From IMG/VR virus record IMGVR_UViG_3300046516_000574, positions 1 through 62,182 of that record: a stretch of 62,182 nt of DNA. One strand, 5' to 3'. Source of the stretch: a virus. The translations under genes were made by a program, and so were the position numbers. How positions within the stretch are numbered: position 1 is the stretch's first letter; each line of letters begins with the position of its first letter. This document shows, piece after piece, positions 1-62,182 of the stretch. The notes beneath the pieces are model-generated. The model was not told the origin of the DNA. It worked only from the letters and a program-made list of their open reading frames with translations, and did no database searches.

Positions 1-2
1 GC

Positions 3-44
3 CTCGTCGGCTGGAAGAAGCGCGGCGCGCGTCTCGCAATCTGA
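3..44 (+). CDS. C-terminal end of a truncated upstream gene (uncertain)
   Basis: An open frame entering from the left edge ends at the TGA at 42-44 and encodes the last 13 residues of a protein rich in basic and small residues (LVGWKKRGARLAI). Nothing allows a family assignment. Its position upstream of a rightward block is the usual place for a packaging or early gene, but that is only inference. The interval 45-126 after it holds no gene and no clear terminator. Confidence 0.25.
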   Translation, partial: LVGWKKRGARLAI

Positions 45-126
45 GCGGTGGTCCCCCGCCGCTTTGATCGTCCGTGAGTTTTCGGCTCCGTTAAGCAGGT
101 GGACGTTAACAGGGTGCTAAACGGGC

Positions 127-222
127 ATGTCTTACGAAGGCAGTTGGGTTCTTCTCTACGCGATCGTGGCGTGGGTGTTCTCCGCCATGGTCGTGACGGG
201 TTTGATTTATCTTTGGAGGTGA
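127..222 (+). CDS. 31-residue single-pass membrane peptide
   Basis: The ATG opens a 31-residue peptide that is almost entirely one hydrophobic helix (LLYAIVAWVFSAMVVTGLIYL), flanked by a short polar N-terminus and a terminal Arg. The next gene's Shine-Dalgarno (GGAGGTGATGGG) overlaps its stop, which argues for translational coupling. Small membrane peptides of this kind are common in phage early regions and can act on the envelope or on host proteins. I do not recognise a family and assign no function. Confidence 0.5.
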   Translation: MSYEGSWVLLYAIVAWVFSAMVVTGLIYLWR

Positions 223-226
223 TGGG

Positions 227-376
227 ATGGTTGACGGAAAAACGCAGGCGTTCGCGGATCTGGTGATCTATAATCTGGAGTGGGTCGGGGGCATCGCCAT
301 TGGCGTGTTCATAATCTTGCTAGGCGTACTGATGCTGTTCGCTAAGTGGGATCTTGAAGAAGAGCCGAGCGACTGA
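227..376 (+). CDS. 49-residue single-pass membrane protein
   Basis: Starts at the ATG at 227, five to ten nucleotides after GGAGGTGA. The protein has a polar N-terminus, one long hydrophobic helix around residues 19-39 (VGGIAIGVFIILLGVLMLF) and an acidic tail (DLEEEPSD). An alternative ATG at 222 in another frame gives only 14 residues and is disfavoured. It is the second of three consecutive small membrane genes. The function is unknown; a lysis or superinfection-exclusion role is possible but unsupported. Confidence 0.55.
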   Translation: MVDGKTQAFADLVIYNLEWVGGIAIGVFIILLGVLMLFAKWDLEEEPSD

Positions 377-377
377 G

Positions 378-440
378 ATGGCTATCTACGCCGTCATCGG
401 CATGGCCGCCATGGTCATCTGGATCGCGTGGTGGGCATGA
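378..440 (+). CDS. 20-residue hydrophobic peptide
   Basis: A single-nucleotide gap after the previous stop leads to an ATG encoding 20 residues, nearly all hydrophobic (MAIYAVIGMAAMVIWIAWWA). Its TGA overlaps the next ATG in an ATGA junction, so it may simply couple translation of the neighbouring genes. Its size makes independent coding evidence weak, but the junctions on both sides favour a real microprotein. Confidence 0.4.
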   Translation: MAIYAVIGMAAMVIWIAWWA

Positions 441-880
441 CTGGCGAATACTCGGTTCGCGAGCTTCTGCTGTTAGCGCAGAACCATATCCCGCCGTCGC
501 AGATCACGCTGCGCGACGCCATCGAGGGCTGGCTGGCTTCCCACCCCGCATCCAGCGACCTACGCGCCCAGAACGCCGACGCCTACGGTTACGCGAAGCG
601 GTTCTTGGAAGCCTTTGTCGCGGAGAATTTTCCACCAAACCCAGATTGGAAACCGTTACCTGACCTAATGGGCGTCCTGACACAGATCGACAATGCTTCG
701 ACCATTGCGAGCGACCTCCGCGCCCAGAACGCCGAGCTTGTGGCGGCGCTGAAGGAAAGCCTCGCGTTGAACGAGAACTTCGTCGGCGTGTCTGAGGACG
801 AAACGCTAGCTCATTTGAGTGAGCACAAGGCAGTTATTGCGCAAGCCCGCGCCGCCCTCGCCGCCGCAGGGCATCCTTGA
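437..880 (+). CDS. Hypothetical protein with repeated SDLRAQNA segment
   Basis: The chosen ATG at 437 overlaps the previous stop (ATGA); an in-frame GTG at 428 would add three residues. The 147-residue product is acidic and mostly helical. The octapeptide SDLRAQNA occurs twice (about residues 39-46 and 93-100), and the second copy leads into a Leu/Glu/Ala-rich helix that resembles the coiled-coil segments of accessory phage early proteins. No enzymatic motif is visible and the function is unknown. Confidence 0.6.
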   Translation: MTGEYSVRELLLLAQNHIPPSQITLRDAIEGWLASHPASSDLRAQNADAYGYAKRFLEAFVAENFPPNPDWKPLPDLMGVLTQIDNASTIASDLRAQNAELVAALKESLALNENFVGVSEDETLAHLSEHKAVIAQARAALAAAGHP

Positions 881-1035
881 CCAGCCGCGCGACCATCGGG
901 ATTGGCATGATGCTCCTCGCCGTCAGTTTGGCGACTGGCTACACCGATTACCACTTGATTAACTGGGTCACGTTCCTACTTGGCTCGATCATGGTGATCG
1001 TCGGCACTGGGCGTTTGTTTTTCTTGGACATGTGA
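877..1035 (+). CDS. 52-residue two-helix membrane protein
   Basis: A TTG at 877 overlaps the upstream TGA (TTGA), and ATG codons follow at 907 and 910. With the TTG the product is 52 residues with two hydrophobic segments (IGIGMMLLAVSLATG and WVTFLLGSIMVIVGTG) joined by a short polar turn, which is a hairpin membrane topology. If translation begins at 907, the first helix is shortened. It resembles small phage membrane proteins of unknown role, and holin activity cannot be inferred from this alone. Confidence 0.5.
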   Translation: MTSRATIGIGMMLLAVSLATGYTDYHLINWVTFLLGSIMVIVGTGRLFFLDM

Positions 1036-1103
1036 GGCGGCGCTATCGCAGATGGCGCCGCAAGCGGCAGCGGCGGCGCTACTGGAAACGTAGAGGGTAT
1101 TGA
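1032..1103 (+). CDS. 23-residue arginine-rich peptide
   Basis: A GTG at 1032 overlaps the upstream TGA (GTGA), and the frame runs to TGA 1101-1103, one base before the next ATG. More than half of the 23 residues are Arg or Lys, with several Tyr and Trp and no acidic residue. The composition recalls nucleic-acid condensing peptides such as the small packaging protein J of microviruses, but that is analogy only. The tight fit between two coupled genes supports translation; the short length keeps confidence moderate. Confidence 0.4.
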   Translation: MRRRYRRWRRKRQRRRYWKRRGY

Positions 1104-1104
1104 A

Positions 1105-1404
1105 ATGGCGGACTCGAAACTGACGATGGAACAGGCGCAGTCGGTGCTGTCGCGCGCCGCGCGGAACGTCGGGCGCGTTTATGGCGTTGGACTGAGCGTT
1201 GGCCAGCAGAACGACATGCTGGTTTTTGTTGACGACCTCGGTGATCCGGTGGTTGATGATTTTGCCGAGGGCGCGCCAGTGATCCAGTGCGCCACCCAGC
1301 AAGAACTAAGCGACGGCACGTTCCTCAAGCTGTTTGCGGCGCGCTCGCTCTATGCGGCGCTGACGCTGAAGCTGGTGGAGATCTTTGAAAGCGAGTCGGC
1401 CTGA
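1105..1404 (+). CDS. Hypothetical 99-residue acidic protein
   Basis: Starts at the ATG following TATTGAA, one base after the Arg-rich peptide. The product is a compact alpha/beta-looking protein with an N-terminal amphipathic helix (LTMEQAQSVLSRAARNVGRV), a strand region rich in Asp and Val (MLVFVDDLGDPVVDDF) and a C-terminal helix. It has no cysteines, signal peptide or membrane segment. I do not recognise a family. Position suggests an accessory phage protein. Confidence 0.6.
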   Translation: MADSKLTMEQAQSVLSRAARNVGRVYGVGLSVGQQNDMLVFVDDLGDPVVDDFAEGAPVIQCATQQELSDGTFLKLFAARSLYAALTLKLVEIFESESA

Positions 1405-1430
1405 TCGGCCGCTCTGGAGAGAGGGAAGAA

Positions 1431-1796
1431 ATGAACAGATATCTTGTGAAGATTAACATGAGCCACGATGAACTGACGGCGTTCCTCGCCAAGGGCATCG
1501 CGGGCAAGGTCGAGATCGAGGCGCTGCCAGTGTCCCCCGGCGTCAGCCTGCACTCCATCCCGCACCCGGCGGCGCCCAAGCCGCGCGCCGTGCGCGGCTC
1601 CAAGGTCAACGACGCCATCCTCGGCGCGCTCGCCGATGGGCCGCAGAGCGCTAAGACGCTGAAGGCGGCGCTGGAGAAGGCGGGCCTCGCTGGCGGCTCG
1701 CTGTCGACTGGCCTCGCGCTGTTACAGAAGGCTCATCGGGTTGAGCGCAGCGCTGATGGCTCGTATGCTCTAACGATGCAGAAAGCGGCGGAGTAA
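1431..1796 (+). CDS. Hypothetical protein with C-terminal winged-helix-like region
   Basis: A strong GGAGAGAGGGAAG lies just upstream of this ATG. The first 40 residues form a beta/alpha segment, followed by a Pro/Ala linker. Residues 60-115 (VNDAILGALADGPQSAKTLKAALEKAGL and a later LSTGLALLQKAHRVER) have the spacing of a winged-helix domain: helix, helix-turn-helix, then a two-strand wing. It could bind DNA or mediate protein contacts. The fold is inferred from pattern only. Confidence 0.6.
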   Translation: MNRYLVKINMSHDELTAFLAKGIAGKVEIEALPVSPGVSLHSIPHPAAPKPRAVRGSKVNDAILGALADGPQSAKTLKAALEKAGLAGGSLSTGLALLQKAHRVERSADGSYALTMQKAAE

Positions 1797-1802
1797 CCAG
1801 AC

Positions 1803-1994
1803 ATGACCCAAGAGCCAGCCCAGCCGCGACCGGCGCCGCCGCCCGATCCGGGGCTTGTCTCTTGGGCCCATATCATTCGCAAGGCGCTTGAGGCGCAGGC
1901 CGGGGTCGAGATCACTGGCCGCGAAGGCGCGGCGACGTCGTTCCGCTACCGTGGCCAAGTGTTCAACATCACCATCGCCCCGGCCAACAAATGA
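1803..1994 (+). CDS. Hypothetical 63-residue protein
   Basis: A proline-rich N-terminus (about residues 4-18) precedes a small folded segment with one helix (WAHIIRKALEAQAGVEI) and two strands (ATSFRYRGQVFNITIAP). The stop overlaps the next ATG (ATGA). The gene belongs to a run of small rightward genes without recognisable function. Confidence 0.55.
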   Translation: MTQEPAQPRPAPPPDPGLVSWAHIIRKALEAQAGVEITGREGAATSFRYRGQVFNITIAPANK

Positions 1995-2248
1995 CCCATC
2001 CGATGCAGATGTCGGTCAGCCTGACCGGATGGAGCATCGACCCCGAGCTGCTCGATGATATGGCGATCGAGCTTCATCACTCGGAGCAGTTCGGCGACGT
2101 CTTCACCATCAAGCTCAAGTGGAAGAGCGGGCGCGAGACGGCGATCGACGCCGAGCTGAAGGACGCGACCGGGAACATGCTCTATGTGCGGCTCGCGGCC
2201 GAGATCGCGACGCCGACCAAGACGGTGATCGAGCATGAAGGAGGCTAG
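1991..2248 (+). CDS. Hypothetical 85-residue beta-rich protein
   Basis: The ATG overlaps the previous stop. The product alternates polar and hydrophobic residues in strands (VSLTGWSIDPELL, VFTIKLKWKSGRETAIDAEL, NMLYVRLAAEI) and has no cysteines or membrane helix. The codon use is GC-rich at third positions, like its neighbours, which supports coding. No family is recognised. Confidence 0.55.
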   Translation: MTHPMQMSVSLTGWSIDPELLDDMAIELHHSEQFGDVFTIKLKWKSGRETAIDAELKDATGNMLYVRLAAEIATPTKTVIEHEGG

Positions 2249-2250
2249 CG

Positions 2251-2484
2251 GTGCCTGCACTTTGGGAACGCGCGATCAAGCACATCAGGGCTGAATCGCC
2301 GGGCGTGAACCCCTATGCCGCGGCGACGGCCTCGCTCCAGAAGGCTGGCGAGATGAAGCCGGGGACGCGCGAATTGACCAAGAAGGGTGAAAAGCGGCAG
2401 GCCAAGGGCGCGAAATGGCGCCACGCTCATCCGCTGGCGACTGGCGGCGCGGTCAAGCCTTCGCTGGGCCGCGCCGGTCGATAA
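2251..2484 (+). CDS. Small basic protein ending in the recurrent Gly/Arg motif
   Basis: Uses a GTG start two bases after the previous stop, with GGAGG upstream. It encodes 77 residues, strongly basic between residues 38 and 60 (KPGTRELTKKGEKRQAKGAK) and ending ATGGAVKPSLGRAGR. That tail is a version of the glycine-arginine motif that recurs in this phage's virion proteins, and KPSLGRAGR is nearly repeated at 18749-19141 (KPSMGRAGR). I infer a minor virion or DNA-associated protein. It ends five bases before a convergent leftward gene. Confidence 0.6.
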   Translation: MPALWERAIKHIRAESPGVNPYAAATASLQKAGEMKPGTRELTKKGEKRQAKGAKWRHAHPLATGGAVKPSLGRAGR

Positions 2485-2489
2485 GCGCC

Positions 2490-2915
2490 TTACTTCGGCT
2501 CGGGCGTCGGCGGAAGCCCTTGGCTCGGGAATGACCCGGCGTCATACGCCGTCACGCGCCACTCCGTCACGTCGGGACGCTTGATCGCAACAATCACCTT
2601 GTCGTCGTAGGGCTCGGGCAAATAGGCCGGGAGAGGGGGATTGATGGTATCAGGAGGAACCGGCTGTCCGCTCGGGTAAGAACCGCTGCCGGGCACCCAG
2701 TTGCTGATATGCGCTGGGTTAGACGGTAGCCCATGCTCCGGGTGCCCCGGATGATAGATCGGCAGTGTCGAACCGTGACCGCCGCTCGGAAGCCCGTGGC
2801 TCGGATGACCGGGATGATAAATCGGCCCTCCGCCGACATGCGGCGGACGACCGCCCGGCAAGCTGTTGTCAATCTGCCCGCCCTCAAGCGGAATAATCCA
2901 GTAAAGCTGTGGCAT
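2490..2915 (-). CDS. Proline/glycine-rich protein with YHPGHP repeats
   Basis: The leftward ATG at 2915 is preceded by AGGAGACGCTCAC. The 141-residue product begins with a short hydrophobic strand (MPQLYWIIPLEGG) and continues with histidine-proline repeats, IYHPGHPSHGLPS and IYHPGHPEHGLPS (about residues 32-65). A C-terminal module (VIVAIKRPDVTEWRVTAYDAG) ends in TPEPK. From memory, proteins with this opening, Pro-rich middle and ending recur in alphaproteobacterial podovirus-like genomes as unknowns. It is the only leftward gene in the first 10 kb. Confidence 0.7.
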   Translation of the reverse strand: MPQLYWIIPLEGGQIDNSLPGGRPPHVGGGPIYHPGHPSHGLPSGGHGSTLPIYHPGHPEHGLPSNPAHISNWVPGSGSYPSGQPVPPDTINPPLPAYLPEPYDDKVIVAIKRPDVTEWRVTAYDAGSFPSQGLPPTPEPK

Positions 2916-3033
2916 GTGAGCGTCTCCTATGCGGTTGCAACGCGGGTGGGTTTAGCACGCCTTTGCGACTGAGGAGAGACTGAGATAGAACCATTCGCGA
3001 GGTGAGAGGGAGGTGCTTTGAGGAACCGCGCCC

Positions 3034-3666
3034 ATGGCCAGCACTCCGCATCCGCCGTCGAAACCCGCCGACAACCACAAGCCTGCGTCGCATGCGCCTG
3101 ACCATAGGTCACCGCCGCCTGCACCCGCGAAGTCCGAACCGCCTAAGCCGACAACGCGCAGCGGCCCAGCGGTGGCGCCGCTCTATGCCGTCGTGACGGA
3201 CGCCGCGTCGCTGTTCAAAAACGGCCACCGCATCGCGAAAGAGGGCGACCCGCCGGAAAAGTGGATCTCGATGGGCAGGCTCGGCGACGGCACGCCGGTT
3301 CACCAGATGCCAATGACGCCCGAGCTTGAGGAGGAGATCAAGAGCGGCAGCTATTATCTGGCCGAGGGAGTGGACGAACACGCCGAGGCGCCTGCGGGTC
3401 CGCCGGTTGTCGTTGACATACCGCACGCACAGGGCACGGCCACGGTCGGGAGCACGCTGACTTGCACGCAAGGCAATTGGACGAATACCCCGACCAACAA
3501 GACCTACCAATGGCTGCGCGACGGAACGCCGATCGCCGGGGCGACTGCCTCCTCTTACCTCCTCATCGCCGCTAACGTCGGCGGGATGATCTCGTGCGAG
3601 GTCACAGCGGTTAACGCGGCGGGACAGGCCAGCTCAACCAGCAACGAAATTGGCCCGGTAGCTTAA
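3034..3666 (+). CDS. Virion-associated protein with C-terminal Ig-like domain
   Basis: Begins at an ATG behind GAGGAACCGCGCCC. The first 50 residues are a His/Pro/Lys-rich disordered arm, and residues 50-125 form an unknown middle region (YAVVTDAASLFKNGHRI). Residues 135-210 look like a bacterial/phage immunoglobulin-like domain: GSTLTCTQGNW, then YQWLRDGTPIAGATASSY, then ISCEVTAVNAAGQ. Such domains commonly decorate capsids or tails and bind carbohydrate surfaces weakly. Its position just before the portal suggests a head decoration protein, which is inference. Confidence 0.7.
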   Translation: MASTPHPPSKPADNHKPASHAPDHRSPPPAPAKSEPPKPTTRSGPAVAPLYAVVTDAASLFKNGHRIAKEGDPPEKWISMGRLGDGTPVHQMPMTPELEEEIKSGSYYLAEGVDEHAEAPAGPPVVVDIPHAQGTATVGSTLTCTQGNWTNTPTNKTYQWLRDGTPIAGATASSYLLIAANVGGMISCEVTAVNAAGQASSTSNEIGPVA

Positions 3667-3677
3667 GGTAACCAACG

Positions 3678-6428
3678 ATGGCAGCGGGATTAGGCGCGAT
3701 TCGATTGCCGTCGTCGCCGATCGACGGCATGGACGACATGGCGCCGAAGCCGCTCGGCGGGCGGCAGGGCACCGTCGTCATCGATCTGAACGATGGCGAC
3801 GAGCCTGAGATCCCTGACGTCGATACCGACAAGGGGGTCGAGATCGAAGGCGGCGGGGTCATCGTCCGCATCGGTCCCGCCCTCTACACCCCCAAGGAAA
3901 ACCTCAAGTTCTACGACAATCTCGCCGAGGCTCTGCCGAGAGATCTCCTCGGCGGGATCGCCGACGAGCTGCTGCTCCGCATCGAGGAAGACAACCGCTC
4001 ACGCCAAGAATGGCTCGACACCCGTGCGCGCGGCATCAAGATCATGGGCCTCAAGATCGAGGAGATGCGATCGAGCGGGGCGGACGGCTCGGCGCCGCTG
4101 GAGGGCCAGTCGCAGATCCGCGCCAGCCTGCTGTGTGAGGCGGTCGTACGATTTGGCGCGAACGCCTTCGCCGAGCTGTGCCCGACCGACGGGCCCGCCA
4201 AGGTCACCGAGGACACCGCGGCGGCGCCGACGGAACTCGATGATCTCTCCGATGCGCTGGAAAAGATCCTCAACCACTACCTGACGGTGGTCGACAAGCC
4301 GTGGGTTCCCGACACCGATGCGATGTTGTTACGCATTGGCGTCGACGGTTCGGTGTTCAAGAAAGTCTATCACGACCCGATCCTGCGCCGCCCGATCTCG
4401 CGCGCCGTCTACGGCGAAGACGTCATCATCAACAATTCGGCGACCTCGATCTATGACGCCAAGCGGATCACCCACCGGGTGATGATGGCGCCGTCGACCT
4501 TGCGCCGCATGCAACTGGCTGGCGCCTATCTCGACACCCCGATCGGTGATCCCGGCTGGAAGATGAAGGACGCGCCAGAGCTGCAATCCGAGGAGATCGG
4601 CGGCGTCCGTAAGAACGAAAGCCCAGAGCGCGAGGACCGCGATCACGAGATTTTCGAATGCTATTGCGAACTCGATCTTGAGGGTTTCGAGCACAAGACC
4701 AGAGGCAAGCCTGACGGGCTCGCCCTGCCCTACAAGGTCGCCATCGATCGCGAATCGCGTCAGGTGCTGGAGATTCGGCGCAACTACGACGAAGACGACG
4801 ACATGTGTCTGCCGAAGACATGGTTCGTCCAGTTCCCGTTTATTCGCGGGTTTGGCATTTACGGCATCGGCCTCTCGCACCTCCTCGGCAACATCAGCAA
4901 CGGCATCACCGCGGCGTGGCGCGAGTTCCTCGACGCCGGAATGTTCTCAAACTTCCCCGGCCTCTTGGCGGCGAAGGGGGCTGCGCGGCAGGACAATTCG
5001 GTCATCCGAATACCGCCGGGCGGAATGAAGGAGATCGAAACCGGCGGCATGCCGATTCAGCAAGTCGTCATGGGCATGCCCTATAAGAGCCCTGACGCGG
5101 TGTTTGTCGGCTTTGTCGAGCAACTGAACCAAGAGGGTCAACGGCTCGGCGGAACGGCCGACGTCATGGTCGGGGAAGGGCGACAAGATGCACCTGTGGG
5201 CACGACGCTGGCACTCATCGAGCAAGCCATTAAACCGCTGCTCGCCACCCATAAGCGACTGTGCGCCGCCCAGTCAGATGAGCTTCAACTTCTGGTCGAA
5301 CGATTCCGAGAAGATCCCGAAGCCCTCTACCGGCACCAGAAGCCAAGCGCGGTCGTCGCGTGGGACGACGACCTCGTCATCAAGGCGCTGAACACCTACC
5401 AGATCGTCACCCGCGCCGACCCGAACACCGCCTCGCACCTCCAGCGCATGCTGCGCAACGCGGCGCTCTACATGATGGCTAAGGATGATCCGCCAGCCTT
5501 CGACCTCACCGCGATCCGGCGCACTTGTATCCGAGGCATCGGCTACGCGAATCCCGACCAATTCCTGAACGCGAATCCGCAGCCTGCCCCCGATCCGAAG
5601 GCCGAGGCCGCTGCGACCACCGCGCAGGCCGCGCTTCTTGATGCGCAGGCGAAGATGGGACAGCTCCAACTCGACGCCAAGAACGCGCCGCAAGAGGCTC
5701 AAGCGCGCCAGATGGACGCCATGGCGAAGATTCAGGGCGCCAAGGCAGGCGTGCAGAAGCAGCAGATGGCGACTCACACCGCTGCCTTGCAGGCGCAGAA
5801 CGAGCGGATGAAGCCCGCTATGGAGCAGGCGGGCCGCCAGCACGAGGCGCAGCAGAACGCCGCCGATCGTCAGACCGAGCTGATCAAGGAGCAGATGAAG
5901 CATCAGCACGAGATGCGGCTCGCCGGGATCGAGCAGCAGGGCGATCTCCAGAAGGCGAACCTCGACCATCAGGGCCGTCTGGCCGAGGTTGGAGCTAAAC
6001 ACCAGACCGAGATTGCTAAAGCGGGGATGGACCAGCAGGGGCGGATGCAGGAGGCCCAGTTTGGGCATCAGGCCGCGCTAGCGGAGGGGCAGCAGGCCCA
6101 CCAGACCGCGATGGCGCAAGGGGAGCAACAGCACCACACCGCGCTCGCCACCGGCCAGCAAAAGCACGCCACCACCATGGCGCAGGGCGCGATGCAGCGT
6201 GACACGTCACTGGCGCAGGGCGAGCAGCAGAACGAGGGCAAGCTCCAGCAGATCAAGGCGGCGCCCAAGCCTGCGGCCGGGGCCAAGAAGAAGCCGGGAC
6301 GCGCGACCGGCGGTCGGGTCGATGAAGCCGAAACGCCATTCGGAACGGCACGCCGCGCGCCTGATGGGCACCTCTATGTGGCGCACCCCCACACCGGCCA
6401 GTATTTCCGGGTGAAGAAGGGGGAGTGA
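3678..6428 (+). CDS. Portal protein (P22/T7-like) with long helical C-terminal extension
   Basis: This 916-residue protein is the best candidate for the dodecameric portal through which DNA is packaged and ejected. Residues about 60-620 match the podoviral portal pattern: an N-terminal charged wing, a central region ending in TTLALIEQAIKPL, then VVAWDDDLVIKALNTYQIVTRADP and a following helical segment. From about residue 637 to 870 it becomes a Gln/Ala/His-rich coiled coil with irregular repeats such as AMAQGEQQHHTAL. This is much longer than the P22 barrel and could line the head interior. The last 40 residues carry RATGGRVDEAETPF and a C-terminal cap. The terminase that should partner it is not in the window. 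Confidence 0.9.
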   Translation: MAAGLGAIRLPSSPIDGMDDMAPKPLGGRQGTVVIDLNDGDEPEIPDVDTDKGVEIEGGGVIVRIGPALYTPKENLKFYDNLAEALPRDLLGGIADELLLRIEEDNRSRQEWLDTRARGIKIMGLKIEEMRSSGADGSAPLEGQSQIRASLLCEAVVRFGANAFAELCPTDGPAKVTEDTAAAPTELDDLSDALEKILNHYLTVVDKPWVPDTDAMLLRIGVDGSVFKKVYHDPILRRPISRAVYGEDVIINNSATSIYDAKRITHRVMMAPSTLRRMQLAGAYLDTPIGDPGWKMKDAPELQSEEIGGVRKNESPEREDRDHEIFECYCELDLEGFEHKTRGKPDGLALPYKVAIDRESRQVLEIRRNYDEDDDMCLPKTWFVQFPFIRGFGIYGIGLSHLLGNISNGITAAWREFLDAGMFSNFPGLLAAKGAARQDNSVIRIPPGGMKEIETGGMPIQQVVMGMPYKSPDAVFVGFVEQLNQEGQRLGGTADVMVGEGRQDAPVGTTLALIEQAIKPLLATHKRLCAAQSDELQLLVERFREDPEALYRHQKPSAVVAWDDDLVIKALNTYQIVTRADPNTASHLQRMLRNAALYMMAKDDPPAFDLTAIRRTCIRGIGYANPDQFLNANPQPAPDPKAEAAATTAQAALLDAQAKMGQLQLDAKNAPQEAQARQMDAMAKIQGAKAGVQKQQMATHTAALQAQNERMKPAMEQAGRQHEAQQNAADRQTELIKEQMKHQHEMRLAGIEQQGDLQKANLDHQGRLAEVGAKHQTEIAKAGMDQQGRMQEAQFGHQAALAEGQQAHQTAMAQGEQQHHTALATGQQKHATTMAQGAMQRDTSLAQGEQQNEGKLQQIKAAPKPAAGAKKKPGRATGGRVDEAETPFGTARRAPDGHLYVAHPHTGQYFRVKKGE

Positions 6429-6429
6429 T

Positions 6430-9400
6430 GTGGCTGGCGTCGATGGCTGGACGGCTGAGCCGGTAGATCACGATCCGTTCTTCTCGGACATGAACCAGTT
6501 CGTGTCTAGAACGAAACAAGGCCATGCCCCGGCAGGACTTGGCCGCCTTGGGTTTCAGGATGGCGGATTTGCTGACGACCCTGAAAATAGTGTAGCATCA
6601 GACGCGACAGGAGATCCAAATGGCCAATCAGCCGCACCAGCGGGTCCGCTGGGACGACCCGGAGGAATTGGAGGAGGCGCGGGCGTTCTCCCAGCACAGG
6701 GAGAAGCATCGGCGCCCAGTGGCTTATCCTCAGTCGAAGCCGCCGAAGTCGCCCGAGCCCGCGCCGCAGCGGGACGATACCACCCGGTAACCGGCCTCCC
6801 GCAGAAGATCATCGGGTTCAAGGACGGCTCGTCATATCTCCCCGGCCCGCTGGAGAAGGCGCATCAGGCGGCGGAAGCCTATATGCGCGAGTCGGGTCTG
6901 CCGTACGATCCACCGCGCGACTACGCCAAGATCAACCCAGCGTTCGCGACCCGTGTCGCCAAAGCCTACGAGGACATGCCACACGCGCCTGACGACCCGG
7001 CGGTGAAGGCCTCCTACGAGGCTCTGGCGCGCGAGACGATGGCGCAGTGGCAGCACGTCAAGGACACTGGCCTCAAGGTCGATTGGATCACGCCGCAGAC
7101 TGGCGATCCTTACGCCGACAACCCGCGCGCGGCGATCAAGGATGTTCGCGACAACAACCACTGGTGGGGCTACCCGACCGACCTTGGCTATGGCTCGGGC
7201 GATGAGGTAGGCGAGGCGGCCAAGAACCCGATGCTCGCCGATTCTGGCGAGGAGGTCAGCGGTCATCGGGCGCGGGTCAACGACATCTTCCGCATCGTTC
7301 ACGACTATTTCGGCCACGCCAAGGAAGGGCATGGCTTCCGCGCCGAGGGCGAGGATAATGCCTTCCGCTCCCATGCCGCCATGTATTCCGATGCCGCCAA
7401 ACCGGCGATGACCAGCGAGCTGCGCGGCCAGAACTCGTGGCTCAATTACGGGCCGCATGGTGAGCACAACCGCACTGCCAAAGCTGCCGATACGATCTTC
7501 GCCGATCAGAAGATCGGGGTGATGCCGGAATGGGCGTGGCGCCCCACGCCACCGCAGGCAGCCGGTCGCGCTCCAACTGGCCTGATGGGTCAAGAAGAGG
7601 CCGCGATGCGGCAGCGAGAGGGGTTTGAACCTCCCGGCGAGTGGACCGGCGGGCGGGTCGGGTTTCAGGACGGCGGGCCAATAGATGCGGAATGGGGGAT
7701 GGGGGATGAGATTGGCGAGTTGCGCTCGGTCCAAAGAGCGCAAGCGCGTGGCGGGTGGGGGTTTAAGGCGGGCGAATCGAAACCGGCTGGCGGGTTCCAA
7801 GGCTATGACAGGACGACCTACCACATCGCCCCGACCGATATTCCCGCCTCTTGGGGCAAGATCGATCGCGGTCGAGGCAGGGTGGAGTTCTATGATCCTG
7901 AGCACGCCCATGAAGAAGATGGACGAGCGCGTCCCAACAACCAAAGTGAATGGAATGCCGCGATCCCTGACAAACAAGAGCCCGGCACGCTTTATCGCGG
8001 CATGTCATGGGAAGAATATCAAAACGCCATGAAGAGTGGCCAGATCGCATCGAAGGGCGACTGGAACATTGGTGATGCTCAGAAAGGCCTGACGATGTGG
8101 TCGAGCGACCCCGTTCAGGCGCGTTCCTACGCTAATGATTTTGCGCCATGGCAATACAAAGCAACGCCAACACGACCCGCTGTGATTGCCGCGATCCGTG
8201 ATCCCGGAGAAAATGAACACGTCTATACGGTGCCGAACGAGCCACGAGAGATCGGCTTACGGAATCCAGTGCCGACGAGCGAGATCAGTCATGTGTTTGT
8301 CGGGCGTCCCGTGATCGCCTCATCCGGCCAGATGGATGTTCGCACGCATGAAGGCGGCGGAATGGAGGAAGGAAGCGGGGCTAGTCCATCAAGCTATGTT
8401 CGTTGGAGCCGCGAGGCTCCGATGTCGACGCCGATGACGGCGCCTCAAGCGACCGATCGCCCTCCAATTGGCCTGATGGGTCAGGAAGAGGCCGCGATGC
8501 GGCAGCGAGAGGGGTTTGAACCTCCCGGCGAGTGGACCGGCGGGCGGATCTCGATGGCGGACGGCGGCGCGCTGGAGCCGGTCGAGGGCAATCCCTTCGA
8601 CCTCCAGCCGCCTGATCGTACGATACACCCGAGTGACCTCGCCCGCGCCAAGGGCTTCCCCGAGCCGCGCTCGCCGATGCACGACCGGATCGCTGCGGCG
8701 TCGCAGGATATTCCCTACACCCCGGAGGACATCGACCAACCGGGGCCGATGACGGAGACGCTCGCCCACTACGCGGGCAACCCCGAGCACGCGATGCCGA
8801 TGCGAATCGGCGCCGCAATCGGGGAAGAAGGGCGGCGCATCGGTCAGGGACTATGGAATGTTGGCACTGTCGCCGGGGATGTGGCGAGCGGCAAGGCGAC
8901 GATGGAAGACCCCGAGACGCAGCAGCGGGTGATCGGCCTCGCTGCGTCGCTGCCGGGGGGAGGACCAGAGGCCGCGCTCGGGGCGCGCGGGCCGATTGGC
9001 GGTGCGGCCAAGGCCGCTCGTGTTCGCGCCTTAGCCAAGGAGGCGCCCGAGGCCACGACGACTTACGAGCCGCCATGGGCCGGTGAGCCAGCAGCCACGA
9101 CAATGGAGAAGAATGCCGAGCCAGAAACGCGAGGCAGCAATGCTCAACCAGTTACGCGCTGGAATGCGGCGACTGGCCAATGGGAAGGTCCGAAACCCAA
9201 GATGAATCCGCCGGAAGGCGTCACCTACCCACCACTGTTCAACTTCGACAAGTCGGTGATGGACAAGGTGCCCGACGTGCCGCAGTTCGATTTGCAGCGC
9301 TACGTCCCGCCACGGGGCGTGTCGGAGCGGATGCAGGATTTGGTGACCAATCCCGAGGTTCGCCAGCAGATGCTGGACATCGTCCGCAACGGCATGCAGA

Positions 9401-10290
9401 CGGTTGGGATGAGTTGGTACAACACTGGCCAGTTGCGCGCGATGTTCTTGAAGGAACTCGGCGATACGGAAGGGCAGCAGGCGTTTGAGAAATACATGAA
9501 CCTCGTGTCGGCCACGAGTCCCGAGAACAAGATTCCTCAGAACATCAGGACGGCCAGCTACTTCTACGAGCGTGAGAAGCAGGGGGTTCCGCCGCCGGAA
9601 AAGGGCGACCCGATCGCTCAGCCTTACGGCTCAAAGGCGCAGAAGCTTCATCAGCAGAACGTCAACAACGTGCTGACTGAGGGCTACGATGTCCTCAAGA
9701 ACCCGAAGCCGCCATCCTTCGTCCAGAACCTGATGGGCAACTATGCGCCCGGCACGATGGACCGGCATGCGTTCAAGTTGCCCGCGATCCTGTCGCGCGA
9801 CCCGCGCTTCCTTGAGACGTCATTCGTTCCCGAGAAAGGCGCGGAGTCAGTGCGTCCACAACAGATGTTCAGGAACGGCGAGCTGACAATGGACGACGCC
9901 GTCAATCAGCCGACGATGTGGGCTGGCATGCCGAACCCAAACGAGTACGCTGCGCTGGAGGGCTACTACAAGTCGATCGCCGACGAACTCGGGATCACGC
10001 CAGCGCAAGTGCAGGCGTCGGCTTGGGTTGGCGGCGGACACGTCACCGGCCTCGCCTCGGCGGCCGACGAGACGTTCCTGCACTCCTTCCAAGGACGAGT
10101 GTTCAATACCGCCCACCACACCGGGCAAACTCCCGCAGAGGTGGTCAGGAAGATGATCAGGGGCGAACAACCCCTCCTTTCGGGCGGGCCGGGAATGGCA
10201 CCACGTCCCGAACAGGATCAGGCTCGGAAAGAAGCTCAAACTTCGACGGGCGGGGCGGAAGGTTCATCACCGCCGCCAGCCGCGCGATGA
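6430..10290 (+). CDS. Multidomain polyvalent-type virion protein with ADP-ribosyltransferase-like module
   Basis: A GTG one base after the portal stop opens 1286 residues. Residues 1-115 are low-complexity and include GRLGFQDGG. Residues 130-375 form a domain with conserved-looking IVHDYFGHAKEG (His291) found in other phage polyvalent proteins. Residues about 480-660 look like an R-S-E ADP-ribosyltransferase: LYRGM (Arg near 522), MWSSDPVQARSYA, and EPREIGLRNPVPTSEI. It is bracketed by two 86-bp repeats ending in WTGGR. Residues about 935-1250 resemble a second polyvalent-protein domain (YNTGQLRAMF, VSATSPENK, GTMDRHAFKLP, WVGGGHVTGLAS). I infer a capsid-carried effector delivered with DNA. 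Third-position GC drops between 6620 and 6790, where another gene is nested. Confidence 0.8.
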   Translation: MAGVDGWTAEPVDHDPFFSDMNQFVSRTKQGHAPAGLGRLGFQDGGFADDPENSVASDATGDPNGQSAAPAGPLGRPGGIGGGAGVLPAQGEASAPSGLSSVEAAEVARARAAAGRYHPVTGLPQKIIGFKDGSSYLPGPLEKAHQAAEAYMRESGLPYDPPRDYAKINPAFATRVAKAYEDMPHAPDDPAVKASYEALARETMAQWQHVKDTGLKVDWITPQTGDPYADNPRAAIKDVRDNNHWWGYPTDLGYGSGDEVGEAAKNPMLADSGEEVSGHRARVNDIFRIVHDYFGHAKEGHGFRAEGEDNAFRSHAAMYSDAAKPAMTSELRGQNSWLNYGPHGEHNRTAKAADTIFADQKIGVMPEWAWRPTPPQAAGRAPTGLMGQEEAAMRQREGFEPPGEWTGGRVGFQDGGPIDAEWGMGDEIGELRSVQRAQARGGWGFKAGESKPAGGFQGYDRTTYHIAPTDIPASWGKIDRGRGRVEFYDPEHAHEEDGRARPNNQSEWNAAIPDKQEPGTLYRGMSWEEYQNAMKSGQIASKGDWNIGDAQKGLTMWSSDPVQARSYANDFAPWQYKATPTRPAVIAAIRDPGENEHVYTVPNEPREIGLRNPVPTSEISHVFVGRPVIASSGQMDVRTHEGGGMEEGSGASPSSYVRWSREAPMSTPMTAPQATDRPPIGLMGQEEAAMRQREGFEPPGEWTGGRISMADGGALEPVEGNPFDLQPPDRTIHPSDLARAKGFPEPRSPMHDRIAAASQDIPYTPEDIDQPGPMTETLAHYAGNPEHAMPMRIGAAIGEEGRRIGQGLWNVGTVAGDVASGKATMEDPETQQRVIGLAASLPGGGPEAALGARGPIGGAAKAARVRALAKEAPEATTTYEPPWAGEPAATTMEKNAEPETRGSNAQPVTRWNAATGQWEGPKPKMNPPEGVTYPPLFNFDKSVMDKVPDVPQFDLQRYVPPRGVSERMQDLVTNPEVRQQMLDIVRNGMQTVGMSWYNTGQLRAMFLKELGDTEGQQAFEKYMNLVSATSPENKIPQNIRTASYFYEREKQGVPPPEKGDPIAQPYGSKAQKLHQQNVNNVLTEGYDVLKNPKPPSFVQNLMGNYAPGTMDRHAFKLPAILSRDPRFLETSFVPEKGAESVRPQQMFRNGELTMDDAVNQPTMWAGMPNPNEYAALEGYYKSIADELGITPAQVQASAWVGGGHVTGLASAADETFLHSFQGRVFNTAHHTGQTPAEVVRKMIRGEQPLLSGGPGMAPRPEQDQARKEAQTSTGGAEGSSPPPAAR
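6620..6790 (+). CDS. Nested out-of-frame gene, 56 residues
   Basis: An AGGAG at 6609-6613 lies six bases before ATG 6620, and the frame (+1 relative to the surrounding long gene) runs to TAA 6788-6790. By hand count 48 of 57 codons end in G or C, against 28 of 57 in the long frame over the same bases, so the nested frame looks like the better coding frame. The product is acidic then basic and proline-rich (WDDPEELEEARAFSQHREKH). The host frame here encodes a Gly/Pro/Ala linker that could tolerate overprinting. Function unknown. Confidence 0.55.
   Translation: MANQPHQRVRWDDPEELEEARAFSQHREKHRRPVAYPQSKPPKSPEPAPQRDDTTR
7571..7656 (+). repeat. 86-bp direct repeat, copy 1 (left flank of ART module)
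   Basis: This copy and 8462-8547 match at 84 of 86 positions by eye. Both are read in the same frame and encode GLMGQEEAAMRQREGFEPPG followed by EWTGGR. The repeat-to-repeat distance is 891 bp (297 codons), so recombination between them would delete the ADP-ribosyltransferase-like module without a frameshift. Confidence 0.9.
8462..8547 (+). repeat. 86-bp direct repeat, copy 2 (right flank of ART module)
   Basis: Second copy of the repeat at 7571-7656, with two mismatches near its 5' end. After it the protein continues ISMADGGALEP, whereas after copy 1 it continues VGFQDGGPIDAE. Both are versions of the same glycine motif, so the repeated block includes the module linker itself. Confidence 0.9.
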
Positions 10291-10435
10291 CACGCGCCAC
10301 CTCCGGGTGGCTGAGAACCTCGTTGAGCGGGATTCTCTCGACCACCGTCGAGCCCTCCTCGTTGAAGATCTCCAGTTCCCAGCGACCCCCCAGCTTCCCG
10401 TGTTCTCGCCACAGTGGCCAGCCCTTGTACTTCAT
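10157..10435 (-). CDS. Hypothetical 92-residue protein overlapping the preceding gene antisense
   Basis: Starts at ATG 10435, which overlaps the upstream DUF192 stop (ATGA). The product opens MKYKGWPLWREHGKLGG and has a strand-rich first half (WELEIFNEEGSTVVERIPL), a helix (HPEVARVIARLAAVMNLPP) and a proline-rich tail. Its last 134 bases lie antisense to the end of the 6430-10290 gene, an unusually long tail-to-tail overlap. The coupling to DUF192 makes it likely real. An in-frame longer version would have to begin inside the DUF192 gene and is rejected. Confidence 0.6.
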   Translation of the reverse strand: MKYKGWPLWREHGKLGGRWELEIFNEEGSTVVERIPLNEVLSHPEVARVIARLAAVMNLPPRPSKFELLSEPDPVRDVVPFPARPKGGVVRP

Positions 10436-10791
10436 CTTCGCACCTTGTCGCCGATCTTGAGCCCAATCTTGGCGGCTGTGCCGCCGTTCAATTCCAGCAC
10501 CGAGGCGCATGGCGCTTCGGATGGAATGGGCCACTCGGATAGGGTTTGGCAGTTGGCCTTGATGTTCGTCACGATCCCAGCTCGGGAAAGAAAGATGATG
10601 TCGAGGGGGATGTAGGTATCCCTCATCTGGAAGGTTCTGGGCTTTTCGCGCTCAAACTTGAACAACATGCCATGGTCAGCGGGCATCGATCGACGGCCCG
10701 ACAGCCCGCGTCTCTGGCTCTGTTCATCCTTAGCGACTTCGACCTGAAACCCGTGCGTTCCGGTGGCGGTCACAATCTGGAGTTGGGTCAT
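10432..10791 (-). CDS. DUF192 family protein
   Basis: The 119-residue product matches the DUF192 pattern: RGLSGR near residue 28, HGMLFKFE near 40, TFQMRDTYIPLDIIFLSRAG around 52-71 and a C-terminal VLELNGGTAAKIGLKIGD. DUF192 proteins are small beta-barrel-like domains found in bacteria, archaea and phages, usually periplasmic or next to secreted proteins, with no settled biochemical role. This copy has no signal peptide of its own, but the gene just upstream in the operon does. It couples by ATGA to both neighbours. Confidence 0.85.
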   Translation of the reverse strand: MTQLQIVTATGTHGFQVEVAKDEQSQRRGLSGRRSMPADHGMLFKFEREKPRTFQMRDTYIPLDIIFLSRAGIVTNIKANCQTLSEWPIPSEAPCASVLELNGGTAAKIGLKIGDKVRR

Positions 10792-11159
10792 TCGATTCCC
10801 GCCTTTGTCTTAGCGGCTTCCTCGGCGTGCAGGATGATCATCAGCTTGTTGATCTCATCCTTGTGAGCCGCGACCGCCGCATCATGCTCCTTTTGGTCCA
10901 GAATCTCTTCAGGCGTCCGCTGGTCTTTTTCCGGGATCGCCTCGACCGCAGGAAGGGGAATGGTCTTGACCGCAGGCACGGGCGCTGGCGGCGTGGTGAT
11001 CTCGACGTAGTAGGGCTTAGCCTGTGGCGCGGGCGCATGATAGGCGGCGCGCGTGACGCCGCAATGCTGGGCCGTCTTATAGTGCCAGATGCTGTAGCAA
11101 TGCGCGGATGCGGGCTGAGCGCCGAGAAGCAGCGCGGCAATAGCGAGTTTCGTGATCAT
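10788..11159 (-). CDS. Secreted or periplasmic protein with signal peptide
   Basis: ATG 11159 is chosen because AAGGAAGGG sits about ten bases upstream and it gives a clean signal peptide: MITKLAIAALLLGAQPASA, with predicted cleavage before HCYSIWHYKTAQHCG. The two cysteines just after cleavage could form a disulfide in the periplasm. The middle is Pro/Val-rich and the C-terminal 45 residues form a charged helix (EILDQKEHDAAVAAHKDEIN). Exported phage proteins can act in lysis, as outer spanins, or in superinfection exclusion. No lipobox is present, so an outer spanin is not supported. Function unknown. Confidence 0.65.
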   Translation of the reverse strand: MITKLAIAALLLGAQPASAHCYSIWHYKTAQHCGVTRAAYHAPAPQAKPYYVEITTPPAPVPAVKTIPLPAVEAIPEKDQRTPEEILDQKEHDAAVAAHKDEINKLMIILHAEEAAKTKAGIE

Positions 11160-11461
11160 CGTTGATATCCCTTCCTTGTTTCCCACCCCTTCTTGGCGGC
11201 GCGCGAGCGCTTGGCTGTGAAGAGTTCAGCACTGGCCACGGTTACGAGGCCGTCGAGGGTCCAGCGGTGGGTGACCGGGTCTTTCGACTCGACCGCGCGC
11301 CGGTATTTTGGGCTGGGCTCCCATTGATTGCAGTAGTTGATCGCCTCGCCTGCGGTGGCGAAGCGTAGCCCGTTGGTGAGCCAGTGGCCTTCATATTCGC
11401 CAAGGCCTGCAATCTGCGGTGCGTATGACACTGGGTTCTTCCTTACGAGCGCGAATGTCAT
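11156..11461 (-). CDS. Hypothetical protein with basic C-terminal helix
   Basis: The likely start is ATG 11461 (MTFALVRKNPVSY), although this overlaps the upstream Cys-rich gene by about 70 bases. An in-frame ATG further upstream would overlap even more. The product contains YEGHWLTNGLRFATAGEAINYC, a pattern of small phage proteins that I have seen but cannot name, and ends in a basic helix (FTAKRSRAAKKGWETRK). It could bind nucleic acid. Its stop overlaps the start of the signal-peptide gene. Confidence 0.55.
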   Translation of the reverse strand: MTFALVRKNPVSYAPQIAGLGEYEGHWLTNGLRFATAGEAINYCNQWEPSPKYRRAVESKDPVTHRWTLDGLVTVASAELFTAKRSRAAKKGWETRKGYQR

Positions 11462-11618
11462 ACCAAGTTGACATCCCGCATTTGCAACAATCCTGAACGA
11501 ACTGGCCGGATCTCGGCGCATTCCCACTATTGGTCCAATAGCCATCGCCAAAATCGCCGCCGCAGTTGAAACATGAGGCTTCGGCGTGGCTGTCGAAAAT
11601 GGGGAAGCGCTTGGTCAT
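11391..11618 (-). CDS. Small cysteine-rich, probable zinc-binding protein
   Basis: ATG 11618 opens a 75-residue protein with CFNCGGDF early and CCKCGMSTW in the middle, which together give four or five cysteines in a CxxC plus CxxC arrangement typical of a zinc ribbon. It is the first gene of the leftward cluster. A promoter-like block lies immediately upstream (11624-11652), so close that the transcript might be leaderless. Zinc ribbons of this size act in nucleic-acid or protein binding. No specific role can be given. Confidence 0.6.
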   Translation of the reverse strand: MTKRFPIFDSHAEASCFNCGGDFGDGYWTNSGNAPRSGQFVQDCCKCGMSTWYDIRARKEEPSVIRTADCRPWRI

Positions 11619-11623
11619 GGTTG

Positions 11624-11652
11624 GCCGTAGCAGCTTCTGCGACACTGGTCAA
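11624..11652 (-). promoter_or_regulatory. Candidate leftward promoter
   Basis: Read leftward, TTGACC (11652-11647) is followed by 17 bases and TACGGC (11629-11624), with the extended -10 context GCTGCTAC. The 18-base block GTAGCAGCTTCTGCGACA inside it (11627-11644 on the plus strand) is repeated exactly at 62011-62028, upstream of another leftward operon. The predicted start point coincides with the ATG at 11618. Confidence 0.4.
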
Positions 11653-11733
11653 GGCGCTCTTGCAGGCAAGGGGGTTCCGGGGTTAAGTCACGATTGAGGT
11701 AGATGCGGGATGTGAGAAACCGGGAGGCTCCCA

Positions 11734-13539
11734 ATGTCGGGGCTGACGCCGAAGGCTCATACTCAAGCGGTCCTGAAAAGGATGAATTTGGCGGGGTCCG
11801 TCCCCGGAAATCTCGACCGCAACAACGACGCTGGCGGCGATAACTACGGAATCACCTCCGCGCGATCGTCAGACGCCTCCAGTTTCGGGATGAGCGGCGC
11901 TCCGAAGTCGCCGCATATGGGCAGGCCCGGTCGACAGTCGGGTGGCCGGATCTCGGGCGATCTGGTGCGGACCCGGCGCACGCCAGAGGAAACCGCGAAG
12001 GACATCGCGAGCGGGGACAAGGCCGCCAACGCGCTGGCCAAGGACCGCGAGGGCCGCAAGAAGGGCGGTCGCATCGGGCGCTGGAAGGGCGGCGCAGATC
12101 GAGACATGCTGGGGCAGAAAGACGCCCTCGCTTCGGATGCCCCCGACTGGATGCCCATGGGGCCGTCGATGCCGGGTGAACGAGAATACTACAACTTCAT
12201 TCGCGGCGGTCTTGGCACGTCGAAGATTGGAGCGCCGAGGGGTAAGGGCGGCATTGGTTCAGATGCAACCGCCGAGCCAACGAACCAAGCCAAGGGTGGC
12301 CGGATCAGGCGGCAAAGCGGCGGCTCTATCGGTGAGCAGAGACGCGCTACGGCTCACTTGGCGGCCGAGGATTACCGGACGGGGCCGGATTACCGAGCCG
12401 GTTCCGCCTCTGATGAAATGCCCAAGTTCAGCAACCGTTATGATGCGCGCAATGCGCTGGACGATCGCGCCAAGGGCGGTCGGGTTCGGCGCGCTGGCGG
12501 CGGCGTTATTGCTGAACAGAATGCGCGCTTCCAGAAGCAGATCGAAGACGACGACGCTGCCGCCGATCGCGATATCAAGGGCAAGCGCTATTCTTCCGAT
12601 GACCCAGAGCGCGCCAAGGGCGGCCGGGTGAACCGCGCGCATGGCGGGCGCACCAAGGGCAAAACCACCGTCAACGTGATCATCGGCGGCCAGAAGGCGA
12701 TGACCCCGCCTCCCGGCCCGCCCCCGATGCCCCCGCCGATGGCGGCTCCCGGCCCCGTCGGCCCGCCCAAACCGCCTATGCCTCCTCCCGGCATGGGACC
12801 GCCGGGCGGCGCGCCTCCGGGCATGGGTGGCCCTCCTCCCGGCCCGCCAATGCTCAGAGCGCGGGGCGGACGCATCGGCAAGCAATTCGGCGGCGGCGCG
12901 CCGATGGGCGCCAGCCAGCCGCAGCAGGGCGGCATGGGGAGCCAGCCGCCGCAGATGTCCTCGCAGCAGCAGCAGGGAGGTATGAACCCCAACAACCCAA
13001 ATTACGATTGGAAAGCCCCTATTCAGCAGCAGTTTGATGCGGAAAGGGCGGCGTCGAGTACGCCGGGGGTGGGGATAACAGACCCGGCGAGATTGGAAGC
13101 GGCGCGGCAAGCGAAGATGCAGTCAGTCAACGCGTATAAGGACGCGCAGCATCCGCAGGGTTTCCAAGGCGATCCGAACTCGCTCGTACCGAGAGGTACA
13201 ACATCGGGAGGCGTGAACCAGTATTACAATCCGGCGACCGGCGGCATGTTCGTCGGCAATCCGTTCCGAAACAGCGGTGGCCAGCAGCCACAGCCCATTG
13301 GGGGCACTGCTGGCGGTCCAGATACCGGCTATGTCCCGCAACCAGCCCAGAGCTGGGCGCAGCGTCCAGCCGTAATGGCTACGGGCGGCGTTGCTCGCGC
13401 CAAGGGTGGCCGGGTCGAGATCGGCACTCCCGGCGTCCACAACTACGGCAAGGCGGGCGTGAAGCACGGCAAGGTCGAAGAGGAATACGGTGCTGGCTCT
13501 GGCCTAGGCCGACAGGAGCGCGCGAGGCGGCAGAAGTAG
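11734..13539 (+). CDS. Large disordered Gly/Pro/Arg protein with seven copies of the GGR motif
   Basis: GGGAGGCTCCCA precedes the ATG. The 601-residue product is low-complexity. Segments of 30-60 residues are separated by motifs such as KKGGRIGRWKGG, KGGRIRRQSGG, KGGRVRRAGGG, KGGRVNRAHGG and RGGRIGKQFGGG, each preceded by Ala/Lys/Arg. Residues 325-375 are a Pro/Gly/Met tract (PPPGPPPMPPPM), and the C-terminal third is Gln/Asn-rich. No enzyme motif is visible. Its position between the portal block and the co-chaperonin/scaffold genes suggests a virion or internal head protein. The even spacing of the motif suggests modular binding or cleavage sites. Confidence 0.75.
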   Translation: MSGLTPKAHTQAVLKRMNLAGSVPGNLDRNNDAGGDNYGITSARSSDASSFGMSGAPKSPHMGRPGRQSGGRISGDLVRTRRTPEETAKDIASGDKAANALAKDREGRKKGGRIGRWKGGADRDMLGQKDALASDAPDWMPMGPSMPGEREYYNFIRGGLGTSKIGAPRGKGGIGSDATAEPTNQAKGGRIRRQSGGSIGEQRRATAHLAAEDYRTGPDYRAGSASDEMPKFSNRYDARNALDDRAKGGRVRRAGGGVIAEQNARFQKQIEDDDAAADRDIKGKRYSSDDPERAKGGRVNRAHGGRTKGKTTVNVIIGGQKAMTPPPGPPPMPPPMAAPGPVGPPKPPMPPPGMGPPGGAPPGMGGPPPGPPMLRARGGRIGKQFGGGAPMGASQPQQGGMGSQPPQMSSQQQQGGMNPNNPNYDWKAPIQQQFDAERAASSTPGVGITDPARLEAARQAKMQSVNAYKDAQHPQGFQGDPNSLVPRGTTSGGVNQYYNPATGGMFVGNPFRNSGGQQPQPIGGTAGGPDTGYVPQPAQSWAQRPAVMATGGVARAKGGRVEIGTPGVHNYGKAGVKHGKVEEEYGAGSGLGRQERARRQK

Positions 13540-13748
13540 TGGACGCAGCCAGTGTCTATCTCGGGCGCAAGCTCTTGGAGCTGATCGACGAGAAGCAAGC
13601 CGAAATGTCGCGGGCCCTGCTGATGGGAAAGGCGCTCGACTTCCCTGACTACAAGGAGCGCGCTGGATATTTGCGCGGCCTGTACGACGTCGGCCAGTGG
13701 ATGGCCGCCATCAGCACACAAGATGAACAACGGGAGATGCGACCGTAA
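13539..13748 (+). CDS. Small helical protein (69 residues)
   Basis: A GTG overlaps the previous stop (TAGTGG) and the stop overlaps the next ATG (TAATG). The protein is all helical (LGRKLLELIDEKQAEMSRALLMGKAL, YKERAGYLRGLYDVGQWMAA). Small helical genes between portal and capsid genes in podoviruses often encode assembly cofactors. No family is assigned. Confidence 0.65.
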   Translation: MDAASVYLGRKLLELIDEKQAEMSRALLMGKALDFPDYKERAGYLRGLYDVGQWMAAISTQDEQREMRP

Positions 13749-14155
13749 TGACTGGGTTAGTTCAGAAGCTTGCGCATACGGAAGAGCCAGCCGCCGTGAT
13801 CTGGCGCGAACTGGGCAATGCGCTCGACGGCTTTGACATCGCCGCGCAGGGCGTCCTGATCGCCATGTACGAGCGACCGGACGACGTGAAGACGCAGGGC
13901 GGCATCCTCCTTCCCCACCAGCACGTCAAAGAGGACGAATATCAGAGCCGGGTCGCGCTGGTCGTGAAGCTTGGGCGCCGCGCCTTCACCGACGACGAAC
14001 ATGTGAAGTGGGACGGCTATCGCCTTGAGCCCGGCGACTGGGTCGCGCTGCGCGCCAGCGACGGCATGAAGCTGAACATTAAGGGCCTCCACTGCCGTCT
14101 GATCTCCGACGTCTATCTGAAATTGAAGATCCCTCACGCGGATGCGGTGTTCTGA
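13748..14155 (+). CDS. GroES-like co-chaperonin
   Basis: The 135-residue product has the Cpn10 layout. An N-terminal strand leads into GVLIAMYERPDDVKTQGGILLP, where the tip of the mobile loop and the following strand are recognisable. Then come YQSRVALVVKLGRRAF, a turn rich in Gly and Asp (LEPGDWVALRASDGMKL) and a final strand. It is about 35 residues longer than bacterial GroES, like T4 gp31 and other phage versions that enlarge the GroEL cage for capsid folding. It sits directly before the scaffold gene, which fits. No GroEL is encoded here, so host GroEL would be used. Confidence 0.8.
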   Translation: MTGLVQKLAHTEEPAAVIWRELGNALDGFDIAAQGVLIAMYERPDDVKTQGGILLPHQHVKEDEYQSRVALVVKLGRRAFTDDEHVKWDGYRLEPGDWVALRASDGMKLNIKGLHCRLISDVYLKLKIPHADAVF

Positions 14156-15111
14156 TGCCTGCCGACGACGACGACAACGCGAAAGTCCAGAAGGAACATG
14201 GTTCCTATTTTCAGGCCTCGACTGAAGAGGAAGATCCGCCCGAGGCGCGCTTCGATCCGATCGAAGTCGATCTGAGCAAACCGGACTCGAAGGGCGGCGA
14301 AAAGCCCGATACCGGCGCCGCCGCCGAGGAGCTGCGCGCCCAGCTAAGGCAGGCGCAGGATGCCGCCGCTGCGGCTCAGCGCGCGGCAAACGAGCAGGCC
14401 CAGAGGGCGATGGCCGCTGAACAGCGGGCGGCAGGCTCGACGGTCGGGATGATTGATTCGGCGCTTGAGGCCGCGCAATCGGTCGCCGCCAACGCCAAGG
14501 CCAAATTCCAAGCCGCGCTCGACGCCGCCGATCACGCCGTCGCCGCGCAGGCGCAGGAAGAACTCTCCGACGCGCGCCACAATCTGCTTCGCCTGCAAGA
14601 GCAGCGCGCAATGGCCGAGGCGCAGTTCCGCCAGCAGCAGCAAGCGCCGCAGCAAAGGCAGGCGCCGCAGCCGGTGAGCGTCGACGTGATCGCGCGCGAC
14701 CTCGTCAATGGCGGCTTCCCACGCTCGGCCGACTGGCTCCGCGCGCATTCCGACTGGGCGTCCCGCCCCGAGCTGCTGGACCGGATCGCGAAGGCCGACA
14801 ATCACCTCGTCGCCAATCGTGGACTGGTGCGCGAGTCGGATGACTATTTCGCCGCCTTGGAGCAGGAGCTTGGCATGGGCCAGCAGCGCCGTGGCGCGGA
14901 CTACGGCCAAGTGCGCCGCAATGCGCCCCCCGCTGCGCCAACTTCCAATGCAGGAGTGAGCCTGCGCACCGGCCAACCGCAGATGCGATCGCACGTCCCC
15001 CTCGATGCGAGACAGCGTGAGGCGGCGGAGCTGAGCGGTATGTCCGAGCGCGAATATGCGCAGGAGTTCGAAGCGGCCAGAGTGTCTGGCAAACTGATAG
15101 GCTACCGATGA
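14155..15111 (+). CDS. Capsid scaffolding protein (candidate)
   Basis: The ATG overlaps the co-chaperonin stop by one base. The 318-residue product has an acidic disordered N-terminus (MPADDDDN), a long Ala/Gln/Arg coiled coil (residues about 60-180), then VIARDLVNGGFPRSADWLRAHSDW and a basic, helical C-terminus (SEREYAQEFEAARVSGKL). Acidic, coiled-coil, highly helical proteins in this genomic slot are typical internal scaffolds, and a C-terminal helix usually contacts the major capsid protein. No protease motif is visible, so the scaffold is probably recycled, as in P22, not cleaved. Confidence 0.7.
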   Translation: MPADDDDNAKVQKEHGSYFQASTEEEDPPEARFDPIEVDLSKPDSKGGEKPDTGAAAEELRAQLRQAQDAAAAAQRAANEQAQRAMAAEQRAAGSTVGMIDSALEAAQSVAANAKAKFQAALDAADHAVAAQAQEELSDARHNLLRLQEQRAMAEAQFRQQQQAPQQRQAPQPVSVDVIARDLVNGGFPRSADWLRAHSDWASRPELLDRIAKADNHLVANRGLVRESDDYFAALEQELGMGQQRRGADYGQVRRNAPPAAPTSNAGVSLRTGQPQMRSHVPLDARQREAAELSGMSEREYAQEFEAARVSGKLIGYR

Positions 15112-15665
15112 GCGACATTAGCGCTATCCTCAACGGCCGGAATGGCAACAAGGAAACCGTCCGCAGCGAGGACGAGGTCGCGTCAGCCAAGCCTCAGATC
15201 GTTGATCACGAGGCTCGCGCTCGCGCCCGTGTCGCCGAGATCAAAGCGATCCACGGCGATGATGACTTCAGCGAGGTCTACGTCGACAAGTGGTACGCTG
15301 AAGCGCCTCCCGGTTGGATCTACAACTGGAAGACCCATAGCGTGTGGAACAAGGAATATCCCCAATATCTCGCCGCCACGCAGCACAACGGCTGGAGCCC
15401 GGTCCCCTCGCATCGAGTGCGCCACCTCCTCTATCCCGAGTATGACGCCGAGAACACGATCATCGACGGCATGATCCTGATGGAGCGGCCGAAGGAGATC
15501 AACGATCGGGTGAATACGCGCATGCTGCACAACGCGAGGGATGCCGTTCGCAACAGCGAGCGGAAGCTTGCGGAGACGCCGAGCGGCACTGCGCCGCGCA
15601 CCGCGTTCGCGGAAACCATGCCGAAGGTCAGGGGCCACACTGGGCCCGTCAGCATAGACGATTGA
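15108..15665 (+). CDS. Conserved phage head-region protein, function unknown
   Basis: The ATG overlaps the scaffold stop (ATGA). The 185-residue protein has a disordered N-terminus, a helix (HEARARARVAEIKAIHG) and an aromatic-rich core (VDKWYAEAPPGWIYNWKTHSVW, NGWSPVPSHRVRHL). It ends with IDGMILMERPKEINDRVNTRML. Proteins with this Trp/Tyr pattern and the MILMERPKE strand occur beside capsid genes in many environmental podoviruses. I recognise the type but know no assigned function. It may be a minor head protein or a capsid maturation factor. Confidence 0.65.
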   Translation: MSDISAILNGRNGNKETVRSEDEVASAKPQIVDHEARARARVAEIKAIHGDDDFSEVYVDKWYAEAPPGWIYNWKTHSVWNKEYPQYLAATQHNGWSPVPSHRVRHLLYPEYDAENTIIDGMILMERPKEINDRVNTRMLHNARDAVRNSERKLAETPSGTAPRTAFAETMPKVRGHTGPVSIDD

Positions 15666-15690
15666 CATAAATCGGTGATGTGCATTAAGA
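15662..15690 (+). promoter_or_regulatory. Candidate promoter for the capsid operon
   Basis: TTGACA (15662-15667) is a perfect -35 hexamer overlapping the previous stop. About 17 bases later lies a poor -10 (TTAAGA, 15685-15690). The 150-base gap that follows is the largest in the head module. It ends in CAGGAGAAGTTTGTC just before ATG 15816 and holds no other gene. High capsid expression would justify a promoter here, but the weak -10 keeps confidence low. Confidence 0.3.
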
Positions 15691-15815
15691 CTTGCGCTTA
15701 GGCGGAACCTTTTCCGACCTCGCGACTCCGTGGCGCTCTCGGGTTCGCGCACAATCCAAGCTCATCGGCGGCGCTCGCTTGATGGCAAACCTTCCTCCAA
15801 CAGGAGAAGTTTGTC

Positions 15816-16478
15816 ATGGCGAACGTGTTTGCCCCCTTCGGCTTCGCAGAGTCTCACCGTCTCGGCGCCGCGCCCAATTATCAGCTTGGCGGCGCTCGGC
15901 GCTACATCTCCGCCGCTAACGCCAATCCGATCTATTTTGGCGACCCCGTCATCCAATTGGCGACGGGTTTTATCGCGCAAGCGGCTGCGGCAGGCCAAGT
16001 CAGCGGCATCTTCGCAGGCTGCGAGTACATGTCGAAGTCGGCCAAGAAGGTCATCTGGAGTCCATGGTGGCCGGGCACGACGGGCGACATTACTCCGGGG
16101 ACCGGACAGAACGCTGGCTTCGATATCTTGGCCAAGGTCATTGACGATCCGCTGACTGTCTTCCGGGTCCAGACGAACGGTTCGTCCGCAGGCGGTTCAA
16201 ACCAGATGAACAACATCATCGGCATGAACGCCAGTTTCACCTTCGGGCTCTCTGGCGCCGCTCCCGGCACCAATCCGGCTCCCAATCAGATGAGCGGCAT
16301 CAGCAATGTCGCGCTCGATATTACGACCGCGCCTGCCGTGACCGCTACCCTTCCGTTCCGCATCCTCGACTTTATCCGCGAACCGCCCGGCGTGAACGGA
16401 ACCGATCTCACGAGCCCCTACCCGTGGGTATTCGTCACCTTCAACAATCAGGACTTCAAGACCCTAACCGGCATCTAA
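15816..16478 (+). CDS. Capsid-associated structural protein (candidate decoration protein)
   Basis: CAGGAGAAG lies seven bases before the ATG. The 220-residue product is beta-rich, small-residue-rich and neutral. It begins MANVFAPFGFAESHRLGAAP and contains ISAANANPIYFGDPVIQL, a barrel-like strand pattern seen in phage head decoration proteins. Immediate adjacency to the major capsid gene supports a role in capsid stabilisation. The C-terminal 40 residues (PYPWVFVTFNNQDF) may form the final strands. No cysteine pairs or enzyme motifs are seen. Confidence 0.65.
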   Translation: MANVFAPFGFAESHRLGAAPNYQLGGARRYISAANANPIYFGDPVIQLATGFIAQAAAAGQVSGIFAGCEYMSKSAKKVIWSPWWPGTTGDITPGTGQNAGFDILAKVIDDPLTVFRVQTNGSSAGGSNQMNNIIGMNASFTFGLSGAAPGTNPAPNQMSGISNVALDITTAPAVTATLPFRILDFIREPPGVNGTDLTSPYPWVFVTFNNQDFKTLTGI

Positions 16479-16527
16479 CAGAACGGCGACGGCCCTGTCC
16501 TGCCCGTCGCACTAGTGGAGAAGATCA

Positions 16528-17442
16528 ATGGCCGTCTCCGTCGCGCAGGCGTATGACCTTCTGTTTCCGGGTCTGCGCAAGGTTGCTGGCGAGTACAAGG
16601 ATCTCGACCGGATCTATCCCAAGATCTATCAGGTCGATAAGTCATACATGGCCGTGGAGCGTACAGCCTCCATGAGATTTCTCGGGTTGGCAGGTCTAAA
16701 GAACGAAGGCGCGCCAACTATATTTGATAATCAAGCTGGTGAACGGTATATCTACAATCAATACCATAAGGAGATCGGCTTAGGATACGCCTTCACCAGA
16801 AGAATGGTAGACGATAACCTTTATAAGAGGCAATGGCGACCGTCTAATCTTGGGCTACAGAAGTCATTCAACCAGACCAAGGAGATTTACGGGGCCACTC
16901 CACTCAACACCGCCACCACCTATGATCCGTCAGTGCTTGGCGATCAGGTTTCTCTCTGCAATCTAAACCATCCGATCGACGGCGGGGTGGTGCCGAACCG
17001 CTTCACGGTCGACATGGACCTCAACGAGGCCTCGCTGCTCAACGCGCAGGCTTCGATCCGAGGCCTCTTCCGCGACAACGCCGGTCTTCGCATGCAAGCC
17101 AGAGCGAAGCGGCTCGTCGTGCCGATCGCGCTTGAGCCAATAGCGATTCGGCTTTTGAAGACTGTTCTAAGACCGGGAACATCAGACAACGACGTTAACG
17201 CAATCTTGGAGACAAGCGGTGGTATTCCTGATGGCTATCTCGTCCACGACTACCTGACGTCGCCGACGTACTGGTTCGTAACCACCGATCAGGAAGGCCT
17301 GCTATACTTGCAGCGTGTCGCGTTCGAAATGTCAATGCAAGTAGACTTTACAACCGATAACCTACTGGTTAAGGGTTACGAGCGCTATAGTTTCGGATAC
17401 TATGACTGGCGAGCGATCTGGGGCTCGTTCCCGACGCAATAA
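16528..17442 (+). CDS. Major capsid protein (HK97 fold, Mu gpT-like)
   Basis: The 304-residue product has the order seen in gpT-type major head proteins: an N-terminal helix (VAQAYDLLFPGLRKVAGEY), then YHKEIGLGYAFTRRMVDDN, a loop with CNLNHPIDGG, and LVVPIALEPIAIRLLKTVL. It ends with YLTSPTYWFVTTDQEGLLYL and a C-terminal strand. The length is close to gpT and no N-terminal delta domain is present, which agrees with a separate scaffold gene. Codon use is mosaic: stretches near 16640-16900 and 17140-17440 use AGA, ATA, CTA and TTA codons that are rare in the flanking genes. Expression should be very high. Confidence 0.85.
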   Translation: MAVSVAQAYDLLFPGLRKVAGEYKDLDRIYPKIYQVDKSYMAVERTASMRFLGLAGLKNEGAPTIFDNQAGERYIYNQYHKEIGLGYAFTRRMVDDNLYKRQWRPSNLGLQKSFNQTKEIYGATPLNTATTYDPSVLGDQVSLCNLNHPIDGGVVPNRFTVDMDLNEASLLNAQASIRGLFRDNAGLRMQARAKRLVVPIALEPIAIRLLKTVLRPGTSDNDVNAILETSGGIPDGYLVHDYLTSPTYWFVTTDQEGLLYLQRVAFEMSMQVDFTTDNLLVKGYERYSFGYYDWRAIWGSFPTQ

Positions 17443-17454
17443 CTGAGGGATACT

Positions 17455-18738
17455 ATGGCCAAGGAATCATTTACTGGCCCGCTTATCGCCCTCGGTGGTC
17501 TGGTCGGGGGTCAGAGCTATACTCAGCCGGGGACATACGGCGGGGTAAATGTTGGCGGCCCGAAAGAATACTCGGACGAAATAGGCCCATCGATCTTCTG
17601 GGGCGGGGTGGCGATCCCGGCGTCGGGCGCTGTCGTCAGCAAGGACCGGACGGGCTCGGGCACGATCTCGTCGATTTACGCCGCTTTCCCCATCAGAACC
17701 GTCAACGCCATCCTCGCGGTGAGCGCTGGCGCGCTGACTGTCGCTGGCCCCGCATTGGCGGGCGTGCCGCTGGTGAACCTTGCGACTTACGCGGCCGGGC
17801 GCTCCCCCGGCGTCCCAGTGACCGTGAGTGGGGTCGCGACGACCGGAGTTGCGATCGACACCGGCATCGACACCGCGACTTGGGTTGCGGCCACTGGCGT
17901 TTGCACGTTGGGCGCCCCGAGCGTCGCCGCTAATACATGGCGCTATCAGGTCGGACAGTGGGTCTGCCTTCTGAATGGCGGCGCGAGCGGCGCGGCGCGG
18001 ATGACGCAGATCACGGCTATAGGCACCGGCACGATCACGGTGAGCCCGCTGCCCGCATCCAACGCCACCGGCCAGATCGCCCTCACCAACCGCTTTAACC
18101 CCAATCTCTACGGCACAGCCACCCCACCGAGTTCGATCTCCTCGATGGCGGCGGCCGGTACAGCGCGCATTCTGATTCCCGAGTGCGGCAACACGCGCGG
18201 CATTGGCATCCTCGGCTCGGCATCAGGCGTGGCGACCATCTTCGACGTTGTCGGCATCGGCGCCTTTGGCCAGATCCAAACCGAGACAATCACCGGACCT
18301 GTTGGGGCGCTGACGACCTACAGCAAGAAAACCTACGACATGATCATCTCGGTCACGCCGAGGACATCTGACGCTCACAACTACACTGTGAATACGAGCG
18401 ACATCATTGGTCTGCCGCTTTCGGTCATGGACGCCAGCAGCCTCGTCGCTGTTTCGCTCGGCGGCACGGCGGCGGTCGCTGGCACCAATTTCATCGTCAT
18501 CCCGGCCGATTTAACCAATCCGCCGGTCGGTATAACGACCACGGGAACCTCGACGGGTGACCCGCGCGGCGCGATTCAGGTTGGCGCCGCAGGGCCTGCG
18601 GCAACGACCCCCGGAACGCCCATGGCAGCCTTCAATGGGACGCTGGTGCTGGCCATTGACCAGAGGCTCAACCCCTTGCAAGTCGCGCTCGCAACGACGA
18701 TCAATCCGGGTCCGCTGGCTGGCGTGGCGACGGTTTAA
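17455..18738 (+). CDS. Beta-rich structural protein (427 residues)
   Basis: Starts twelve bases after the capsid stop. The product is Gly/Ala/Thr-rich with many short strands and almost no charged residues, typical of a virion surface protein. It contains VSGVATTGVAIDTGIDTATW and a strand-turn series in the last 150 residues. No lectin or enzymatic signature is clear. Placement directly after the capsid gene suggests a head fibre or second decoration protein, and a tail role is also possible. Confidence 0.6.
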   Translation: MAKESFTGPLIALGGLVGGQSYTQPGTYGGVNVGGPKEYSDEIGPSIFWGGVAIPASGAVVSKDRTGSGTISSIYAAFPIRTVNAILAVSAGALTVAGPALAGVPLVNLATYAAGRSPGVPVTVSGVATTGVAIDTGIDTATWVAATGVCTLGAPSVAANTWRYQVGQWVCLLNGGASGAARMTQITAIGTGTITVSPLPASNATGQIALTNRFNPNLYGTATPPSSISSMAAAGTARILIPECGNTRGIGILGSASGVATIFDVVGIGAFGQIQTETITGPVGALTTYSKKTYDMIISVTPRTSDAHNYTVNTSDIIGLPLSVMDASSLVAVSLGGTAAVAGTNFIVIPADLTNPPVGITTTGTSTGDPRGAIQVGAAGPAATTPGTPMAAFNGTLVLAIDQRLNPLQVALATTINPGPLAGVATV

Positions 18739-18748
18739 GGAGGCTTTT

Positions 18749-19141
18749 ATGCGAGGCGAATCAGATCGCGAGTGCAGGGCCAAGGGCGGCGTCGTCTTCG
18801 CCGGGAAAGGCTCTGTCCCGCTCAAGATTTTCAAGGGCAAGCGTTCACCCAACGCTCCCGACGCGAGCCTGAAGCGCGGCGGCGGCCCTCTGTTCCGCAA
18901 GCGCGGCGGGCGGCTCCCCGAGGCCTTCAAGGAACACGAGGGCGACCCCGAGGAGGGGCGCGAGGACAAGGCGACAGGCGGAGCCATCTCGGGCGCGAGC
19001 GCCAAGCCGAGCATGGGCCGAGCAGGCCGTAGGAGCGGGGGCGCGTGCGGCAAGGCCGATCTCAAGCCCCTGACCCATCCAGAATACCCTTCGATGCCGA
19101 AGGGAACGAAGCTCATGGGCGAAAGCGAAAAGGTTCCCTGA
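18749..19141 (+). CDS. Small basic Gly/Arg protein carrying the recurrent motif
   Basis: ATG 18749 has AAGGAGGCTTTT immediately upstream, which decides the start over an open frame that extends further back. The 130-residue product is basic and disordered (KGGVVFAGKGSVPLKIFKGK, RGGGPLFRKRGGRLPEAFKE). It carries ATGGAISGASAKPSMGRAGR and then RSGGACGKA. This tail is closely related to the ends of the proteins at 2251-2484 and in 11734-13539. It is probably a minor virion component that interacts with the same partner as those proteins. Confidence 0.65.
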   Translation: MRGESDRECRAKGGVVFAGKGSVPLKIFKGKRSPNAPDASLKRGGGPLFRKRGGRLPEAFKEHEGDPEEGREDKATGGAISGASAKPSMGRAGRRSGGACGKADLKPLTHPEYPSMPKGTKLMGESEKVP

Positions 19142-19199
19142 TTTTTCTTGTCCCCTCTACCTCACACCGACAGGGGATCTTTTCGTCGAACCTATCAGG

Positions 19200-19236
19200 C
19201 GCCGCCGTCTTCACCCGATGACGGCGGCGGTTTCAT
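19200..19236 (+). terminator. Candidate rho-independent terminator hairpin
   Basis: A perfect 10-bp GC-rich stem (CGCCGCCGTC at 19200-19209 against GACGGCGGCG at 19220-19229) encloses a 10-base loop. A weak tail, GTTTCAT, follows. A second, smaller stem (TCCCCT/AGGGGA, 19151-19177) followed by TCTTTT lies just upstream. Either could end the head operon, since both fall in the 113-base gap before the next gene. Confidence 0.45.
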
Positions 19237-19254
19237 AATGAGGGAGCACCAGAA

Positions 19255-19473
19255 ATGATCGGCGCGCTCATCACCCTCGTCGTCTACATCATCGTCTTCG
19301 GACTGATATGGTGGCTAGTCACTTACTTGTTGGGCCTGTTTCCCCTCCCTGAACCGGCCCCGCGAGTGATCCAAGCGATCCTAGCCATCGTGTTGGTCCT
19401 CTTTTTAATCGGGGTGATCATGTCGGTGCTCGGCGGCGGCGACCTCGGCTTCCCCGTCATCAGGTTGAGGTAA
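19255..19473 (+). CDS. Two-helix membrane protein, holin-like size
   Basis: AGGGAGCACCAGAA precedes the ATG. The 72-residue product has two clear membrane helices (about residues 5-28 and 38-60) separated by LFPLPEPAPR, and a basic C-terminus. Similar IWWLVTYLL...PLPEPAPR proteins recur in alphaproteobacterial phages, from memory, without proven function. It is a possible class II holin by topology. However, it lies among structural genes and far from the endolysin at 57465, so the call stays open. Confidence 0.6.
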   Translation: MIGALITLVVYIIVFGLIWWLVTYLLGLFPLPEPAPRVIQAILAIVLVLFLIGVIMSVLGGGDLGFPVIRLR

Positions 19474-19477
19474 CCCC

Positions 19478-20146
19478 ATGCGCCCGATCTCAGTCACTCT
19501 TGGGCCCTACGCTGCTGGCGTCGCCACCAGCGTTGCGACTGCGCAAACGCTGACCGGGTCCCCGCCGCTCTCGTTCGCGATCAATGGCACTCTGGCAAGC
19601 GGCGGAGCGGCGACCCTCGACAATCCCCGTCAAGTTCTCATCACGTCGGCGGGCAATGACAGCGGCGTCTTCTTCACGGTCAGCGGCACCGGCCCCAGTG
19701 GTCCGATGAGCGAGACGGTGCGCGGGGCCAATGCTGGCGCGGTGCTGACCAACAATCTCTTCAAGACGGTTTACGCCGTCTCGGCGAGCAATTCCACGTC
19801 CAGCGTGACGATCGGCACGGCGTCGGCGCCTTGGTACAGCCCGCTGATCCGGCTGGACGAATGGGCGAACTCCCAAGTCGGGGGTCAGGTGGTGGCTACC
19901 GGCACGGTCACCTACACCATTCAGACAAGCTTCGATGAGGGACCGGATTCGCTCGTCAATCCGATCCCAATCTCTTCGATGGTTTGGGATACCAGCACGG
20001 CGATCGGCCTGCCTGCGGCGGCGGGAACCGCGACGGCCTCATTCGCGCTGACGGTTACGCCGGTATGGATCAGGCTCGTGCTTAACGCCACCAGCACCGG
20101 CTCGGTGCGGATGACCGTGACGCAATATAACGTCGTGAACGCATAG
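19478..20146 (+). CDS. Beta-rich virion protein
   Basis: The 222-residue product is Ser/Thr/Gly-rich, with SGVFFTVSGTGPSGPMSETV and VTYTIQTSFDEGPDS segments typical of beta-sandwich surface proteins of phage heads or tails. It lacks cysteine, and charged residues are sparse. The gene follows the small membrane protein by four bases and begins a long run of structural genes. The function is probably structural; a finer call is not possible. Confidence 0.6.
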   Translation: MRPISVTLGPYAAGVATSVATAQTLTGSPPLSFAINGTLASGGAATLDNPRQVLITSAGNDSGVFFTVSGTGPSGPMSETVRGANAGAVLTNNLFKTVYAVSASNSTSSVTIGTASAPWYSPLIRLDEWANSQVGGQVVATGTVTYTIQTSFDEGPDSLVNPIPISSMVWDTSTAIGLPAAAGTATASFALTVTPVWIRLVLNATSTGSVRMTVTQYNVVNA

Positions 20147-20169
20147 GGTCGTACGATAGGAACGGGGCG

Positions 20170-20568
20170 ATGGCCTTTCAGTATGGCGCGACGCTGCGGA
20201 ACAATCAGGTTTCGCAGATCCAAACCACGGTCGGCAGCACCAGCACTTTGGTGTTCTACACCGGCGCCCAACCGGCCAATTGCGCCGCCTCGCCGACTGG
20301 AAGCGTGCTGGCTACGATCACGCTGCCGAGCACGTTCCTGACCTCATCAGGCGGCGTGGCGACATTATTTGGGTCGTGGGCCACGACCGGGAGCGGCTCG
20401 GGCAATGCCGGGTACTTCCGCATCCTAGACGGCTCGTCGGTTTGCCATGTGCAGGGGAGCGTAACGGCCACTGGCCTTGGCGGTGACATGACCCTCAACA
20501 GCGTCGTCATCGGGATCACCCAGCCAGTCAGCGTGACTACGTTCAGCGTCACCGCTGGCAATTCCTAA
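20170..20568 (+). CDS. Small phage structural protein
   Basis: The 132-residue product opens MAFQYGATLRNNQVSQI and contains YFRILDGSSVCHVQGSVTATG and then LGGDMTLNSVVIGITQPV. This strand pattern recurs in short tail- or fibre-associated phage proteins of unknown function. A copy of the palindrome TCGTACGA (20149-20156) sits in the 23-base gap just upstream of its AACGGGGCG leader. That is the only copy of the palindrome in an intergenic position. Confidence 0.6.
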   Translation: MAFQYGATLRNNQVSQIQTTVGSTSTLVFYTGAQPANCAASPTGSVLATITLPSTFLTSSGGVATLFGSWATTGSGSGNAGYFRILDGSSVCHVQGSVTATGLGGDMTLNSVVIGITQPVSVTTFSVTAGNS

Positions 20569-20580
20569 AGCGAGGACGCC

Positions 20581-21147
20581 GTGGCCGTCGTCCAGACGAT
20601 TAGACGGGGACGGCCCCCTTCGTTCGTCGAAGAGGTCGGGAACGTCACCTCGGTCCACCGTGGCGGCACGATCAGCATCGTCCCTGCCGGTATTATAGTC
20701 TACAACCTACTCGCCGATCCGGGGACGTATACGGTCACCGCTGGCGACGCCACGCTGGCCTATCATCCAGCCGTCATAACCGGCGGGTTGAGCTTTACCC
20801 AAGCGCCGCAGACGGTCGTGGCGACTGGCAACGTGACGTTTGGCGGGACGGTAACCGGCTCGCTGAACCTCAATCAGGCGCCACAGACGATCGTGGCGAC
20901 CGGCAGCGTGACGCCTTTGGGGCCAGCAACCGGCGCGCTGAGCCTCAATCAGGCCGACCAGACCCTGCTCGCGACCGGCAACGTGACGTTCACGGGGACG
21001 ATAATCGGGACGCTCGCCGTCGCTCAGATGGCGCAGTCGCTCGCGGCGTCTGGCATTGTGAATCCGTCAGGTTCCGGCTACAAATTCAGCAGGATGCGTA
21101 GTCCTGTAGGGGCCCGAAGCGGCTCTCGACAGCAGGATCTGACATGA
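20581..21147 (+). CDS. Repeat-containing tail protein sharing its N-terminal module with 26805-28064
   Basis: The start is a GTG (AVVQTIRRGRPPSF). Residues 1-65 match the start of the product of 26805-28064 almost position for position (TSVHRGGTISIVPA, LLADPGTYTVTAGDATLAY). They are followed by four repeats of about 25 residues of the form LxxxQAxQTxxATGxVTxxG (residues about 70-165) and a basic C-terminus. The repeats look like stacked beta elements of a fibre shaft. The shared N-terminus probably anchors both proteins to the same virion site. Confidence 0.65.
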   Translation: MAVVQTIRRGRPPSFVEEVGNVTSVHRGGTISIVPAGIIVYNLLADPGTYTVTAGDATLAYHPAVITGGLSFTQAPQTVVATGNVTFGGTVTGSLNLNQAPQTIVATGSVTPLGPATGALSLNQADQTLLATGNVTFTGTIIGTLAVAQMAQSLAASGIVNPSGSGYKFSRMRSPVGARSGSRQQDLT

Positions 21148-22130
21148 CGCTCATTTATCAAGGAACGCCGTTCAATCAGACGTTCATCCTCGTCTCGTCG
21201 GCGGATCACATTTCGCCGATTCTCGGCGCCACGCCGACTGTCAGCATCTCAAAAAACGCCGCCGCCTTTGCCTCGCCAGACGGGACCATCAGCGAAATCG
21301 GATCAGGCTGGTACGCAATCGCCCTCACCGGGGTCGACACTAATACCGTTGGCGATCTGTCCTTCCACATAACGGCGACCGGGGCCGATCCCACAGATTT
21401 CGCCAATCAGATTATTCCCCTCCCGCCGACGCCAACGCCTCCCAGTCCAGAGCCTTCTTCTCCCTTTTCCTTCGCGCCCTCCGTCGGCGAGTGCGTCCTC
21501 AACGGGCTCAGCCGCATCCAGATCCGAGGCCCTATGGTCAAGACGGCCATGCTTCAGATGGCCAGCCTAGAAGCCAACCTGATGCAAGTCGAATGGTCGA
21601 ACCGGGGACCGAACCTCTGGACGGTCGACGCGCAGGAGGTCGACACCGTCCCCGGCTATGGGACTTACTCCGTCGATCCCTCGACGATCGCCGTCCTTGA
21701 GGTGACGCTCGGTCAGGGCGACCCGCCGAATGAAACCGAGATCATGCTGACCTCGATCAGCCGCACCGAATACATGTCTTACCCGAACAAGCAGTTGCGG
21801 GGGCGCCCGACCGTCTACTGGTACGACATCCTGATCTCGCCGACGATCACCCTGTGGCCGGTCCCTGACCGGGTCTACCATCTGCACTTCAGCCGCTACC
21901 GGCAACAGATGGACGCGACGATGCGCAACGCTGGCAATTTCGATGCGCCTTACCGCTGGCTCGACGCTTGCTGCGCGGCGTTGGCGCACCGGCTCGCGCG
22001 CCACTATGCCCCGGCGCTGGAACAGCAGCGCAAGGCCGACTACAACGAGGCGTATGAACATGCCGCCAGCCGCGACAAGGAAAACGCTCCGATCTATCTC
22101 TCGCCAATGATCGAATACTACAACCCGTGA
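21144..22130 (+). CDS. Neck/fibre-adaptor protein with adaptor-like C-terminal domain
   Basis: The ATG overlaps the previous stop. Residues 1-95 form a BppU-like strand domain (GTPFNQTFILVSSADHISPI, ISEIGSGWYAIALTGVDTNT). A Pro-rich linker follows (PTPTPPSPEPSSP). Residues 115-328 resemble the helical adaptor family used between portal and tail (LNGLSRIQIRGPMVKTA, RPTVYWYDILISPTITLWPV, YRWLDACCAALAHRLARHY). A second adaptor-like gene lies at 33754-34494. This one may link fibres to the neck. Confidence 0.65.
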   Translation: MTLIYQGTPFNQTFILVSSADHISPILGATPTVSISKNAAAFASPDGTISEIGSGWYAIALTGVDTNTVGDLSFHITATGADPTDFANQIIPLPPTPTPPSPEPSSPFSFAPSVGECVLNGLSRIQIRGPMVKTAMLQMASLEANLMQVEWSNRGPNLWTVDAQEVDTVPGYGTYSVDPSTIAVLEVTLGQGDPPNETEIMLTSISRTEYMSYPNKQLRGRPTVYWYDILISPTITLWPVPDRVYHLHFSRYRQQMDATMRNAGNFDAPYRWLDACCAALAHRLARHYAPALEQQRKADYNEAYEHAASRDKENAPIYLSPMIEYYNP

Positions 22131-22140
22131 GGAGGGTTAG

Positions 22141-22527
22141 GTGGGTTGGGCAAGTCAATCAGGACGGGCGGTCACCAACCCCGATCATCCGCGCGCGTTC
22201 GGCGTCTGCGACAACTGCGGCTTTTGGTACAACCATCATACGCTGCAATACAATTATGAATGGCAGGGGACGCAGCTCGTTAATCTAGGCTTTCTGGTTT
22301 GCGACCGTTGTCAGGACACCCCGAATCCGCAGCTCAAAGCGCGGCTGATGCCGCCCGACCCGGTGCCGATCCGAAACCCGAGGCCCGAGCAGTACCTCTA
22401 CCCGAGACCGATCAGGCACCTTGGGACCGAGCAGCAGCCGCCGCCTCCGGTGGGCTCCGCGATCGCGACGGAGCGTGATCGTACGAAGAACTGGCCTGCG
22501 GGCGTTCCCATAGAGATCGAGCCATGA
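22141..22527 (+). CDS. Zinc-ribbon phage structural-region protein
   Basis: A GTG start follows GAGGAGGGTTAG. The 128-residue protein carries CDNCGFWYNHHTLQY near residue 23 and FLVCDRCQDTP about 30 residues later. This gives a four-cysteine zinc ribbon with the intervening YEWQGTQLVNLG strand. The remaining half is proline-rich (LMPPDPVPIRNPRPEQ). Proteins with this exact CDxCGFWYNH...VCDRCxD layout occur in the tail region of many alphaproteobacterial podoviruses. They are thought structural, with no proven role. Confidence 0.75.
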   Translation: MGWASQSGRAVTNPDHPRAFGVCDNCGFWYNHHTLQYNYEWQGTQLVNLGFLVCDRCQDTPNPQLKARLMPPDPVPIRNPRPEQYLYPRPIRHLGTEQQPPPPVGSAIATERDRTKNWPAGVPIEIEP

Positions 22528-23891
22528 ACGACTTCAGCGAATCCAAGTTCGCGTGGAAGGGCCCGTTCGACAAGGCCAGCGTCAGGCTGTCGACCTCGAC
22601 CCGCCAGACGGACCTCGCCTTGCCCGGCACGCCGCCGCCGATCGAGCTGGAGATCCCAATCTCGCAGCTCCCGCTCGCTAATGTGCTGTTCGGCGACGAA
22701 CAGGTCGCCATCGTGCAGAACGGCGTCACCGTCCGTTCAACGACCGCCCTAGTCGGCGGCGCCGGGAAGGCGCCGGTCGTCATCAGCAAGACCGTGACGC
22801 TCGTCTACCCGATCACGGTAGGGCAGACGGTCTTCTCGCTTTCGTTGCCCGACCATTTCGGCAACGGGTTTGCCATGACGGCCGACACCGTGCTTGAGGT
22901 CACGATCGGCGGCATCCGCTATGTCGAAGACGATGGCAGCGGGACATTTGGCCAGTATACCGTCAACCTTGACGCGAACACGGTCACCCTGCTGACGCCG
23001 TTCGGAACGGACCCGGTCGTCATCGTTGGCGACAATGATCTGGCCATCTTTGATTTCTTCCAGCTTGGCGCTGGCGGTGGCGGTGGCGGAGGGGGCAGCG
23101 GCGGCGGGCCAGCCTATGTGCTGCCTACGGCGTCCACCACCACCCTAGGCGGCGTCAAGATCGATGGCGCCACTATCACGATCAACGGCAGTGGGGTGAT
23201 CTCCGCGCCGAGCGGTGGGGGCGGTGGCGGGGCGTCGGTCACCATCAGCTCAACGCCTCCGTTGTCGCCAGCCGCTGGCAACCTGTGGTGGGATGACGTC
23301 GGCGGCCAGATGTACATTTCGTATAACGACGGCAACACTCAGCAGTGGGTGGCGGTGAACAACCCCGGTGCGGGACCGCCGGGCCCCATCGCTTCTGACG
23401 CGCCGTTCGATCACTCGATCTATGGCCGCATTCAGGGCGGGTGGCAGCACATCACCCACAGCGATATCACCGACTGGACGGCGCAAGTTAATCTGCTGAT
23501 CGGCGCAGCGTCGATCGGCTACTCGCAGCTCCCGGCAGAGGTGCAACAGGTTCCAGTCCCGTTCCAGTTTACCGGCCAGCCAGCCAACTCTGCGATGCTT
23601 AACGTGCCAATGGTGATGACGGTGGATGTTCCGTCAGGGCTCACTGGCGCGCATGTCTATGACAATGCGCGGGCCACTGCGAATGCAACCTTCACCCTGA
23701 ACAAGATCAGCGCTGGAGTGTCGACGCTGCTGGGGACGGTGACCATCACTCCCGCCAGCAATACGTCGGCAAACCTGTCCGGCGGAGGCGTGAGGCTAGT
23801 GGCTGGCGATGTGTTGCAGATTATTGCCCCGCCGATTCAGGATGCGACGTTGGCTGATGTCGGCATTACAATTCTAACCATGAGGGTATAG
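22524..23891 (+). CDS. Tail-fibre-type protein with LGGVK repeat
   Basis: The ATG overlaps the previous stop. The 455-residue protein has an N-terminal globular region with FSLSLPDHFGNGFAMTADT and a Gly-rich hinge (about residues 180-195). One copy of the fibre repeat follows (YVLPTASTTTLGGVKIDGAT), with a second Gly-rich hinge. A C-terminal beta domain begins near VPVPFQFTGQP. The LGGVK repeat is a triple-helix/beta shaft element of receptor-binding fibres and also occurs in the products of 28064-29179 and 29216-30769. It probably acts in host recognition. Confidence 0.7.
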   Translation: MNDFSESKFAWKGPFDKASVRLSTSTRQTDLALPGTPPPIELEIPISQLPLANVLFGDEQVAIVQNGVTVRSTTALVGGAGKAPVVISKTVTLVYPITVGQTVFSLSLPDHFGNGFAMTADTVLEVTIGGIRYVEDDGSGTFGQYTVNLDANTVTLLTPFGTDPVVIVGDNDLAIFDFFQLGAGGGGGGGGSGGGPAYVLPTASTTTLGGVKIDGATITINGSGVISAPSGGGGGGASVTISSTPPLSPAAGNLWWDDVGGQMYISYNDGNTQQWVAVNNPGAGPPGPIASDAPFDHSIYGRIQGGWQHITHSDITDWTAQVNLLIGAASIGYSQLPAEVQQVPVPFQFTGQPANSAMLNVPMVMTVDVPSGLTGAHVYDNARATANATFTLNKISAGVSTLLGTVTITPASNTSANLSGGGVRLVAGDVLQIIAPPIQDATLADVGITILTMRV

Positions 23892-23895
23892 CGCC

Positions 23896-24312
23896 ATGGT
23901 AGCCGCTGTTAAGTTCTACAACTTCTCCCACTATCTCTGCACGAAAAACGTGAACTTAAACAGCGATACGCTGAAGGTCATTTTGACCAATACGGCGCCG
24001 GTTGTAACGAACTCAGTCTATGCAGATGTGAGTGCGGGCGAGCTTGCAACCGCCAATGGCTACACAAACGGCGGCGGCACTGTTTCCGGCGTCAGCTCAT
24101 CCAACTCCCTCGGTACGGAAAGCGTCGCCGGATCGGCTTTCACTTGGACGGCGAGCGGGACGGTTGGCCCGTTTCAATACGCCATCCTTCGGGACACCAC
24201 CTTCGATTGTCTGATCGAGTGGTGGGACTACGGTTCTCACGTCACAATGGCGAGCGCGGATACGTTTACATGGACGCCAACCGGCTCCGTGATCCTGCAA
24301 TTGACATACTAA
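23896..24312 (+). CDS. Small beta-rich tail protein
   Basis: The 138-residue product opens MVAAVKFYNFSHYLCTKNVNL and continues with LKVILTNTAPVV and YADVSAGELATANGYTNGGG. It ends in strands. This opening (KVILTNTAP...SVYADVS) is common among short phage proteins encoded next to tail fibres, with a proposed but unproven role as a fibre or neck whisker component. Confidence 0.65.
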   Translation: MVAAVKFYNFSHYLCTKNVNLNSDTLKVILTNTAPVVTNSVYADVSAGELATANGYTNGGGTVSGVSSSNSLGTESVAGSAFTWTASGTVGPFQYAILRDTTFDCLIEWWDYGSHVTMASADTFTWTPTGSVILQLTY

Positions 24313-24316
24313 GCCG

Positions 24317-24799
24317 ATGACCTCACCCTTCCTTTGGAACCCCGGCACCAACGGCCTTCTGATCTCGACGCCGCTGACGCTGCTGTCGACCGAGCTGAAT
24401 GGGCTAGCGTCCGGGTCATCGGCGACATCTTCAGTCGGCGGTCCCGGCTCAAACGGCATCTTCAACCAGACCAGCACTGGGTCGGGGCTTTGGGGCCACA
24501 TGCAATTGACGCTGGGCGCGATCACCGGGCCGTTGCAAAATGGCTCCGTCGCCTCGGGTTGGTTTCTGAAGTCGTTCGATGGCGGGGCGACCTTCGAAGT
24601 CGCCGACGCCGACTCCCCGCACTTTTATATCGCATTGCCTGCGACGGCGATCACGGCGGGCACCAAGCGCGGCGCCATGGGGCAGATCATCCAGCTTCCA
24701 GCGGTATCGTTTAAGGTCCAGCTTCAACAGGTCACCAACTTCACGTTCGCCGGGTCGGCAAACACGCTGGTCATCGCTCCTGTGGCGCCTGCTTACTAA
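24317..24799 (+). CDS. Small structural protein
   Basis: The 160-residue, Gly/Ser/Thr-rich product begins MTSPFLWNPGTNGLLI. It contains LTLGAITGPLQNGSVASGW followed by FLKSFDGGATFEVADAD, in the manner of beta-sandwich virion proteins. It lies four bases after the preceding gene. There is no catalytic motif and no cysteine. The call rests on composition and context. Confidence 0.55.
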   Translation: MTSPFLWNPGTNGLLISTPLTLLSTELNGLASGSSATSSVGGPGSNGIFNQTSTGSGLWGHMQLTLGAITGPLQNGSVASGWFLKSFDGGATFEVADADSPHFYIALPATAITAGTKRGAMGQIIQLPAVSFKVQLQQVTNFTFAGSANTLVIAPVAPAY

Positions 24800-24811
24800 A
24801 AGGTCTGATCA

Positions 24812-26800
24812 ATGGCGAATGTTGGGCCCGTAGCTTGGTACTTGAACTCGGTGGCTTACGCCTTAGTCCCGGCGTGGCTGCCGATTCACTCCTATGCGCC
24901 CGGCGCGCTGGTGCGTCAGACCGCGCCTGCCGTCGGCGGCGAGCGTGTCTTCGCCAATGTCACCGCATCGACCATCAATACCACCAACTCTAACACCGAG
25001 CCGACATGGGTTCTCACCAAGGGCTTCGTGCAAGCCAGCGACGGCGGCCTCATCTGGCAGGAATGCACGGGTCAGCCGGGCATCAATGGCGACATCGGAT
25101 TCTCTCTCGGGTCCACCACACTCCACAACACGCCGACATGGACAGAGCAGCACAATTCGTCCACGACGATCACCGCTGGCCTGATCATTCAGGACAACGC
25201 CTCGGGGAGCGTGGCCCTCTGGATAGCTAAGACGGTCGCTGGCGTCATAGGCGCTTCGGCTCCAGCAGGCTTCTCGACCGCAACTGCGGGCACGAGCGTT
25301 CTCGACAACGGTAACGTCACATGGATTTCGCTCGGCCTCGCGAGCAGCTTTGGGACATGGGCCGCGCCGTTTGCGCGGATGCAGAGCGTCGTCGCCGCCG
25401 GTTGGATGGCGTTTGGCCAAATTTGCTACGTCAGCAACAATCACGCGGAAACACAAAGCACCGCGGCGATGACGATTAATTTCCCCCAAATAACGTCAAC
25501 CATATGTGTCGATCACACCGTTTCCTTGCCGCCAACCTCCAGCAACGTAACAACTGGAGCGACCGTCACGACAACTGGAAATAACGCCCTCACAATAACC
25601 GTTGCAGGCAATAGTTACGCTTACATCGTGGGGGTCACCTTCCAGTGCGGGACCGGGGCCGTGGCTCCGTCCCTGAGTATAACGGGCCAACCGTTAAGGA
25701 TGGAGAATTGCGCCCTCCAGAAACTTGGCACGACCGGCTCTGTAACGGCCATGATCTGGACCGGGCTCGATCTAATAAATACAACCGTCAAGTTTGGCAG
25801 CACCGCCGATGCGATCAGGCTAAACGGTACTGTAATCCGATGGAGAAACACCCCAAACGCGATTGATGCAACCGGGTCTATTCCGACAACGCTCGCCTTC
25901 CCGATCAATGTTATAGTGCTGGTATGGGATGGCTTGGATCTCACGGGCCCAAGCACGATAATTGGCCAGAATTATCCAGCAGGGCAGATAACGAATTGTA
26001 CGATCAGCGCTGGTGCGCTCATAGGGGCTACGTTAAATTTTCGCTATCCAGTGTTTAGCGACTCCATGTTTTGCGATAGCAGCGGAGGTACGGCGCCTAC
26101 TTATCAACATCAGCGGGCTAGCGCCGTGGGGACATCGAATGCCGTGACCAATGTTTATCGGACAGGCGGCGCGTCGAATGGGGTAGTAACTTATTCATGG
26201 CGCTTTGATAGCAGCGCGAACCTTTGGTATACTCCGTTTGAGTGCTTCCCGATCGTTCAATGGAATACGGTTACCGGCTCCAATCGCACCATCACGGTCT
26301 ACGGCGTCATACTTGGTCAATCGACCTTGCCCCTTACCGACGCCATATGGATGGAAGTCGAATACATGGGGAGTTCGTCGTCCCCCATCGTGACCAAAGC
26401 CACAACTGGCAAGGTCAACTACCTTGCAACCGGCACGACCAATACCCTCGACACGGTGAGCCAATGGAATGGCCCGGCTCGTCTCGCGAATACGTCTTAC
26501 CCGGTCACGGCTACGCAAACGCCCATGTCGGTTTCTACCAACCCCGGACAGCTTTTCTATCCAATAGCGCCTGCCGGAACGACGTTTAATGGGGCCCCGC
26601 CAAGCGCTTATGCGCCCGGCGGCGTGCCGGTCGCAGATGGCGCTTCCGTTACTGACGGGACTTCTCACTTCCAAGCGGGATACCGCTTCTCGATGTCCCT
26701 CACGGTGACGCCACAACTGGTCGGAGACATCGTTGCCCAAGTCTATATAAATCAGTCTTTTGTACCTGTTTTTATCGATCCCCGTATGGTTCTGAGTTGA
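24812..26800 (+). CDS. Large tail fibre or tailspike protein, beta-helix-like
   Basis: The 662-residue protein has an aromatic N-terminal module (WLPIHSYAPGALVRQTAPA, EPTWVLTKGFVQASDGGLIW) resembling carbohydrate-contacting domains. A long Asn/Thr/Ile-rich region (residues about 220-480) follows, with the short-turn repetition expected of a right-handed beta helix (LRMENCALQKLGT, AIRLNGTVIRWRN). The C-terminal part is beta-rich. Third-position GC falls markedly after about 25490, suggesting that the distal, receptor-facing half has a different history. Enzymatic depolymerase residues cannot be identified. Confidence 0.65.
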   Translation: MANVGPVAWYLNSVAYALVPAWLPIHSYAPGALVRQTAPAVGGERVFANVTASTINTTNSNTEPTWVLTKGFVQASDGGLIWQECTGQPGINGDIGFSLGSTTLHNTPTWTEQHNSSTTITAGLIIQDNASGSVALWIAKTVAGVIGASAPAGFSTATAGTSVLDNGNVTWISLGLASSFGTWAAPFARMQSVVAAGWMAFGQICYVSNNHAETQSTAAMTINFPQITSTICVDHTVSLPPTSSNVTTGATVTTTGNNALTITVAGNSYAYIVGVTFQCGTGAVAPSLSITGQPLRMENCALQKLGTTGSVTAMIWTGLDLINTTVKFGSTADAIRLNGTVIRWRNTPNAIDATGSIPTTLAFPINVIVLVWDGLDLTGPSTIIGQNYPAGQITNCTISAGALIGATLNFRYPVFSDSMFCDSSGGTAPTYQHQRASAVGTSNAVTNVYRTGGASNGVVTYSWRFDSSANLWYTPFECFPIVQWNTVTGSNRTITVYGVILGQSTLPLTDAIWMEVEYMGSSSSPIVTKATTGKVNYLATGTTNTLDTVSQWNGPARLANTSYPVTATQTPMSVSTNPGQLFYPIAPAGTTFNGAPPSAYAPGGVPVADGASVTDGTSHFQAGYRFSMSLTVTPQLVGDIVAQVYINQSFVPVFIDPRMVLS

Positions 26801-26804
26801 GGCT

Positions 26805-28064
26805 GTGGCCGTCCAGACAATTAGGCGTGGACGGCAGCCTTCGTTTATCAACGAAGCGTCGGGCGTTACTTCAATCCATAGGGGCGGCACAATCAGCGTC
26901 GTTCCCGCTGCCGGTACAGCCTATAATCTGATCGCCGATCCGGGGACATACACGCTATCGGGTCACGCTTCGACTTTCCCCTACGGGCGTCATCTCCTCG
27001 CAGACCCCGGCAACTACATGGTGATAGGTGGCCCTGCTACGCTAACCTATCGGCGCGCTGGCAGCGTTGGCTACAATTTGAACGCTGATCCGGGGAGGTA
27101 CACGCTGACGGGCGGCGCTGCGACCTTCCCCTACGGGCGTCACCTGACGGCTGATCCGGGGATGTACCGACTAACGGGCCAACCCGCCACCTTCAATAGC
27201 TCGGGCGCAGGCACGAGGGGCGGGCTCTTTGTCCGCCCCATGCGATCCCCCCTCGCGTTTCCCGCTGGCGTGGCGCCGGGGGTCAATTCAGCGCATCCGG
27301 CGTTCAACGGCCGAATGATCCGGCAATCATCCATCGCCATGCTTGGCAACGCGGGTATGGTTAATTTGCTCAACGGTCGTCCAAACATCAACGTCGGAAC
27401 GAACTTTAACCGTAGTACGGCGTTCGGCCCGATGGTTAATCCCAACGGTGGCTTCAACGGATTTCAAGTGCCTGCGGTTATCAGCAGCGAAGTTCTCACT
27501 GCGTTTACAGCGGCGACGATTATTTATTGCGGAGTTGCGTCCAGCGGCGGCCAAACTCTGCTCACCACAAACTACGCAGGAGGCGCGGCAACTTGTCTCA
27601 TCAGTTGTTCCGCTAGTCTGGCGATATTTATAGGCATCCAAGGCATCGCCTTCACTGTAACACCGGCATTGCCGACCCTTACGGGCGGACATTATTACTT
27701 CTTTGCTGGTAGCAGTATAGGTGGTTTTCGGACAGCCGTCCATAGGACGGTGAGCGTTCTCGTCGACCTCACGACCGGCGTAACAGCATGGGGAACTTCC
27801 AACAGCGGATGGAACACCGAAACGGTTGGAGCTAACTATGGCATAGGAACGATCGCCGCAGGCGGTTCGACTCCTGCGTGGGTAGCGGCCAGCATGATGG
27901 GATTCTACTATGTGCCGCTTGAGGCGCTGCTTACATGGGCGGCAGACCCGTGGTCGTTCTGGTATCCTCGTACGATTGAGAGTACGGCGTTTGTTTCGTC
28001 GCGAAGCAGTCCGCCTCCGCCTCCGGTGACGGCGTCGCAGGCGCGAGCGGTGGTGATGGCATAA
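26805..28064 (+). CDS. Tail protein with duplicated N-terminal module and LamG-like C-terminus
   Basis: The start is a GTG, and residues 1-60 duplicate the anchor of 20581-21147. Residues 45-130 contain three to four repeats of the form ADPGxYxLxGxxATFPYGR. The C-terminal 230 residues look like a concanavalin A/LamG-type sandwich ending in EALLTWAADPWSFWYPR, a terminal signature I associate with phage LamG proteins. This architecture of anchor, shaft repeats and lectin-like head fits a minor receptor-binding fibre. The stop overlaps the next ATG. Confidence 0.65.
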   Translation: MAVQTIRRGRQPSFINEASGVTSIHRGGTISVVPAAGTAYNLIADPGTYTLSGHASTFPYGRHLLADPGNYMVIGGPATLTYRRAGSVGYNLNADPGRYTLTGGAATFPYGRHLTADPGMYRLTGQPATFNSSGAGTRGGLFVRPMRSPLAFPAGVAPGVNSAHPAFNGRMIRQSSIAMLGNAGMVNLLNGRPNINVGTNFNRSTAFGPMVNPNGGFNGFQVPAVISSEVLTAFTAATIIYCGVASSGGQTLLTTNYAGGAATCLISCSASLAIFIGIQGIAFTVTPALPTLTGGHYYFFAGSSIGGFRTAVHRTVSVLVDLTTGVTAWGTSNSGWNTETVGANYGIGTIAAGGSTPAWVAASMMGFYYVPLEALLTWAADPWSFWYPRTIESTAFVSSRSSPPPPPVTASQARAVVMA

Positions 28065-29179
28065 TGGCTACGCTTGACTTCCCCCCGAACCCGGTTCCCG
28101 GCCAGCAGTTTACGGCTCTGGGGCTGGTGTGGACTTGGGATGGGAATAAGTGGACATCGACCTCAAACGATATCACCGGCATTCCCGATGCGCCGAGCGA
28201 TGGCCAGAACTACGGCCGACAGTTCATTAGCAGCAGCAGCAGCATGGGGTGGCTACCCACCAGCGGCGGCGGCGGCGGCATCCCGGAGGCGCCGACTGGC
28301 GCTGGCGTAGCCTATGCCCGCCGCAATTCGTCATGGTCTACCGTCACCCACGCCGACATCACTGACTGGACAGCGAACATCCCGCAAGTCTCGACCGCTT
28401 CTCCCAGCATGGACGGGACGGCAACGCCGGGATCGAGCGGCTTCTGGGCCGATGGCGCTCACGTCCACCCGACCGACACCAGCCTCGCGCCGAAGGCCAA
28501 TCCCACCTTTACAGGCACGGTGACGATACCAGCGGGCGCGTCGATCGCTGGTTATGCTCCACTCGCCTCACCCGCGTTCCTTGGCGTGCCGACGACTTTC
28601 GCGTCGCCGACTGCTGGCGACATCTCGACCAAGCTGGCGACGACCGCCTTCGTAAGCAATGCGGTCGGCGCGAGCGCCTACACCTTACCGACCGCAAGCA
28701 CGACCATCCTCGGCGGCGTCAAGGTCGACGGGACAACGATTACCGCCACGAGCGGGGTGATCTCGGCATCGGCGTTTCTCGGCACCACCACCAACAATGA
28801 TGCGGCCCCCGGTTACATTGGCGAGTATCCAACTCCGACGCTGGCGAGCACTGCGCTAACGACTAACGTGGCTAAAACCGTTCAATCACTCAGCCTAACG
28901 GCGGGTGACTGGGACGTTGAAGGATATATTAGTATAACGTACTCCACAAATGGCCAAGATACGTCGGCTGGGATTTCACTCGTAAACAATACGATGCCAT
29001 CCGCCGGGTTTGGCGTCTGTGAGATGACCGGATCTAACGTGTCTTCTTATCAAAATACGACTGGGACGCGGCGAGTGTCGATTGCTGTTACGACAACCGT
29101 GTATCTCGTTGCACAATGTTCATTCATCGGCGGCACAGGTACGGCGCAGGGTGAAATAAGAGCAAGGCGAGTGCGATAG
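28064..29179 (+). CDS. Tail fibre protein with one LGGVK repeat
   Basis: The 371-residue product begins MATLDFPPNPVPGQQFTALG and then WTWDGNKWTS, the N-terminal fibre-anchor motif found in many tail fibres. A Gly-rich hinge follows, then WSTVTHADITDWTANI, related to a segment in 22524-23891. Next come a shaft with PLASPAFLGVPTTFASPTAG and one ASTTILGGVKVDGTTIT repeat, and a C-terminal beta domain. Codons in the last 300 bases are less GC-rich. The function is probably receptor binding. Confidence 0.7.
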   Translation: MATLDFPPNPVPGQQFTALGLVWTWDGNKWTSTSNDITGIPDAPSDGQNYGRQFISSSSSMGWLPTSGGGGGIPEAPTGAGVAYARRNSSWSTVTHADITDWTANIPQVSTASPSMDGTATPGSSGFWADGAHVHPTDTSLAPKANPTFTGTVTIPAGASIAGYAPLASPAFLGVPTTFASPTAGDISTKLATTAFVSNAVGASAYTLPTASTTILGGVKVDGTTITATSGVISASAFLGTTTNNDAAPGYIGEYPTPTLASTALTTNVAKTVQSLSLTAGDWDVEGYISITYSTNGQDTSAGISLVNNTMPSAGFGVCEMTGSNVSSYQNTTGTRRVSIAVTTTVYLVAQCSFIGGTGTAQGEIRARRVR

Positions 29180-29215
29180 CGGCGCCACATGGCGCCTGTG
29201 GAGGCTAGATAGCCA

Positions 29216-30769
29216 ATGAACCGGGTTCAGACCTTACGCTCCTCAATTACCGGCTGGCGGCCCATTGCCGGGACACGCCAGCCCGGCGAACTCTATGTGA
29301 ACTGGGCGGATCTGGCGCTCGGGACGATCAACACCACCCTCAACCCCGTGGACTTGGTCGCGGTGCGGTACTGGAGCGTCGCAGCAAATTACGCTGTGGG
29401 CGACCATGTAATCTACAGTGGCTTACTGTACCGCGCCATTGCGCCCGTGACAGCCGGGGCGTTCAACCCGGTGCAGTGGTCATCGGTAAGCAGTTTTGTA
29501 TTGCCCATTGCGTCCACGACGGTGCTTGGCGGCGTCAAGATCGACGGGTCGACAATCACGATTACCGGCGAAGGCGTGATCTCGGCGAGCCCCAGTGGCT
29601 ATGTGCTTCCTACGGCTTCTACGACCGTCCTAGGGGGCGTCAAAATTGACGGGTCTACGATCACCATCGCCTCTGGGGTGATCTCGGCGAGCCCCAGCGG
29701 TTACACCCTTCCTACGGCCTCCACGACCGTCTTAGGCGGCGTTAAGGTTGATGGCTCGTCAATTACGATCGACGGCGGCGGGGTAATCCATGGCGCTGGC
29801 GGCGCAGCCTTCGGCGCCAATCTCCTCGACAACGGCGACATGAGCGTCCAGCAGCGCAGCGCCAGCACGCTTGCAGTGACCAGCGGCGGCCACATCCTGC
29901 TCGACCGCTGGGCCGCCTATGCGACGGCGTCGAGGTACACCATAGGGCAGACTTATAACGGCCTGCCCCCGCCGCCGGGGTTTGCGACTTTCCTTGGCGC
30001 ACAATGCACGTCGGCCACAGCGACGGGGTCGACCGACTATTTTGCTCTTCAGCAAGGGATTGAGGGAGCAACCCTCAACGGGCTCAAGTGGGGCGTAGCG
30101 GGCGCCCAGACGTTGGCGTTGTCGTTCTGGGCCTGCTCAAGCGTGACCGGATTGTTCTCGGGCGCGCTTAACAACGGAGCGAACAATCGCACCTACGCCT
30201 TTACCTTCTCGCTGCCCGTCGCCAGCACCCCGACCTTCATTTCGATGACCATCCCCGGCGATACGGCTGGGACATGGGTCAATGTTGGTCCGTCCGCCCA
30301 GTTGTTCCTCATCTTCGATCTCGGGTCAGGCACAAGTAATCGTACGACCGCTGGCTCATGGGGCGCTGGCGACTTCGTCGGCGCTACTGGCGCAGCCGGG
30401 ATCATGGGGAATAATGGCGCCACGTTTTATGTGACGGGCGTCAAGCTGGAGGTGGGCAGCGCTACGCCTTACGTTTATGATCCGCCACAGGTAAGATTGG
30501 CGCGCTGCCAGCGGTATTTTCTTAGCTTGGATCAGGCAGTCGTTCCGATAGGGACAAAGTCTCCTGACCTTTCCTATGGCATGGTCCCATTCATGGTGAA
30601 CATGAGGGCGGTCCCGTCGTGGACATTTGGCACGATAACGTACGTCGGTTGTTCGGGACTGGCTGTCGATACGGTAACGACGACATCCGCCGTCCTGCGG
30701 GCGACAGCAACTGCCGCCAGTGGTGGTAAGGCGACCAGCATTCCGATGACTTTTGCCGCGGAGATCTAA
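29216..30769 (+). CDS. Tail fibre protein with three tandem LGGVK repeats and a carbohydrate-binding head
   Basis: Residues 1-65 contain a GWRPIAGTRQPGELYVNWAD start. Then comes a chitin-binding-like segment (YWSVAANYAVGDHVIYSGLL), a fold often used to attach to cell-surface sugars. Three tandem shaft repeats occupy residues about 95-200 (ASTTVLGGVKIDGSTITI). From NLLDNGDMSVQQRSAST onward the protein resembles phage fibre carbohydrate-binding heads. It has two 3' neighbours of fibre-assembly type. The repeats are near-identical at the DNA level, so copy number may change between isolates. Confidence 0.7.
   Translation: MNRVQTLRSSITGWRPIAGTRQPGELYVNWADLALGTINTTLNPVDLVAVRYWSVAANYAVGDHVIYSGLLYRAIAPVTAGAFNPVQWSSVSSFVLPIASTTVLGGVKIDGSTITITGEGVISASPSGYVLPTASTTVLGGVKIDGSTITIASGVISASPSGYTLPTASTTVLGGVKVDGSSITIDGGGVIHGAGGAAFGANLLDNGDMSVQQRSASTLAVTSGGHILLDRWAAYATASRYTIGQTYNGLPPPPGFATFLGAQCTSATATGSTDYFALQQGIEGATLNGLKWGVAGAQTLALSFWACSSVTGLFSGALNNGANNRTYAFTFSLPVASTPTFISMTIPGDTAGTWVNVGPSAQLFLIFDLGSGTSNRTTAGSWGAGDFVGATGAAGIMGNNGATFYVTGVKLEVGSATPYVYDPPQVRLARCQRYFLSLDQAVVPIGTKSPDLSYGMVPFMVNMRAVPSWTFGTITYVGCSGLAVDTVTTTSAVLRATATAASGGKATSIPMTFAAEI
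29505..29790 (+). repeat. Three tandem fibre-shaft repeats (about 95-105 bp each)
   Basis: Within the fibre gene, three consecutive blocks encode the same shaft unit (ASTTVLGGVKIDGSTITI followed by GVISASPSGY or a variant). The three copies differ mainly at third positions. Single copies occur at about 23120 and 28690 in other fibre genes. The spacing allows unequal recombination to change shaft length. Confidence 0.7.
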
Positions 30770-30770
30770 G

Positions 30771-31295
30771 ATGCTGCGGGCGCCTGACTCGACTTACACG
30801 CTCACCGATAACCCGCAAATTGTCGTTCGCGATATCGATCAGTTGCATATCCCCAACCATGCCGACAACGTCGATTGGCAGCACTATCAAGCGTGGCTCA
30901 CGGCGGGCAACACGCCCAACGCCTACGTTGCGCCGCCCAAGACCAAGCAGCAAGAGGCGCAGGCATGGCTTAATGGCGGCTTGACGGTGAATTTCACTAG
31001 CGGAGCAAGTTCGCTGTCAGGCACATACCCCGTCGTCGAGCCGCACAATCATAGCGTCAACGCTTTGGCGACCTCTCTCGCGTATGACGGCAATGCATTC
31101 CCAATGGGCGGCACTACGGCGATAATTACCGATATACACGGTGCGGCGCGTGTGTTCGATAAAAGCAGTTTCAAGCTGCTCGTGCGGGCGATCCGAGATT
31201 TTGTCTATGTGACCCATCTCTACGCGGGCGGGCACACGCCAGCATTGCCGCCCAACGTCACTTCCAAATCGATCGAAGAACTTAACCCCCAATAG
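30771..31295 (+). CDS. DUF4376-like tail-fibre-associated protein
   Basis: ATG 30771 directly follows the fibre stop. The 174-residue product has VVRDIDQLHIPNHADNVDW leading to QHYQAWLTAGNTPNAY, the characteristic IPxDxxNxDWxxYxxWLxxGNTP element of fibre-assembly and DUF4376-type proteins. A globular second half follows (YDGNAFPMGGTTAIITDIHG). Such proteins sit immediately downstream of fibre genes and are thought to assist fibre trimerisation or attachment. No enzyme motif is visible. Confidence 0.65.
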   Translation: MLRAPDSTYTLTDNPQIVVRDIDQLHIPNHADNVDWQHYQAWLTAGNTPNAYVAPPKTKQQEAQAWLNGGLTVNFTSGASSLSGTYPVVEPHNHSVNALATSLAYDGNAFPMGGTTAIITDIHGAARVFDKSSFKLLVRAIRDFVYVTHLYAGGHTPALPPNVTSKSIEELNPQ

Positions 31296-31304
31296 GACAC
31301 CGCC

Positions 31305-31706
31305 ATGGCCATCGCTTATGCAACGACGACCGCCAACGCGAGGTTAGCCGCGACCTTCACCGACGCCGTCTCCGGTCAGTCGGTCGACGGCAACTCCAGC
31401 TTCGGCCAACTGGTGATCGGCACGTCGGGCCTGTCGGGCGGAACCGGCGTGCTCTCAACGACCACGTTGCAAAAACCGTCGGTCAGCATCGCCTCGAAAG
31501 TGGCGACCCTTCTCGGCGTTCCGTTGAACGCGACGCCTTCGGCCAACGGCACGGCGGCGCTCGCTGAATTTCGCGACAGCAGTGGAGCGACGATCATCTC
31601 TGGCCTGACCGTCGGAACCTCGGGAGCGAACATCATCGTCACCACGACGACGTTCTCGATCGGCATCTCGGTCAGCGTGACTTCAGGCGCGATCACCTCG
31701 CCATGA
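31305..31706 (+). CDS. Small beta-rich tail-region protein
   Basis: The 133-residue product begins MAIAYATTTANARLAATFTD and contains GQLVIGTSGLSGGTGVLS, then AALAEFRDSSGATIISGLTV. This pattern (ATTTANARLA...AEFRDSSGA) is widespread among short phage tail-region proteins of unknown function. The protein has no cysteines and is almost uncharged. It is presumably a structural minor component. Confidence 0.65.
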   Translation: MAIAYATTTANARLAATFTDAVSGQSVDGNSSFGQLVIGTSGLSGGTGVLSTTTLQKPSVSIASKVATLLGVPLNATPSANGTAALAEFRDSSGATIISGLTVGTSGANIIVTTTTFSIGISVSVTSGAITSP

Positions 31707-31719
31707 CAACGAGGGCCTG

Positions 31720-33171
31720 ATGGCAACGCTCTATTGGATCAGCACGACCACCCAGAACTTTGCGACGGTTGGCGCGTGGTCCACCACCCAGACCGGGGCC
31801 AGCAGCGGCACGACGCCCGGAGCTGGCGACGTTGCGATCTTCACCAATTCGTTTTCCGGCACATGCACCATCGCCGCCAATACGCCTGCGCTTTTGAGTT
31901 TCGATTGCAACGGCGGCACCGGGCCTTTTACCGGAACGATCACGCACGGCGCATTTTCGATCATCATCGGCACGGGCGGCGGCGTCTTCCGCCTAACGTC
32001 GGGCATGACCTACACCGCTGCGGCTACGACCTCGCTGGTTTCGTTCACCCACACCAGCCTGACCTGTTCGTTGACGAGCGCGGGGCAGAAGTTCGCTGCG
32101 GTCACTCTTGCCGGAACGGGCGGCACGGTTCAGCAGCAAGACGATTTTTTGTGTAATAACGTCGTAAATGCGGTTTGGACTTTGACGGCGGGAACGTGGG
32201 ATTGCAACAGCCACGCATTTACGGCGACTGAGTTCAAATCAAATAACTCCAATGCGAGGACGTTCAGCGCTGGAAGCGCGTTAAATATCGGAGGGAATGC
32301 TGGCTCCAACCAGACCATTTGGGACGTCACCACGGCAACGAGCTTCACGTTTACCAAGAACGCACTCTCTAATATCACCGTGTTAGCAAATACAGTTAGT
32401 ACGACTGGGTTCAATATAACCGGGATGGCGGCGAGTTTAAATCTGCCGGGCCTCACGTTTATCACCCAATCGTTTCCGGGGATGGCCGTTATTAATCTTG
32501 GCGGGACTTGGACAAGCCTAACTGTCGGCGCTGGATGGTCTATAGTAGCGCCGCAAGCGTCAGCAGCTATGACCGTACCAACTGTTGCGTTTAATGGCAC
32601 GGCGAGTAACCCATGCGGTTTCTTTGTCATCGCTGCATCATCGATCATACAGTTGACCTGTAGCACATCGTTTCAGGCGACATATACGGGGATTGGCTTT
32701 GTTGCGATGACTGGCGCCCCGGCAACCAATAGCGCCAGCAACTGCTTCCCGTTTGGGATAAATAGCGGCATCATCTTCAACAGTTCTCTGGTTTCGCCAA
32801 CGGCGCTCCCCACCCTGATCTGGCAAGATCCCCTCGCGTCGAGCGATTTCACCACGGCGGGCAGCGTCGGCGCGCTGATGGCGGGGATGTCGAATCTTCA
32901 ATACACCGTCCCGGCAATCGGGCGCGGCACGGTCGGATCGAGCGCGAGCACGACTTCGATCCCGACATCAGCCTATGCGCCAGCGACTTCCGCCTCTGTG
33001 GCCAACCAGCTTGTTGGTGGAGTGGTCTATTTCGACGCCACAACCACCACCGTGGCCTTGCGAGGCCAGCGCGCGGTCATCACGGCCAGTTCTGCTTCAG
33101 CCACGCCAACGCTGACTGTTGCGGCGCTGACCGCTGCCCCGGCAAGCGGCGACACGTTCTCGGTCGTGTAG
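31720..33171 (+). CDS. Beta-helix-like virion protein (483 residues)
   Basis: The protein opens MATLYWISTTTQNFATVGAW and then GAGDVAIFTNSFSGTC, a start typical of phage proteins with G8- or parallel-beta-helix-like folds. Regular short turns continue to about residue 370, and a smaller C-terminal domain with LVGGVVYFDATTT ends the protein. Codons in the 32100-32800 segment use more A/T than the flanks. It is probably a fibre or a head/tail surface component; enzymatic residues are not evident. Confidence 0.6.
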   Translation: MATLYWISTTTQNFATVGAWSTTQTGASSGTTPGAGDVAIFTNSFSGTCTIAANTPALLSFDCNGGTGPFTGTITHGAFSIIIGTGGGVFRLTSGMTYTAAATTSLVSFTHTSLTCSLTSAGQKFAAVTLAGTGGTVQQQDDFLCNNVVNAVWTLTAGTWDCNSHAFTATEFKSNNSNARTFSAGSALNIGGNAGSNQTIWDVTTATSFTFTKNALSNITVLANTVSTTGFNITGMAASLNLPGLTFITQSFPGMAVINLGGTWTSLTVGAGWSIVAPQASAAMTVPTVAFNGTASNPCGFFVIAASSIIQLTCSTSFQATYTGIGFVAMTGAPATNSASNCFPFGINSGIIFNSSLVSPTALPTLIWQDPLASSDFTTAGSVGALMAGMSNLQYTVPAIGRGTVGSSASTTSIPTSAYAPATSASVANQLVGGVVYFDATTTTVALRGQRAVITASSASATPTLTVAALTAAPASGDTFSVV

Positions 33172-33174
33172 CAG

Positions 33175-33744
33175 ATGGCCGCCGTCACCCGTCGTGGACT
33201 GGGCGGTTACCCGCTCGCAGCGCTCCCGACGGGCACGAATGTCGGCGCAACGCTTGCCTACACGGAAGACCCCGACAGCTTTGCCATCAATGCGACGAAC
33301 TCAAACGCCCTCACGCTTGCCTACACGGAAGACCCCGACAGCTTTGTCATCAATGCGACGAACTCAAACGCCCTCACGCTTGCCTACACCGAGGCCCCAG
33401 ATGCGGTCAGCATTAGCGTTACGGTCGGGAGCGGAGTCAATGACGCTGTCCTCGCCTACACCGAGGCCCCGGATGCGGTAGCGATCATCGCGACAGAGAC
33501 GATAACCGCGGCGCTCGCCTATACGGAAGCGCCAGACGCAATTTCAATTGTCATCAAGCACCAGACCATGCGTGAACGGATTCCAGAGACAGGTCCGTCG
33601 CGTGTGGTATCATCCGGGACGGGCGAGGCGCGGGTGGCTTTTCCGCCGGGGCAACCATGGCAACCCTTCCCGCCGGGGCGCCCAAGAGGGTCGTCCTTCC
33701 CGCTGGGGCAATCGTGGGAGTCGTTCCCGCCGGGACAAAGTTGA
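33175..33744 (+). CDS. Protein with five LAYTEAPD repeats
   Basis: The ATG lies three bases after the previous stop. After an Arg-containing start (MAAVTRRGLGG), five 20-25-residue repeats of the form LAYTE[DA]PDxxxI occupy residues about 26-125. The Asp/Glu spacing could bind calcium, though a canonical RTX or EF motif is absent. The C-terminal 40 residues repeat PPGQPW/SFPLGQSW, a proline-tryptophan tract. The first two repeats are near-identical DNA. I infer a fibre or whisker component. It ends nine bases before the adaptor gene. Confidence 0.6.
   Translation: MAAVTRRGLGGYPLAALPTGTNVGATLAYTEDPDSFAINATNSNALTLAYTEDPDSFVINATNSNALTLAYTEAPDAVSISVTVGSGVNDAVLAYTEAPDAVAIIATETITAALAYTEAPDAISIVIKHQTMRERIPETGPSRVVSSGTGEARVAFPPGQPWQPFPPGRPRGSSFPLGQSWESFPPGQS
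33250..33375 (+). repeat. 63-bp tandem repeat
   Basis: Two consecutive 63-bp units (33250-33312 and 33313-33375) differ by only a base or two, and a third, diverged unit begins at about 33376. They encode the first LAYTE-type protein repeats. The near-identity suggests a recent duplication. Confidence 0.8.
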
Positions 33745-33753
33745 GGGCGAAGA

Positions 33754-34494
33754 ATGAGCTATACATACGCGCAATTTCAAACTGCGCTCGCGATCGAGAT
33801 GGCGGTCCCCAACAATGACCCCACCGATCCCCAGTTCGTCGCCATTTTGCCGACCCTGATCGACCAAGCGGAGCAGCGCTGCTACCGGGATCTTGATCTG
33901 CTTTACGCCACCAATCGGCAGACGACGACGCTGACGCAGGGCTCGCGGACGCTGAACCTATCCGGCCTCACGCCGTATCTCATGGTCTTGGAAGACATCA
34001 ATATCGTTACCCCGGCGTCCCAAACCAATCCTGAGTTGGGCGAGCGGCTGCCGGTGACTCCGGTATCGAAAGAGTGGCTCGATATGGTGTGGGGCTCGCC
34101 GACGAAGCGTGGCGTCCCTGAATATTTTGCCTTGGTCGATGACGTGACGGTCCTGTTCGGGCCGTTCCCGGATCAAGCCTACACCGCCGAAGTCATCGGA
34201 AAATTCCGGCCGCTCCCGCTGTACGATCCGCTTTCCGTCAACGGATCGTGGTTGTCAGTTTATCTGCCTGATCTCTTCCTCGCCGCGGCGATGTGCGCCG
34301 CCACCGGCTACCAGCACAATTGGGGGGCGCAGAGCGACGACCCGCGTTCGGCGATGTCGTGGGAGACGAGCTACCGAACCCTGCTGACGAGCGCGCAGGG
34401 CGAGGAGCAGAGGAAACGGATGCACGGATGGATGGGAATGACCTCCGAGCCGCCGCCTGCGCCGACCAATCCGGGAACGCCGGGACCGACCTGA
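33754..34494 (+). CDS. Head-to-tail adaptor (podovirus gp11/gp4-like)
   Basis: The 246-residue product begins MSYTYAQFQTALAIEMAVPN and continues LPTLIDQAEQRCYRDLDLL, the helical opening of podoviral adaptor proteins that bind under the portal. A strand region follows (TTLTQGSRTLNLSGLTPYLM, PITP-type PVTPVSKEWLDMVW). Then come VLFGPFPDQAYTAEVIGKF and a C-terminal helical part (LPDLFLAAAMCAATGY). The gene sits directly before the nozzle gene, as in T7- and P22-like phages, and its stop overlaps that ATG. Confidence 0.8.
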   Translation: MSYTYAQFQTALAIEMAVPNNDPTDPQFVAILPTLIDQAEQRCYRDLDLLYATNRQTTTLTQGSRTLNLSGLTPYLMVLEDINIVTPASQTNPELGERLPVTPVSKEWLDMVWGSPTKRGVPEYFALVDDVTVLFGPFPDQAYTAEVIGKFRPLPLYDPLSVNGSWLSVYLPDLFLAAAMCAATGYQHNWGAQSDDPRSAMSWETSYRTLLTSAQGEEQRKRMHGWMGMTSEPPPAPTNPGTPGPT

Positions 34495-36071
34495 TGCCCT
34501 TCCAAACCGTCAAGCTGATGCCCGGAGTCCACGCTGAGCAGACTCCGCTTTTACTACAAGCGGGCATTGTCCAGTCCAACCTGATCCGGTGGCGCGACGG
34601 CCTGCCCGAAAAGTTCGGGGGCTGGAAGCACTTCGACTATCGCAGCGGGTCCATAGTCATCTCGCCGCCGCCGCTGGCTGGACCCCTCCGCGAGATGTGG
34701 CCATGGGCTGACTTCAGCGGCAATCTTTATCTCGGCTGCGGCGGCGATCAGGGGCTCTTTGTTGTCCAGAATGGCTCAGTCGCCACCATCACGCCGACCG
34801 GCGCCGAGACGAGCACCGACTGGTGCCTCGTCAATTTCGGCGAAGACCTGATTGCTCAGCCAGAAGGCGGCGGGTTGTATGTCTGGCCCCCCGGCGCTGG
34901 CGCTGCGACACTGATCACGGCGGCGCCGGTCATCGCCACCGGGTTCTTCTTGGCGATGCCGCAGCAGCAGCTCGTGGCCTATGGCGCCTCGACGGGCACT
35001 GGCAGCACGCAAGATCCGATGCTGGTGCGCTGGTGTGACAATGCTGATTTCAACGACTGGACGGCGGCGGTGGACAATCAGGCGGGCAGCTACCGTCTCG
35101 CGCGCGGATCGCGGATCGTCGGCGGTATGCAGACCCCCATGCAGGCGATGTTGTGGACTGACATCGGCCTATGGCTGATGACCTATGTTGGCTACCCTGA
35201 TGTGTGGGGGTTCAGCGAGATCGCGCAGGAGTGCGGCCTGATCGCCAAGAAAGCTGTCGCGGTGTGTGGAACGCAAGTGTTCTGGATGTCGCAGGACAGG
35301 TTCTGGACCTTCGCGGGCGGTCAGGTGACGCCCTTACCCTGCGAAGTTTATGATGCCATTTTCCAAAATTTGAACCTCAATCTCCTGCATAAGATCCGGT
35401 GCGGGACGAACGCTGGCTTCGACGAGATCACTTGGTTTTACCCTTCGCTGGCGACGGCGTCGGAGGGCGCGATCAAAGAGAACGACTCTTACGTCAAGTT
35501 CAACCGGGTCAGCGGGGAGTGGGACTACGGCACGCCAATCGACGTGTTTGGCGGCGCCGCCAACGGCGGACTGATGGTTTCGGATTGGGTCGATTACAAC
35601 GTCTTCGGCCACCCCATCAGCGCGATGACGGTCCAAGACGAAGACGATCCGGGCAGGGGCACGACGTCGCAGATCATGTGGATGGAGATGGGCCGGGACG
35701 CAGGCGAGGATCAGTCTGGCAACCCGATCGCGATGAACTGGTGGTTCCGCACCGGGTTCTTCATGCTCAATGACGGCGAGGACTTTTTGTTCATCGATCG
35801 CGTGCGGCCAGACTTTCGCTGGCGCAAATTCGGCGACGACCCGGTGACGGAGAGCGCTCAACTCCTGATCACGCTTTATGCCCAGAATGATCCGGCCGAC
35901 ACCCGGCCGACGACTTATGGCCCCTTTCTCGTCAATGCGCAGAAGGTGGAATTTGACCCTCGCTGCCGGGGGCGCTACTTCTCGCTCAAGGTAGAGGGAA
36001 ACGACACCGGACATTTCGCCCGCTTAGGCGCGGTGAAGTTTCGTTTTGGGGTCGATGGAAGGGCCGGTTGA
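34494..36071 (+). CDS. Tail nozzle / packaged-DNA stabilisation protein (P22 gp10-like)
   Basis: ATG 34494 overlaps the adaptor stop (TGATG). The 525-residue protein opens MPFQTVKLMPGVHAEQTPLL, then IRWRDGLPEKFGGWKHF, a start shared by P22 gp10-type stabilisation proteins. The body is a series of beta-propeller-like blades (PWADFSGNLYLGCGG, AYGASTGTGSTQDPMLVRW, IVGGMQTPMQAMLWTDIGLW). It closes the head-tail channel and receives fibres or spikes. Together with the adaptor upstream it defines a short, non-contractile tail. Confidence 0.8.
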   Translation: MPFQTVKLMPGVHAEQTPLLLQAGIVQSNLIRWRDGLPEKFGGWKHFDYRSGSIVISPPPLAGPLREMWPWADFSGNLYLGCGGDQGLFVVQNGSVATITPTGAETSTDWCLVNFGEDLIAQPEGGGLYVWPPGAGAATLITAAPVIATGFFLAMPQQQLVAYGASTGTGSTQDPMLVRWCDNADFNDWTAAVDNQAGSYRLARGSRIVGGMQTPMQAMLWTDIGLWLMTYVGYPDVWGFSEIAQECGLIAKKAVAVCGTQVFWMSQDRFWTFAGGQVTPLPCEVYDAIFQNLNLNLLHKIRCGTNAGFDEITWFYPSLATASEGAIKENDSYVKFNRVSGEWDYGTPIDVFGGAANGGLMVSDWVDYNVFGHPISAMTVQDEDDPGRGTTSQIMWMEMGRDAGEDQSGNPIAMNWWFRTGFFMLNDGEDFLFIDRVRPDFRWRKFGDDPVTESAQLLITLYAQNDPADTRPTTYGPFLVNAQKVEFDPRCRGRYFSLKVEGNDTGHFARLGAVKFRFGVDGRAG

Positions 36072-36072
36072 C

Positions 36073-36519
36073 GTGGCTCCCCTTACTGCGGGCCTCCAAG
36101 GCGATCTTCAGACCGTCGTCCAAGCGCTGCAAGCGCTGACGATCAAGCTTGGCGACCTTATCGCTGAGTTCCATTCATCGACGACGGGCCATGCGGAGTC
36201 GATTGGCGACGCCATCGCGGCCCTCGCGGACCCGAAGCAATATTTTCATATCAGCGCCGCCGGATCTTTTCTCGTCTATACCCCGCCAGACCCGTCGGCC
36301 CCGGCGATCCTGTACGGCGTGACCGCCAACCATACCTCCGCGACCACAACGCTGACCGTCTATGACGGCACGAGCACCGGAGGCGCTGTTGTTAGCGCGA
36401 TAACCTTTGTTTCGGGCCAAGGGTTCGACTTTGGACCGGGGCTTCTCCTCTCAAACGGCCTGTATGTGGTCGCGGCTGGAACGCCCTGCGATCTGACTCT
36501 CATCTGGAACACAGGGTAG
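36073..36519 (+). CDS. Small virion protein with N-terminal helix and beta domain
   Basis: A GTG at 36073 follows GGAAGGG by about nine bases and is preferred over ATG 36055, which lacks a ribosome site and overlaps the previous gene. Residues 1-55 form an amphipathic helix (LQGDLQTVVQALQALTIKLG). The remaining residues form a beta sandwich (SAAGSFLVYTPPDPSAPAIL, TTLTVYDGTSTGGAVV), the layout of small proteins that decorate the nozzle. No catalytic motif. Confidence 0.55.
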   Translation: MAPLTAGLQGDLQTVVQALQALTIKLGDLIAEFHSSTTGHAESIGDAIAALADPKQYFHISAAGSFLVYTPPDPSAPAILYGVTANHTSATTTLTVYDGTSTGGAVVSAITFVSGQGFDFGPGLLLSNGLYVVAAGTPCDLTLIWNTG

Positions 36520-36523
36520 GACC

Positions 36524-37228
36524 ATGCCCGGCTTTAACCCAGTCCCGAGCAGCATTCAGATCTCGCGTATACTGCGGCGCCAGCCACCCATCGGCGGGAT
36601 CGCGTTCAAGTCGGGGATCACGCAGCATCCCTTCCCGCTCAAGCGCGCGACCGGCGGCGCCATCCCCGACAGTCCGATGTCGCCGGTCATCGGAGCGATC
36701 AATACGGCTACGCCGGGGCGCGCCGACGCCCACCCGACGCATGTCCCGCCGGGAAGCTATGTGATGCCCGCCGACATCGTCTCGATGATGGGCGAGGGGA
36801 ACACCGCGGCTGGGGCGGCGATGCTCGCCAAGATGTTCCTGCCGCTGCAAGCTCAGTCGGGGAAGCAGATCAGCCTGATGGCGCAAGGCGCTCCCTTCGG
36901 GGGGACCAGCGCGCCGTTCGGAGCGCAGATGCCTCACCTAGCGACCAAGGGGATGCGCCCGCCGCCTTCCCCCGCGCCCTATGCGCCGCCCCAGCCCAAG
37001 CTCCCTTCGTTCGGGGCGTCAGCGCAGGGCGGCGTCGTCCCGGAGGAACCGAGGCCGGGCACGCCGATCAACATTTCGGGTGGCGAGTTCGTCGTCCCGC
37101 CCGGCGAGGTGAAGCGCCGTGGCCGGGGCGACATCAATCGCGGCCACGAGATCCTCGATGCGTGGGTCAAGCAGCTTCGGGCCGAGCACATCAAGACGCT
37201 GAAGCGCTTACCCGGCCCGGCGAAATAG
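36524..37228 (+). CDS. Minor virion/ejection-associated protein with GG motif
   Basis: The 234-residue product contains RATGGAIPDSPMSPVIG and PPGSYVMPADIVSMMGEGNT near the N-terminus. A Pro-rich middle and a conserved-looking C-terminus follow (NISGGEFVVPPGEVKRRGRG, then GHEILDAWVKQLRAEHIKTL and KRLPGPAK). This C-terminal pattern, helix plus KTLKxLPGPA, is frequent in unknown phage internal or ejection-locus proteins. It is the first gene of the ejection-protein block and shares the glycine motif with the giant protein that follows. Confidence 0.65.
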   Translation: MPGFNPVPSSIQISRILRRQPPIGGIAFKSGITQHPFPLKRATGGAIPDSPMSPVIGAINTATPGRADAHPTHVPPGSYVMPADIVSMMGEGNTAAGAAMLAKMFLPLQAQSGKQISLMAQGAPFGGTSAPFGAQMPHLATKGMRPPPSPAPYAPPQPKLPSFGASAQGGVVPEEPRPGTPINISGGEFVVPPGEVKRRGRGDINRGHEILDAWVKQLRAEHIKTLKRLPGPAK

Positions 37229-37230
37229 CC

Positions 37231-37788
37231 ATGGGCAAACAGTTCTCCCACAACGATCGCCCACCGAAGGCGCCGACAGACCTCTCTCACATCCGGCTTG
37301 CGGGCGAGGCTGACGAAATGCAAATTTTTAGCCTCTTCAGCCTGATGTACGCGGAGGTCGCGCAGCACGCGCTGTCGTGGCCGAAAGTCGCCGCCATGAT
37401 CCGGCTGGCGACTCAGCGGACGAGGGGGATCGTCGGCGTTATCGGCGAGCCGCACGATCTCAAGGCGGCGATCTTCATGGTGATCGAGCCGGTCTGGTAT
37501 TCGGACGAGTTCTTCCTTCAGGAATATTTCAATTATGTGCGGCCTGACGCGCGCCGGTCGACCTACGCGACCGACCTCCTCTGCTATGGCAAGCGTTGCG
37601 CTGAAGAACTGGGGATCGATTTTTTTTGCGGCGTGTATTCGACCGTTCGTACAGAAGCGAAGTGTCGATTGTACCGCCGGGTGATGCCAAAGATGGGCGA
37701 GTTCTATCGTTATCGGCCACAGGGTGAAATGACGGCGCGCACGCCCCTGTCGCGGGCGGTTCCCGCGAACCATGTCGCAGCGGAGTGA
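37231..37788 (+). CDS. GNAT-fold acetyltransferase-like protein
   Basis: ATG 37231 follows GGCGAAATAGCC. The 185-residue product has the GNAT order: an N-terminal strand/helix (IRLAGEADEMQIFSLFSLMY), a long helix and then strands (GIVGVIGEPHDLKAAIFMVI). The strand-turn-helix of a possible acetyl-CoA site follows (FNYVRPDARRSTYATDLLCY), then GVYSTVRTEAKCRLYRRVMP. The usual Q/R-x-x-G-x-G/A loop is not perfect, so it might be a structural GNAT. Similar genes are found beside podoviral ejection proteins. A target cannot be named. Confidence 0.65.
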   Translation: MGKQFSHNDRPPKAPTDLSHIRLAGEADEMQIFSLFSLMYAEVAQHALSWPKVAAMIRLATQRTRGIVGVIGEPHDLKAAIFMVIEPVWYSDEFFLQEYFNYVRPDARRSTYATDLLCYGKRCAEELGIDFFCGVYSTVRTEAKCRLYRRVMPKMGEFYRYRPQGEMTARTPLSRAVPANHVAAE

Positions 37789-37791
37789 TCG

Positions 37792-40700
37792 ATGGGCTCG
37801 ATTCTTGGCGGCGGCAGCAACACAACGACTTCATCGAGTTCGCCTGATCCACAGGTGCTTGCGAACTATCAAGGTTTGGTGAACCGCGCGACCGGCGTCG
37901 CGAACACGCCCTACACCGCCTATCCGGGCGAACAGGTCGCGCCGCTTAGCAACCAGACGGTGACGGGCCTCGGCAACGTCGACCAGTATGGCTATACCGC
38001 GCAGCCCTTCCTCGGCGCGGGCGGGACTATGATCCAAGGCGCCGGTCAGTGGATGGGGCAGGGGTTCGGCACAACTGCGTCTGGCTACGGCGGCATGCAG
38101 AGCGGCGCGAATACGGTCGCCGGGGCCATTCCGCAGATGGGAACGGCGCAGGACATGACGCTCGCCGCCGCTGCAAGCCCAGTGAGCGCGCAGCAGTTCT
38201 CTGGCAATGCGGTCAATCAGTACGAGAATCCGTTCACGCAGGATGTCGTCAATGCGACTCAGGCTGAGTTCAATAATCAGAATGCGCAGCAGGCGCAGTT
38301 TTTAAATTCGCAGAACATTGGCGCTGGCGCATTCGGCGGCGACCGGGCGGGCATAAGTCAGGACATCCTCGCCAATCAGCAAAGCCTTGCCCAAGCCCCG
38401 ATAATCGCTGGACTGAATCAATCGAATTACAATCAGGCGTTAGCGGAGTTCAACAACCAGCAGCAGACCAACCTCGGCGCGTCGGAATACAACAACAGCA
38501 TGCTCGGCCAGATGGCCAATCAATATGGCAATCAGGCGCTGCAAACTGGCCAGCTTGGCACAGCCCAAGCCAACATCGGCGCGCAGCAAGGGACACTAGG
38601 CACGCAGCTAGCGCAAGAGGGTACGAGTTTCGGTAATCTTGGCACGGCGTTTGGCAACATCGGCACGGCGGCGCAGACGGCTGGGCTTCAGGGCGCAAAC
38701 GCCCAAATGCAAGCCGGGATGATCCCGCAAACCGAGCAGCAGCAGATCGACACCGCGCTGCAAAACGACTGGACGCAAGGGCAGGCTTACCCGTTCCAGA
38801 CGACAGGCTTCCTCGGCAACATCGTTGAGGGAACGGGAAGCCAGAGCGGCGGAACGTCGCAGACAACGACGCCGGGGCCTAATCCGTTAAACTCGGTAAT
38901 CGGCGCTGGAACTGCGGCGCTGGGCGCTCTTTCCAATCCAGCCGTGACCAGCGGCCTCGGCAGCATCGGCACCGCGCTTACGGCGCTGCCGTTCATGGCC
39001 CGTGGGGGACGCACGAGGGAGAACGTCGAGCCGATTGGTCGTACGTTCGATGGGCGGGCGATTCATCGGTTCAATTATCAGGGCGATCCTCGTTCTCAAA
39101 TTGGCCTCGCCGAAGACCGAGAAGCAGAGCGAGCTGGCTTCCAGACCGGCGGCAGCGCGGGGCTCGGCGGCGTCTCACCGGGCAACATCTACGACCTCGG
39201 CGTCGGCAAGGCGTCCCCGGCGGGCGCGCTGGCGATGATGGACCCCGGCTCTGGAGCAGGCGCGGGGACGGGAGCCTTCGGCGCGGGCTCATTGTCGAGG
39301 ACGCCAGCAGGCACGATCATACATGCGACCCCTCCCATCTCGCAGTGGGCCGCTCCCGCAGCGCAGTCTGGGTGGGGCGGCGGCGCGCCGTCGCCGTTGA
39401 GCCCATCGCAGGCAGGGCCGATGGCTGGTCCGAAGGCGCCAACGAGCCCCTTGCAAGCTGGGCCGATGATCGACCCTCGACAGGTGGCGGCGGCGGACGG
39501 CGGGCGCATCGGCCGCCAGACCGGCGGCGCGCTCGATATTGCTGGCACCGCACCCCAACTGACAGGCTTCGCCAATTATGGGTATGTCGATACGGCTACG
39601 CCGGGAGCGATCGCGCAAGGCTCTGGCGTGCCGTCGAACGAATCCGGCCTAAGCAATATCCTGTATTCATCCCTGACTGGCGGCGCGAGCGGCGGCTCCA
39701 ACGTCCCGCCGGATGCCTTCACCCAGATCGGCACCGATTCCTTGTCGCCTTCGGTGCCGAACCTTTCGGGCGCGGCGCCCGGCACGGTGTACCAGCCGAT
39801 CGACTACCAGCACCCGATGAACAATTACCAAACTGGAGCAGGAGAGACGAGCCTTGGCCAGCACTTCTTCACCAAGGGGGCCAATGGCGAGTTAGTCTAC
39901 GGCGGGGAAGGGACCGCTGCCGCTGCGGGCGCTTCCAGCGTACCCGGCGTAACCGATCGGATCTCGCTGCTCGACCGGCCGGGGGTTGTTGATGCGACGC
40001 TGACGAACACGCCTACCGCTACCGTCGCCGCCTCGTCGCCGCAGTCTATTTCGGCCACTACGACGCCTGCCGCGACAACGCCTGCCGCGACGACGCCTGC
40101 CACTACGACGCCTGCCGCGACGGTCGGCGCGGGCGCTGGCGGTGGGAGCAATGCTCCCGCTCAAAATTATGCCGCCTACAACGAAGCGCTTTCGGGTGGC
40201 CGAGGGCAGAACGCGGCCGACGCTGCGCTCTACGCGGCGCATGGCGGTCGCATTGGGCGGCAGGACGGCGGCGGGCTGGGCGGTTTGCCGAGCTACTACA
40301 CGCCAGAGAGTGGCAACGCGCGCGGCGCGCACTACAACCCGGCGATCGCTCCTCCCGCGCCGCGGCCTACTCCGCAACCGATGTATCCGGCGCAGCATAC
40401 CGCCGGTCGTCCACGGCCCCCCGTTGTCCTGCATCATCCGCGACCGCAGCCTCCTACGCCGCTGCCCCCGCCGCGCCCGCTGACGCTGCCTGACCTAGGC
40501 CCATTCCACTCGGCGCCTTCGCCTGCTGGGCCAGTCTCGCTGCCCGTCCTCAATCCCGAGGAGACGAGGGCGACATCCACGACCTCGGCGCCGTATGGGC
40601 CAGCAGGAGGCTTGGGCGACATCAGGCTTCCGACGCCCGACGATGAGCGACCGGGCTATTTTCAGGGCGGCGCGAACGCTGGCGTGCTGGGCCAGATGCC

Positions 40701-43700
40701 GCTCGCGGGCGCCACCGGCTACACCCCGCAGGGCCACGGCGTGACCGGCATGGATTCGCAGGGCTCGCCGATGGGCGGCGGCAGCGTGGCGAAGAAGGCG
40801 GCGGGCTTCGACGGCCTGTTTGGTTCTGGGTTCCAGCGCGGCGGGCGCATCGGTTTTGATACCGGGGGCGGCCTTAGCGGACTCGGGATGGAGCCAGCGA
40901 CGCAGACCCCGGCGGTGCAGCCTGCTGATGAGAGCGCTCTGATCGAGCAGGCTGTGAAAGCTCAGATTCAAGCGGCTCTGGGCAAGGGCCCGCCTCCCCC
41001 TCCAAAGCAGCAGCAACAGCAACAGCAATCGCCATTTCAAGGGCTTGGCAGCACCCTCGCCACCATTGGGAAGAACAGCCAAGCCTCGCAGCAGAGCGGC
41101 GTCGACAGCTTTAGCGGTACTGACCTTTCCGAGATCAGTTCGGGCGGCCCGGATTTCAGCAATCTTGCCTCCGATGCTTTCAACTTCGGCCTTGGCGGGG
41201 TCGTACGACGTGGCTTCCAAGACGGCGGCGTTGGCGACGGCGACGGCGGCGTTGGTGCTGCCGCTGCGGGTGATCCTGCTGGCGGTGTTGGCGGCCTCGG
41301 CGGCGCTGGGACTGGCGGTGTATCAAGCACTGGCTCATTTGGCGGGGTTAGCGGCGTTGGTGGCGAAGGCGGCGGTATCGGCGGCACAGGCGGCTTCGGC
41401 TTCGGCGGCGGGGGAGGCTCTGTCGGCGGCGTCTCTGGCGGCGTATCATCCAGCGTCGGCGTCGGTGCGCCCGCTGGTCCTGCTGGCCCCGGCGGCGTCG
41501 CAGGCTCTGGCGCGGGCGGTGGCCCCGGCGGCGTTGCAGGCGGCGTTGCAGGCGGCGTTGCAGGCGGCGGGGGTACGACGGCAGGCGGTGGCGGTGGCGC
41601 TACCAGCGGTGGCGGCGGCGGTGGGGGCGCGACTGGCGGTTCAACCGGCAGTGTAGGTGGTGGCGGCGGTTCTTCTGGCGCGCAAGGGCTGGGCGGAGGT
41701 CTGGCGGGACAGGTGGCGCTTTCCCAAGCGCTCGCGGATCTGGCGCTGTCGCGTGGCCAACAAATGGGCACCCCGTCGCAGAACGTGGCGGGCGCCACGC
41801 TCGGGCTCGGCTCGACTAATGGTGTGGGGAACGCCCTATCCGGCGCTGGCATCGGCTCTTCGATGGGCGTTGCCGGTCCTCAAGGCACGCCCGCGAGCAA
41901 TGGCATGCGCGGTAACCCGTCCCCGTCACCCACAATGGCTCTTCCGGGGCTTAACCCCGGAGACACCGCTCAATCCCCGACCCAAGCTCAACTGGATCAG
42001 TTCTATTCGCAGTTTGGTCAGCCCGGCACGTCCATGGGCTTCCCCGCCGGGAATCCGACTATCGGATCGCAGGGGCCACAGGGCACGCCAGCCCCAGCCG
42101 GAACCGACGGGCCAGCGCACAATTTCGGCGAGACGACCACCTCGCCATCCGTGGTTGCCAATCCGGGTGGCGCGAGCCCGTTCGGCGGGCCCGGCGCAGG
42201 GATCAGCGGGAATACGCAGGGCGTCGCCACCGCGCTTGCGCCGTCGGGACAGCCGTCGGGACAGCCGTCGGGACAGCCGTCGGTGGCTCCGAATACGATG
42301 ATGGGGATGCTGGCTGCGCCTGCGACCGCGCAAGCGCTCATGGCCCAGCTTGGCACACCGGCTCCTGCTGGCCTTGGCGGAGTCTCCACTGGCGGCGCGA
42401 GCAACAACGGCGGCGTCGGCGCCGGGATCGCCGGGAATACCTCCAGCGGAACTTCTGGCGGGTTCGGATCTATTGTACGAGCGCGGGGCGGGCGAACCGG
42501 CTTCCAAGATGGCGGCGGCGCGGGGCTCGGCGCTGGGCCGCCACCGCCACCCGAGCCTCCAGTGCGCCCTGCTCCTGCGCCGATCGTTGCGCCTGCGGTC
42601 GCCGCGATCGAGGCGTCGGCAGCGCCAGCGGCGGCTGCGCCCGCAGCGGGAGGCAAACCGACGCGCCAACAGGTGCTCGACTACAATGCCTCGATCGCAT
42701 CGAAGTACGGCAACAACCCGGATGTCGTTCGCAAGATCCTAGGCGGCGAGATGGGGGCGAAAGACCCCTATCAAGTCGGCGACGCCGGTTCGTCGTTCGG
42801 ACCATGGCAATTGCATAAAGGCGGCATGAACCCTGCGATGAGTGGCGCGGGCATGGGCGACGATTATGCCAAGGCGACCGGACACGACCCTAATGACCCG
42901 CGCTATTGGCAGGAGCAGAGCGACTTCGCCCAGAGCCAGATGGCCAAACAGGGTCTGACGCCATGGGCGACGACCATGGGCAAGCTCGGGCTCGGCAAGT
43001 GGTCAGCGCGCGGCGACGGCCAGCCATCGGACGGCAAAGCGCTGGCCTTCGCTGGTGCGGAGCAGAACCAGCAGCAGCAGCAATTCCAGCCGAGCGCGCT
43101 CGCCCACGCCGACCCGCAGACGCAGATAAGCGCTGCGATGGACGACGCCGCTCGGGCGCCGGATCGGAAGCAGATGCAGTCCGATTTCAGCATGGCCCTG
43201 ATGGCGGCTGGCTTCGGGATGATGGCAAGCCGATCGCCGCAGCTTGGGCCCGCCATCGGCCAAGGCGCGATGGCGGGCATGAAGTACATGCAGGATCAGC
43301 GCACGCTCGATCGCGAGTGGCAACTGAACCAAGCTAAGATCCAAGAACTCGGCAGCGAATCGCGCTACCACGACGAGCAGACCTCGCTCGGGGCCGCGAA
43401 CCTGACCTTGGAGTGGTACAAGGCGCAGCGCGAGAATTGGAGCATCCAATATCGGGGTTGGCTCGCTGGCGGACAGCAGGGCGAGCCGCCGCCCTATCCG
43501 CCCATGCCTTCCTTGCCATCCACGGGAGGCGGCGCAACCGCACCAGCTAAGACAGCTCCTGCTCCCAGCCAGACCGCCGCTCCTGCGCCGAGCCAAGCTC
43601 CTGCGCCGAGCCAAGCTCCTGCGCCTTCAGCCAAACCGCCGCCGATCCCGACCACTCCGGGCCCATTAGTGACCACTGAAGGCCCAAAGAAGACCGCCCA

Positions 43701-44685
43701 AGCCCCTCCAGCCCCAGACGCCACGACTGCTGCCCCCGATGCGACAAAGCCGCCCAGCACCGCTCCTGACGCCAGCGGCGCCCCTCCCGGCGCGCCGGGG
43801 CCGGATGACCCATTCTGGAAAGGCAAGCAGTGGTTCGAAAACCCCTATGAACTGACGCGCCGCGCGCAAGGTTACATGTCGTCGCCAGACCCGGAGGACA
43901 GGAAACAGGGCGCGGACATGATCAAGCAGGCCCACGAGATTTGGGCCAGCGGGAAGGCAGGCGGCCAGCCGATCGCTGGGGTCATGCCGCCGGAAGCCAT
44001 GGCTGACCAACAGAAGGAATTGTGGAAGACGCACAACGCCATACCGGAGCAACAGAAAGCAAGGGATCAGACCAACGAAAGGCTCGATCGCCTTATCGGT
44101 CTGATGAAGGGCGGCTACCAGCCGGGCGCCTTCGCGGAGGAGAAAGCGAATATCGTCGCCGACCTTAAGGCGTTCGGGATCAATGTTCCTCCCACCGCCA
44201 CCGCCAATCCGGCCGCATTCCAGATCTTTATGAAGGAGCACAATCAACTGCTCGCGAATCAAGTGAAGGCGATGGGAAACCGGCCTCTCGTCATGGAGTT
44301 TAAGACTTTCGGCATGGGCAATCCGAACCCAGAGATGCAGCCACAGGCGAATGCCGCAATCCTCTCCGAGATGAAGGGCGTTATCAATTGGGAGAGCCAG
44401 TACGCAAAAGACTTCGCCGCTTGGCATAACAAGAATCCCGGAGCCTATGACGAGACACAATTCTCCACGCCGTGGCTGGCGAAGAACAAGCTTGAGAAAT
44501 TCATCGACCCCGAGGCGCTGAAGTTCGCCTACCCCGGTCAGGATATCCCTGCTGCTTCGCAGCGGTTGAATGGCCAGCACTACATGACTGGCAAGGGCGA
44601 GCGGATCTGGGACGAGGAGAAGTGGAAGAAGGCTGGGTCGCCCAGCAATGGGGCAGGCGGTTGGATCGTACCGGCGGGGCAATAA
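37792..44685 (+). CDS. Giant (2297-residue) ejection protein with transglycosylase-like domain
   Basis: Residues 1-380 are a Gln/Asn/Ala-rich helical region (NQYENPFTQDVVNATQAEFN) typical of phage DNA-injection proteins. Residues 395-1620 are mostly disordered, with a Gly-only tract at about 1140-1320, and contain repeated motifs ARGGRTREN, GGRIGRQTGG, GGRIGRQDGG, GGRIGFDTGG and GGRTGFQDGG. Residues about 1625-1750 form a lysozyme/lytic-transglycosylase-like domain with candidate catalytic Glu1653 (GGEMGAKDPYQVGDAGSSFG, PWQLH). A Pro/Ala linker and a helical C-terminal domain follow. I infer that it leaves the head and opens the peptidoglycan during DNA entry. Confidence 0.75.
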   Translation: MGSILGGGSNTTTSSSSPDPQVLANYQGLVNRATGVANTPYTAYPGEQVAPLSNQTVTGLGNVDQYGYTAQPFLGAGGTMIQGAGQWMGQGFGTTASGYGGMQSGANTVAGAIPQMGTAQDMTLAAAASPVSAQQFSGNAVNQYENPFTQDVVNATQAEFNNQNAQQAQFLNSQNIGAGAFGGDRAGISQDILANQQSLAQAPIIAGLNQSNYNQALAEFNNQQQTNLGASEYNNSMLGQMANQYGNQALQTGQLGTAQANIGAQQGTLGTQLAQEGTSFGNLGTAFGNIGTAAQTAGLQGANAQMQAGMIPQTEQQQIDTALQNDWTQGQAYPFQTTGFLGNIVEGTGSQSGGTSQTTTPGPNPLNSVIGAGTAALGALSNPAVTSGLGSIGTALTALPFMARGGRTRENVEPIGRTFDGRAIHRFNYQGDPRSQIGLAEDREAERAGFQTGGSAGLGGVSPGNIYDLGVGKASPAGALAMMDPGSGAGAGTGAFGAGSLSRTPAGTIIHATPPISQWAAPAAQSGWGGGAPSPLSPSQAGPMAGPKAPTSPLQAGPMIDPRQVAAADGGRIGRQTGGALDIAGTAPQLTGFANYGYVDTATPGAIAQGSGVPSNESGLSNILYSSLTGGASGGSNVPPDAFTQIGTDSLSPSVPNLSGAAPGTVYQPIDYQHPMNNYQTGAGETSLGQHFFTKGANGELVYGGEGTAAAAGASSVPGVTDRISLLDRPGVVDATLTNTPTATVAASSPQSISATTTPAATTPAATTPATTTPAATVGAGAGGGSNAPAQNYAAYNEALSGGRGQNAADAALYAAHGGRIGRQDGGGLGGLPSYYTPESGNARGAHYNPAIAPPAPRPTPQPMYPAQHTAGRPRPPVVLHHPRPQPPTPLPPPRPLTLPDLGPFHSAPSPAGPVSLPVLNPEETRATSTTSAPYGPAGGLGDIRLPTPDDERPGYFQGGANAGVLGQMPLAGATGYTPQGHGVTGMDSQGSPMGGGSVAKKAAGFDGLFGSGFQRGGRIGFDTGGGLSGLGMEPATQTPAVQPADESALIEQAVKAQIQAALGKGPPPPPKQQQQQQQSPFQGLGSTLATIGKNSQASQQSGVDSFSGTDLSEISSGGPDFSNLASDAFNFGLGGVVRRGFQDGGVGDGDGGVGAAAAGDPAGGVGGLGGAGTGGVSSTGSFGGVSGVGGEGGGIGGTGGFGFGGGGGSVGGVSGGVSSSVGVGAPAGPAGPGGVAGSGAGGGPGGVAGGVAGGVAGGGGTTAGGGGGATSGGGGGGGATGGSTGSVGGGGGSSGAQGLGGGLAGQVALSQALADLALSRGQQMGTPSQNVAGATLGLGSTNGVGNALSGAGIGSSMGVAGPQGTPASNGMRGNPSPSPTMALPGLNPGDTAQSPTQAQLDQFYSQFGQPGTSMGFPAGNPTIGSQGPQGTPAPAGTDGPAHNFGETTTSPSVVANPGGASPFGGPGAGISGNTQGVATALAPSGQPSGQPSGQPSVAPNTMMGMLAAPATAQALMAQLGTPAPAGLGGVSTGGASNNGGVGAGIAGNTSSGTSGGFGSIVRARGGRTGFQDGGGAGLGAGPPPPPEPPVRPAPAPIVAPAVAAIEASAAPAAAAPAAGGKPTRQQVLDYNASIASKYGNNPDVVRKILGGEMGAKDPYQVGDAGSSFGPWQLHKGGMNPAMSGAGMGDDYAKATGHDPNDPRYWQEQSDFAQSQMAKQGLTPWATTMGKLGLGKWSARGDGQPSDGKALAFAGAEQNQQQQQFQPSALAHADPQTQISAAMDDAARAPDRKQMQSDFSMALMAAGFGMMASRSPQLGPAIGQGAMAGMKYMQDQRTLDREWQLNQAKIQELGSESRYHDEQTSLGAANLTLEWYKAQRENWSIQYRGWLAGGQQGEPPPYPPMPSLPSTGGGATAPAKTAPAPSQTAAPAPSQAPAPSQAPAPSAKPPPIPTTPGPLVTTEGPKKTAQAPPAPDATTAAPDATKPPSTAPDASGAPPGAPGPDDPFWKGKQWFENPYELTRRAQGYMSSPDPEDRKQGADMIKQAHEIWASGKAGGQPIAGVMPPEAMADQQKELWKTHNAIPEQQKARDQTNERLDRLIGLMKGGYQPGAFAEEKANIVADLKAFGINVPPTATANPAAFQIFMKEHNQLLANQVKAMGNRPLVMEFKTFGMGNPNPEMQPQANAAILSEMKGVINWESQYAKDFAAWHNKNPGAYDETQFSTPWLAKNKLEKFIDPEALKFAYPGQDIPAASQRLNGQHYMTGKGERIWDEEKWKKAGSPSNGAGGWIVPAGQ
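40063..40125 (+). repeat. 15-bp coding repeats (TTPAA)
   Basis: About four imperfect copies of a 15-bp unit encode Thr-Thr-Pro-Ala-Ala repeats inside a disordered linker of the giant ejection protein. They resemble slippage products and may vary between isolates. Confidence 0.6.
41525..41575 (+). repeat. 12-bp coding repeats (GVAG) in the glycine tract
   Basis: Four consecutive copies of a GGCGTTGCAGGC-like unit encode Gly-Val-Ala-Gly. They lie in the centre of a glycine-dominated segment of roughly 180 residues (nucleotides about 41215-41700). Confidence 0.65.
42241..42285 (+). repeat. 12-bp coding repeats (GQPS)
   Basis: Three to four exact tandem copies of a 12-bp unit (CCGTCGGGACAG) encode Ser-Gly-Gln-Pro repeats in the same giant protein. 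Exact identity suggests recent slippage. Confidence 0.75.
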
Positions 44686-47600
44686 ATGGCGGAGCAGCTT
44701 GAGAGTGACGACGACGTAGGGGTTGCGGCGCCGCCTCCGCAGCAGCAGCCTGCCGCCCAGACCCAGCCGCCGCCTGCGCAGGGCGAGCAAGGGCGACAGG
44801 TCATTGTCCATGCGCGGGCGCCGCCGAAGCCGCCGCCGAAACCTATTGCTCCTCACGAAGCGGTGCCGCTCTCTGTCGCCCCCAATGCCCCCGCGCCTTC
44901 TGCGGTCGGGCAGCAACCGCCGCAGCCATCTAAAATCGCGCACGAGGAGAGTGATGACGATGTCGGCGTCAGCCAGCCGGGCGGGAGCGACGAGGACATC
45001 GGCATCAAGAAATGGCCCGGTTGGGGACCGGAGCTTGGCAAGAGCATTCAGGGCGGCTTAGCGGAAGGGACGGCGGGCCTTCTCGGCGCGCCATTCGATA
45101 TCCCTCGTCTTGCCGACTATGGGCTTGCTTGGGCAGGCGCGCACGTCAATCAGGCGATGGGCGGCGAAGACGCGCAAGAGGCGATGCAGCGCACCCATGG
45201 CTCAGTTCTGCGCCAAGCCATCGGCGACAAGACCTATGACACGCTGGCGCAATTCATCCCGACCGGCGCCGACTATCAAAAGGAGTTCCTGCGCTCTGGC
45301 GTCGACCCCGGCTACACGCCGCAGAGCGGGGTCGGTCGATATCTCAAAACGGGCGCGAGCTTCATCCCCGGCGCGCTGATGCCGTTCGGTGAAGCGAGCA
45401 CGCTGGCGCGGCTCAAGCAGGCTGTCGGCCCGGCGATCGGCTCCGAAACGCTCGGCCATGCCGCAGAGGGCACCCCGTATGAGCCGTGGGCGCGGTTCGG
45501 TGGCTCGCTGATAGGGGGCGGCACCCAGATGAGCGGGGAAGCTATAGCGAAGCCGCTGACCAAGAGCGGTCAGACCGACATGGCCGCTGACATGCTGCGG
45601 GAAAAGGCGACGAACCCGGAGGCTGCGGCCGGAAACATCAGGACAGCGCAAGCGCAGACTGCGCCGGGCCGAGCGACAGGCGAGAATATCTCCGGCTCCA
45701 AGCCGACGGCGTCTCAGGTTGCTGTCGATCCCGGTCTGGTGGGGGCTGAAACTGAATACCAGACCCACTATGGCGTACAGCATTCGCAGCAATGGCACGC
45801 CCAACAGGCGGCGCAGACGAAAGCGCTGCAAGGGGTTCAGCCGGGCGGCGATTCGACCAAGGTTGCCGACCTGATCACCCAGCGGTTGCAACAAATTGAG
45901 CAGCAGCACGAGGCGGAGGTCGCGAATCATGCGGCCGGGGTGCAGCAAGCGGAGGCTGCGGCGAAAGGCGCGGCCGGTCAGGTCGCGAGGCAAGGCGCGC
46001 CAGAGGCTCTCGGCGCGAACGCGAGAAAAGCTATCGCCGATTCGATGGCGACGGCGAGGGCGAAGGAGGAGACACTTTGGAGAGCGATTAAGGCCGACAA
46101 GATCGGCGTCCGCCCCCACCAGATCGGTGGCCAAGCCAGAAAACTTCAGCGTCAAGTAGGGCCAATGCAAAAGCCAATGGAGGGCGACGAGGCGAGGATT
46201 TTCGACAACGCTTCCCGGCTCGGCAAGGATGTGACAAGGCTTTCCGACGTCACCGATCTCACCTCCGACCTCAAAACGGCGATGCGCAAGGAGCGGATGA
46301 GCAACGGCAAGACGCCAGCCTTGGCGCGGATGACGCAACTCCTCAAGACGGCGGAGAACGTCATCAAGAACGCCGCCACCCGGCAGAGCGCCAAGGAAGC
46401 CGAGGAGGATATGGGACGCCTGCGCGCCATGACCCCGCAGGATCGCGCTAACATTATGGCGGCCAGAGCGGCGAGCAGAGCGCGCGGCGACATCGAGCGC
46501 GGGCCAGCCGGTGCGATCACCCGGCAGGGGGCGACGGCTGACTCGTATCGTACGATGGAGTCGCAAGTCCCCGGCAAGATCTTCGCCAAAGGGGCGACCG
46601 GCTACCAGAAGGCCAAGGCCTACGCCGATGCGACCGGCAAGCCATGGATCGATCCGTTCAAGGACGTCGTCTCCGATTCGATGGCGCGGGAGGCTACCAC
46701 CAACGGCATGATCGACCCGGCCAAGCTCGCTAAATGGCAGCAGGATTATGAGGGGGCGCTGCGCGCCCTGCCTGCTGACGTGCGCCAGAACTTCGTAAAG
46801 GGGCCTGCCGAGGCGGCGGCGCAATTGGCGGATGATGCGGCGAATCGGCGCGCCGCCATGATCGCCCACCAGAAGCTCGACGCTGGCAAGGCGATGCGAA
46901 ACGACCCAGCGTTCAAAGGTTTTGAAGGCCAGACAAGCCCGCACGACATCCAGAACCTCGTCGGCGGTCTTTTCTCACGCAAGGACGCCGTTCGTCAGAT
47001 GACGCGGCTACAAACCTTCCTTGCCAGCCAGCCGGGTGGGGCGGCGGCGGTTGAAGGCCTAAAGCGCGCCGCGCTCGATCACATGCTGGACAGGGTCACA
47101 ACCCAGATGAAAGCCGGGGTCGGGAGCAACGTAAAGACCTTGTCGCCGGGACTGACGCAAAAACTGGTCGCCGATTACAAGCCAGTTATGGCGGCGGCTG
47201 GGTTTACCCCCCAGCAACTGCGTGTGATGGATCAGGTCGCCGATGACATCGAGCGCCAGCAGACCTTGTACACGACCACAATCCCAAGAGGATCGCCAAC
47301 CGCGCAGAAGACGGCCAAAGCTCTGGCCAAAATCGCGGAGCACGGGACGCATGGCGGCCTCGGTGTGGCGGGGACTATTATTGCAGCCCATGAAATTTAT
47401 CATAGCCTTCCCGAAGCCCTTCATGGGGTAGCGGGTTGGACCGGCGCTGGCGCCGCACTGGCTGCGCAGCACTTCTACGCCAAGGCGCGCAATGCAGGCA
47501 TTGCGAAGGCCGAACACTTATACCACGACGCGATAATGGACCCGGACAAGGCGGCTGATTTGCTGAGCCGTCCGAACCCCAACAGTTACGCCCGCCTCGC

Positions 47601-47700
47601 CGAGAAGTATGGCCGCCAAGGCATGTTCGCTGGTTTGGCGAGTGAGCGCCACGAGGAGTTACCTTCTCCGCTGGGATGGGGCTTAACCGCCAATCACTAA
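44686..47700 (+). CDS. Large internal virion / DNA ejection protein (1004 residues)
   Basis: The ATG directly abuts the preceding stop. Residues 1-110 are disordered and contain ESDDDVGV twice and EDIGI once, an acidic motif seen in phage ejection proteins. Residues 115-270 are hydrophobic and Gly/Ala-rich (GGLAEGTAGLLGAPFDIPRL, FIPGALMPFGEAS) and could insert into membrane. Residues 330-870 are long helices. A hydrophobic segment near 905-935 (HGGLGVAGTIIAAHEIYHSL) precedes the C-terminus. Together with the gene before it, this is the equivalent of T7 gp15/gp16 or P22 gp16/gp20. It ends one base before a convergent leftward gene. Confidence 0.7.
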   Translation: MAEQLESDDDVGVAAPPPQQQPAAQTQPPPAQGEQGRQVIVHARAPPKPPPKPIAPHEAVPLSVAPNAPAPSAVGQQPPQPSKIAHEESDDDVGVSQPGGSDEDIGIKKWPGWGPELGKSIQGGLAEGTAGLLGAPFDIPRLADYGLAWAGAHVNQAMGGEDAQEAMQRTHGSVLRQAIGDKTYDTLAQFIPTGADYQKEFLRSGVDPGYTPQSGVGRYLKTGASFIPGALMPFGEASTLARLKQAVGPAIGSETLGHAAEGTPYEPWARFGGSLIGGGTQMSGEAIAKPLTKSGQTDMAADMLREKATNPEAAAGNIRTAQAQTAPGRATGENISGSKPTASQVAVDPGLVGAETEYQTHYGVQHSQQWHAQQAAQTKALQGVQPGGDSTKVADLITQRLQQIEQQHEAEVANHAAGVQQAEAAAKGAAGQVARQGAPEALGANARKAIADSMATARAKEETLWRAIKADKIGVRPHQIGGQARKLQRQVGPMQKPMEGDEARIFDNASRLGKDVTRLSDVTDLTSDLKTAMRKERMSNGKTPALARMTQLLKTAENVIKNAATRQSAKEAEEDMGRLRAMTPQDRANIMAARAASRARGDIERGPAGAITRQGATADSYRTMESQVPGKIFAKGATGYQKAKAYADATGKPWIDPFKDVVSDSMAREATTNGMIDPAKLAKWQQDYEGALRALPADVRQNFVKGPAEAAAQLADDAANRRAAMIAHQKLDAGKAMRNDPAFKGFEGQTSPHDIQNLVGGLFSRKDAVRQMTRLQTFLASQPGGAAAVEGLKRAALDHMLDRVTTQMKAGVGSNVKTLSPGLTQKLVADYKPVMAAAGFTPQQLRVMDQVADDIERQQTLYTTTIPRGSPTAQKTAKALAKIAEHGTHGGLGVAGTIIAAHEIYHSLPEALHGVAGWTGAGAALAAQHFYAKARNAGIAKAEHLYHDAIMDPDKAADLLSRPNPNSYARLAEKYGRQGMFAGLASERHEELPSPLGWGLTANH

Positions 47701-47916
47701 TCAGTCAGGCAGGCGCATTAGCGCCGCAGCGCCCATGATCAGCAGGACGGTGACGCTCGCGCTAATCCAAAATGGCCGCCATAGGAATTTGATAAAGGCC
47801 ACCCGTTCCGCCGAGCGCCTCGCTTTCCACCGAGCTACGTTCTCGTCATATGGCTCAAGCAAGCTCAACAGCCACCATGTGCCAAGAAAGAGCAGGATTA
47901 AATAAATCACAATCAT
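47701..47916 (-). CDS. Two-helix small membrane protein
   Basis: The 71-residue leftward product has an N-terminal membrane helix (MIVIYLILLFLGTWWLLSLL), a charged middle (PYDENVARWKARRSAERVAF) and a second helix (FWISASVTVLLIMGAAALM). It is the last gene of the leftward recombination operon and starts one base after the previous stop. The middle segment should be cytoplasmic or periplasmic. Function unknown; superinfection exclusion is one possibility. Confidence 0.6.
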   Translation of the reverse strand: MIVIYLILLFLGTWWLLSLLEPYDENVARWKARRSAERVAFIKFLWRPFWISASVTVLLIMGAAALMRLPD

Positions 47917-48105
47917 TTAGCTCTCCTCCAGCTTCTCAAGGCGGGGGATGAAGCCGTCGATGCGTTCATCGAGCCGCCGAAGCCGGTCGTGAACCTCGCT
48001 GAACTCCCTGTCGAGCCGCGCATCCATGCGCCGTAGTTCAGCGCGGATTTCGTTGAGAATCAGGAGCGTCCGATCTGAGACGCCAACTCCCAGAACCGGG
48101 TCCAT
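47917..48105 (-). CDS. Small coiled-coil protein
   Basis: ATG 48105 overlaps the upstream stop by one base. The 62-residue product is nearly all helix with heptad spacing (LLILNEIRAELRRMDARLDR, VHDRLRRLDERIDGFI). It suggests a small dimeric or trimeric coiled coil. No family is assigned. Confidence 0.6.
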   Translation of the reverse strand: MDPVLGVGVSDRTLLILNEIRAELRRMDARLDREFSEVHDRLRRLDERIDGFIPRLEKLEES

Positions 48106-48317
48106 CACCCGTCCTCCGGGAACAGGGTCTGCGACCACTTTGCGATAACCATCGCCCCCTCCAGTTGCGCCTTGGCGTCGTTGAGGTGCCTCCACGCATC
48201 CTTCGGCCGGACGCCTTTCATCGCGTCCTGCGCGTCGAGGAGGAGGTCGTTCACCTCCCTCACCCGATCACTGACTTCACTGATCGCCCGCGCGAAATTC
48301 CGCTGCTCTCGGCTCAC
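48105..48317 (-). CDS. Small helical protein
   Basis: A GTG at 48317 overlaps the upstream TGA (GTGA) and gives 70 residues. The product is helical (FARAISEVSDRVREVNDLLL, AWRHLNDAKAQLEGAM). Longer versions from upstream starts would overlap the annealing-protein gene heavily and are rejected. It may be an accessory subunit of the recombination operon; the sequence does not show its role. Confidence 0.55.
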   Translation of the reverse strand: MSREQRNFARAISEVSDRVREVNDLLLDAQDAMKGVRPKDAWRHLNDAKAQLEGAMVIAKWSQTLFPEDG

Positions 48318-49474
48318 GCCGCGTCCGCCTTCTCGGCGATCTCCCGCCACCGCTTCTCCGCCGACGAGGTCACGCGCGCGATCTCGTCGCTGCCAAGGAA
48401 ATCGAGCCACTCCTCAAGGGCGTGCGTCCCTTTCGTCGCTGCGGCGTCCCCTTCGGCCTGAACGCGCTCGTCCAAGGACGGCTTGCGCGTGCGCGTCGGG
48501 CGCGGCGCCGGTTCAGGCGCAGGGGTAACGGGAGCCGCTGGGCTGGGGGGCAATTCAGCGGCTCCCGCCCCATCTGACGTTTGCGTGGTGACGCCAGATT
48601 CCGTGATTTCTCCAGTTCGTGGGTCCACCTGAGAGATCGCCTTGAGCTTCTCGGCCAGCGTCTCGGGCTTCGGCCCCGGCGGGTGCTCCTCCGGGAAGAG
48701 CTGGTCGAGGGTCGATTCATTGTTCTTGAGCGCGCTTCGCATGCCGTTGAGATCGACAAGGTTCTCAAGGCTGATGTCATCGATATGGGCCACATCCAGT
48801 GCCTTCAGGAGACGCTCTGTCTGGACGCCCATCTTGTTGAAATAGGAGATTGCCGCATCCCGGCGCTCCACGAGCGTCTTTTGATCGCCTTTGACGACGC
48901 TTTCGACGGCTTCCAGCGCTCGCCGCCAAACCGGCTTGGGCACCGCCCCAAGAATGGCGTTGCGGCGGGCTACGGAGATCGCTGCGGCGCCTGCGATCTG
49001 CACCATATCGTCGTCAACGCTCTTGCGGCCACGCTTCAATTCGATGCGGCGCCGAGCGCGAGCCACGTAACCGACATTGCTTTCCAGATCGTGGAACACA
49101 CACTCGGCCTCGACAAACCTCTCGATCCGGTCTTCGAACGTGACGCGCGCCGCGCATCGGACATTCGTCCATGACGACATCACGATCTCTGCAAACCTGA
49201 TGCTCGGACCTCGGATTTGTTTGCCGCCACGGGGCACTGAATAGATGCATTCGGCTGCGGTCTGCTCGTCCATAGTGGCGAGGCTCACCATTACGTCGCG
49301 CGCCCGTGCAGGCGATCGCGGCCAATTGTGCGCCGCCGCGAGTTGCTGCTCGATCTCTGTTTTCGTCAGCGTGGCCGCGAGCGACATCGGCACAAGCTGG
49401 TTCTCAGGTTCCGGCAGCGGCGCCGGTCCAGAGATCACGGGCGTCTCTTCGTCTTGATAGCGGATGTCACTCAT
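48314..49474 (-). CDS. Candidate single-strand annealing protein
   Basis: The 386-residue product has a compact core at about residues 35-210 (WPRSPARARDVMVSLATMDE, VPRGGKQIRGPSIRFAEIVM, IAGAAAISVARRNAILGAVP). A disordered Pro/Thr tail and a C-terminal helical region follow. The RxxxxAxAISVARRNA helix and the GPSIR...E segment recall phage recombination mediators in the RecT/Erf sphere, but I cannot place the family from sequence alone. The operon supplies the main argument: three small genes away lies a YqaJ-type exonuclease, the usual partner of an annealing protein. Confidence 0.55.
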   Translation of the reverse strand: MSDIRYQDEETPVISGPAPLPEPENQLVPMSLAATLTKTEIEQQLAAAHNWPRSPARARDVMVSLATMDEQTAAECIYSVPRGGKQIRGPSIRFAEIVMSSWTNVRCAARVTFEDRIERFVEAECVFHDLESNVGYVARARRRIELKRGRKSVDDDMVQIAGAAAISVARRNAILGAVPKPVWRRALEAVESVVKGDQKTLVERRDAAISYFNKMGVQTERLLKALDVAHIDDISLENLVDLNGMRSALKNNESTLDQLFPEEHPPGPKPETLAEKLKAISQVDPRTGEITESGVTTQTSDGAGAAELPPSPAAPVTPAPEPAPRPTRTRKPSLDERVQAEGDAAATKGTHALEEWLDFLGSDEIARVTSSAEKRWREIAEKADAA

Positions 49475-49616
49475 CTGTCTTCTCCGGGGTTGTAGGAACG
49501 GTTGTAGGAACGTTCCTTCCGTAGAGCACTTCGCGGATGCGCTTCAGCGCCTCCTCGCCATCGTGCTCGTTGAGGATTTCGTGGATGGCGTCGAGCTTGG
49601 CTTGATGTTCACTCAT
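49467..49616 (-). CDS. 49-residue acidic protein
   Basis: ATG 49616 overlaps the upstream stop and the frame ends at 49467-49469, overlapping the next ATG by eight bases. The peptide has one amphipathic helix (AKLDAIHEILNDEHDGEEAL) and ends in VPTTVPTTPEKTDE. The VPTT pair comes from a 12-bp tandem duplication near 49490-49514. Tight overlap on both sides supports coding. Function unknown. Confidence 0.5.
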   Translation of the reverse strand: MSEHQAKLDAIHEILNEHDGEEALKRIREVLYGRNVPTTVPTTPEKTDE

Positions 49617-50073
49617 CTGTCTCTTCCTTCCAAATCAGGACGCCGGGCAGTTCGCGTAAGCCAAGTTGAATGCCTGTTCGAATAGCGTCGTCAACATGGC
49701 TGGCGCGAAAATACGCCTTCAGCCGATGGAACGGCAGCGCCTCGTAATCGGTGATCTTGTACACCCAGTTACCCGCTTCAGGTTCTTCCACCGGCTTGGA
49801 GACATTGCCCGTGTGCCTGCGGTAATACGCGATGACCCGGCGCATCCGCTTCGACAGGGGATCGAAGAAGGCGTTGTTCTGTCGGCCGCCACGGCTCTTG
49901 CGCCATGCGTCGCTGATGCGAACCAGCGCGATCTCGGCCGCCTCGACCATGACGGTGGCTGTATGCACCTTGGGGTCGTTGCGCCACTGGTTCGCGCGCT
50001 CGGCCACAAGCTCGACGTCGGCGAGCAAGTCCGCGTACTTCTCGACCAGAGCGGGAGAGGCCTGCACATTCAC
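49609..50073 (-). CDS. Hypothetical protein of the recombination operon
   Basis: The 154-residue product is helical at the N-terminus (ALVEKYADLLADVELVAERA) and has a basic central segment (WRKSRGGRQNNAFFDPLSKRM). Its C-terminal half carries WVYKITDYEALPFHRLKAYF. The ATG at 50073 overlaps the exonuclease stop (ATGA). The basic segment and operon context suggest a DNA-associated accessory protein. No family is recognised. Confidence 0.55.
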   Translation of the reverse strand: MNVQASPALVEKYADLLADVELVAERANQWRNDPKVHTATVMVEAAEIALVRISDAWRKSRGGRQNNAFFDPLSKRMRRVIAYYRRHTGNVSKPVEEPEAGNWVYKITDYEALPFHRLKAYFRASHVDDAIRTGIQLGLRELPGVLIWKEETDE

Positions 50074-51008
50074 GGCTTAACCTTGACAGCGCGGTATGAA
50101 GTGGCCTCGACATTATAGGCCTTGCGGCGCACGGTTTTCGCCTCGACCAGACGTCCATCCAGCAGCCGTCCCTTGGCGTAATTGCCGAGGATGCTGATGA
50201 TCTCGGCGTCGACTGGCTTGCGGGCCTTGGTCGCAGCGTTCCCGTCATCCTCGATGCGCTTCAGCCCTTCGCGCATGTCGAGCAGCGGGCCGATGCGCTC
50301 GTTGGCGGCGAGGTCGGTGACCCCGCCATTATCGTCGCGATAGATGTCCAACACGGTCGCGGCGTCCTTACCCCAGTCGATGTCATAGGGGTCTTTCTCG
50401 GCGACGCGGCGCCAGAAGTCCTGCGCCAGCAGGCGAAACTTATCCATCAGGGCAGGCATGAGCGGCACGTCGATGATCTCGACATCGAGCCCGCTATCGC
50501 CGATGGTGATCGCCGTCACCGCCGCCCAGTTGGCTTCCGCCATGGCCGCCTCGATGCTGACTTGAATGGCGATCCACATCGGCAGCGCCGTCTCGCCCGT
50601 GTCGCGGTCCTGCCATTGGCGGAAGGCCTGCTGGCCGACGCTCTTGACCTGAATAACGCCCGTCCCCTCGATATCAGGACGGAGCGCCATGAGGTCTGGC
50701 GTCGCGCCGATCCGCGCCTCGGGATCGCGGTAGTAGTTGAGATTGTGGTAGACCCCCCACTCAGGCCGTTCCTCTCCGATGATCTGCGGCGAGATCTTCT
50801 CGATGACGTCGCCCCGGCGGGCGAGCTTCGGATCGATCAGGCTCGGCTTGGTCACGAGACCGCTCTTCTGCGCCCACAATTGGTAGGCGGAAACATGGGG
50901 ATGGAGATCATCCCCAAAGAGCGCGGCTGCTGTCGATGCGGTCAGGTCTTCCTTGCGCCACTCTAGCCACGTCGTACGATCCGTGATCTCGCGCCGCTCA
51001 ATTGGCAT
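50070..51008 (-). CDS. YqaJ-type viral recombination exonuclease
   Basis: ATG 51008 is preferred because it starts the recognisable domain and overlaps the upstream stop by only 11 bases. The 312-residue product shows the PD-(D/E)xK nuclease layout: WRKEDLTASTAAALFG, ARRGDVIE (Glu70), GATPDLMA (Asp105) and GVIQVKSV (Gln120, Lys122). In lambda exonuclease the equivalent of Gln120 is Glu, so this copy carries a Q-x-K variant of the motif. Such nucleases resect double-stranded ends for annealing-based recombination. The C-terminal 120 residues are an extra helical region. Confidence 0.8.
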   Translation of the reverse strand: MPIERREITDRTTWLEWRKEDLTASTAAALFGDDLHPHVSAYQLWAQKSGLVTKPSLIDPKLARRGDVIEKISPQIIGEERPEWGVYHNLNYYRDPEARIGATPDLMALRPDIEGTGVIQVKSVGQQAFRQWQDRDTGETALPMWIAIQVSIEAAMAEANWAAVTAITIGDSGLDVEIIDVPLMPALMDKFRLLAQDFWRRVAEKDPYDIDWGKDAATVLDIYRDDNGGVTDLAANERIGPLLDMREGLKRIEDDGNAATKARKPVDAEIISILGNYAKGRLLDGRLVEAKTVRRKAYNVEATSYRAVKVKP

Positions 51009-51186
51009 CTTCGACCTCGGCCCTGAACGACGCCATCCGGTGCAGCAGCTCGCAGGCGACGCCGAGCCGCTCATAGCCGCGCTGCTCAACCAAGACGTAG
51101 GCCACCAACTCAGTGAACCGCTCGACGCCAATGGCGTCGACAATGTTGTCGACGAGTTCTTCCCAGTGCTTACGATCCAACGGCAT
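50998..51186 (-). CDS. Small protein, first gene of the leftward recombination operon
   Basis: ATG 51186 lies behind GAGGGGAGACGA. The 62-residue product is helical and acidic (HWEELVDNIVDAIGVERFTE, ERLGVACELLHRMASF). It is the promoter-proximal gene after a 226-base regulatory gap. It might be a regulator or an exonuclease cofactor, but nothing in the sequence decides this. Confidence 0.55.
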   Translation of the reverse strand: MPLDRKHWEELVDNIVDAIGVERFTELVAYVLVEQRGYERLGVACELLHRMASFRAEVEDAN

Positions 51187-51218
51187 TCGTCTCCCCTCTA
51201 TGTTTGAATAGCGCCCTT

Positions 51219-51251
51219 GGGGCGGGGTGAAGAGCGCCACCACCCCGCCCC
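51219..51251 (-). promoter_or_regulatory. Strong leader hairpin of the leftward operon
   Basis: A perfect 11-bp stem (GGGGCGGGGTG at 51219-51229, CACCCCGCCCC at 51241-51251) encloses an 11-base loop. Read leftward it lies in the 5' leader, between the candidate promoter at 51313-51342 and ATG 51186. No U-tract follows, so it looks like an attenuator or RNA-stabilising structure, not a simple terminator. Confidence 0.55.
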
Positions 51252-51312
51252 GTCTGATCAGGCCACACAGCGCCCCGAACGCCGCCTCCCGGCTTGCGGC
51301 CCGATGGCGATT

Positions 51313-51342
51313 CGTGTAGCAGCAGCAGAGACAGTCGGTCAA
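51313..51342 (-). promoter_or_regulatory. Candidate leftward promoter of the recombination operon
   Basis: Read leftward, TTGACC (51342-51337) is followed by 18 bases and TACACG (51318-51313) in the extended context GCTGCTAC. It shares the -35 sequence and the GCTGCTAC block with the candidate at 11624-11652. It lies within the 226-base divergent gap between 51186 and 51413, which contains no gene. Confidence 0.4.
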
Positions 51343-51354
51343 GAGGGGGCGGTT

Positions 51355-51370
51355 TGTACGGGAACGAACA
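51355..51370. promoter_or_regulatory. Candidate operator dyad
   Basis: TGTACG and CGAACA form an imperfect 16-bp dyad (5 of 6 pairs) in the divergent gap, 43 bases before the helix-turn-helix gene and next to the leftward promoter candidate. It is the right place and size for the binding site of that regulator. This is inferred from symmetry only. Confidence 0.3.
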
Positions 51371-51412
51371 TAGTTGACGCGACGCTGCAAAATATGAGAC
51401 AGAGTCCGCACG

Positions 51413-51637
51413 ATGCGACTTGATCAATATCTAGAAAAAAGCCAGACCCCGGTTGAGAAATTCGCCGAAGCCATTGGCGTTCATAGGACCAGCGTTTATC
51501 GATTTATGAAGGGGTTAGCGTTCCCCCGACCCGGCACGATCGAGCGGATCACCGAGGTGACCAAAGGCGCGGTGACAGCCAACGATTTCATCGCGGTTCT
51601 GCCATCCAGAGAACACCGACTCTCCGCTGTCGGCTGA
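51413..51637 (+). CDS. Small helix-turn-helix regulator (XRE/Cro-like)
   Basis: The 74-residue product is a single HTH domain: VEKFAEAIGVHRTSVYRFMK forms the helix-turn-recognition-helix, and PRPGTIERITEVTKGAVTAN provides the following helices. This layout is that of Cro/CI-type repressors, with no cleavage or dimerisation domain. It opens the rightward replication operon and faces the leftward recombination operon, so it likely controls the divergent promoters. No lysogeny genes are visible, so it need not be a lysogenic repressor. Confidence 0.8.
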   Translation: MRLDQYLEKSQTPVEKFAEAIGVHRTSVYRFMKGLAFPRPGTIERITEVTKGAVTANDFIAVLPSREHRLSAVG

Positions 51638-51641
51638 TCCC

Positions 51642-52121
51642 ATGATTGTCGTCGGCATCGATATCGGCGTGTCCGGGGCCATTGCGGTCCTTTCCGACGG
51701 CGCCCTTGTCGAAGTCCACGACATGCCCACCCTGAATGATGGTCCCGCGAGCCGCCGGGCCGTGAATGCGCCGCTGCTGGCCGAAATCCTCGCCAAGTCG
51801 CATGCCGACAAGGTCTTGATCGAATCGGTGAACGCACTGCCCACTGATGGGCGCGTTGGGGCGTTTGCCTTCGGCCGCTCCCGCGGCGTCTGCGAAGGCG
51901 TGTGCGCTGCGCTCGGCCTGCCGGTCGTCTTCATCACATCGCCCAGTTGGAAGCGGCTCCTCAATATTCCGCCGGGCAAGGACGGGACGAAGAACCTTGC
52001 GCGCAGCAAGGCGATAGCGCGCTGGCCCAATCGCGCTGACCTGTTCAAGCTGGCCAAGCATGACGGGAGGGCGGAGGCCTGCCTGATCGCTGTCGCCGGG
52101 ACCATGCTGGAGGCGCGATGA
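51642..52121 (+). CDS. RuvC-like Holliday junction resolvase
   Basis: The 159-residue product starts MIVVGIDIGVSGAIAVLSDG, with Asp7 as the first catalytic acid of an RNase H fold. Glu61 lies in KVLIESVNALP, and HDGRAEACLIA supplies Asp141 and Glu145. Their spacing and order match RuvC-family resolvases. It would cut branched DNA before packaging or during recombination. The gene lies between the regulator and the primase, and its stop overlaps the next ATG (ATGA). Confidence 0.8.
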   Translation: MIVVGIDIGVSGAIAVLSDGALVEVHDMPTLNDGPASRRAVNAPLLAEILAKSHADKVLIESVNALPTDGRVGAFAFGRSRGVCEGVCAALGLPVVFITSPSWKRLLNIPPGKDGTKNLARSKAIARWPNRADLFKLAKHDGRAEACLIAVAGTMLEAR

Positions 52122-52429
52122 CCGCCTTCGCAGAAATGAAGGGCAGCGACATTCTGACCCACGTCCGCGATGTCCTATTGAAGGCGGTGGCGGATAAGCG
52201 CTCTTTCATCGAACAATCAGCCGCGGTCGGCGGCGCCGTCGTCACCGATGACGACCTCGCGGAGGTTAACGCGATCGGCGCGGCGGCGGACATCGTCCAA
52301 TACGCGGTGACCGCTGGTCAGGAGGCGCTGTCAAAGGCGAGATCCCCGCCGGGGTGGGTCATGGGCATGGCGGCGCAAGCGCGCGTCGCCCTTAGCGCGC
52401 CAGTAGAAGGAGACGAGGCGGAGGGATAG
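52118..52429 (+). CDS. Hypothetical replication-operon protein
   Basis: The 103-residue product is helical (SDILTHVRDVLLKAVADKRS, EVNAIGAAADIVQYAVTAGQ) with a short C-terminal acidic tail. It is coupled to the resolvase by ATGA and ends three bases before the primase. It might be an accessory factor for either enzyme. No family is recognised. Confidence 0.55.
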   Translation: MTAFAEMKGSDILTHVRDVLLKAVADKRSFIEQSAAVGGAVVTDDDLAEVNAIGAAADIVQYAVTAGQEALSKARSPPGWVMGMAAQARVALSAPVEGDEAEG

Positions 52430-52432
52430 GCC

Positions 52433-53677
52433 ATGGCGACGAGTCAAATATGGACTGACTGGGTCGACCAAGCCCGCACCGCCGACTTCCTCGCCCTCGC
52501 CCACAAGCACGGCGCGCAGCACCTGAAGAAAACCGGCACCGCCGAATGGGTTGGGCCTTGTCCGCGTTGCGGCGGCAAGGATCGGTTCTCAATCAACGTC
52601 AAGAAACGGGTCTGCAACTGTCGGGGCTGCGGCCTTTCTGGCAGCACGATTGATTTTGTCGCGGGTGTGACCGGAAGCGCCTTTATCGAGGCCGTTGAAC
52701 GGATCAACGGCACGCCACGGCCCGACCGCTCACGCGACGAGACGCTGGAGCAGCGCAATTCGCGCCTCGCCACGAACGCCGCCCGCCTCGCGGAGCACCA
52801 GAAGCGCCGGGAAGAGGATTTAGCCGCCGAGGCGGCCAAGGCGCGACACACTGAACAGGCGATCTCCGCCATCCTCCACAAGGATCGGGCGGTATCGATT
52901 TGGGGGACGCACGCCGAGGCCTATCTCAAGGCGCGCGGCCTGACCCCTAACCCTAGGCTCGTCCAAGACATCCGCTACGTCCCCGACTTGGACTACTGGG
53001 GCGCAGGCGATAACGGGACGCGCTCCGTCGTCCACCTCGCCACCCTGCCAGCGATCGTCGCGGTCATCCGAAACTTCGCGCATGACATCATCGGCATCAG
53101 CCAAACCTATCTCGACCCGGTCGAACCGCGTAAATGGATTCCGACCGGATCGCCCAGCAATTCCCCCACGAAAATTAGGGGGGAAAAAAAGGGGGGAATG
53201 ATTCGCCTCGGGAAAACGAGCGACGTGCTGGCGTTGGGCGAAGGGTGGGCCAATTGCCTCGCGTGGCACCAACTCGGCGGGGGCCCGGAGAACGTCACCC
53301 TCGCCGCCGCGATCGACCTCGGCAACCTCGCTGGCGGCGCCACCGGCTCATGGGATCATCCGGTTCTCAAAGATGCCGACGGGTGCAGGATCAAGATAAA
53401 GAACGGCATCCCCGATATGAAGCACCCCGGCGTGATCCTGCCTGCGGAGTGGGGAATCAAGCAGATCATCCTCCTCGCCGACCTCGACAGCGAAACCTTT
53501 TCGACCGCCGCGGCGCTGCGCACCGCTGGCAACCGTTTCCGCGCCATGGGCATCGAGGTCGAGATCGCATGGCCCGATCGCGGCAAGGATTGGAACGATT
53601 GCCTGATCAAAGAGGAGACTGCGGGTGGCGACGCCGGAAATTCTAGAGCACCCGTATCGTACGATAGAGTCGTTTGA
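52433..53677 (+). CDS. DnaG-type primase with zinc ribbon and TOPRIM domain
   Basis: The 414-residue protein has a zinc-binding domain with CPRCGGKDRF (Cys43, Cys46) and CNCRGCG (Cys61/63, Cys66). A coiled linker (residues about 100-145) follows. The catalytic half shows the TOPRIM elements LALGEGWANCLAW (Glu near 270) and IILLADLDSETFS (the Asp-x-Asp pair). This is the layout of phage primases in the DnaG superfamily. The following helicase gene overlaps its end by 53 bases, giving an operon equivalent of a two-part primase-helicase. Confidence 0.85.
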   Translation: MATSQIWTDWVDQARTADFLALAHKHGAQHLKKTGTAEWVGPCPRCGGKDRFSINVKKRVCNCRGCGLSGSTIDFVAGVTGSAFIEAVERINGTPRPDRSRDETLEQRNSRLATNAARLAEHQKRREEDLAAEAAKARHTEQAISAILHKDRAVSIWGTHAEAYLKARGLTPNPRLVQDIRYVPDLDYWGAGDNGTRSVVHLATLPAIVAVIRNFAHDIIGISQTYLDPVEPRKWIPTGSPSNSPTKIRGEKKGGMIRLGKTSDVLALGEGWANCLAWHQLGGGPENVTLAAAIDLGNLAGGATGSWDHPVLKDADGCRIKIKNGIPDMKHPGVILPAEWGIKQIILLADLDSETFSTAAALRTAGNRFRAMGIEVEIAWPDRGKDWNDCLIKEETAGGDAGNSRAPVSYDRVV

Positions 53678-54938
53678 CGATTTCCTGAAGCGCACCGATT
53701 GGATTTGGACCCCGGCGATCAAAAGCCGCTTCGGGGCGATCGCGCTCGACCAGTTGGACGATCACGGCAAGCAGTTCGACTGGCTGGTCAGCGGCTGGCT
53801 GTCGAGCGGCGACCGCTCGGTGCTGGCGGGCGACAGCAAGGCGGGCAAGTCATTCTTCGCGCTGGAGTTGGCCCTGTGCATCGCATTCCGCCGCAACCTG
53901 TTCGGCCTCCCGACCAAAAATGGCGGCGTTGTCTATCAAGTCGGCGAGGGCCTGCTCGGCTTCAAAAAACGCTTGCGGGCGTGGCGCGCCTATTACGGCG
54001 CCGATTTCGCCCGCGAGGTGCCGTTCCGGCTGCTCCAAAGGGGGATCGATATTTACAGAGATTTTGACCAAGTCGACGCCTTGATCGAGGAGATTCAGGC
54101 CCACGCCGCCTCGTTCGATGGCCCCTTACGGCTGGTCGTGATCGACACGCTCGCCAAGGCCTCAGTCGGCGCCGACGAAAACGCCGTCAAGGACATGGGG
54201 GTGGTCATGAGGAACGTCGAGAGAATTAACGAGCGGACGGGCGCGCACGTCATGTTGGTGCATCACCTCACCAAGGCGGGCGTCGTGCGCGGTTCGACCT
54301 CCGTCTACGCGGGCGTCGATCAGGTGCTGATCCTGACCCGCGACGAGGCGACGAAGCTCCGCACTTTGACCATCGACAAGCAGAAGGACGACGAGGAGGG
54401 CGTCAGCCTCAGTTTCGAACTGGAGCGGGTCGAACTGGGCCACGACGAAGATGGCCGACAGGTGACCTCATGCGTGTGCATAGCGGTGAGCGAACGCGAC
54501 CGCGTGCGCCGCGAAGAGGAGCTGCGCGGCATGCGGATGAGCGTTGCGCTGGAGGTGTTCGTGAAGGCCTTCTTTGAGGCTGAGAAGCGCTACGGCATGC
54601 CGGTGCCTCCCCAGCTCGATGTGCCGCCGAATGTGCGCTCAGTGGCCGCATGGGACGACGTAAAGCGGGTCTACGGCGACATGGCGCCGACTGACGCTCT
54701 GACCCGCGAGGAACGCACGACCGAGGAGCAGGAGAAGGCGACGACGAAGCACTATGAGATGTTGAAGTCGCGCCTGCGCCGGTTGCGCGAGGAGGCGATC
54801 GCTCACAACATCCTGAAGTTCGACACGCTGGAGAACAAGCCGCTGTGCTGGTGGACGGGTCGACCGTTGAGGGCCTTCCCGCACACGCAGCCGCCGAAGA
54901 AAGAGGATATCGACCCGGCCTACGCGGTTGAGTTTTGA
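53625..54938 (+). CDS. RepA-like hexameric helicase (RecA-fold ATPase)
   Basis: A GTG start inside the primase gene gives a 437-residue protein. After an N-terminal segment the RecA fold is clear: VLAGDSKAGKSFFALELALC (Walker A, about residues 65-84), LVVIDTLAKASVG (Walker B), MLVHHLTKAGVVRGSTSVYA (motif 3) and LILTRDEATKLRTL. This is the AAA_25/RepA type found in phages and plasmids that load on the primed fork. The C-terminal 150 residues (SVALEVFVKAFFEAEKRYGM) form a helical/winged-helix extension. The gene end overlaps a convergent leftward gene by 19 bases. Confidence 0.8.
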   Translation: MATPEILEHPYRTIESFDDFLKRTDWIWTPAIKSRFGAIALDQLDDHGKQFDWLVSGWLSSGDRSVLAGDSKAGKSFFALELALCIAFRRNLFGLPTKNGGVVYQVGEGLLGFKKRLRAWRAYYGADFAREVPFRLLQRGIDIYRDFDQVDALIEEIQAHAASFDGPLRLVVIDTLAKASVGADENAVKDMGVVMRNVERINERTGAHVMLVHHLTKAGVVRGSTSVYAGVDQVLILTRDEATKLRTLTIDKQKDDEEGVSLSFELERVELGHDEDGRQVTSCVCIAVSERDRVRREEELRGMRMSVALEVFVKAFFEAEKRYGMPVPPQLDVPPNVRSVAAWDDVKRVYGDMAPTDALTREERTTEEQEKATTKHYEMLKSRLRRLREEAIAHNILKFDTLENKPLCWWTGRPLRAFPHTQPPKKEDIDPAYAVEF

Positions 54939-55561
54939 TCCCCCCCTATATCATCATCGACATCAAGCACGGCTTGGATGCTGGGGTTCGGAAGTATGGC
55001 CGTAGTCGCGACAGCCTTGGCTATCTCCCGCTGCACGACGGCAAACTCCTTTGTCAGCTCCTGCGATTCATAATCAATCCTAGTAGCGTATCTCTCAATT
55101 TCCCTGTTCAGGGTCGAGATTCTTATCTGCAATGCCATTGGTAGCGAACCGACATCCATGCTGTTATGGAGACTGTCCAACAAACCTTTCTTTGTCTTGA
55201 CAAGGCTTTTGATTTCGCCGGGGAGCTTGTTGGCTTTCAAGGCGAACGCTTCGCTGGTGCGCGCAATGCTGTAGCTCAAGCCGTGCGCCTTGACCCCAAT
55301 ATGGAACGGCTCTTTTTTCTCAGCCGCCCATAGCGGGCTGGATGCTGTGATGTTGATCTTGCCGCGCAGGATATTGCGATCTGTGTTGCGTGTATCTCGG
55401 CTCACGCGAGCAGGGAGAAACCCTGCCTTTTCGCCCCAATCGTCAAATTGGGCGAGCGTGATGACGGTTGAGCCCATCGGATCGGCGGGGAGCGGAAATT
55501 GAGCGATAAAAGCGCCTGTCTCTAACAGACCGGCCTTGCCTTTGCGCATCGTCACAAACAT
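54920..55561 (-). CDS. Hypothetical protein of the less GC-rich island
   Basis: ATG 55561 is preferred because AAGGAAAAC lies just upstream; ATG 55600 would add 13 residues. The 213-residue product has a beta N-terminal half (GLLETGAFIAQFPLPADPMG, ILRGKINITASSPLW) and a helical middle (IARTSEAFALKANKLPGEIK, LNREIERYATRIDYESQELT). It ends in an acidic tail. Codon use is visibly less GC-rich than the helicase next to it. No family is recognised. It is adjacent to the ParB-domain gene and may act with it. Confidence 0.55.
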   Translation of the reverse strand: MFVTMRKGKAGLLETGAFIAQFPLPADPMGSTVITLAQFDDWGEKAGFLPARVSRDTRNTDRNILRGKINITASSPLWAAEKKEPFHIGVKAHGLSYSIARTSEAFALKANKLPGEIKSLVKTKKGLLDSLHNSMDVGSLPMALQIRISTLNREIERYATRIDYESQELTKEFAVVQREIAKAVATTAILPNPSIQAVLDVDDDIGGDQNSTA

Positions 55562-55617
55562 GATAGGTTTTCCTTCTTCGTAGCGGCTCTCCAGAGCCAT
55601 TGCGTTGAACCTTGCGG

Positions 55618-55641
55618 CCTTCAGGATTTATTTTCTGAAGG
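55618..55641. promoter_or_regulatory. Symmetric hairpin between two leftward genes
   Basis: CCTTCAG (55618-55624) and CTGAAGG (55635-55641) pair perfectly around an A/T-rich 10-base loop. It lies in the 90-base gap after the ParB-domain gene. There is no U-tract on either side, so it could be an RNA processing site, a weak terminator or a protein-binding dyad. Confidence 0.3.
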
Positions 55642-55652
55642 TCGCTTGCTGT

Positions 55653-57197
55653 TTACACTCCAAATTTCTTCTTCATGGCGCTAAAGGTTTCAAGCATCTC
55701 GCCGATGCGCCGAATTGCGTCGAGATCGATCGGGAACAAGGCCTTATCGTAAGGCCATGTATTCTGTTCCTCGATTATTGTATTGAATGCCGCTTCTGCC
55801 TGTTGCAGGCCGCGCCGAATATCTGTCCAATACTTATTGACGCGGTCTGTGTGACTGCGACGCAAAAGCCGTTCTTTCTCCTCCTTTTCTATCCCCCGTT
55901 GAATGCCAAGCCCTTTTTGGATCTCTAACCCAACGAGACTGCTTACCCATTGGGCGGATGCTTCTCGATCATTGAGTTTCTCCTCTCGATCGATCTCGGC
56001 TCGGATACGTTTTGCCAAGGCTAACTGCTGCTTTACCGGCACGACGTACCGGCCGCCCTCAGACAGTACCGCTCGGCGAAAGGCTTCCGCCTGCGCTAAC
56101 AATCTGAATGCGGTGACGCACTGCGGATCATAAACTTTATCGAGTTCCTTCTGCGCTTTAACGGCTTCCGCCTCCTTCTGGCGCCGTTCATTTTCGGCCT
56201 TCTCCTTAGCTTGGCGTTCTTCTTTTGCTTTACGGGCTTTGGCGCGCTCTTTTTCGGCGCGTTCCTGTTCGGCTTTGTGGGCGGCGGCGGCTCGCTTGCG
56301 GGCAGCTTCAGCCTCTTTATTGCGGGCTTCAGCTTCGCGTGCGGCTTGTTGCGCCTTGGTCTTGCGGGCGCCTTCAGCCGCTGCTGCGTCAGCTTTTGCC
56401 CTCTCGGCTTTCTCGCGTGCGATTTGAGCTGCGTGTTCTTTTCGCGCTCGCTCTTCTTCGGCGCGAGCTTCAGCCGCAGCGCGCTTAGCCTCGGCTTGCT
56501 CCGCTTCCTTTTCCAAGCGAACCTCTTCAGCGCGTCTGGCAGCGTCTCGCTCGGCGCGGATTGTTTCGACGTCTGCAAGAGCTTCCGAAACAATGACGCC
56601 CATAACGCCGGTCTGCTTCAGGGTGGCGAGCGCATCACCGATCTTGGTCGAAGAGACGATCTCCGCTTTTTTATTTTCAGCCTTGCGCTCGGTTCGCTTT
56701 GACTTGTCAAAGCCATTAATCGCGCGATAAATTGTGTCTTCGCCGGGGCCGTGTGCGGCAATTATGGCCTGCGTCCGGGCCAGCGTCCGATTGTCGTCGG
56801 TTGGCTCCAGAAATCTGGAGCTAACGTCGTCTCCCAGTAAGATCGCTCGCGACACGATGCGAGCATGGGCGGCGACGCTGTCCTCAGTGGCGCCCGAGTT
56901 GGTGCCCCGCTGGGTCATGTTCTCCATCGTCATAATGGCGACCATGTCGTCGTCGTCATAGTCATCGATGACGGCTTCGATTTCGGTCAGGCCTTCGCGC
57001 TTGGCGGCTTCAAGGCGGTGGTGGCCAGCGGCTAGCTGATACCCCTTCCCGCGAGGCGAAGGGCGTGCTGTAACCCCCGAAAAGAACCCAAGCTCATCGA
57101 TTGACTGACGCAATCGCTGAACCTGTTCTTCGTCTACGGGATAGATCGTGAAATTACGAAACGGGTTCGGCTGGATATCCTTTATCCGTATTTTCAT
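55653..57197 (-). CDS. ParB-domain protein with TolA-like coiled coil
   Basis: ATG 57197 has GGAG eight bases upstream; a GTG 9 bases earlier has no room for a ribosome site. Residues 1-100 are a ParB/Srx-type domain: IKDIQPNPFRNFTIYPVDEE, then GKGYQLAAGHHRLEAAKREG and MVAIMTMENMTQRG. In this superfamily the GHHR motif binds nucleotide or substrate. Residues 100-180 could hold a helix-turn-helix (TQAIIAAHGPGEDTIYRAIN). Residues 215-365 form a highly charged Ala/Glu/Lys/Arg coiled coil like TolA, followed by a helical C-terminal domain. It could be a DNA-binding segregation, transcription or anti-defence factor. Confidence 0.7.
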   Translation of the reverse strand: MKIRIKDIQPNPFRNFTIYPVDEEQVQRLRQSIDELGFFSGVTARPSPRGKGYQLAAGHHRLEAAKREGLTEIEAVIDDYDDDDMVAIMTMENMTQRGTNSGATEDSVAAHARIVSRAILLGDDVSSRFLEPTDDNRTLARTQAIIAAHGPGEDTIYRAINGFDKSKRTERKAENKKAEIVSSTKIGDALATLKQTGVMGVIVSEALADVETIRAERDAARRAEEVRLEKEAEQAEAKRAAAEARAEEERARKEHAAQIAREKAERAKADAAAAEGARKTKAQQAAREAEARNKEAEAARKRAAAAHKAEQERAEKERAKARKAKEERQAKEKAENERRQKEAEAVKAQKELDKVYDPQCVTAFRLLAQAEAFRRAVLSEGGRYVVPVKQQLALAKRIRAEIDREEKLNDREASAQWVSSLVGLEIQKGLGIQRGIEKEEKERLLRRSHTDRVNKYWTDIRRGLQQAEAAFNTIIEEQNTWPYDKALFPIDLDAIRRIGEMLETFSAMKKKFGV

Positions 57198-57277
57198 ATC
57201 AGTCACTCCAGATTGCTCCTCTGTAAAAGAAGAGATTGGTTCGTTGAACGGTTAACGTATGAAGCGGGTTGTGCGAC

Positions 57278-57475
57278 ATGTCAATGGACCCCCTCCACCG
57301 CGCCGCGATCAGCGCCGGTCAGAAGCGCGCTTGGGCCGATCCTGACATCCGCGCTCGCCGCAGTGCAGCAATCGCCAAGGCTCTTGACGACCCGCTCTTG
57401 CGCGCGGCCATGTCGAGGAAGAAGATCAAGCCGGGTTCCCGCCGCTCAAGGGCAGGAGAATATGATGGCGATTGA
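57278..57475 (+). CDS. Small basic protein with NUMOD-like helical repeats
   Basis: ATG 57278 opens a 65-residue, Arg/Lys-rich protein. The segments RAAISAGQKRAWADPDIRAR and RSAAIAKALDDPLLRAAMSR are two copies of a W/L-x-DPxxRAxxS helix found in nuclease-associated modular DNA-binding domains and in small phage proteins. There is no nuclease domain here. Its 3' end overlaps the endolysin start by 11 bases, so it precedes the lysis cassette. It could bind DNA non-specifically. Confidence 0.5.
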   Translation: MSMDPLHRAAISAGQKRAWADPDIRARRSAAIAKALDDPLLRAAMSRKKIKPGSRRSRAGEYDGD

Positions 57476-58034
57476 TAGAGACGTCTTCTTCGACGCCGTC
57501 CGCGAAGACCCGTTCGGCGGCAACCTCGTCCAATCGCAAGTTGATGGACTTTCGTTTCTTCTCGACACATGGGAGGGCTATTTCTTCGACCGCGATATCC
57601 GGTGGCTCGCCTATTGCCTCGCGACAGCGTTTCACGAGACGGCGCAAACGATGGAGCCCATCGAGGAATATGGCAAAGGTGGAAATGCAAGCTACGCGCA
57701 ACCGGCTGGGCCCTATGGCAACTGCTATTACGGGCGCGGCTACGTCCAGCTAACTTGGTTGGAAAATTACGAGAAAGGCGAGCAAGTCCTGCGCGACGAT
57801 TACGAGATGGCATGCCCGATGGTTCGCTATCCCCACCGCATGCTAGAACACGTTCCGGCGGCGCTGATCCTATTCGATGGATCGATCAAAGGTTGGTTCA
57901 CGGGCATGGGCTTGCCCGAGTATTTCAACGACACGACGGATGATCCCTTTAACGCCCGCCGAGTGATCAACGGCACCGACAAGGCCGAGACGATCGCCAA
58001 TTATCATAGAGCCTTCCTCGCCGCGCTCGGCTAA
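57465..58034 (+). CDS. Endolysin, glycoside hydrolase family 19-like
   Basis: ATG 57465 is chosen because AGGAG lies six bases upstream; ATG 57462 is too close. The 189-residue protein is a single GH19 (chitinase/lysozyme-type) domain: WLAYCLATAFHETAQTMEPI contains the likely catalytic Glu58, and EEYG supplies the second acid (Glu67 or Glu68). YYGRGYVQLTWLENY is the substrate-groove signature. There is no signal peptide or membrane helix, so it needs a holin. The candidate holin gene lies 39 bases downstream. Confidence 0.85.
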   Translation: MAIDRDVFFDAVREDPFGGNLVQSQVDGLSFLLDTWEGYFFDRDIRWLAYCLATAFHETAQTMEPIEEYGKGGNASYAQPAGPYGNCYYGRGYVQLTWLENYEKGEQVLRDDYEMACPMVRYPHRMLEHVPAALILFDGSIKGWFTGMGLPEYFNDTTDDPFNARRVINGTDKAETIANYHRAFLAALG

Positions 58035-58073
58035 ACTGGATGGGGTAGAGGGGCGCGCAAGGAGCGCCCGGCA

Positions 58074-58265
58074 ATGAGTCTCGGCCAAATTGGCTCTGAA
58101 ACAATCGGCGCCCTCAAGGCGTCGCCCCTCCTGTTGGTCGTCGTGCTCCTCAACGCCGGGATGATCTGGGCTTTGCTGTATGTCGCCGCCTCGCAGCGCG
58201 ACGAGCGACAGGTGCTCACCAAGATGCTGATCGACTGCCCGCCCACGCATGCTAGTGGCGGGTAA
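58074..58265 (+). CDS. Candidate holin (single membrane helix)
   Basis: GGAGCGCCCGGCA precedes the ATG. The 63-residue product has a polar N-terminus, one hydrophobic helix (LLLVVVLLNAGMIWALLYVA, about residues 19-38) and a charged tail (SQRDERQVLTKMLID). Class III holins have one helix and this size. Similar proteins follow endolysins in alphaproteobacterial phages, from memory. The end overlaps the convergent leftward gene by 14 bases. It might instead be a pinholin or an inner-membrane spanin. Confidence 0.6.
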   Translation: MSLGQIGSETIGALKASPLLLVVVLLNAGMIWALLYVAASQRDERQVLTKMLIDCPPTHASGG

Positions 58266-58740
58266 ACAGATTATCGAACCGGCCGCCGCCATGCCGCATC
58301 TCAAGGCTATCCGAGTCCAGCATCAGATCGACGCACTGCCCCCTGTGACCGCGCTTGATCCGCCAGCGGCGCGCCTTATACCCGACGCCGTCAGTGGCGA
58401 TGGCGATCACCACCTCGATACGATCGGGAGCGTCCGTGGGCCGTTGCGAGCGCTGGAGATCGTAGCCCGGCTCACGGGTGATCATCCACGCCTCGGACAA
58501 GAACATATACGCCGTCGCCCCCGTCTCCCGAATCTTCTCGCGCACCATCTGCGCCGCGGCGTCCTTCGATTCGTCGCCGCTGAACGGCGTGGCGATGCAA
58601 TAGTCGTGCGTGCCGGGGCATACGAGGTGGAAGAGCGGCGTTAGCTCGTCCGCGCCAAACGAGATAAGGATGCGGCGCGCGTGCATCTCGGCGACGTCGA
58701 GCAGGCGGTTGAGCTGCTGTTCGTCATGGTCGCTGTTCAC
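58252..58740 (-). CDS. Hypothetical protein at the end of the leftward operon
   Basis: A GTG at 58740 overlaps the upstream gene by 17 bases and gives 162 residues. The product is alpha/beta (HARRILISFGADELTPLFHL, AAAQMVREKIRETGATAYMF), then SEAWMITREPGYDL and a C-terminal basic region (GVGYKARRWRIKRGHRG). It has no known catalytic motif. From memory, proteins with an SEAWM motif are found in other phages as unknowns. Confidence 0.55.
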   Translation of the reverse strand: MNSDHDEQQLNRLLDVAEMHARRILISFGADELTPLFHLVCPGTHDYCIATPFSGDESKDAAAQMVREKIRETGATAYMFLSEAWMITREPGYDLQRSQRPTDAPDRIEVVIAIATDGVGYKARRWRIKRGHRGQCVDLMLDSDSLEMRHGGGRFDNLFTRH

Positions 58741-58942
58741 GCAGTTCCTCCTCGAATTGCTTGAGCGCGGCGCCCAAGTCCGCAGCGCAATCATTCACCA
58801 GCTTACGCCGCAGCGCGGCGGCGAGGTTGGCGATCTTCACCTCCAGTTGCTCCACCCGCCCCATGTCCTCGCGGAAAAGGGCGGCGTCGCGCTGGCCCAG
58901 CAATGTTTCGAGTTCGGTCATAGCGCCCTCGCCGTCAGTCAT
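58724..58942 (-). CDS. Small coiled-coil protein
   Basis: ATG 58942 overlaps the upstream stop (ATGA). The 72-residue product is one long charged helix (GRVEQLEVKIANLAAALRRK, AALKQFEEELREQ). It probably oligomerises. No family is assigned. Confidence 0.55.
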   Translation of the reverse strand: MTDGEGAMTELETLLGQRDAALFREDMGRVEQLEVKIANLAAALRRKLVNDCAADLGAALKQFEEELREQRP

Positions 58943-59157
58943 TTCGCGTCGTCCTCCATCTGCGTCAGCAAGTCCTCGATCGCCTCTTCAGGCGTGCGGC
59001 CGGTGCCGACCGTGCAGCCGGGTTCGAACTCGCCAACCCACGCGCCGAATGCGTAGCCGTCCGGGGCGCCTTCGTTGGATTCAACCGTAATTTCCTCCAG
59101 CCCCCGGAGGCCGAGGCTTTTGGCGATCTTGTCGAAGCGGTCGTCATCGGGGCTCAT
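58939..59157 (-). CDS. Small acidic protein with HicB-like C-terminal pattern
   Basis: ATG 59157 overlaps the upstream stop. The 72-residue product has GYAFGAWVGEFEPGCTVGTG followed by RTPEEAIEDLLTQME. The Gly-x-GxTPEEAxxxL ending is common to small HicB-like antitoxin folds and to phage proteins that share this fold. No HicA toxin is adjacent, so it should not be called an antitoxin. Function unknown. Confidence 0.55.
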   Translation of the reverse strand: MSPDDDRFDKIAKSLGLRGLEEITVESNEGAPDGYAFGAWVGEFEPGCTVGTGRTPEEAIEDLLTQMEDDAK

Positions 59158-59375
59158 GTGACTCTCCAGAACCGCCAAACCACCTCATTGGGCGTTTCCC
59201 CCTCGATGCGGCGGCGCGTGAAGGTCCAGCCATGCCTCTTGCACCACATGTGCAGGCCATTGGCCTCGCTCACGCCGCCGACGAAGCTGTCCCCCACCTC
59301 CATTTCCGTAAAGTCGTGCTTGTACCGTTTCTTGGGAGTGGGAATCGGTATGCTCTTCTCATATTCGATCGTCAT
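59154..59375 (-). CDS. Hypothetical 73-residue protein
   Basis: ATG 59375 has GGGAGGAACGAA directly upstream. The product has a Lys/Pro start (SIPIPTPKKRYKHDFTEM), then VGDSFVGGVSEANGLHMW and a basic strand-rich end (WTFTRRRIEGETPNEVVWRF). The DFxEMxVGDSF pattern is widespread in short phage proteins of unknown function. The gene is coupled to both neighbours. Confidence 0.6.
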   Translation of the reverse strand: MTIEYEKSIPIPTPKKRYKHDFTEMEVGDSFVGGVSEANGLHMWCKRHGWTFTRRRIEGETPNEVVWRFWRVT

Positions 59376-59563
59376 TTCGTTCCTCCCGGTTTGGATGGTT
59401 TGGGGCGGTAGGCGCCGCGGCGGTAAATCGCGGCGCGGATTGTCGCTGCATGGACGTTGAAGGAGCGGGCCAGCGCCATCACCGTCCACTTGGTGTTCTG
59501 GTCCCGGTAGAGCTGGCGGACCTCCTCCGCCTCCTCCGGGCTGAGATCAGGCAGGCGGCTCAT
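59372..59563 (-). CDS. Small homeodomain-like helix-turn-helix protein
   Basis: ATG 59563 overlaps the upstream stop (ATGA). The 63-residue product has LSPEEAEEVRQLYRDQNTKW and then MALARSFNVHAATIRAAIYR, a helix-turn-helix of the resolvase/homeodomain-like type. It ends in a basic tail. It may regulate late genes or bind DNA during replication. No catalytic domain is present. Confidence 0.65.
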   Translation of the reverse strand: MSRLPDLSPEEAEEVRQLYRDQNTKWTVMALARSFNVHAATIRAAIYRRGAYRPKPSKPGGTK

Positions 59564-59745
59564 CACTCCAGCCCCTTTGCCTTGGCCAGCCAGCGCGGCA
59601 TGGTTACCGTGACATCCTCGCCCACCCCCGGCTCTTCTGGATCGAACTGGCAGTGGCTCTTGGGGAGCCAGATTTCCTCGCCGTCGATCTCGACCAGAAG
59701 CGCCGCCTCCGTTTCGGCGATGACGGTGCCCTCATGCTGGCTCAC
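59563..59745 (-). CDS. Small beta-rich protein (60 residues)
   Basis: ATG 59745 overlaps the SNF2 gene's stop (ATGA). The product is strand-rich (EGTVIAETEAALLVEIDGEE, IWLPKSHCQF, VGEDVTVTMPRWLAKAKGLE), the layout of a small SH3- or OB-like barrel. Such phage proteins often occur beside DNA-metabolism genes. Function unknown. Confidence 0.6.
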   Translation of the reverse strand: MSQHEGTVIAETEAALLVEIDGEEIWLPKSHCQFDPEEPGVGEDVTVTMPRWLAKAKGLE

Positions 59746-61748
59746 AGCGCGCCGCCTTTCACGATCGCTAGCAGCTCTGCCGGGATTTGCCGCCCGTATT
59801 TAACGGCGAGGGTCCGACCATACTTGGCCGCCTTCTGAGTCAGGAACTCTTTGCTGGCGAGGCTCTTGCCGAATGCACTGTCCATTTTATTAAATCCGTA
59901 GCCGTCGAGGGCGAATGCGCCGTCGCACATACCGGCAATGATCCTCAGAGCCTCGTGGGTGGCCGCGATTTGGTCCGGGGTGAGATCACCCGGCTGCGGG
60001 CCGACTTGCCCGCCTGCGGGCGTTGGAAGGGCGTTGGAAGGCGGTTGGACGGGCGTTGGAAGCAGCTTGGGGGCCTCCAGCGCGCCATCGGCGCCCTTGT
60101 CGTCCACCGCCGCGGCGATAACGTCCATCTTCTCCACGATGATCTGGGCCATGCGGCAATCGAGCGAGCCGTCGAGAACCAGATGCTGCACCAGCACCGA
60201 ATCCTTTTGGCCTATGCGATGGCAGCGATCCTCGGCTTGCGCCAGATTTCCGGGCACCCAGTCCAACTCGGCGAACACGACATGCGAGCTGGCGGTGAGG
60301 GTGATGCCGACGCCCGCCGCCTGAATGCCGCCGACGAAGATGCGGACTTGGGGATGCGTCTGGAAGGCGTGGACCGCAGAGTCGCGCAGCGGCAGGGTCA
60401 TGCGACCGTCGAACTTGACGACACCGAACTCGGCGAGCGCCTCGGCGAGCTGGTCGATGACGTCATGGTGATGAGCCATCACGACCACCTTGTCCTCGCT
60501 GTCGAGGCAGTCGCGGACGTGGGCGATAACCTGTGGCAGCTTGGCCAGCGCGACCTCGTGGCGGACCTTCGACGTCTCGGTGAACGCGGCCATGTTGCCT
60601 TGGTTCAATTCCTCGACGGCCTGCTTGTAGGCGGCGGGATCGGACCAAGTGCGGGTTTCCTCGACGCGGGCGCGGAGCTTGTCGAGCCGCTCCTCGGTGG
60701 CGCGGACCACTTTCGCCTCGTGTTCGACCGCCGCCTTCTCGGCGGCCGAGAGCGGCTGGAACGCGATCACCTGACGGCGCTTGGCGGGCAGCTCGGTCAG
60801 AACGTCGGCTTTCATCCGGCGGACCATGACGCTAGACCGCAGCTTGGCCTGTAGCTCATCGAGGTGGGAGGCGCCCGACGTATCCCAGCCGAAACGGGTC
60901 CGACGACCGGCGCAGTAGCGGACGTGGAAGGTGTTCCAATCGGCGCCGAGCCCCTTGCGGTCGATGGAGCGCAGGAGGGTCCACAGCTCCTCGGGGCGGT
61001 TCAGGATTGGCGTGCCGGTCAGGAACAGGCGGCGGCGAGCCCGAATCGGGTTGATGGTCTTCTTGGGATCGTCCTTGTTGAAGCGGCCGAACACGACCGC
61101 GGTGCGGTCGGCCTTGGCGTTCTTGAGGTAGTGAGCCTCGTCCACGATCAAGGCGTCCCACTGCACCGCGTCGATGTTGGTGCGGTACTTTTTCACTTGT
61201 TCGTAATTGACGATGACCATACCGCCCGGATTGAAGGCGCCGTTGGCGATCGAAACCTTGAGCGGGCGGGTCAGCCACTTCCGAGCCTCGCGCTGCCAGT
61301 TCAGCTTCAGCGAGGCCGGGCAGATCACCAGCACATTGGCGATCGACTTGTCGCTGTTGATGATGCCCAAGGCCTGAATGGTCTTGCCGAGGCCCATCTC
61401 GTCGGCGATCAGCGTGTCGGTGCGCGCCTGCGCGTAGGCGACGCCAGCGAGCTGGTAGGGGAGGTAGGCGAGCCCCTGCGGGGCCGGGACGGCGATGTCG
61501 GCGCTCGCGGCGCGGCTGGCCTCGATGGAAGCTTGCTCGCGCTGGTGCTTGGCGATTCGCTCGGCGTTGATGGCGGCGACGGCTGCGGCATCGCCCTGCG
61601 CCAGCTTCTCGGCGACATCGGTCTTGTCGGTCCACCAAGTGCGGCGGTCGGGGTTCCAGCGGCAACCGGCCGCTTTCACGATGTCCTTGTCGGTGAAGGC
61701 TGAGCGGATGATCCAGAGGTCGCCTTCCTTGATTACGGAGATGGTCAT
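59742..61748 (-). CDS. SNF2-family DNA translocase, SMARCAL1/HARP-like
   Basis: ATG 61748 is chosen two bases after the upstream stop. Residues 1-60 (FTDKDIVKAAGCRWNPDRRT, WWTDKTDVAE) resemble the HARP-like substrate-recognition segment of SMARCAL1 relatives. The helicase core follows: LIADEMGLGKT (Walker A), ALIVDEAHYLKN (DEAH box), LFLTGTPILNRPEELW (motif III), RIFVGGIQAAGVGITLTASS (motif V) and DRCHRIGQKDSV (motif VI). The C-terminal 110 residues are Pro-rich and then helical. Such enzymes remodel forks, anneal single strands or drive branch migration. It heads the leftward operon after one small gene. Confidence 0.85.
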   Translation of the reverse strand: MTISVIKEGDLWIIRSAFTDKDIVKAAGCRWNPDRRTWWTDKTDVAEKLAQGDAAAVAAINAERIAKHQREQASIEASRAASADIAVPAPQGLAYLPYQLAGVAYAQARTDTLIADEMGLGKTIQALGIINSDKSIANVLVICPASLKLNWQREARKWLTRPLKVSIANGAFNPGGMVIVNYEQVKKYRTNIDAVQWDALIVDEAHYLKNAKADRTAVVFGRFNKDDPKKTINPIRARRRLFLTGTPILNRPEELWTLLRSIDRKGLGADWNTFHVRYCAGRRTRFGWDTSGASHLDELQAKLRSSVMVRRMKADVLTELPAKRRQVIAFQPLSAAEKAAVEHEAKVVRATEERLDKLRARVEETRTWSDPAAYKQAVEELNQGNMAAFTETSKVRHEVALAKLPQVIAHVRDCLDSEDKVVVMAHHHDVIDQLAEALAEFGVVKFDGRMTLPLRDSAVHAFQTHPQVRIFVGGIQAAGVGITLTASSHVVFAELDWVPGNLAQAEDRCHRIGQKDSVLVQHLVLDGSLDCRMAQIIVEKMDVIAAAVDDKGADGALEAPKLLPTPVQPPSNALPTPAGGQVGPQPGDLTPDQIAATHEALRIIAGMCDGAFALDGYGFNKMDSAFGKSLASKEFLTQKAAKYGRTLAVKYGRQIPAELLAIVKGGAL

Positions 61749-61750
61749 GC

Positions 61751-61954
61751 TCACCACTCCCGAGGTGCGTATTCGGTGATGACCCGCACGCGGTTGCGGC
61801 GAGTCGAGACCAGAAGGCGGGCGCCGTTCTCACGGTCGCAGACCATCCAGTTGCCCAATGCGGTCGGGAGGATGTCGACGGAGAGGGATTGGCCCCAGCG
61901 GCGCTCTATGGCGCGCTCCAAGCGTTTGCGGATGTCGTCTGTCAGGGTGATCAT
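61751..61954 (-). CDS. Hypothetical protein, first gene of the leftward SNF2 operon
   Basis: The ATG at 61954 lies four bases after GAGGA. The 67-residue product has a basic helix (DDIRKRLERAIERRWGQSLS), then VDILPTALGNWMVCDRENGA and a strand-rich end (RLLVSTRRNRVRVITEYAPR). No family is recognised. Confidence 0.55.
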   Translation of the reverse strand: MITLTDDIRKRLERAIERRWGQSLSVDILPTALGNWMVCDRENGARLLVSTRRNRVRVITEYAPREW

Positions 61955-61982
61955 GTTGTCCTCGGTAGTGTGCCGAATGATT

Positions 61983-62010
61983 TAGGGGCCGGGTTTGACC
62001 CCAGCCCCTA
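61983..62010 (-). promoter_or_regulatory. Strong hairpin upstream of the SNF2 operon
   Basis: TAGGGGC (61983-61989) pairs with GCCCCTA (62004-62010). The stem extends inward through one wobble and three G-C pairs to about 11 bp around a 6-base loop when read leftward. It lies in the 86-base gap after the gene that ends at 62041, so it may be that gene's terminator despite a poor U-tract. It overlaps the -10 element of the promoter candidate at 62008-62036. Confidence 0.45.
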
Positions 62011-62036
62011 GTAGCAGCTTCTGCGACAACAGGCAA
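62008..62036 (-). promoter_or_regulatory. Candidate leftward promoter (second copy of the 18-base block)
   Basis: Read leftward, TTGCCT (62036-62031) is followed by 17 bases and TACTAG (62013-62008). The 18 bases at 62011-62028 (GTAGCAGCTTCTGCGACA on the plus strand) are identical to 11627-11644. The overlap with the hairpin means that promoter and terminator readings compete. Confidence 0.4.
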
Positions 62037-62040
62037 GTGG

Positions 62041-62182
62041 TCAGATGACATCCTTGGCGATGACGTAGCCCAGCGAGCGGAGCCACTTCACGGCCGGGCG
62101 CGGGAAGGACATGACGCCGTCGTAGCCTACGATCCGCTTGCGCGACCACTCGATTTCGAGGCCGATGTTCTCGGTCGTCTCA
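62041..62182 (-). CDS. C-terminal part of a leftward gene truncated by the window edge
   Basis: The frame enters from the right edge and ends at TGA 62043-62041, giving at least 46 residues. The visible part contains IGLEIEWSRKRIVGYDGVMS and FPRPAVKWLRSLGYVIAKDV. The composition is typical of a folded soluble protein. The start and family cannot be determined from the fragment. Confidence 0.55.
   Translation of the reverse strand, partial: ETTENIGLEIEWSRKRIVGYDGVMSFPRPAVKWLRSLGYVIAKDVI

Follow-up and report, generated by a model that had tools for sequence, protein, structure and literature searches.

A recurring phage gene pair encoding an orphan ParB-fold protein and a predicted winged-helix partner

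We found that two adjacent genes, one for an orphan ParB-fold protein and one for a small protein of an undescribed family, are conserved neighbours across many otherwise unrelated phages and are co-inherited; the recurrence of this pair is what is new here. According to passages of PMC12704722, phages commonly carry orphan ParB-fold proteins, whose functions are largely uncharacterised. We tentatively read the pair as a mobile two-gene module that would place an NTP-switched DNA clamp, similar to KorB-KorA, on phage DNA early in infection, and give this reading a probability of roughly 40%.

The pair was analysed in the window, i.e., the whole 62,182-nt stretch of viral DNA. The sequence-only reading had placed two leftward genes between helicase and lysis genes, and the ORF list confirmed both at that place and on that strand (55653-57206(-), 517 aa, and 54920-55600(-), 226 aa). 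They are flanked by a rightward AAA_25/RepA-like ATPase gene (53625-54938; Pfam E 3.4e-36) and, on the other side, by a rightward endolysin gene (PHROG 181, 4.1e-25). The ParB gene (55653..57206, minus strand), delimited by ORF, Pfam, PHROG and AF2 evidence, has a GTG start and an in-frame ATG at 57197. Comparison with the related locus L093, in which the start is conserved, suggests that the partner gene truly begins at 55561 (MFVT..., 213 aa; 54920..55561, minus strand), rather than at the mechanical ORF start, 55600.

The family was found via a two-box DNA pattern only, which yielded 68 viral loci encoding ParB relatives. A profile was built from three partners (window, L093 and L095) and searched against the 4,787 ORFs of these loci. 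It gave eight matches at E<=1, all in the first or second ORF following ParB, and the iterated profile detected the partner in 18/68 loci (16 non-redundant), always as the next or next-but-one gene. No partner was found away from ParB among the 4,787 ORFs, and the reversed control gave 0 matches. It should be noted that iteration took in matches at E<1e-3, that E-values after inclusion are inflated, and that iteration is part of the basis for the distant members (L098, L102, L106, L109, L114, L123 and others). The entry values of the seeds L107 and L145 were 0.0012 and 0.0057, and both are recovered, at 3e-7 and 4e-10, by a profile built without them; the downstream ORF of L100 scored 0.0026 in the first round, was lost later and is not counted. 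There is no partner match in 50 of the 68 loci, 19 of which share another downstream family (the member shown has 159 aa), and a qualifying downstream ORF is missing in 13/68.

Distances between ParB proteins and between partners correlate in a mirror test that omits the duplicates L094 and L104 (100% and 97.8%), with r of 0.65 and 0 of 5,000 permutations as high. The ParB set (27 proteins: the window plus 26 of the 68 loci) and the partner set (17) were both hand-chosen. The two genes had been treated as a pair from the outset, and both their adjacency in 18/68 loci and this correlation bear that out. Other searches returned little: a single-sequence search with either window protein gave no related loci, tblastn of the window proteins against phages and plasmids gave only three weak ParB-domain matches, and tblastn with the relatives' proteins only one. 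Among 385 whole genomes of the class there were two marginal matches, and among 397 of the order the partner was found in 0/397 and a canonical-looking ParB of about 300 aa in 6/397. Two matches to the partner profile in 357 genomes were rejected: one falls in what looks by eye like a ribosomal protein L9 gene, and the other is interrupted by two internal stops.

One possibility is that the ParB protein steers a methyltransferase or the terminase towards target sites in phage DNA, a role put forward for the phage ParB-Tls locus, which is described in PMC6536676. That locus likewise encodes a phage ParB-like protein, and some family members lie near methyltransferase- or terminase-like genes: L106 has a methyltransferase-like gene after the pair, L114 and L123 have ParB-methylase-like genes downstream, and L109 has a terminase-like gene. 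However, these names were assigned by eye and not from profiles, and the window and L088 copies sit elsewhere, adjoining replication/helicase and lysis or virion genes; in L088, the pair closes a leftward run of early-type genes that includes an SNF2 helicase. No methyltransferase was found among the proteins covered by the Pfam and PHROG scans, or on inspection of L088 by eye. We consider such a guiding role, in DNA modification or packaging, unlikely.

In a close relative, the insertion site of the pair is empty. The relative was recovered from two metagenomes (L003/L004; ATPase 84% identical), and the two copies agree at 200/201 bases of the junction, while the closest relative carries a different ParB-like gene at the same site. 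The pair is also present in phages without the window's ATPase gene, and its proposed acquisition is supported by this and by the empty site. The A/T-richer third positions reported for both genes were likewise recovered: GC3 is 0.590 for the ParB gene and 0.628 for the partner, lowest and third lowest among 39 ORFs picked by hand from the ORF list (mean 0.745, sd 0.062), with near-equal low values of 0.623, 0.641 and 0.650 in three other window ORFs. In L088, the corresponding values are 0.645 and 0.558, versus 0.607-0.880 in ten neighbours, so that low GC3 may in part be a property of the cassette itself.

Low GC3, the opposite strand and the empty site would also fit a moron, i.e., a cassette for defence or anti-defence whose targets are systems of the host or of competitors and not the phage's DNA; defence or anti-defence had been among the suggestions of the sequence-only reading. 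Yet the only PADLOC matches were MTase_II (2.2e-5), which covers just the ParB domain, and JetC (0.045), a marginal match over the coil and C-terminal part, and diverse phages repeatedly have the pair next to early replication-type genes; the suggestion is not supported, and we consider a moron quite unlikely. A further suggestion, genome spacing through the palindrome TCGTACGA, is contradicted by its distribution. The palindrome occurs 10 times in the window versus 0.59 expected, but fragments of close relatives whose site lacks the pair (L003-L006) contain it as well, and 19.9 kb of the pair-bearing L088 have no copy. It follows the phage lineage, not the pair, and was rejected as the pair's site.

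The 517-aa protein begins with a ParB/Srx domain (residues 1-100; 56907..57206, minus strand), assigned from structure match and motif conservation. Pfam ParB_N (PF02195) matches at E 1.6e-12, with 47.8 bits versus a cut-off of 26.3, and is found in 26/27 family members (E<=0.01). In the AF2 model of the protein (mean pLDDT 88.4), this domain aligns by VIA to the ParB-CDP structure 6sdk with Z 15.8 and rmsd 1.6 over 95 residues, in agreement with the domain and GHHR motif first noticed. GHHR occupies residues 61-64, and a canonical-looking box III, ENMTQR, residues 95-100; its E95 and N96 are invariant in all 27 aligned members, whereas GHHR belonged to the search patterns and its conservation is partly selected. 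The combination of a GxxR box II and an EN box III, as in the CTP-switched clamp mechanism of KorB/ParB, is present in the window protein. GHHR replaces GERR, however, so the protein may no longer hydrolyse its nucleotide, or may use one other than CTP. Longer VIA matches, running from the N-domain to residue 438, were obtained with KorB of the KorB-KorA complex (8qa9_A; Z 13.5, 193 residues aligned, at a high rmsd of 6.2) and pNOB8 ParB (5k5d_A; Z 12.0, 213 aligned, rmsd 5.2). Identity to the L078/L093 protein is 60% over the full length. A C-terminal helical region (residues 357-517; 55656..56138, minus strand) is conserved; it had been described as a new domain, and the region stands, but it is common to family members with or without the coil rather than unique.

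The best PHROG matches were 3264 (8.3e-16) and 4715 (1.2e-12, residues 5-432); the latter, an annotated phage cluster named "ParB-like partition protein" and silent on a partner gene, is matched by 22/27 aligned members. Some PHROG matches are named "ParB-like partition nuclease", and parts of PMC5512222 describe DNase activity, reported or predicted, for phage and plasmid ParB/Srx domains. The protein could be a DNase of the DdrB/Osa type, regulated by an NTP, which would nick or degrade the DNA of the host or of rivals. Conversely, DdrB-like domains are said in the same parts of that paper to sit among late virion genes, whereas the pair is often in early-type regions; the protein and its DNA-binding-like partner are inherited together, and the Pfam and NCBIfam scans found no nuclease domain beyond the ParB fold. 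We regard a DNase as very unlikely. A ParABS partition system of a phage-plasmid, for which the ParB_N domain and the PHROG name speak, is highly improbable, because a regex search found no ParA-type Walker A motif (KGGxGK[TS][TS]-type) in the six frames of the window or in those loci from L075 on that it covered, the ParA-binding motif [LFI]G[KR]G[LFI] occurs in 0/27 members, no parS-like site lies in the window within 4 mismatches of the canonical 16-mer (a divergent parS being possible), and the score to TIGR00180, the canonical chromosome/plasmid ParB, is 50.6 bits versus a cut-off of 58.45. Noc (TIGR04285; 50.4 versus a curated 315) and RepB (TIGR03454; 33.6 versus 201.5) were not reached either.

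The charged coil of about 150 residues that had been noted was found at about residues 205-356 (56139..56594, minus strand), rich in Ala, Glu, Lys and Arg and placed from the AF2 model and glycine positions. The model splits it into two helices, 201-276 and 287-356, interrupted at the sole glycine, 279, and from this secondary structure the coil probably folds back as a hairpin arm. In comparison with L093, the block around the break is among the most conserved in the coil (0.80/0.73 identity, similar to the base at 331-360, versus 0.27-0.53 in the arms). Across the family, the coil is undetectable in 40/68 loci and reaches up to 162 residues; therefore it is no ruler, and together with the split into two helices this range does not favour the view that coupling to a long rod is a special feature.

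The partner model (216 aa, mean pLDDT 82.2) contains a predicted winged helix at about residues 15-104 and two long helices. The best Foldseek E was 0.16, and a match to a Rep protein over residues 11-110 had Z 7.1, under the tool's trustworthy level. From this model, we infer that the partner is a winged-helix DNA binder with a helical tail. Searched against Pfam, PHROGs and PADLOC, the window partner matched no family; the sole NCBIfam match was FtsL (0.14), and no searched profile names it KorA, though it may belong to a family outside those listed by the fold searches; 16 of the 17 members have no PHROG or Pfam family.

The spacer between the genes contains a 32-nt inverted repeat (55614..55645, minus strand), conserved in L093 at a near-equal offset from the ParB stop. 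The hairpin is kept through compensatory changes, with four pairs changed on both sides and 0 broken; in a second, small hairpin in the partner leader (55585..55598, minus strand), one pair changed on both sides and 0 are broken. The control is weak, as there are two distinct sequences only and 17/500 shuffles were equally good. In the viral_contigs set, the leader pattern occurs in L078 and L082 only. The 32-nt hairpin scored as terminator-like on the plus strand, as did that of L093 on the opposite strand, and is possibly a terminator for transcription opposing the pair. The motifs GTTCAACGCA upstream of the partner gene (55601..55610, minus strand; same place in L088) and GTTCAACGAA upstream of the ParB gene (57240..57249, minus strand), the latter located by a GTTCAACGMA scan and comparison with L088, are the two copies of this motif in the whole window (0.20 expected). 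An imperfect palindrome of 16 bp, CGTTGAACGGTTAACG, precedes the ParB gene (57242..57257, no strand assigned; two mismatched pairs) and is a possible operator. A promoter scan of the window showed no consensus promoter 5' of this gene, and a TTGACA-N17 promoter proposed there by eye was dropped. Folding of the ParB-gene leader RNA was no better than that of shuffles, and a leader known to Rfam was ruled out (best match 20.8 bits versus a gathering score of 153).

Under the clamp reading, the large protein would be an orphan ParB-fold protein, in which an N-domain that probably binds CTP or another NTP is followed by a helical, DNA-binding-like middle, a variable coil as the probable hairpin arm, and conserved C-terminal helices. 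The small protein, for which a DNA-binding winged helix and a helical tail are predicted, would mark a site and load, lock or stop the NTP-switched clamp, much like KorA with KorB; that the large protein binds an NTP and works as a clamp, that the two proteins touch and that they act on phage DNA is what we infer here. The outcome could be control of phage genes or organisation of replicating DNA, the target being the phage's own DNA in early infection. In KorB-KorA of plasmid RK2, as portrayed in parts of PMC11790492, a ParB-fold clamp protein of a mobile element likewise works together with a small DNA-binding protein, and KorB of this complex is among the better long structural matches. The phage pair differs from that portrayal in its long coil, its GHHR box II, the lack of known operators and its organisation as two neighbouring phage genes. 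The orphan phage ParB-CTPase-fold proteins of PMC12704722 are similar in being orphans on mobile elements, with no ParA-binding motif and with extra non-Pfam regions, as far as the passages cited go. However, according to those passages they often lack box III, which the window family keeps, and no winged-helix partner gene is described there, while one is predicted beside the window ParB; the words "coiled" and "GHHR", both of which apply to the window protein, do not occur in the main text.

A broader version, which we hold unlikely, would make the pair part of a widespread and so far unrecognised class of phage two-component clamps, in which an NTP-switched ParB-fold protein with an SMC-like hairpin arm of tunable length has a dedicated winged-helix loader or lock at specific sites, and a conserved structured leader, recognised by one of the proteins, governs both genes. 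This would be the orphan-ParB counterpart of KorB-KorA, or of SMC loading, for replicating phage genomes. The conserved adjacent partner offers a concrete target in 17 loci (the window plus 16 non-redundant), which also provide natural coil variants from none to about 160 residues. Should the pair prove to be a clamp whose partner is site-specific, a KorB-KorA-like mechanism would reach from plasmids to phages, and this branch of the ParB fold would gain its first biochemical role.

Both leftward open reading frames were confirmed where the sequence-only reading had placed them: a ParB-fold gene (55653-57206, minus strand, 517 aa) and a partner gene (54920-55561, minus strand, 213 aa), whose start at 55561 comes from alignment with the related viral locus L093 and is preceded by a GAAGGA-like ribosome site. 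The proposed ParB-type N-domain was recovered in the larger protein, with ParB_N above the Pfam cut-off, and a match to PHROG 4715 covers residues 5-432. The lower use of G/C-ending codons also held up: GC3 is 0.590 for the ParB gene and 0.628 for the partner gene, whereas 39 chosen window ORFs average 0.745 (sd 0.062), and among these the two rank first and third from the bottom.

Direct searches with the window proteins returned no full relative. The family was opened by a DNA pattern combining GHHR and ENxTQRG (box II and box III of the ParB N-domain), which gave nine loci, all encoding relatives. The whole pair is present in L078 and L082 (ParB 60% and partner 62% identical to the window), and in a third record, G808 (L089/L095), the ParB protein is 47% identical and the partner matches at E 9.8e-22. 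A later alignment search extended the set to 68 viral loci, each with a ParB-type ORF; by composition, 28 of them have a coil of 28-162 residues and 40 have none.

We built a starting partner profile from three partners, and with it five more loci came up at E<=5.5e-5. All eight listed matches at E<=1 among 4,787 ORFs lie next or next but one downstream of ParB. After iteration, the partner was found in 18 of the 68 loci (two being duplicates), always as a downstream neighbour of ParB; a reversed control was empty. ParB N-domain and partner distances correlate (r 0.65, 17 pairs, none of 5,000 permutations as high). A 64- or 72-aa ORF lies between the two genes in L096 (7497-7691) and L107 (7500-7718). 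At E<=0.01, 16 of 17 partner members match nothing in Pfam (exception, HTH_Tnp_Tc5 at 0.0011), and 16 of 17 match nothing in PHROGs (exception, phrog_12106 at 0.0068); judged by these searches, the family is unnamed in both. Among the 50 loci lacking a partner match, 13 have no qualifying downstream ORF and 19 have a different downstream gene of one common family, perhaps a second type of partner. The one member displayed is 159 aa long, and the 19 loci, where it is the ORF after ParB, all have a coil-less GHHR ParB (L113, L115-L119, L121, L124, L127-L130, L132, L141-L143, L148, L152, L153).

The pair lies between rightward genes for an AAA_25/RepA-like ATPase (53625-54938) and an endolysin. 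The suggestion of an acquired island agrees with the equivalent site in relatives L003 and L004 (ATPase 84% identical), where the two leftward genes are missing, the start of a small ORF overlaps the ATPase stop and the endolysin gene is next. These are probably one phage sampled twice, because 200 of 201 junction bases agree. A window ORF similar in kind, with AWADPDIRARRSAAIAKALDDP repeats (57278-57475, plus strand), is about 2.3 kb further on, the leftward genes intervening; a PHROG search with the overlapping ORF 57269-57475 gave no match. In L002, the closest relative by ATPase (86% identical), the same slot holds a different ParB-like gene (L002:9314-10393, minus strand) that runs off the contig end. 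It matches PHROGs 12047 (1.3e-9), 4715 (1.4e-6) and 21315, has no Pfam match, and reaches only E 0.14 against our ParB alignment (hhalign). Other leftward genes occupy the slot in L005. The slot is variable, and a ParB-like gene is found there at least twice.

In the predicted structure of the ParB protein (mean pLDDT 88.4), the N-domain matches a ParB-CDP structure with Z 15.8, and the coil forms two helices (201-276 and 287-356) separated by a low-confidence break at 276-286. The coil has a single glycine (279), which falls at this break and in a block that is among the coil's most conserved; L093 likewise has just one glycine in its coil, at the equivalent place. The helix break may be read as a coil folding into a hairpin arm. 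The partner model (mean pLDDT 82.2) runs helix, strand, helices and two strands, a winged-helix order, followed by two long helices; its fold matches are weak.

The window and L093 have a common leader of 90-odd nt between the two genes. Its outer sequence is nearly identical; four pairs of the inner stem and one more of a second hairpin are altered on both sides, and none of 15 is broken. Sliding the partner columns abolishes this covariation signal, and 17 of 500 shuffles were as good in a control that is modest, with two sequences only. The motif GTTCAACGMA, defined post hoc from these leaders, occurs once ahead of each gene both in the window (2 copies, 0.20 expected) and in 19.9 kb of L088 (2 copies, 0.09 expected), and is absent from more distant pair loci.

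The virus record of 62,182 bases encodes, among other recognised products, relatives of portal, tail-fibre and ejection proteins, together with a primase, the AAA_25 ATPase, a RecE-like exonuclease, an SNF2 helicase and the endolysin. Its host is likely to belong to Hyphomicrobiales, since the better genome matches of the ATPase gene mostly fall there. The palindrome TCGTACGA occurs ten times in the window (4144, 8616, 20149, 22479, 27968, 30340, 41201, 46548, 50972 and 53657; 0.59 expected, ten reached in 0 of 100 shuffles), two copies having cgtaTCGTACGATnGAGTCG in common. Fragments of L002-L006, which are close relatives, contain it too, and the more distant relatives examined do not; it is a lineage-specific signal.

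It should be noted that a 2025 survey reports that phages widely carry orphan ParB folds, with CTP, ATP or GTP bound, and that "coiled" and "GHHR" are absent from its main text (PMC12704722). Among the papers listed in searches of the ParB literature, none describes the pair in its title or the opening of its abstract. The ParABS hallmarks looked for (ParA, its binding motif and parS) did not turn up. The main rival explanation is a guide for modification or packaging; methyltransferase- or terminase-like genes, recognised by eye, lie nearby in L106, L109, L114 and L123, neighbourhoods resembling the ParB-Tls locus (PMC6536676). In L088, the pair comes last in a series of leftward genes that includes an SNF2 helicase gene and a primase-like gene (primase by eye), and virion-type genes face it. 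The closest mechanism is that of KorB-KorA, the clamp and small DNA-binding partner of plasmid RK2 (PMC11790492). Our preferred reading, at somewhat below even odds (about 0.42), is that the pair would form a partner-controlled, NTP-switched clamp acting on phage DNA.
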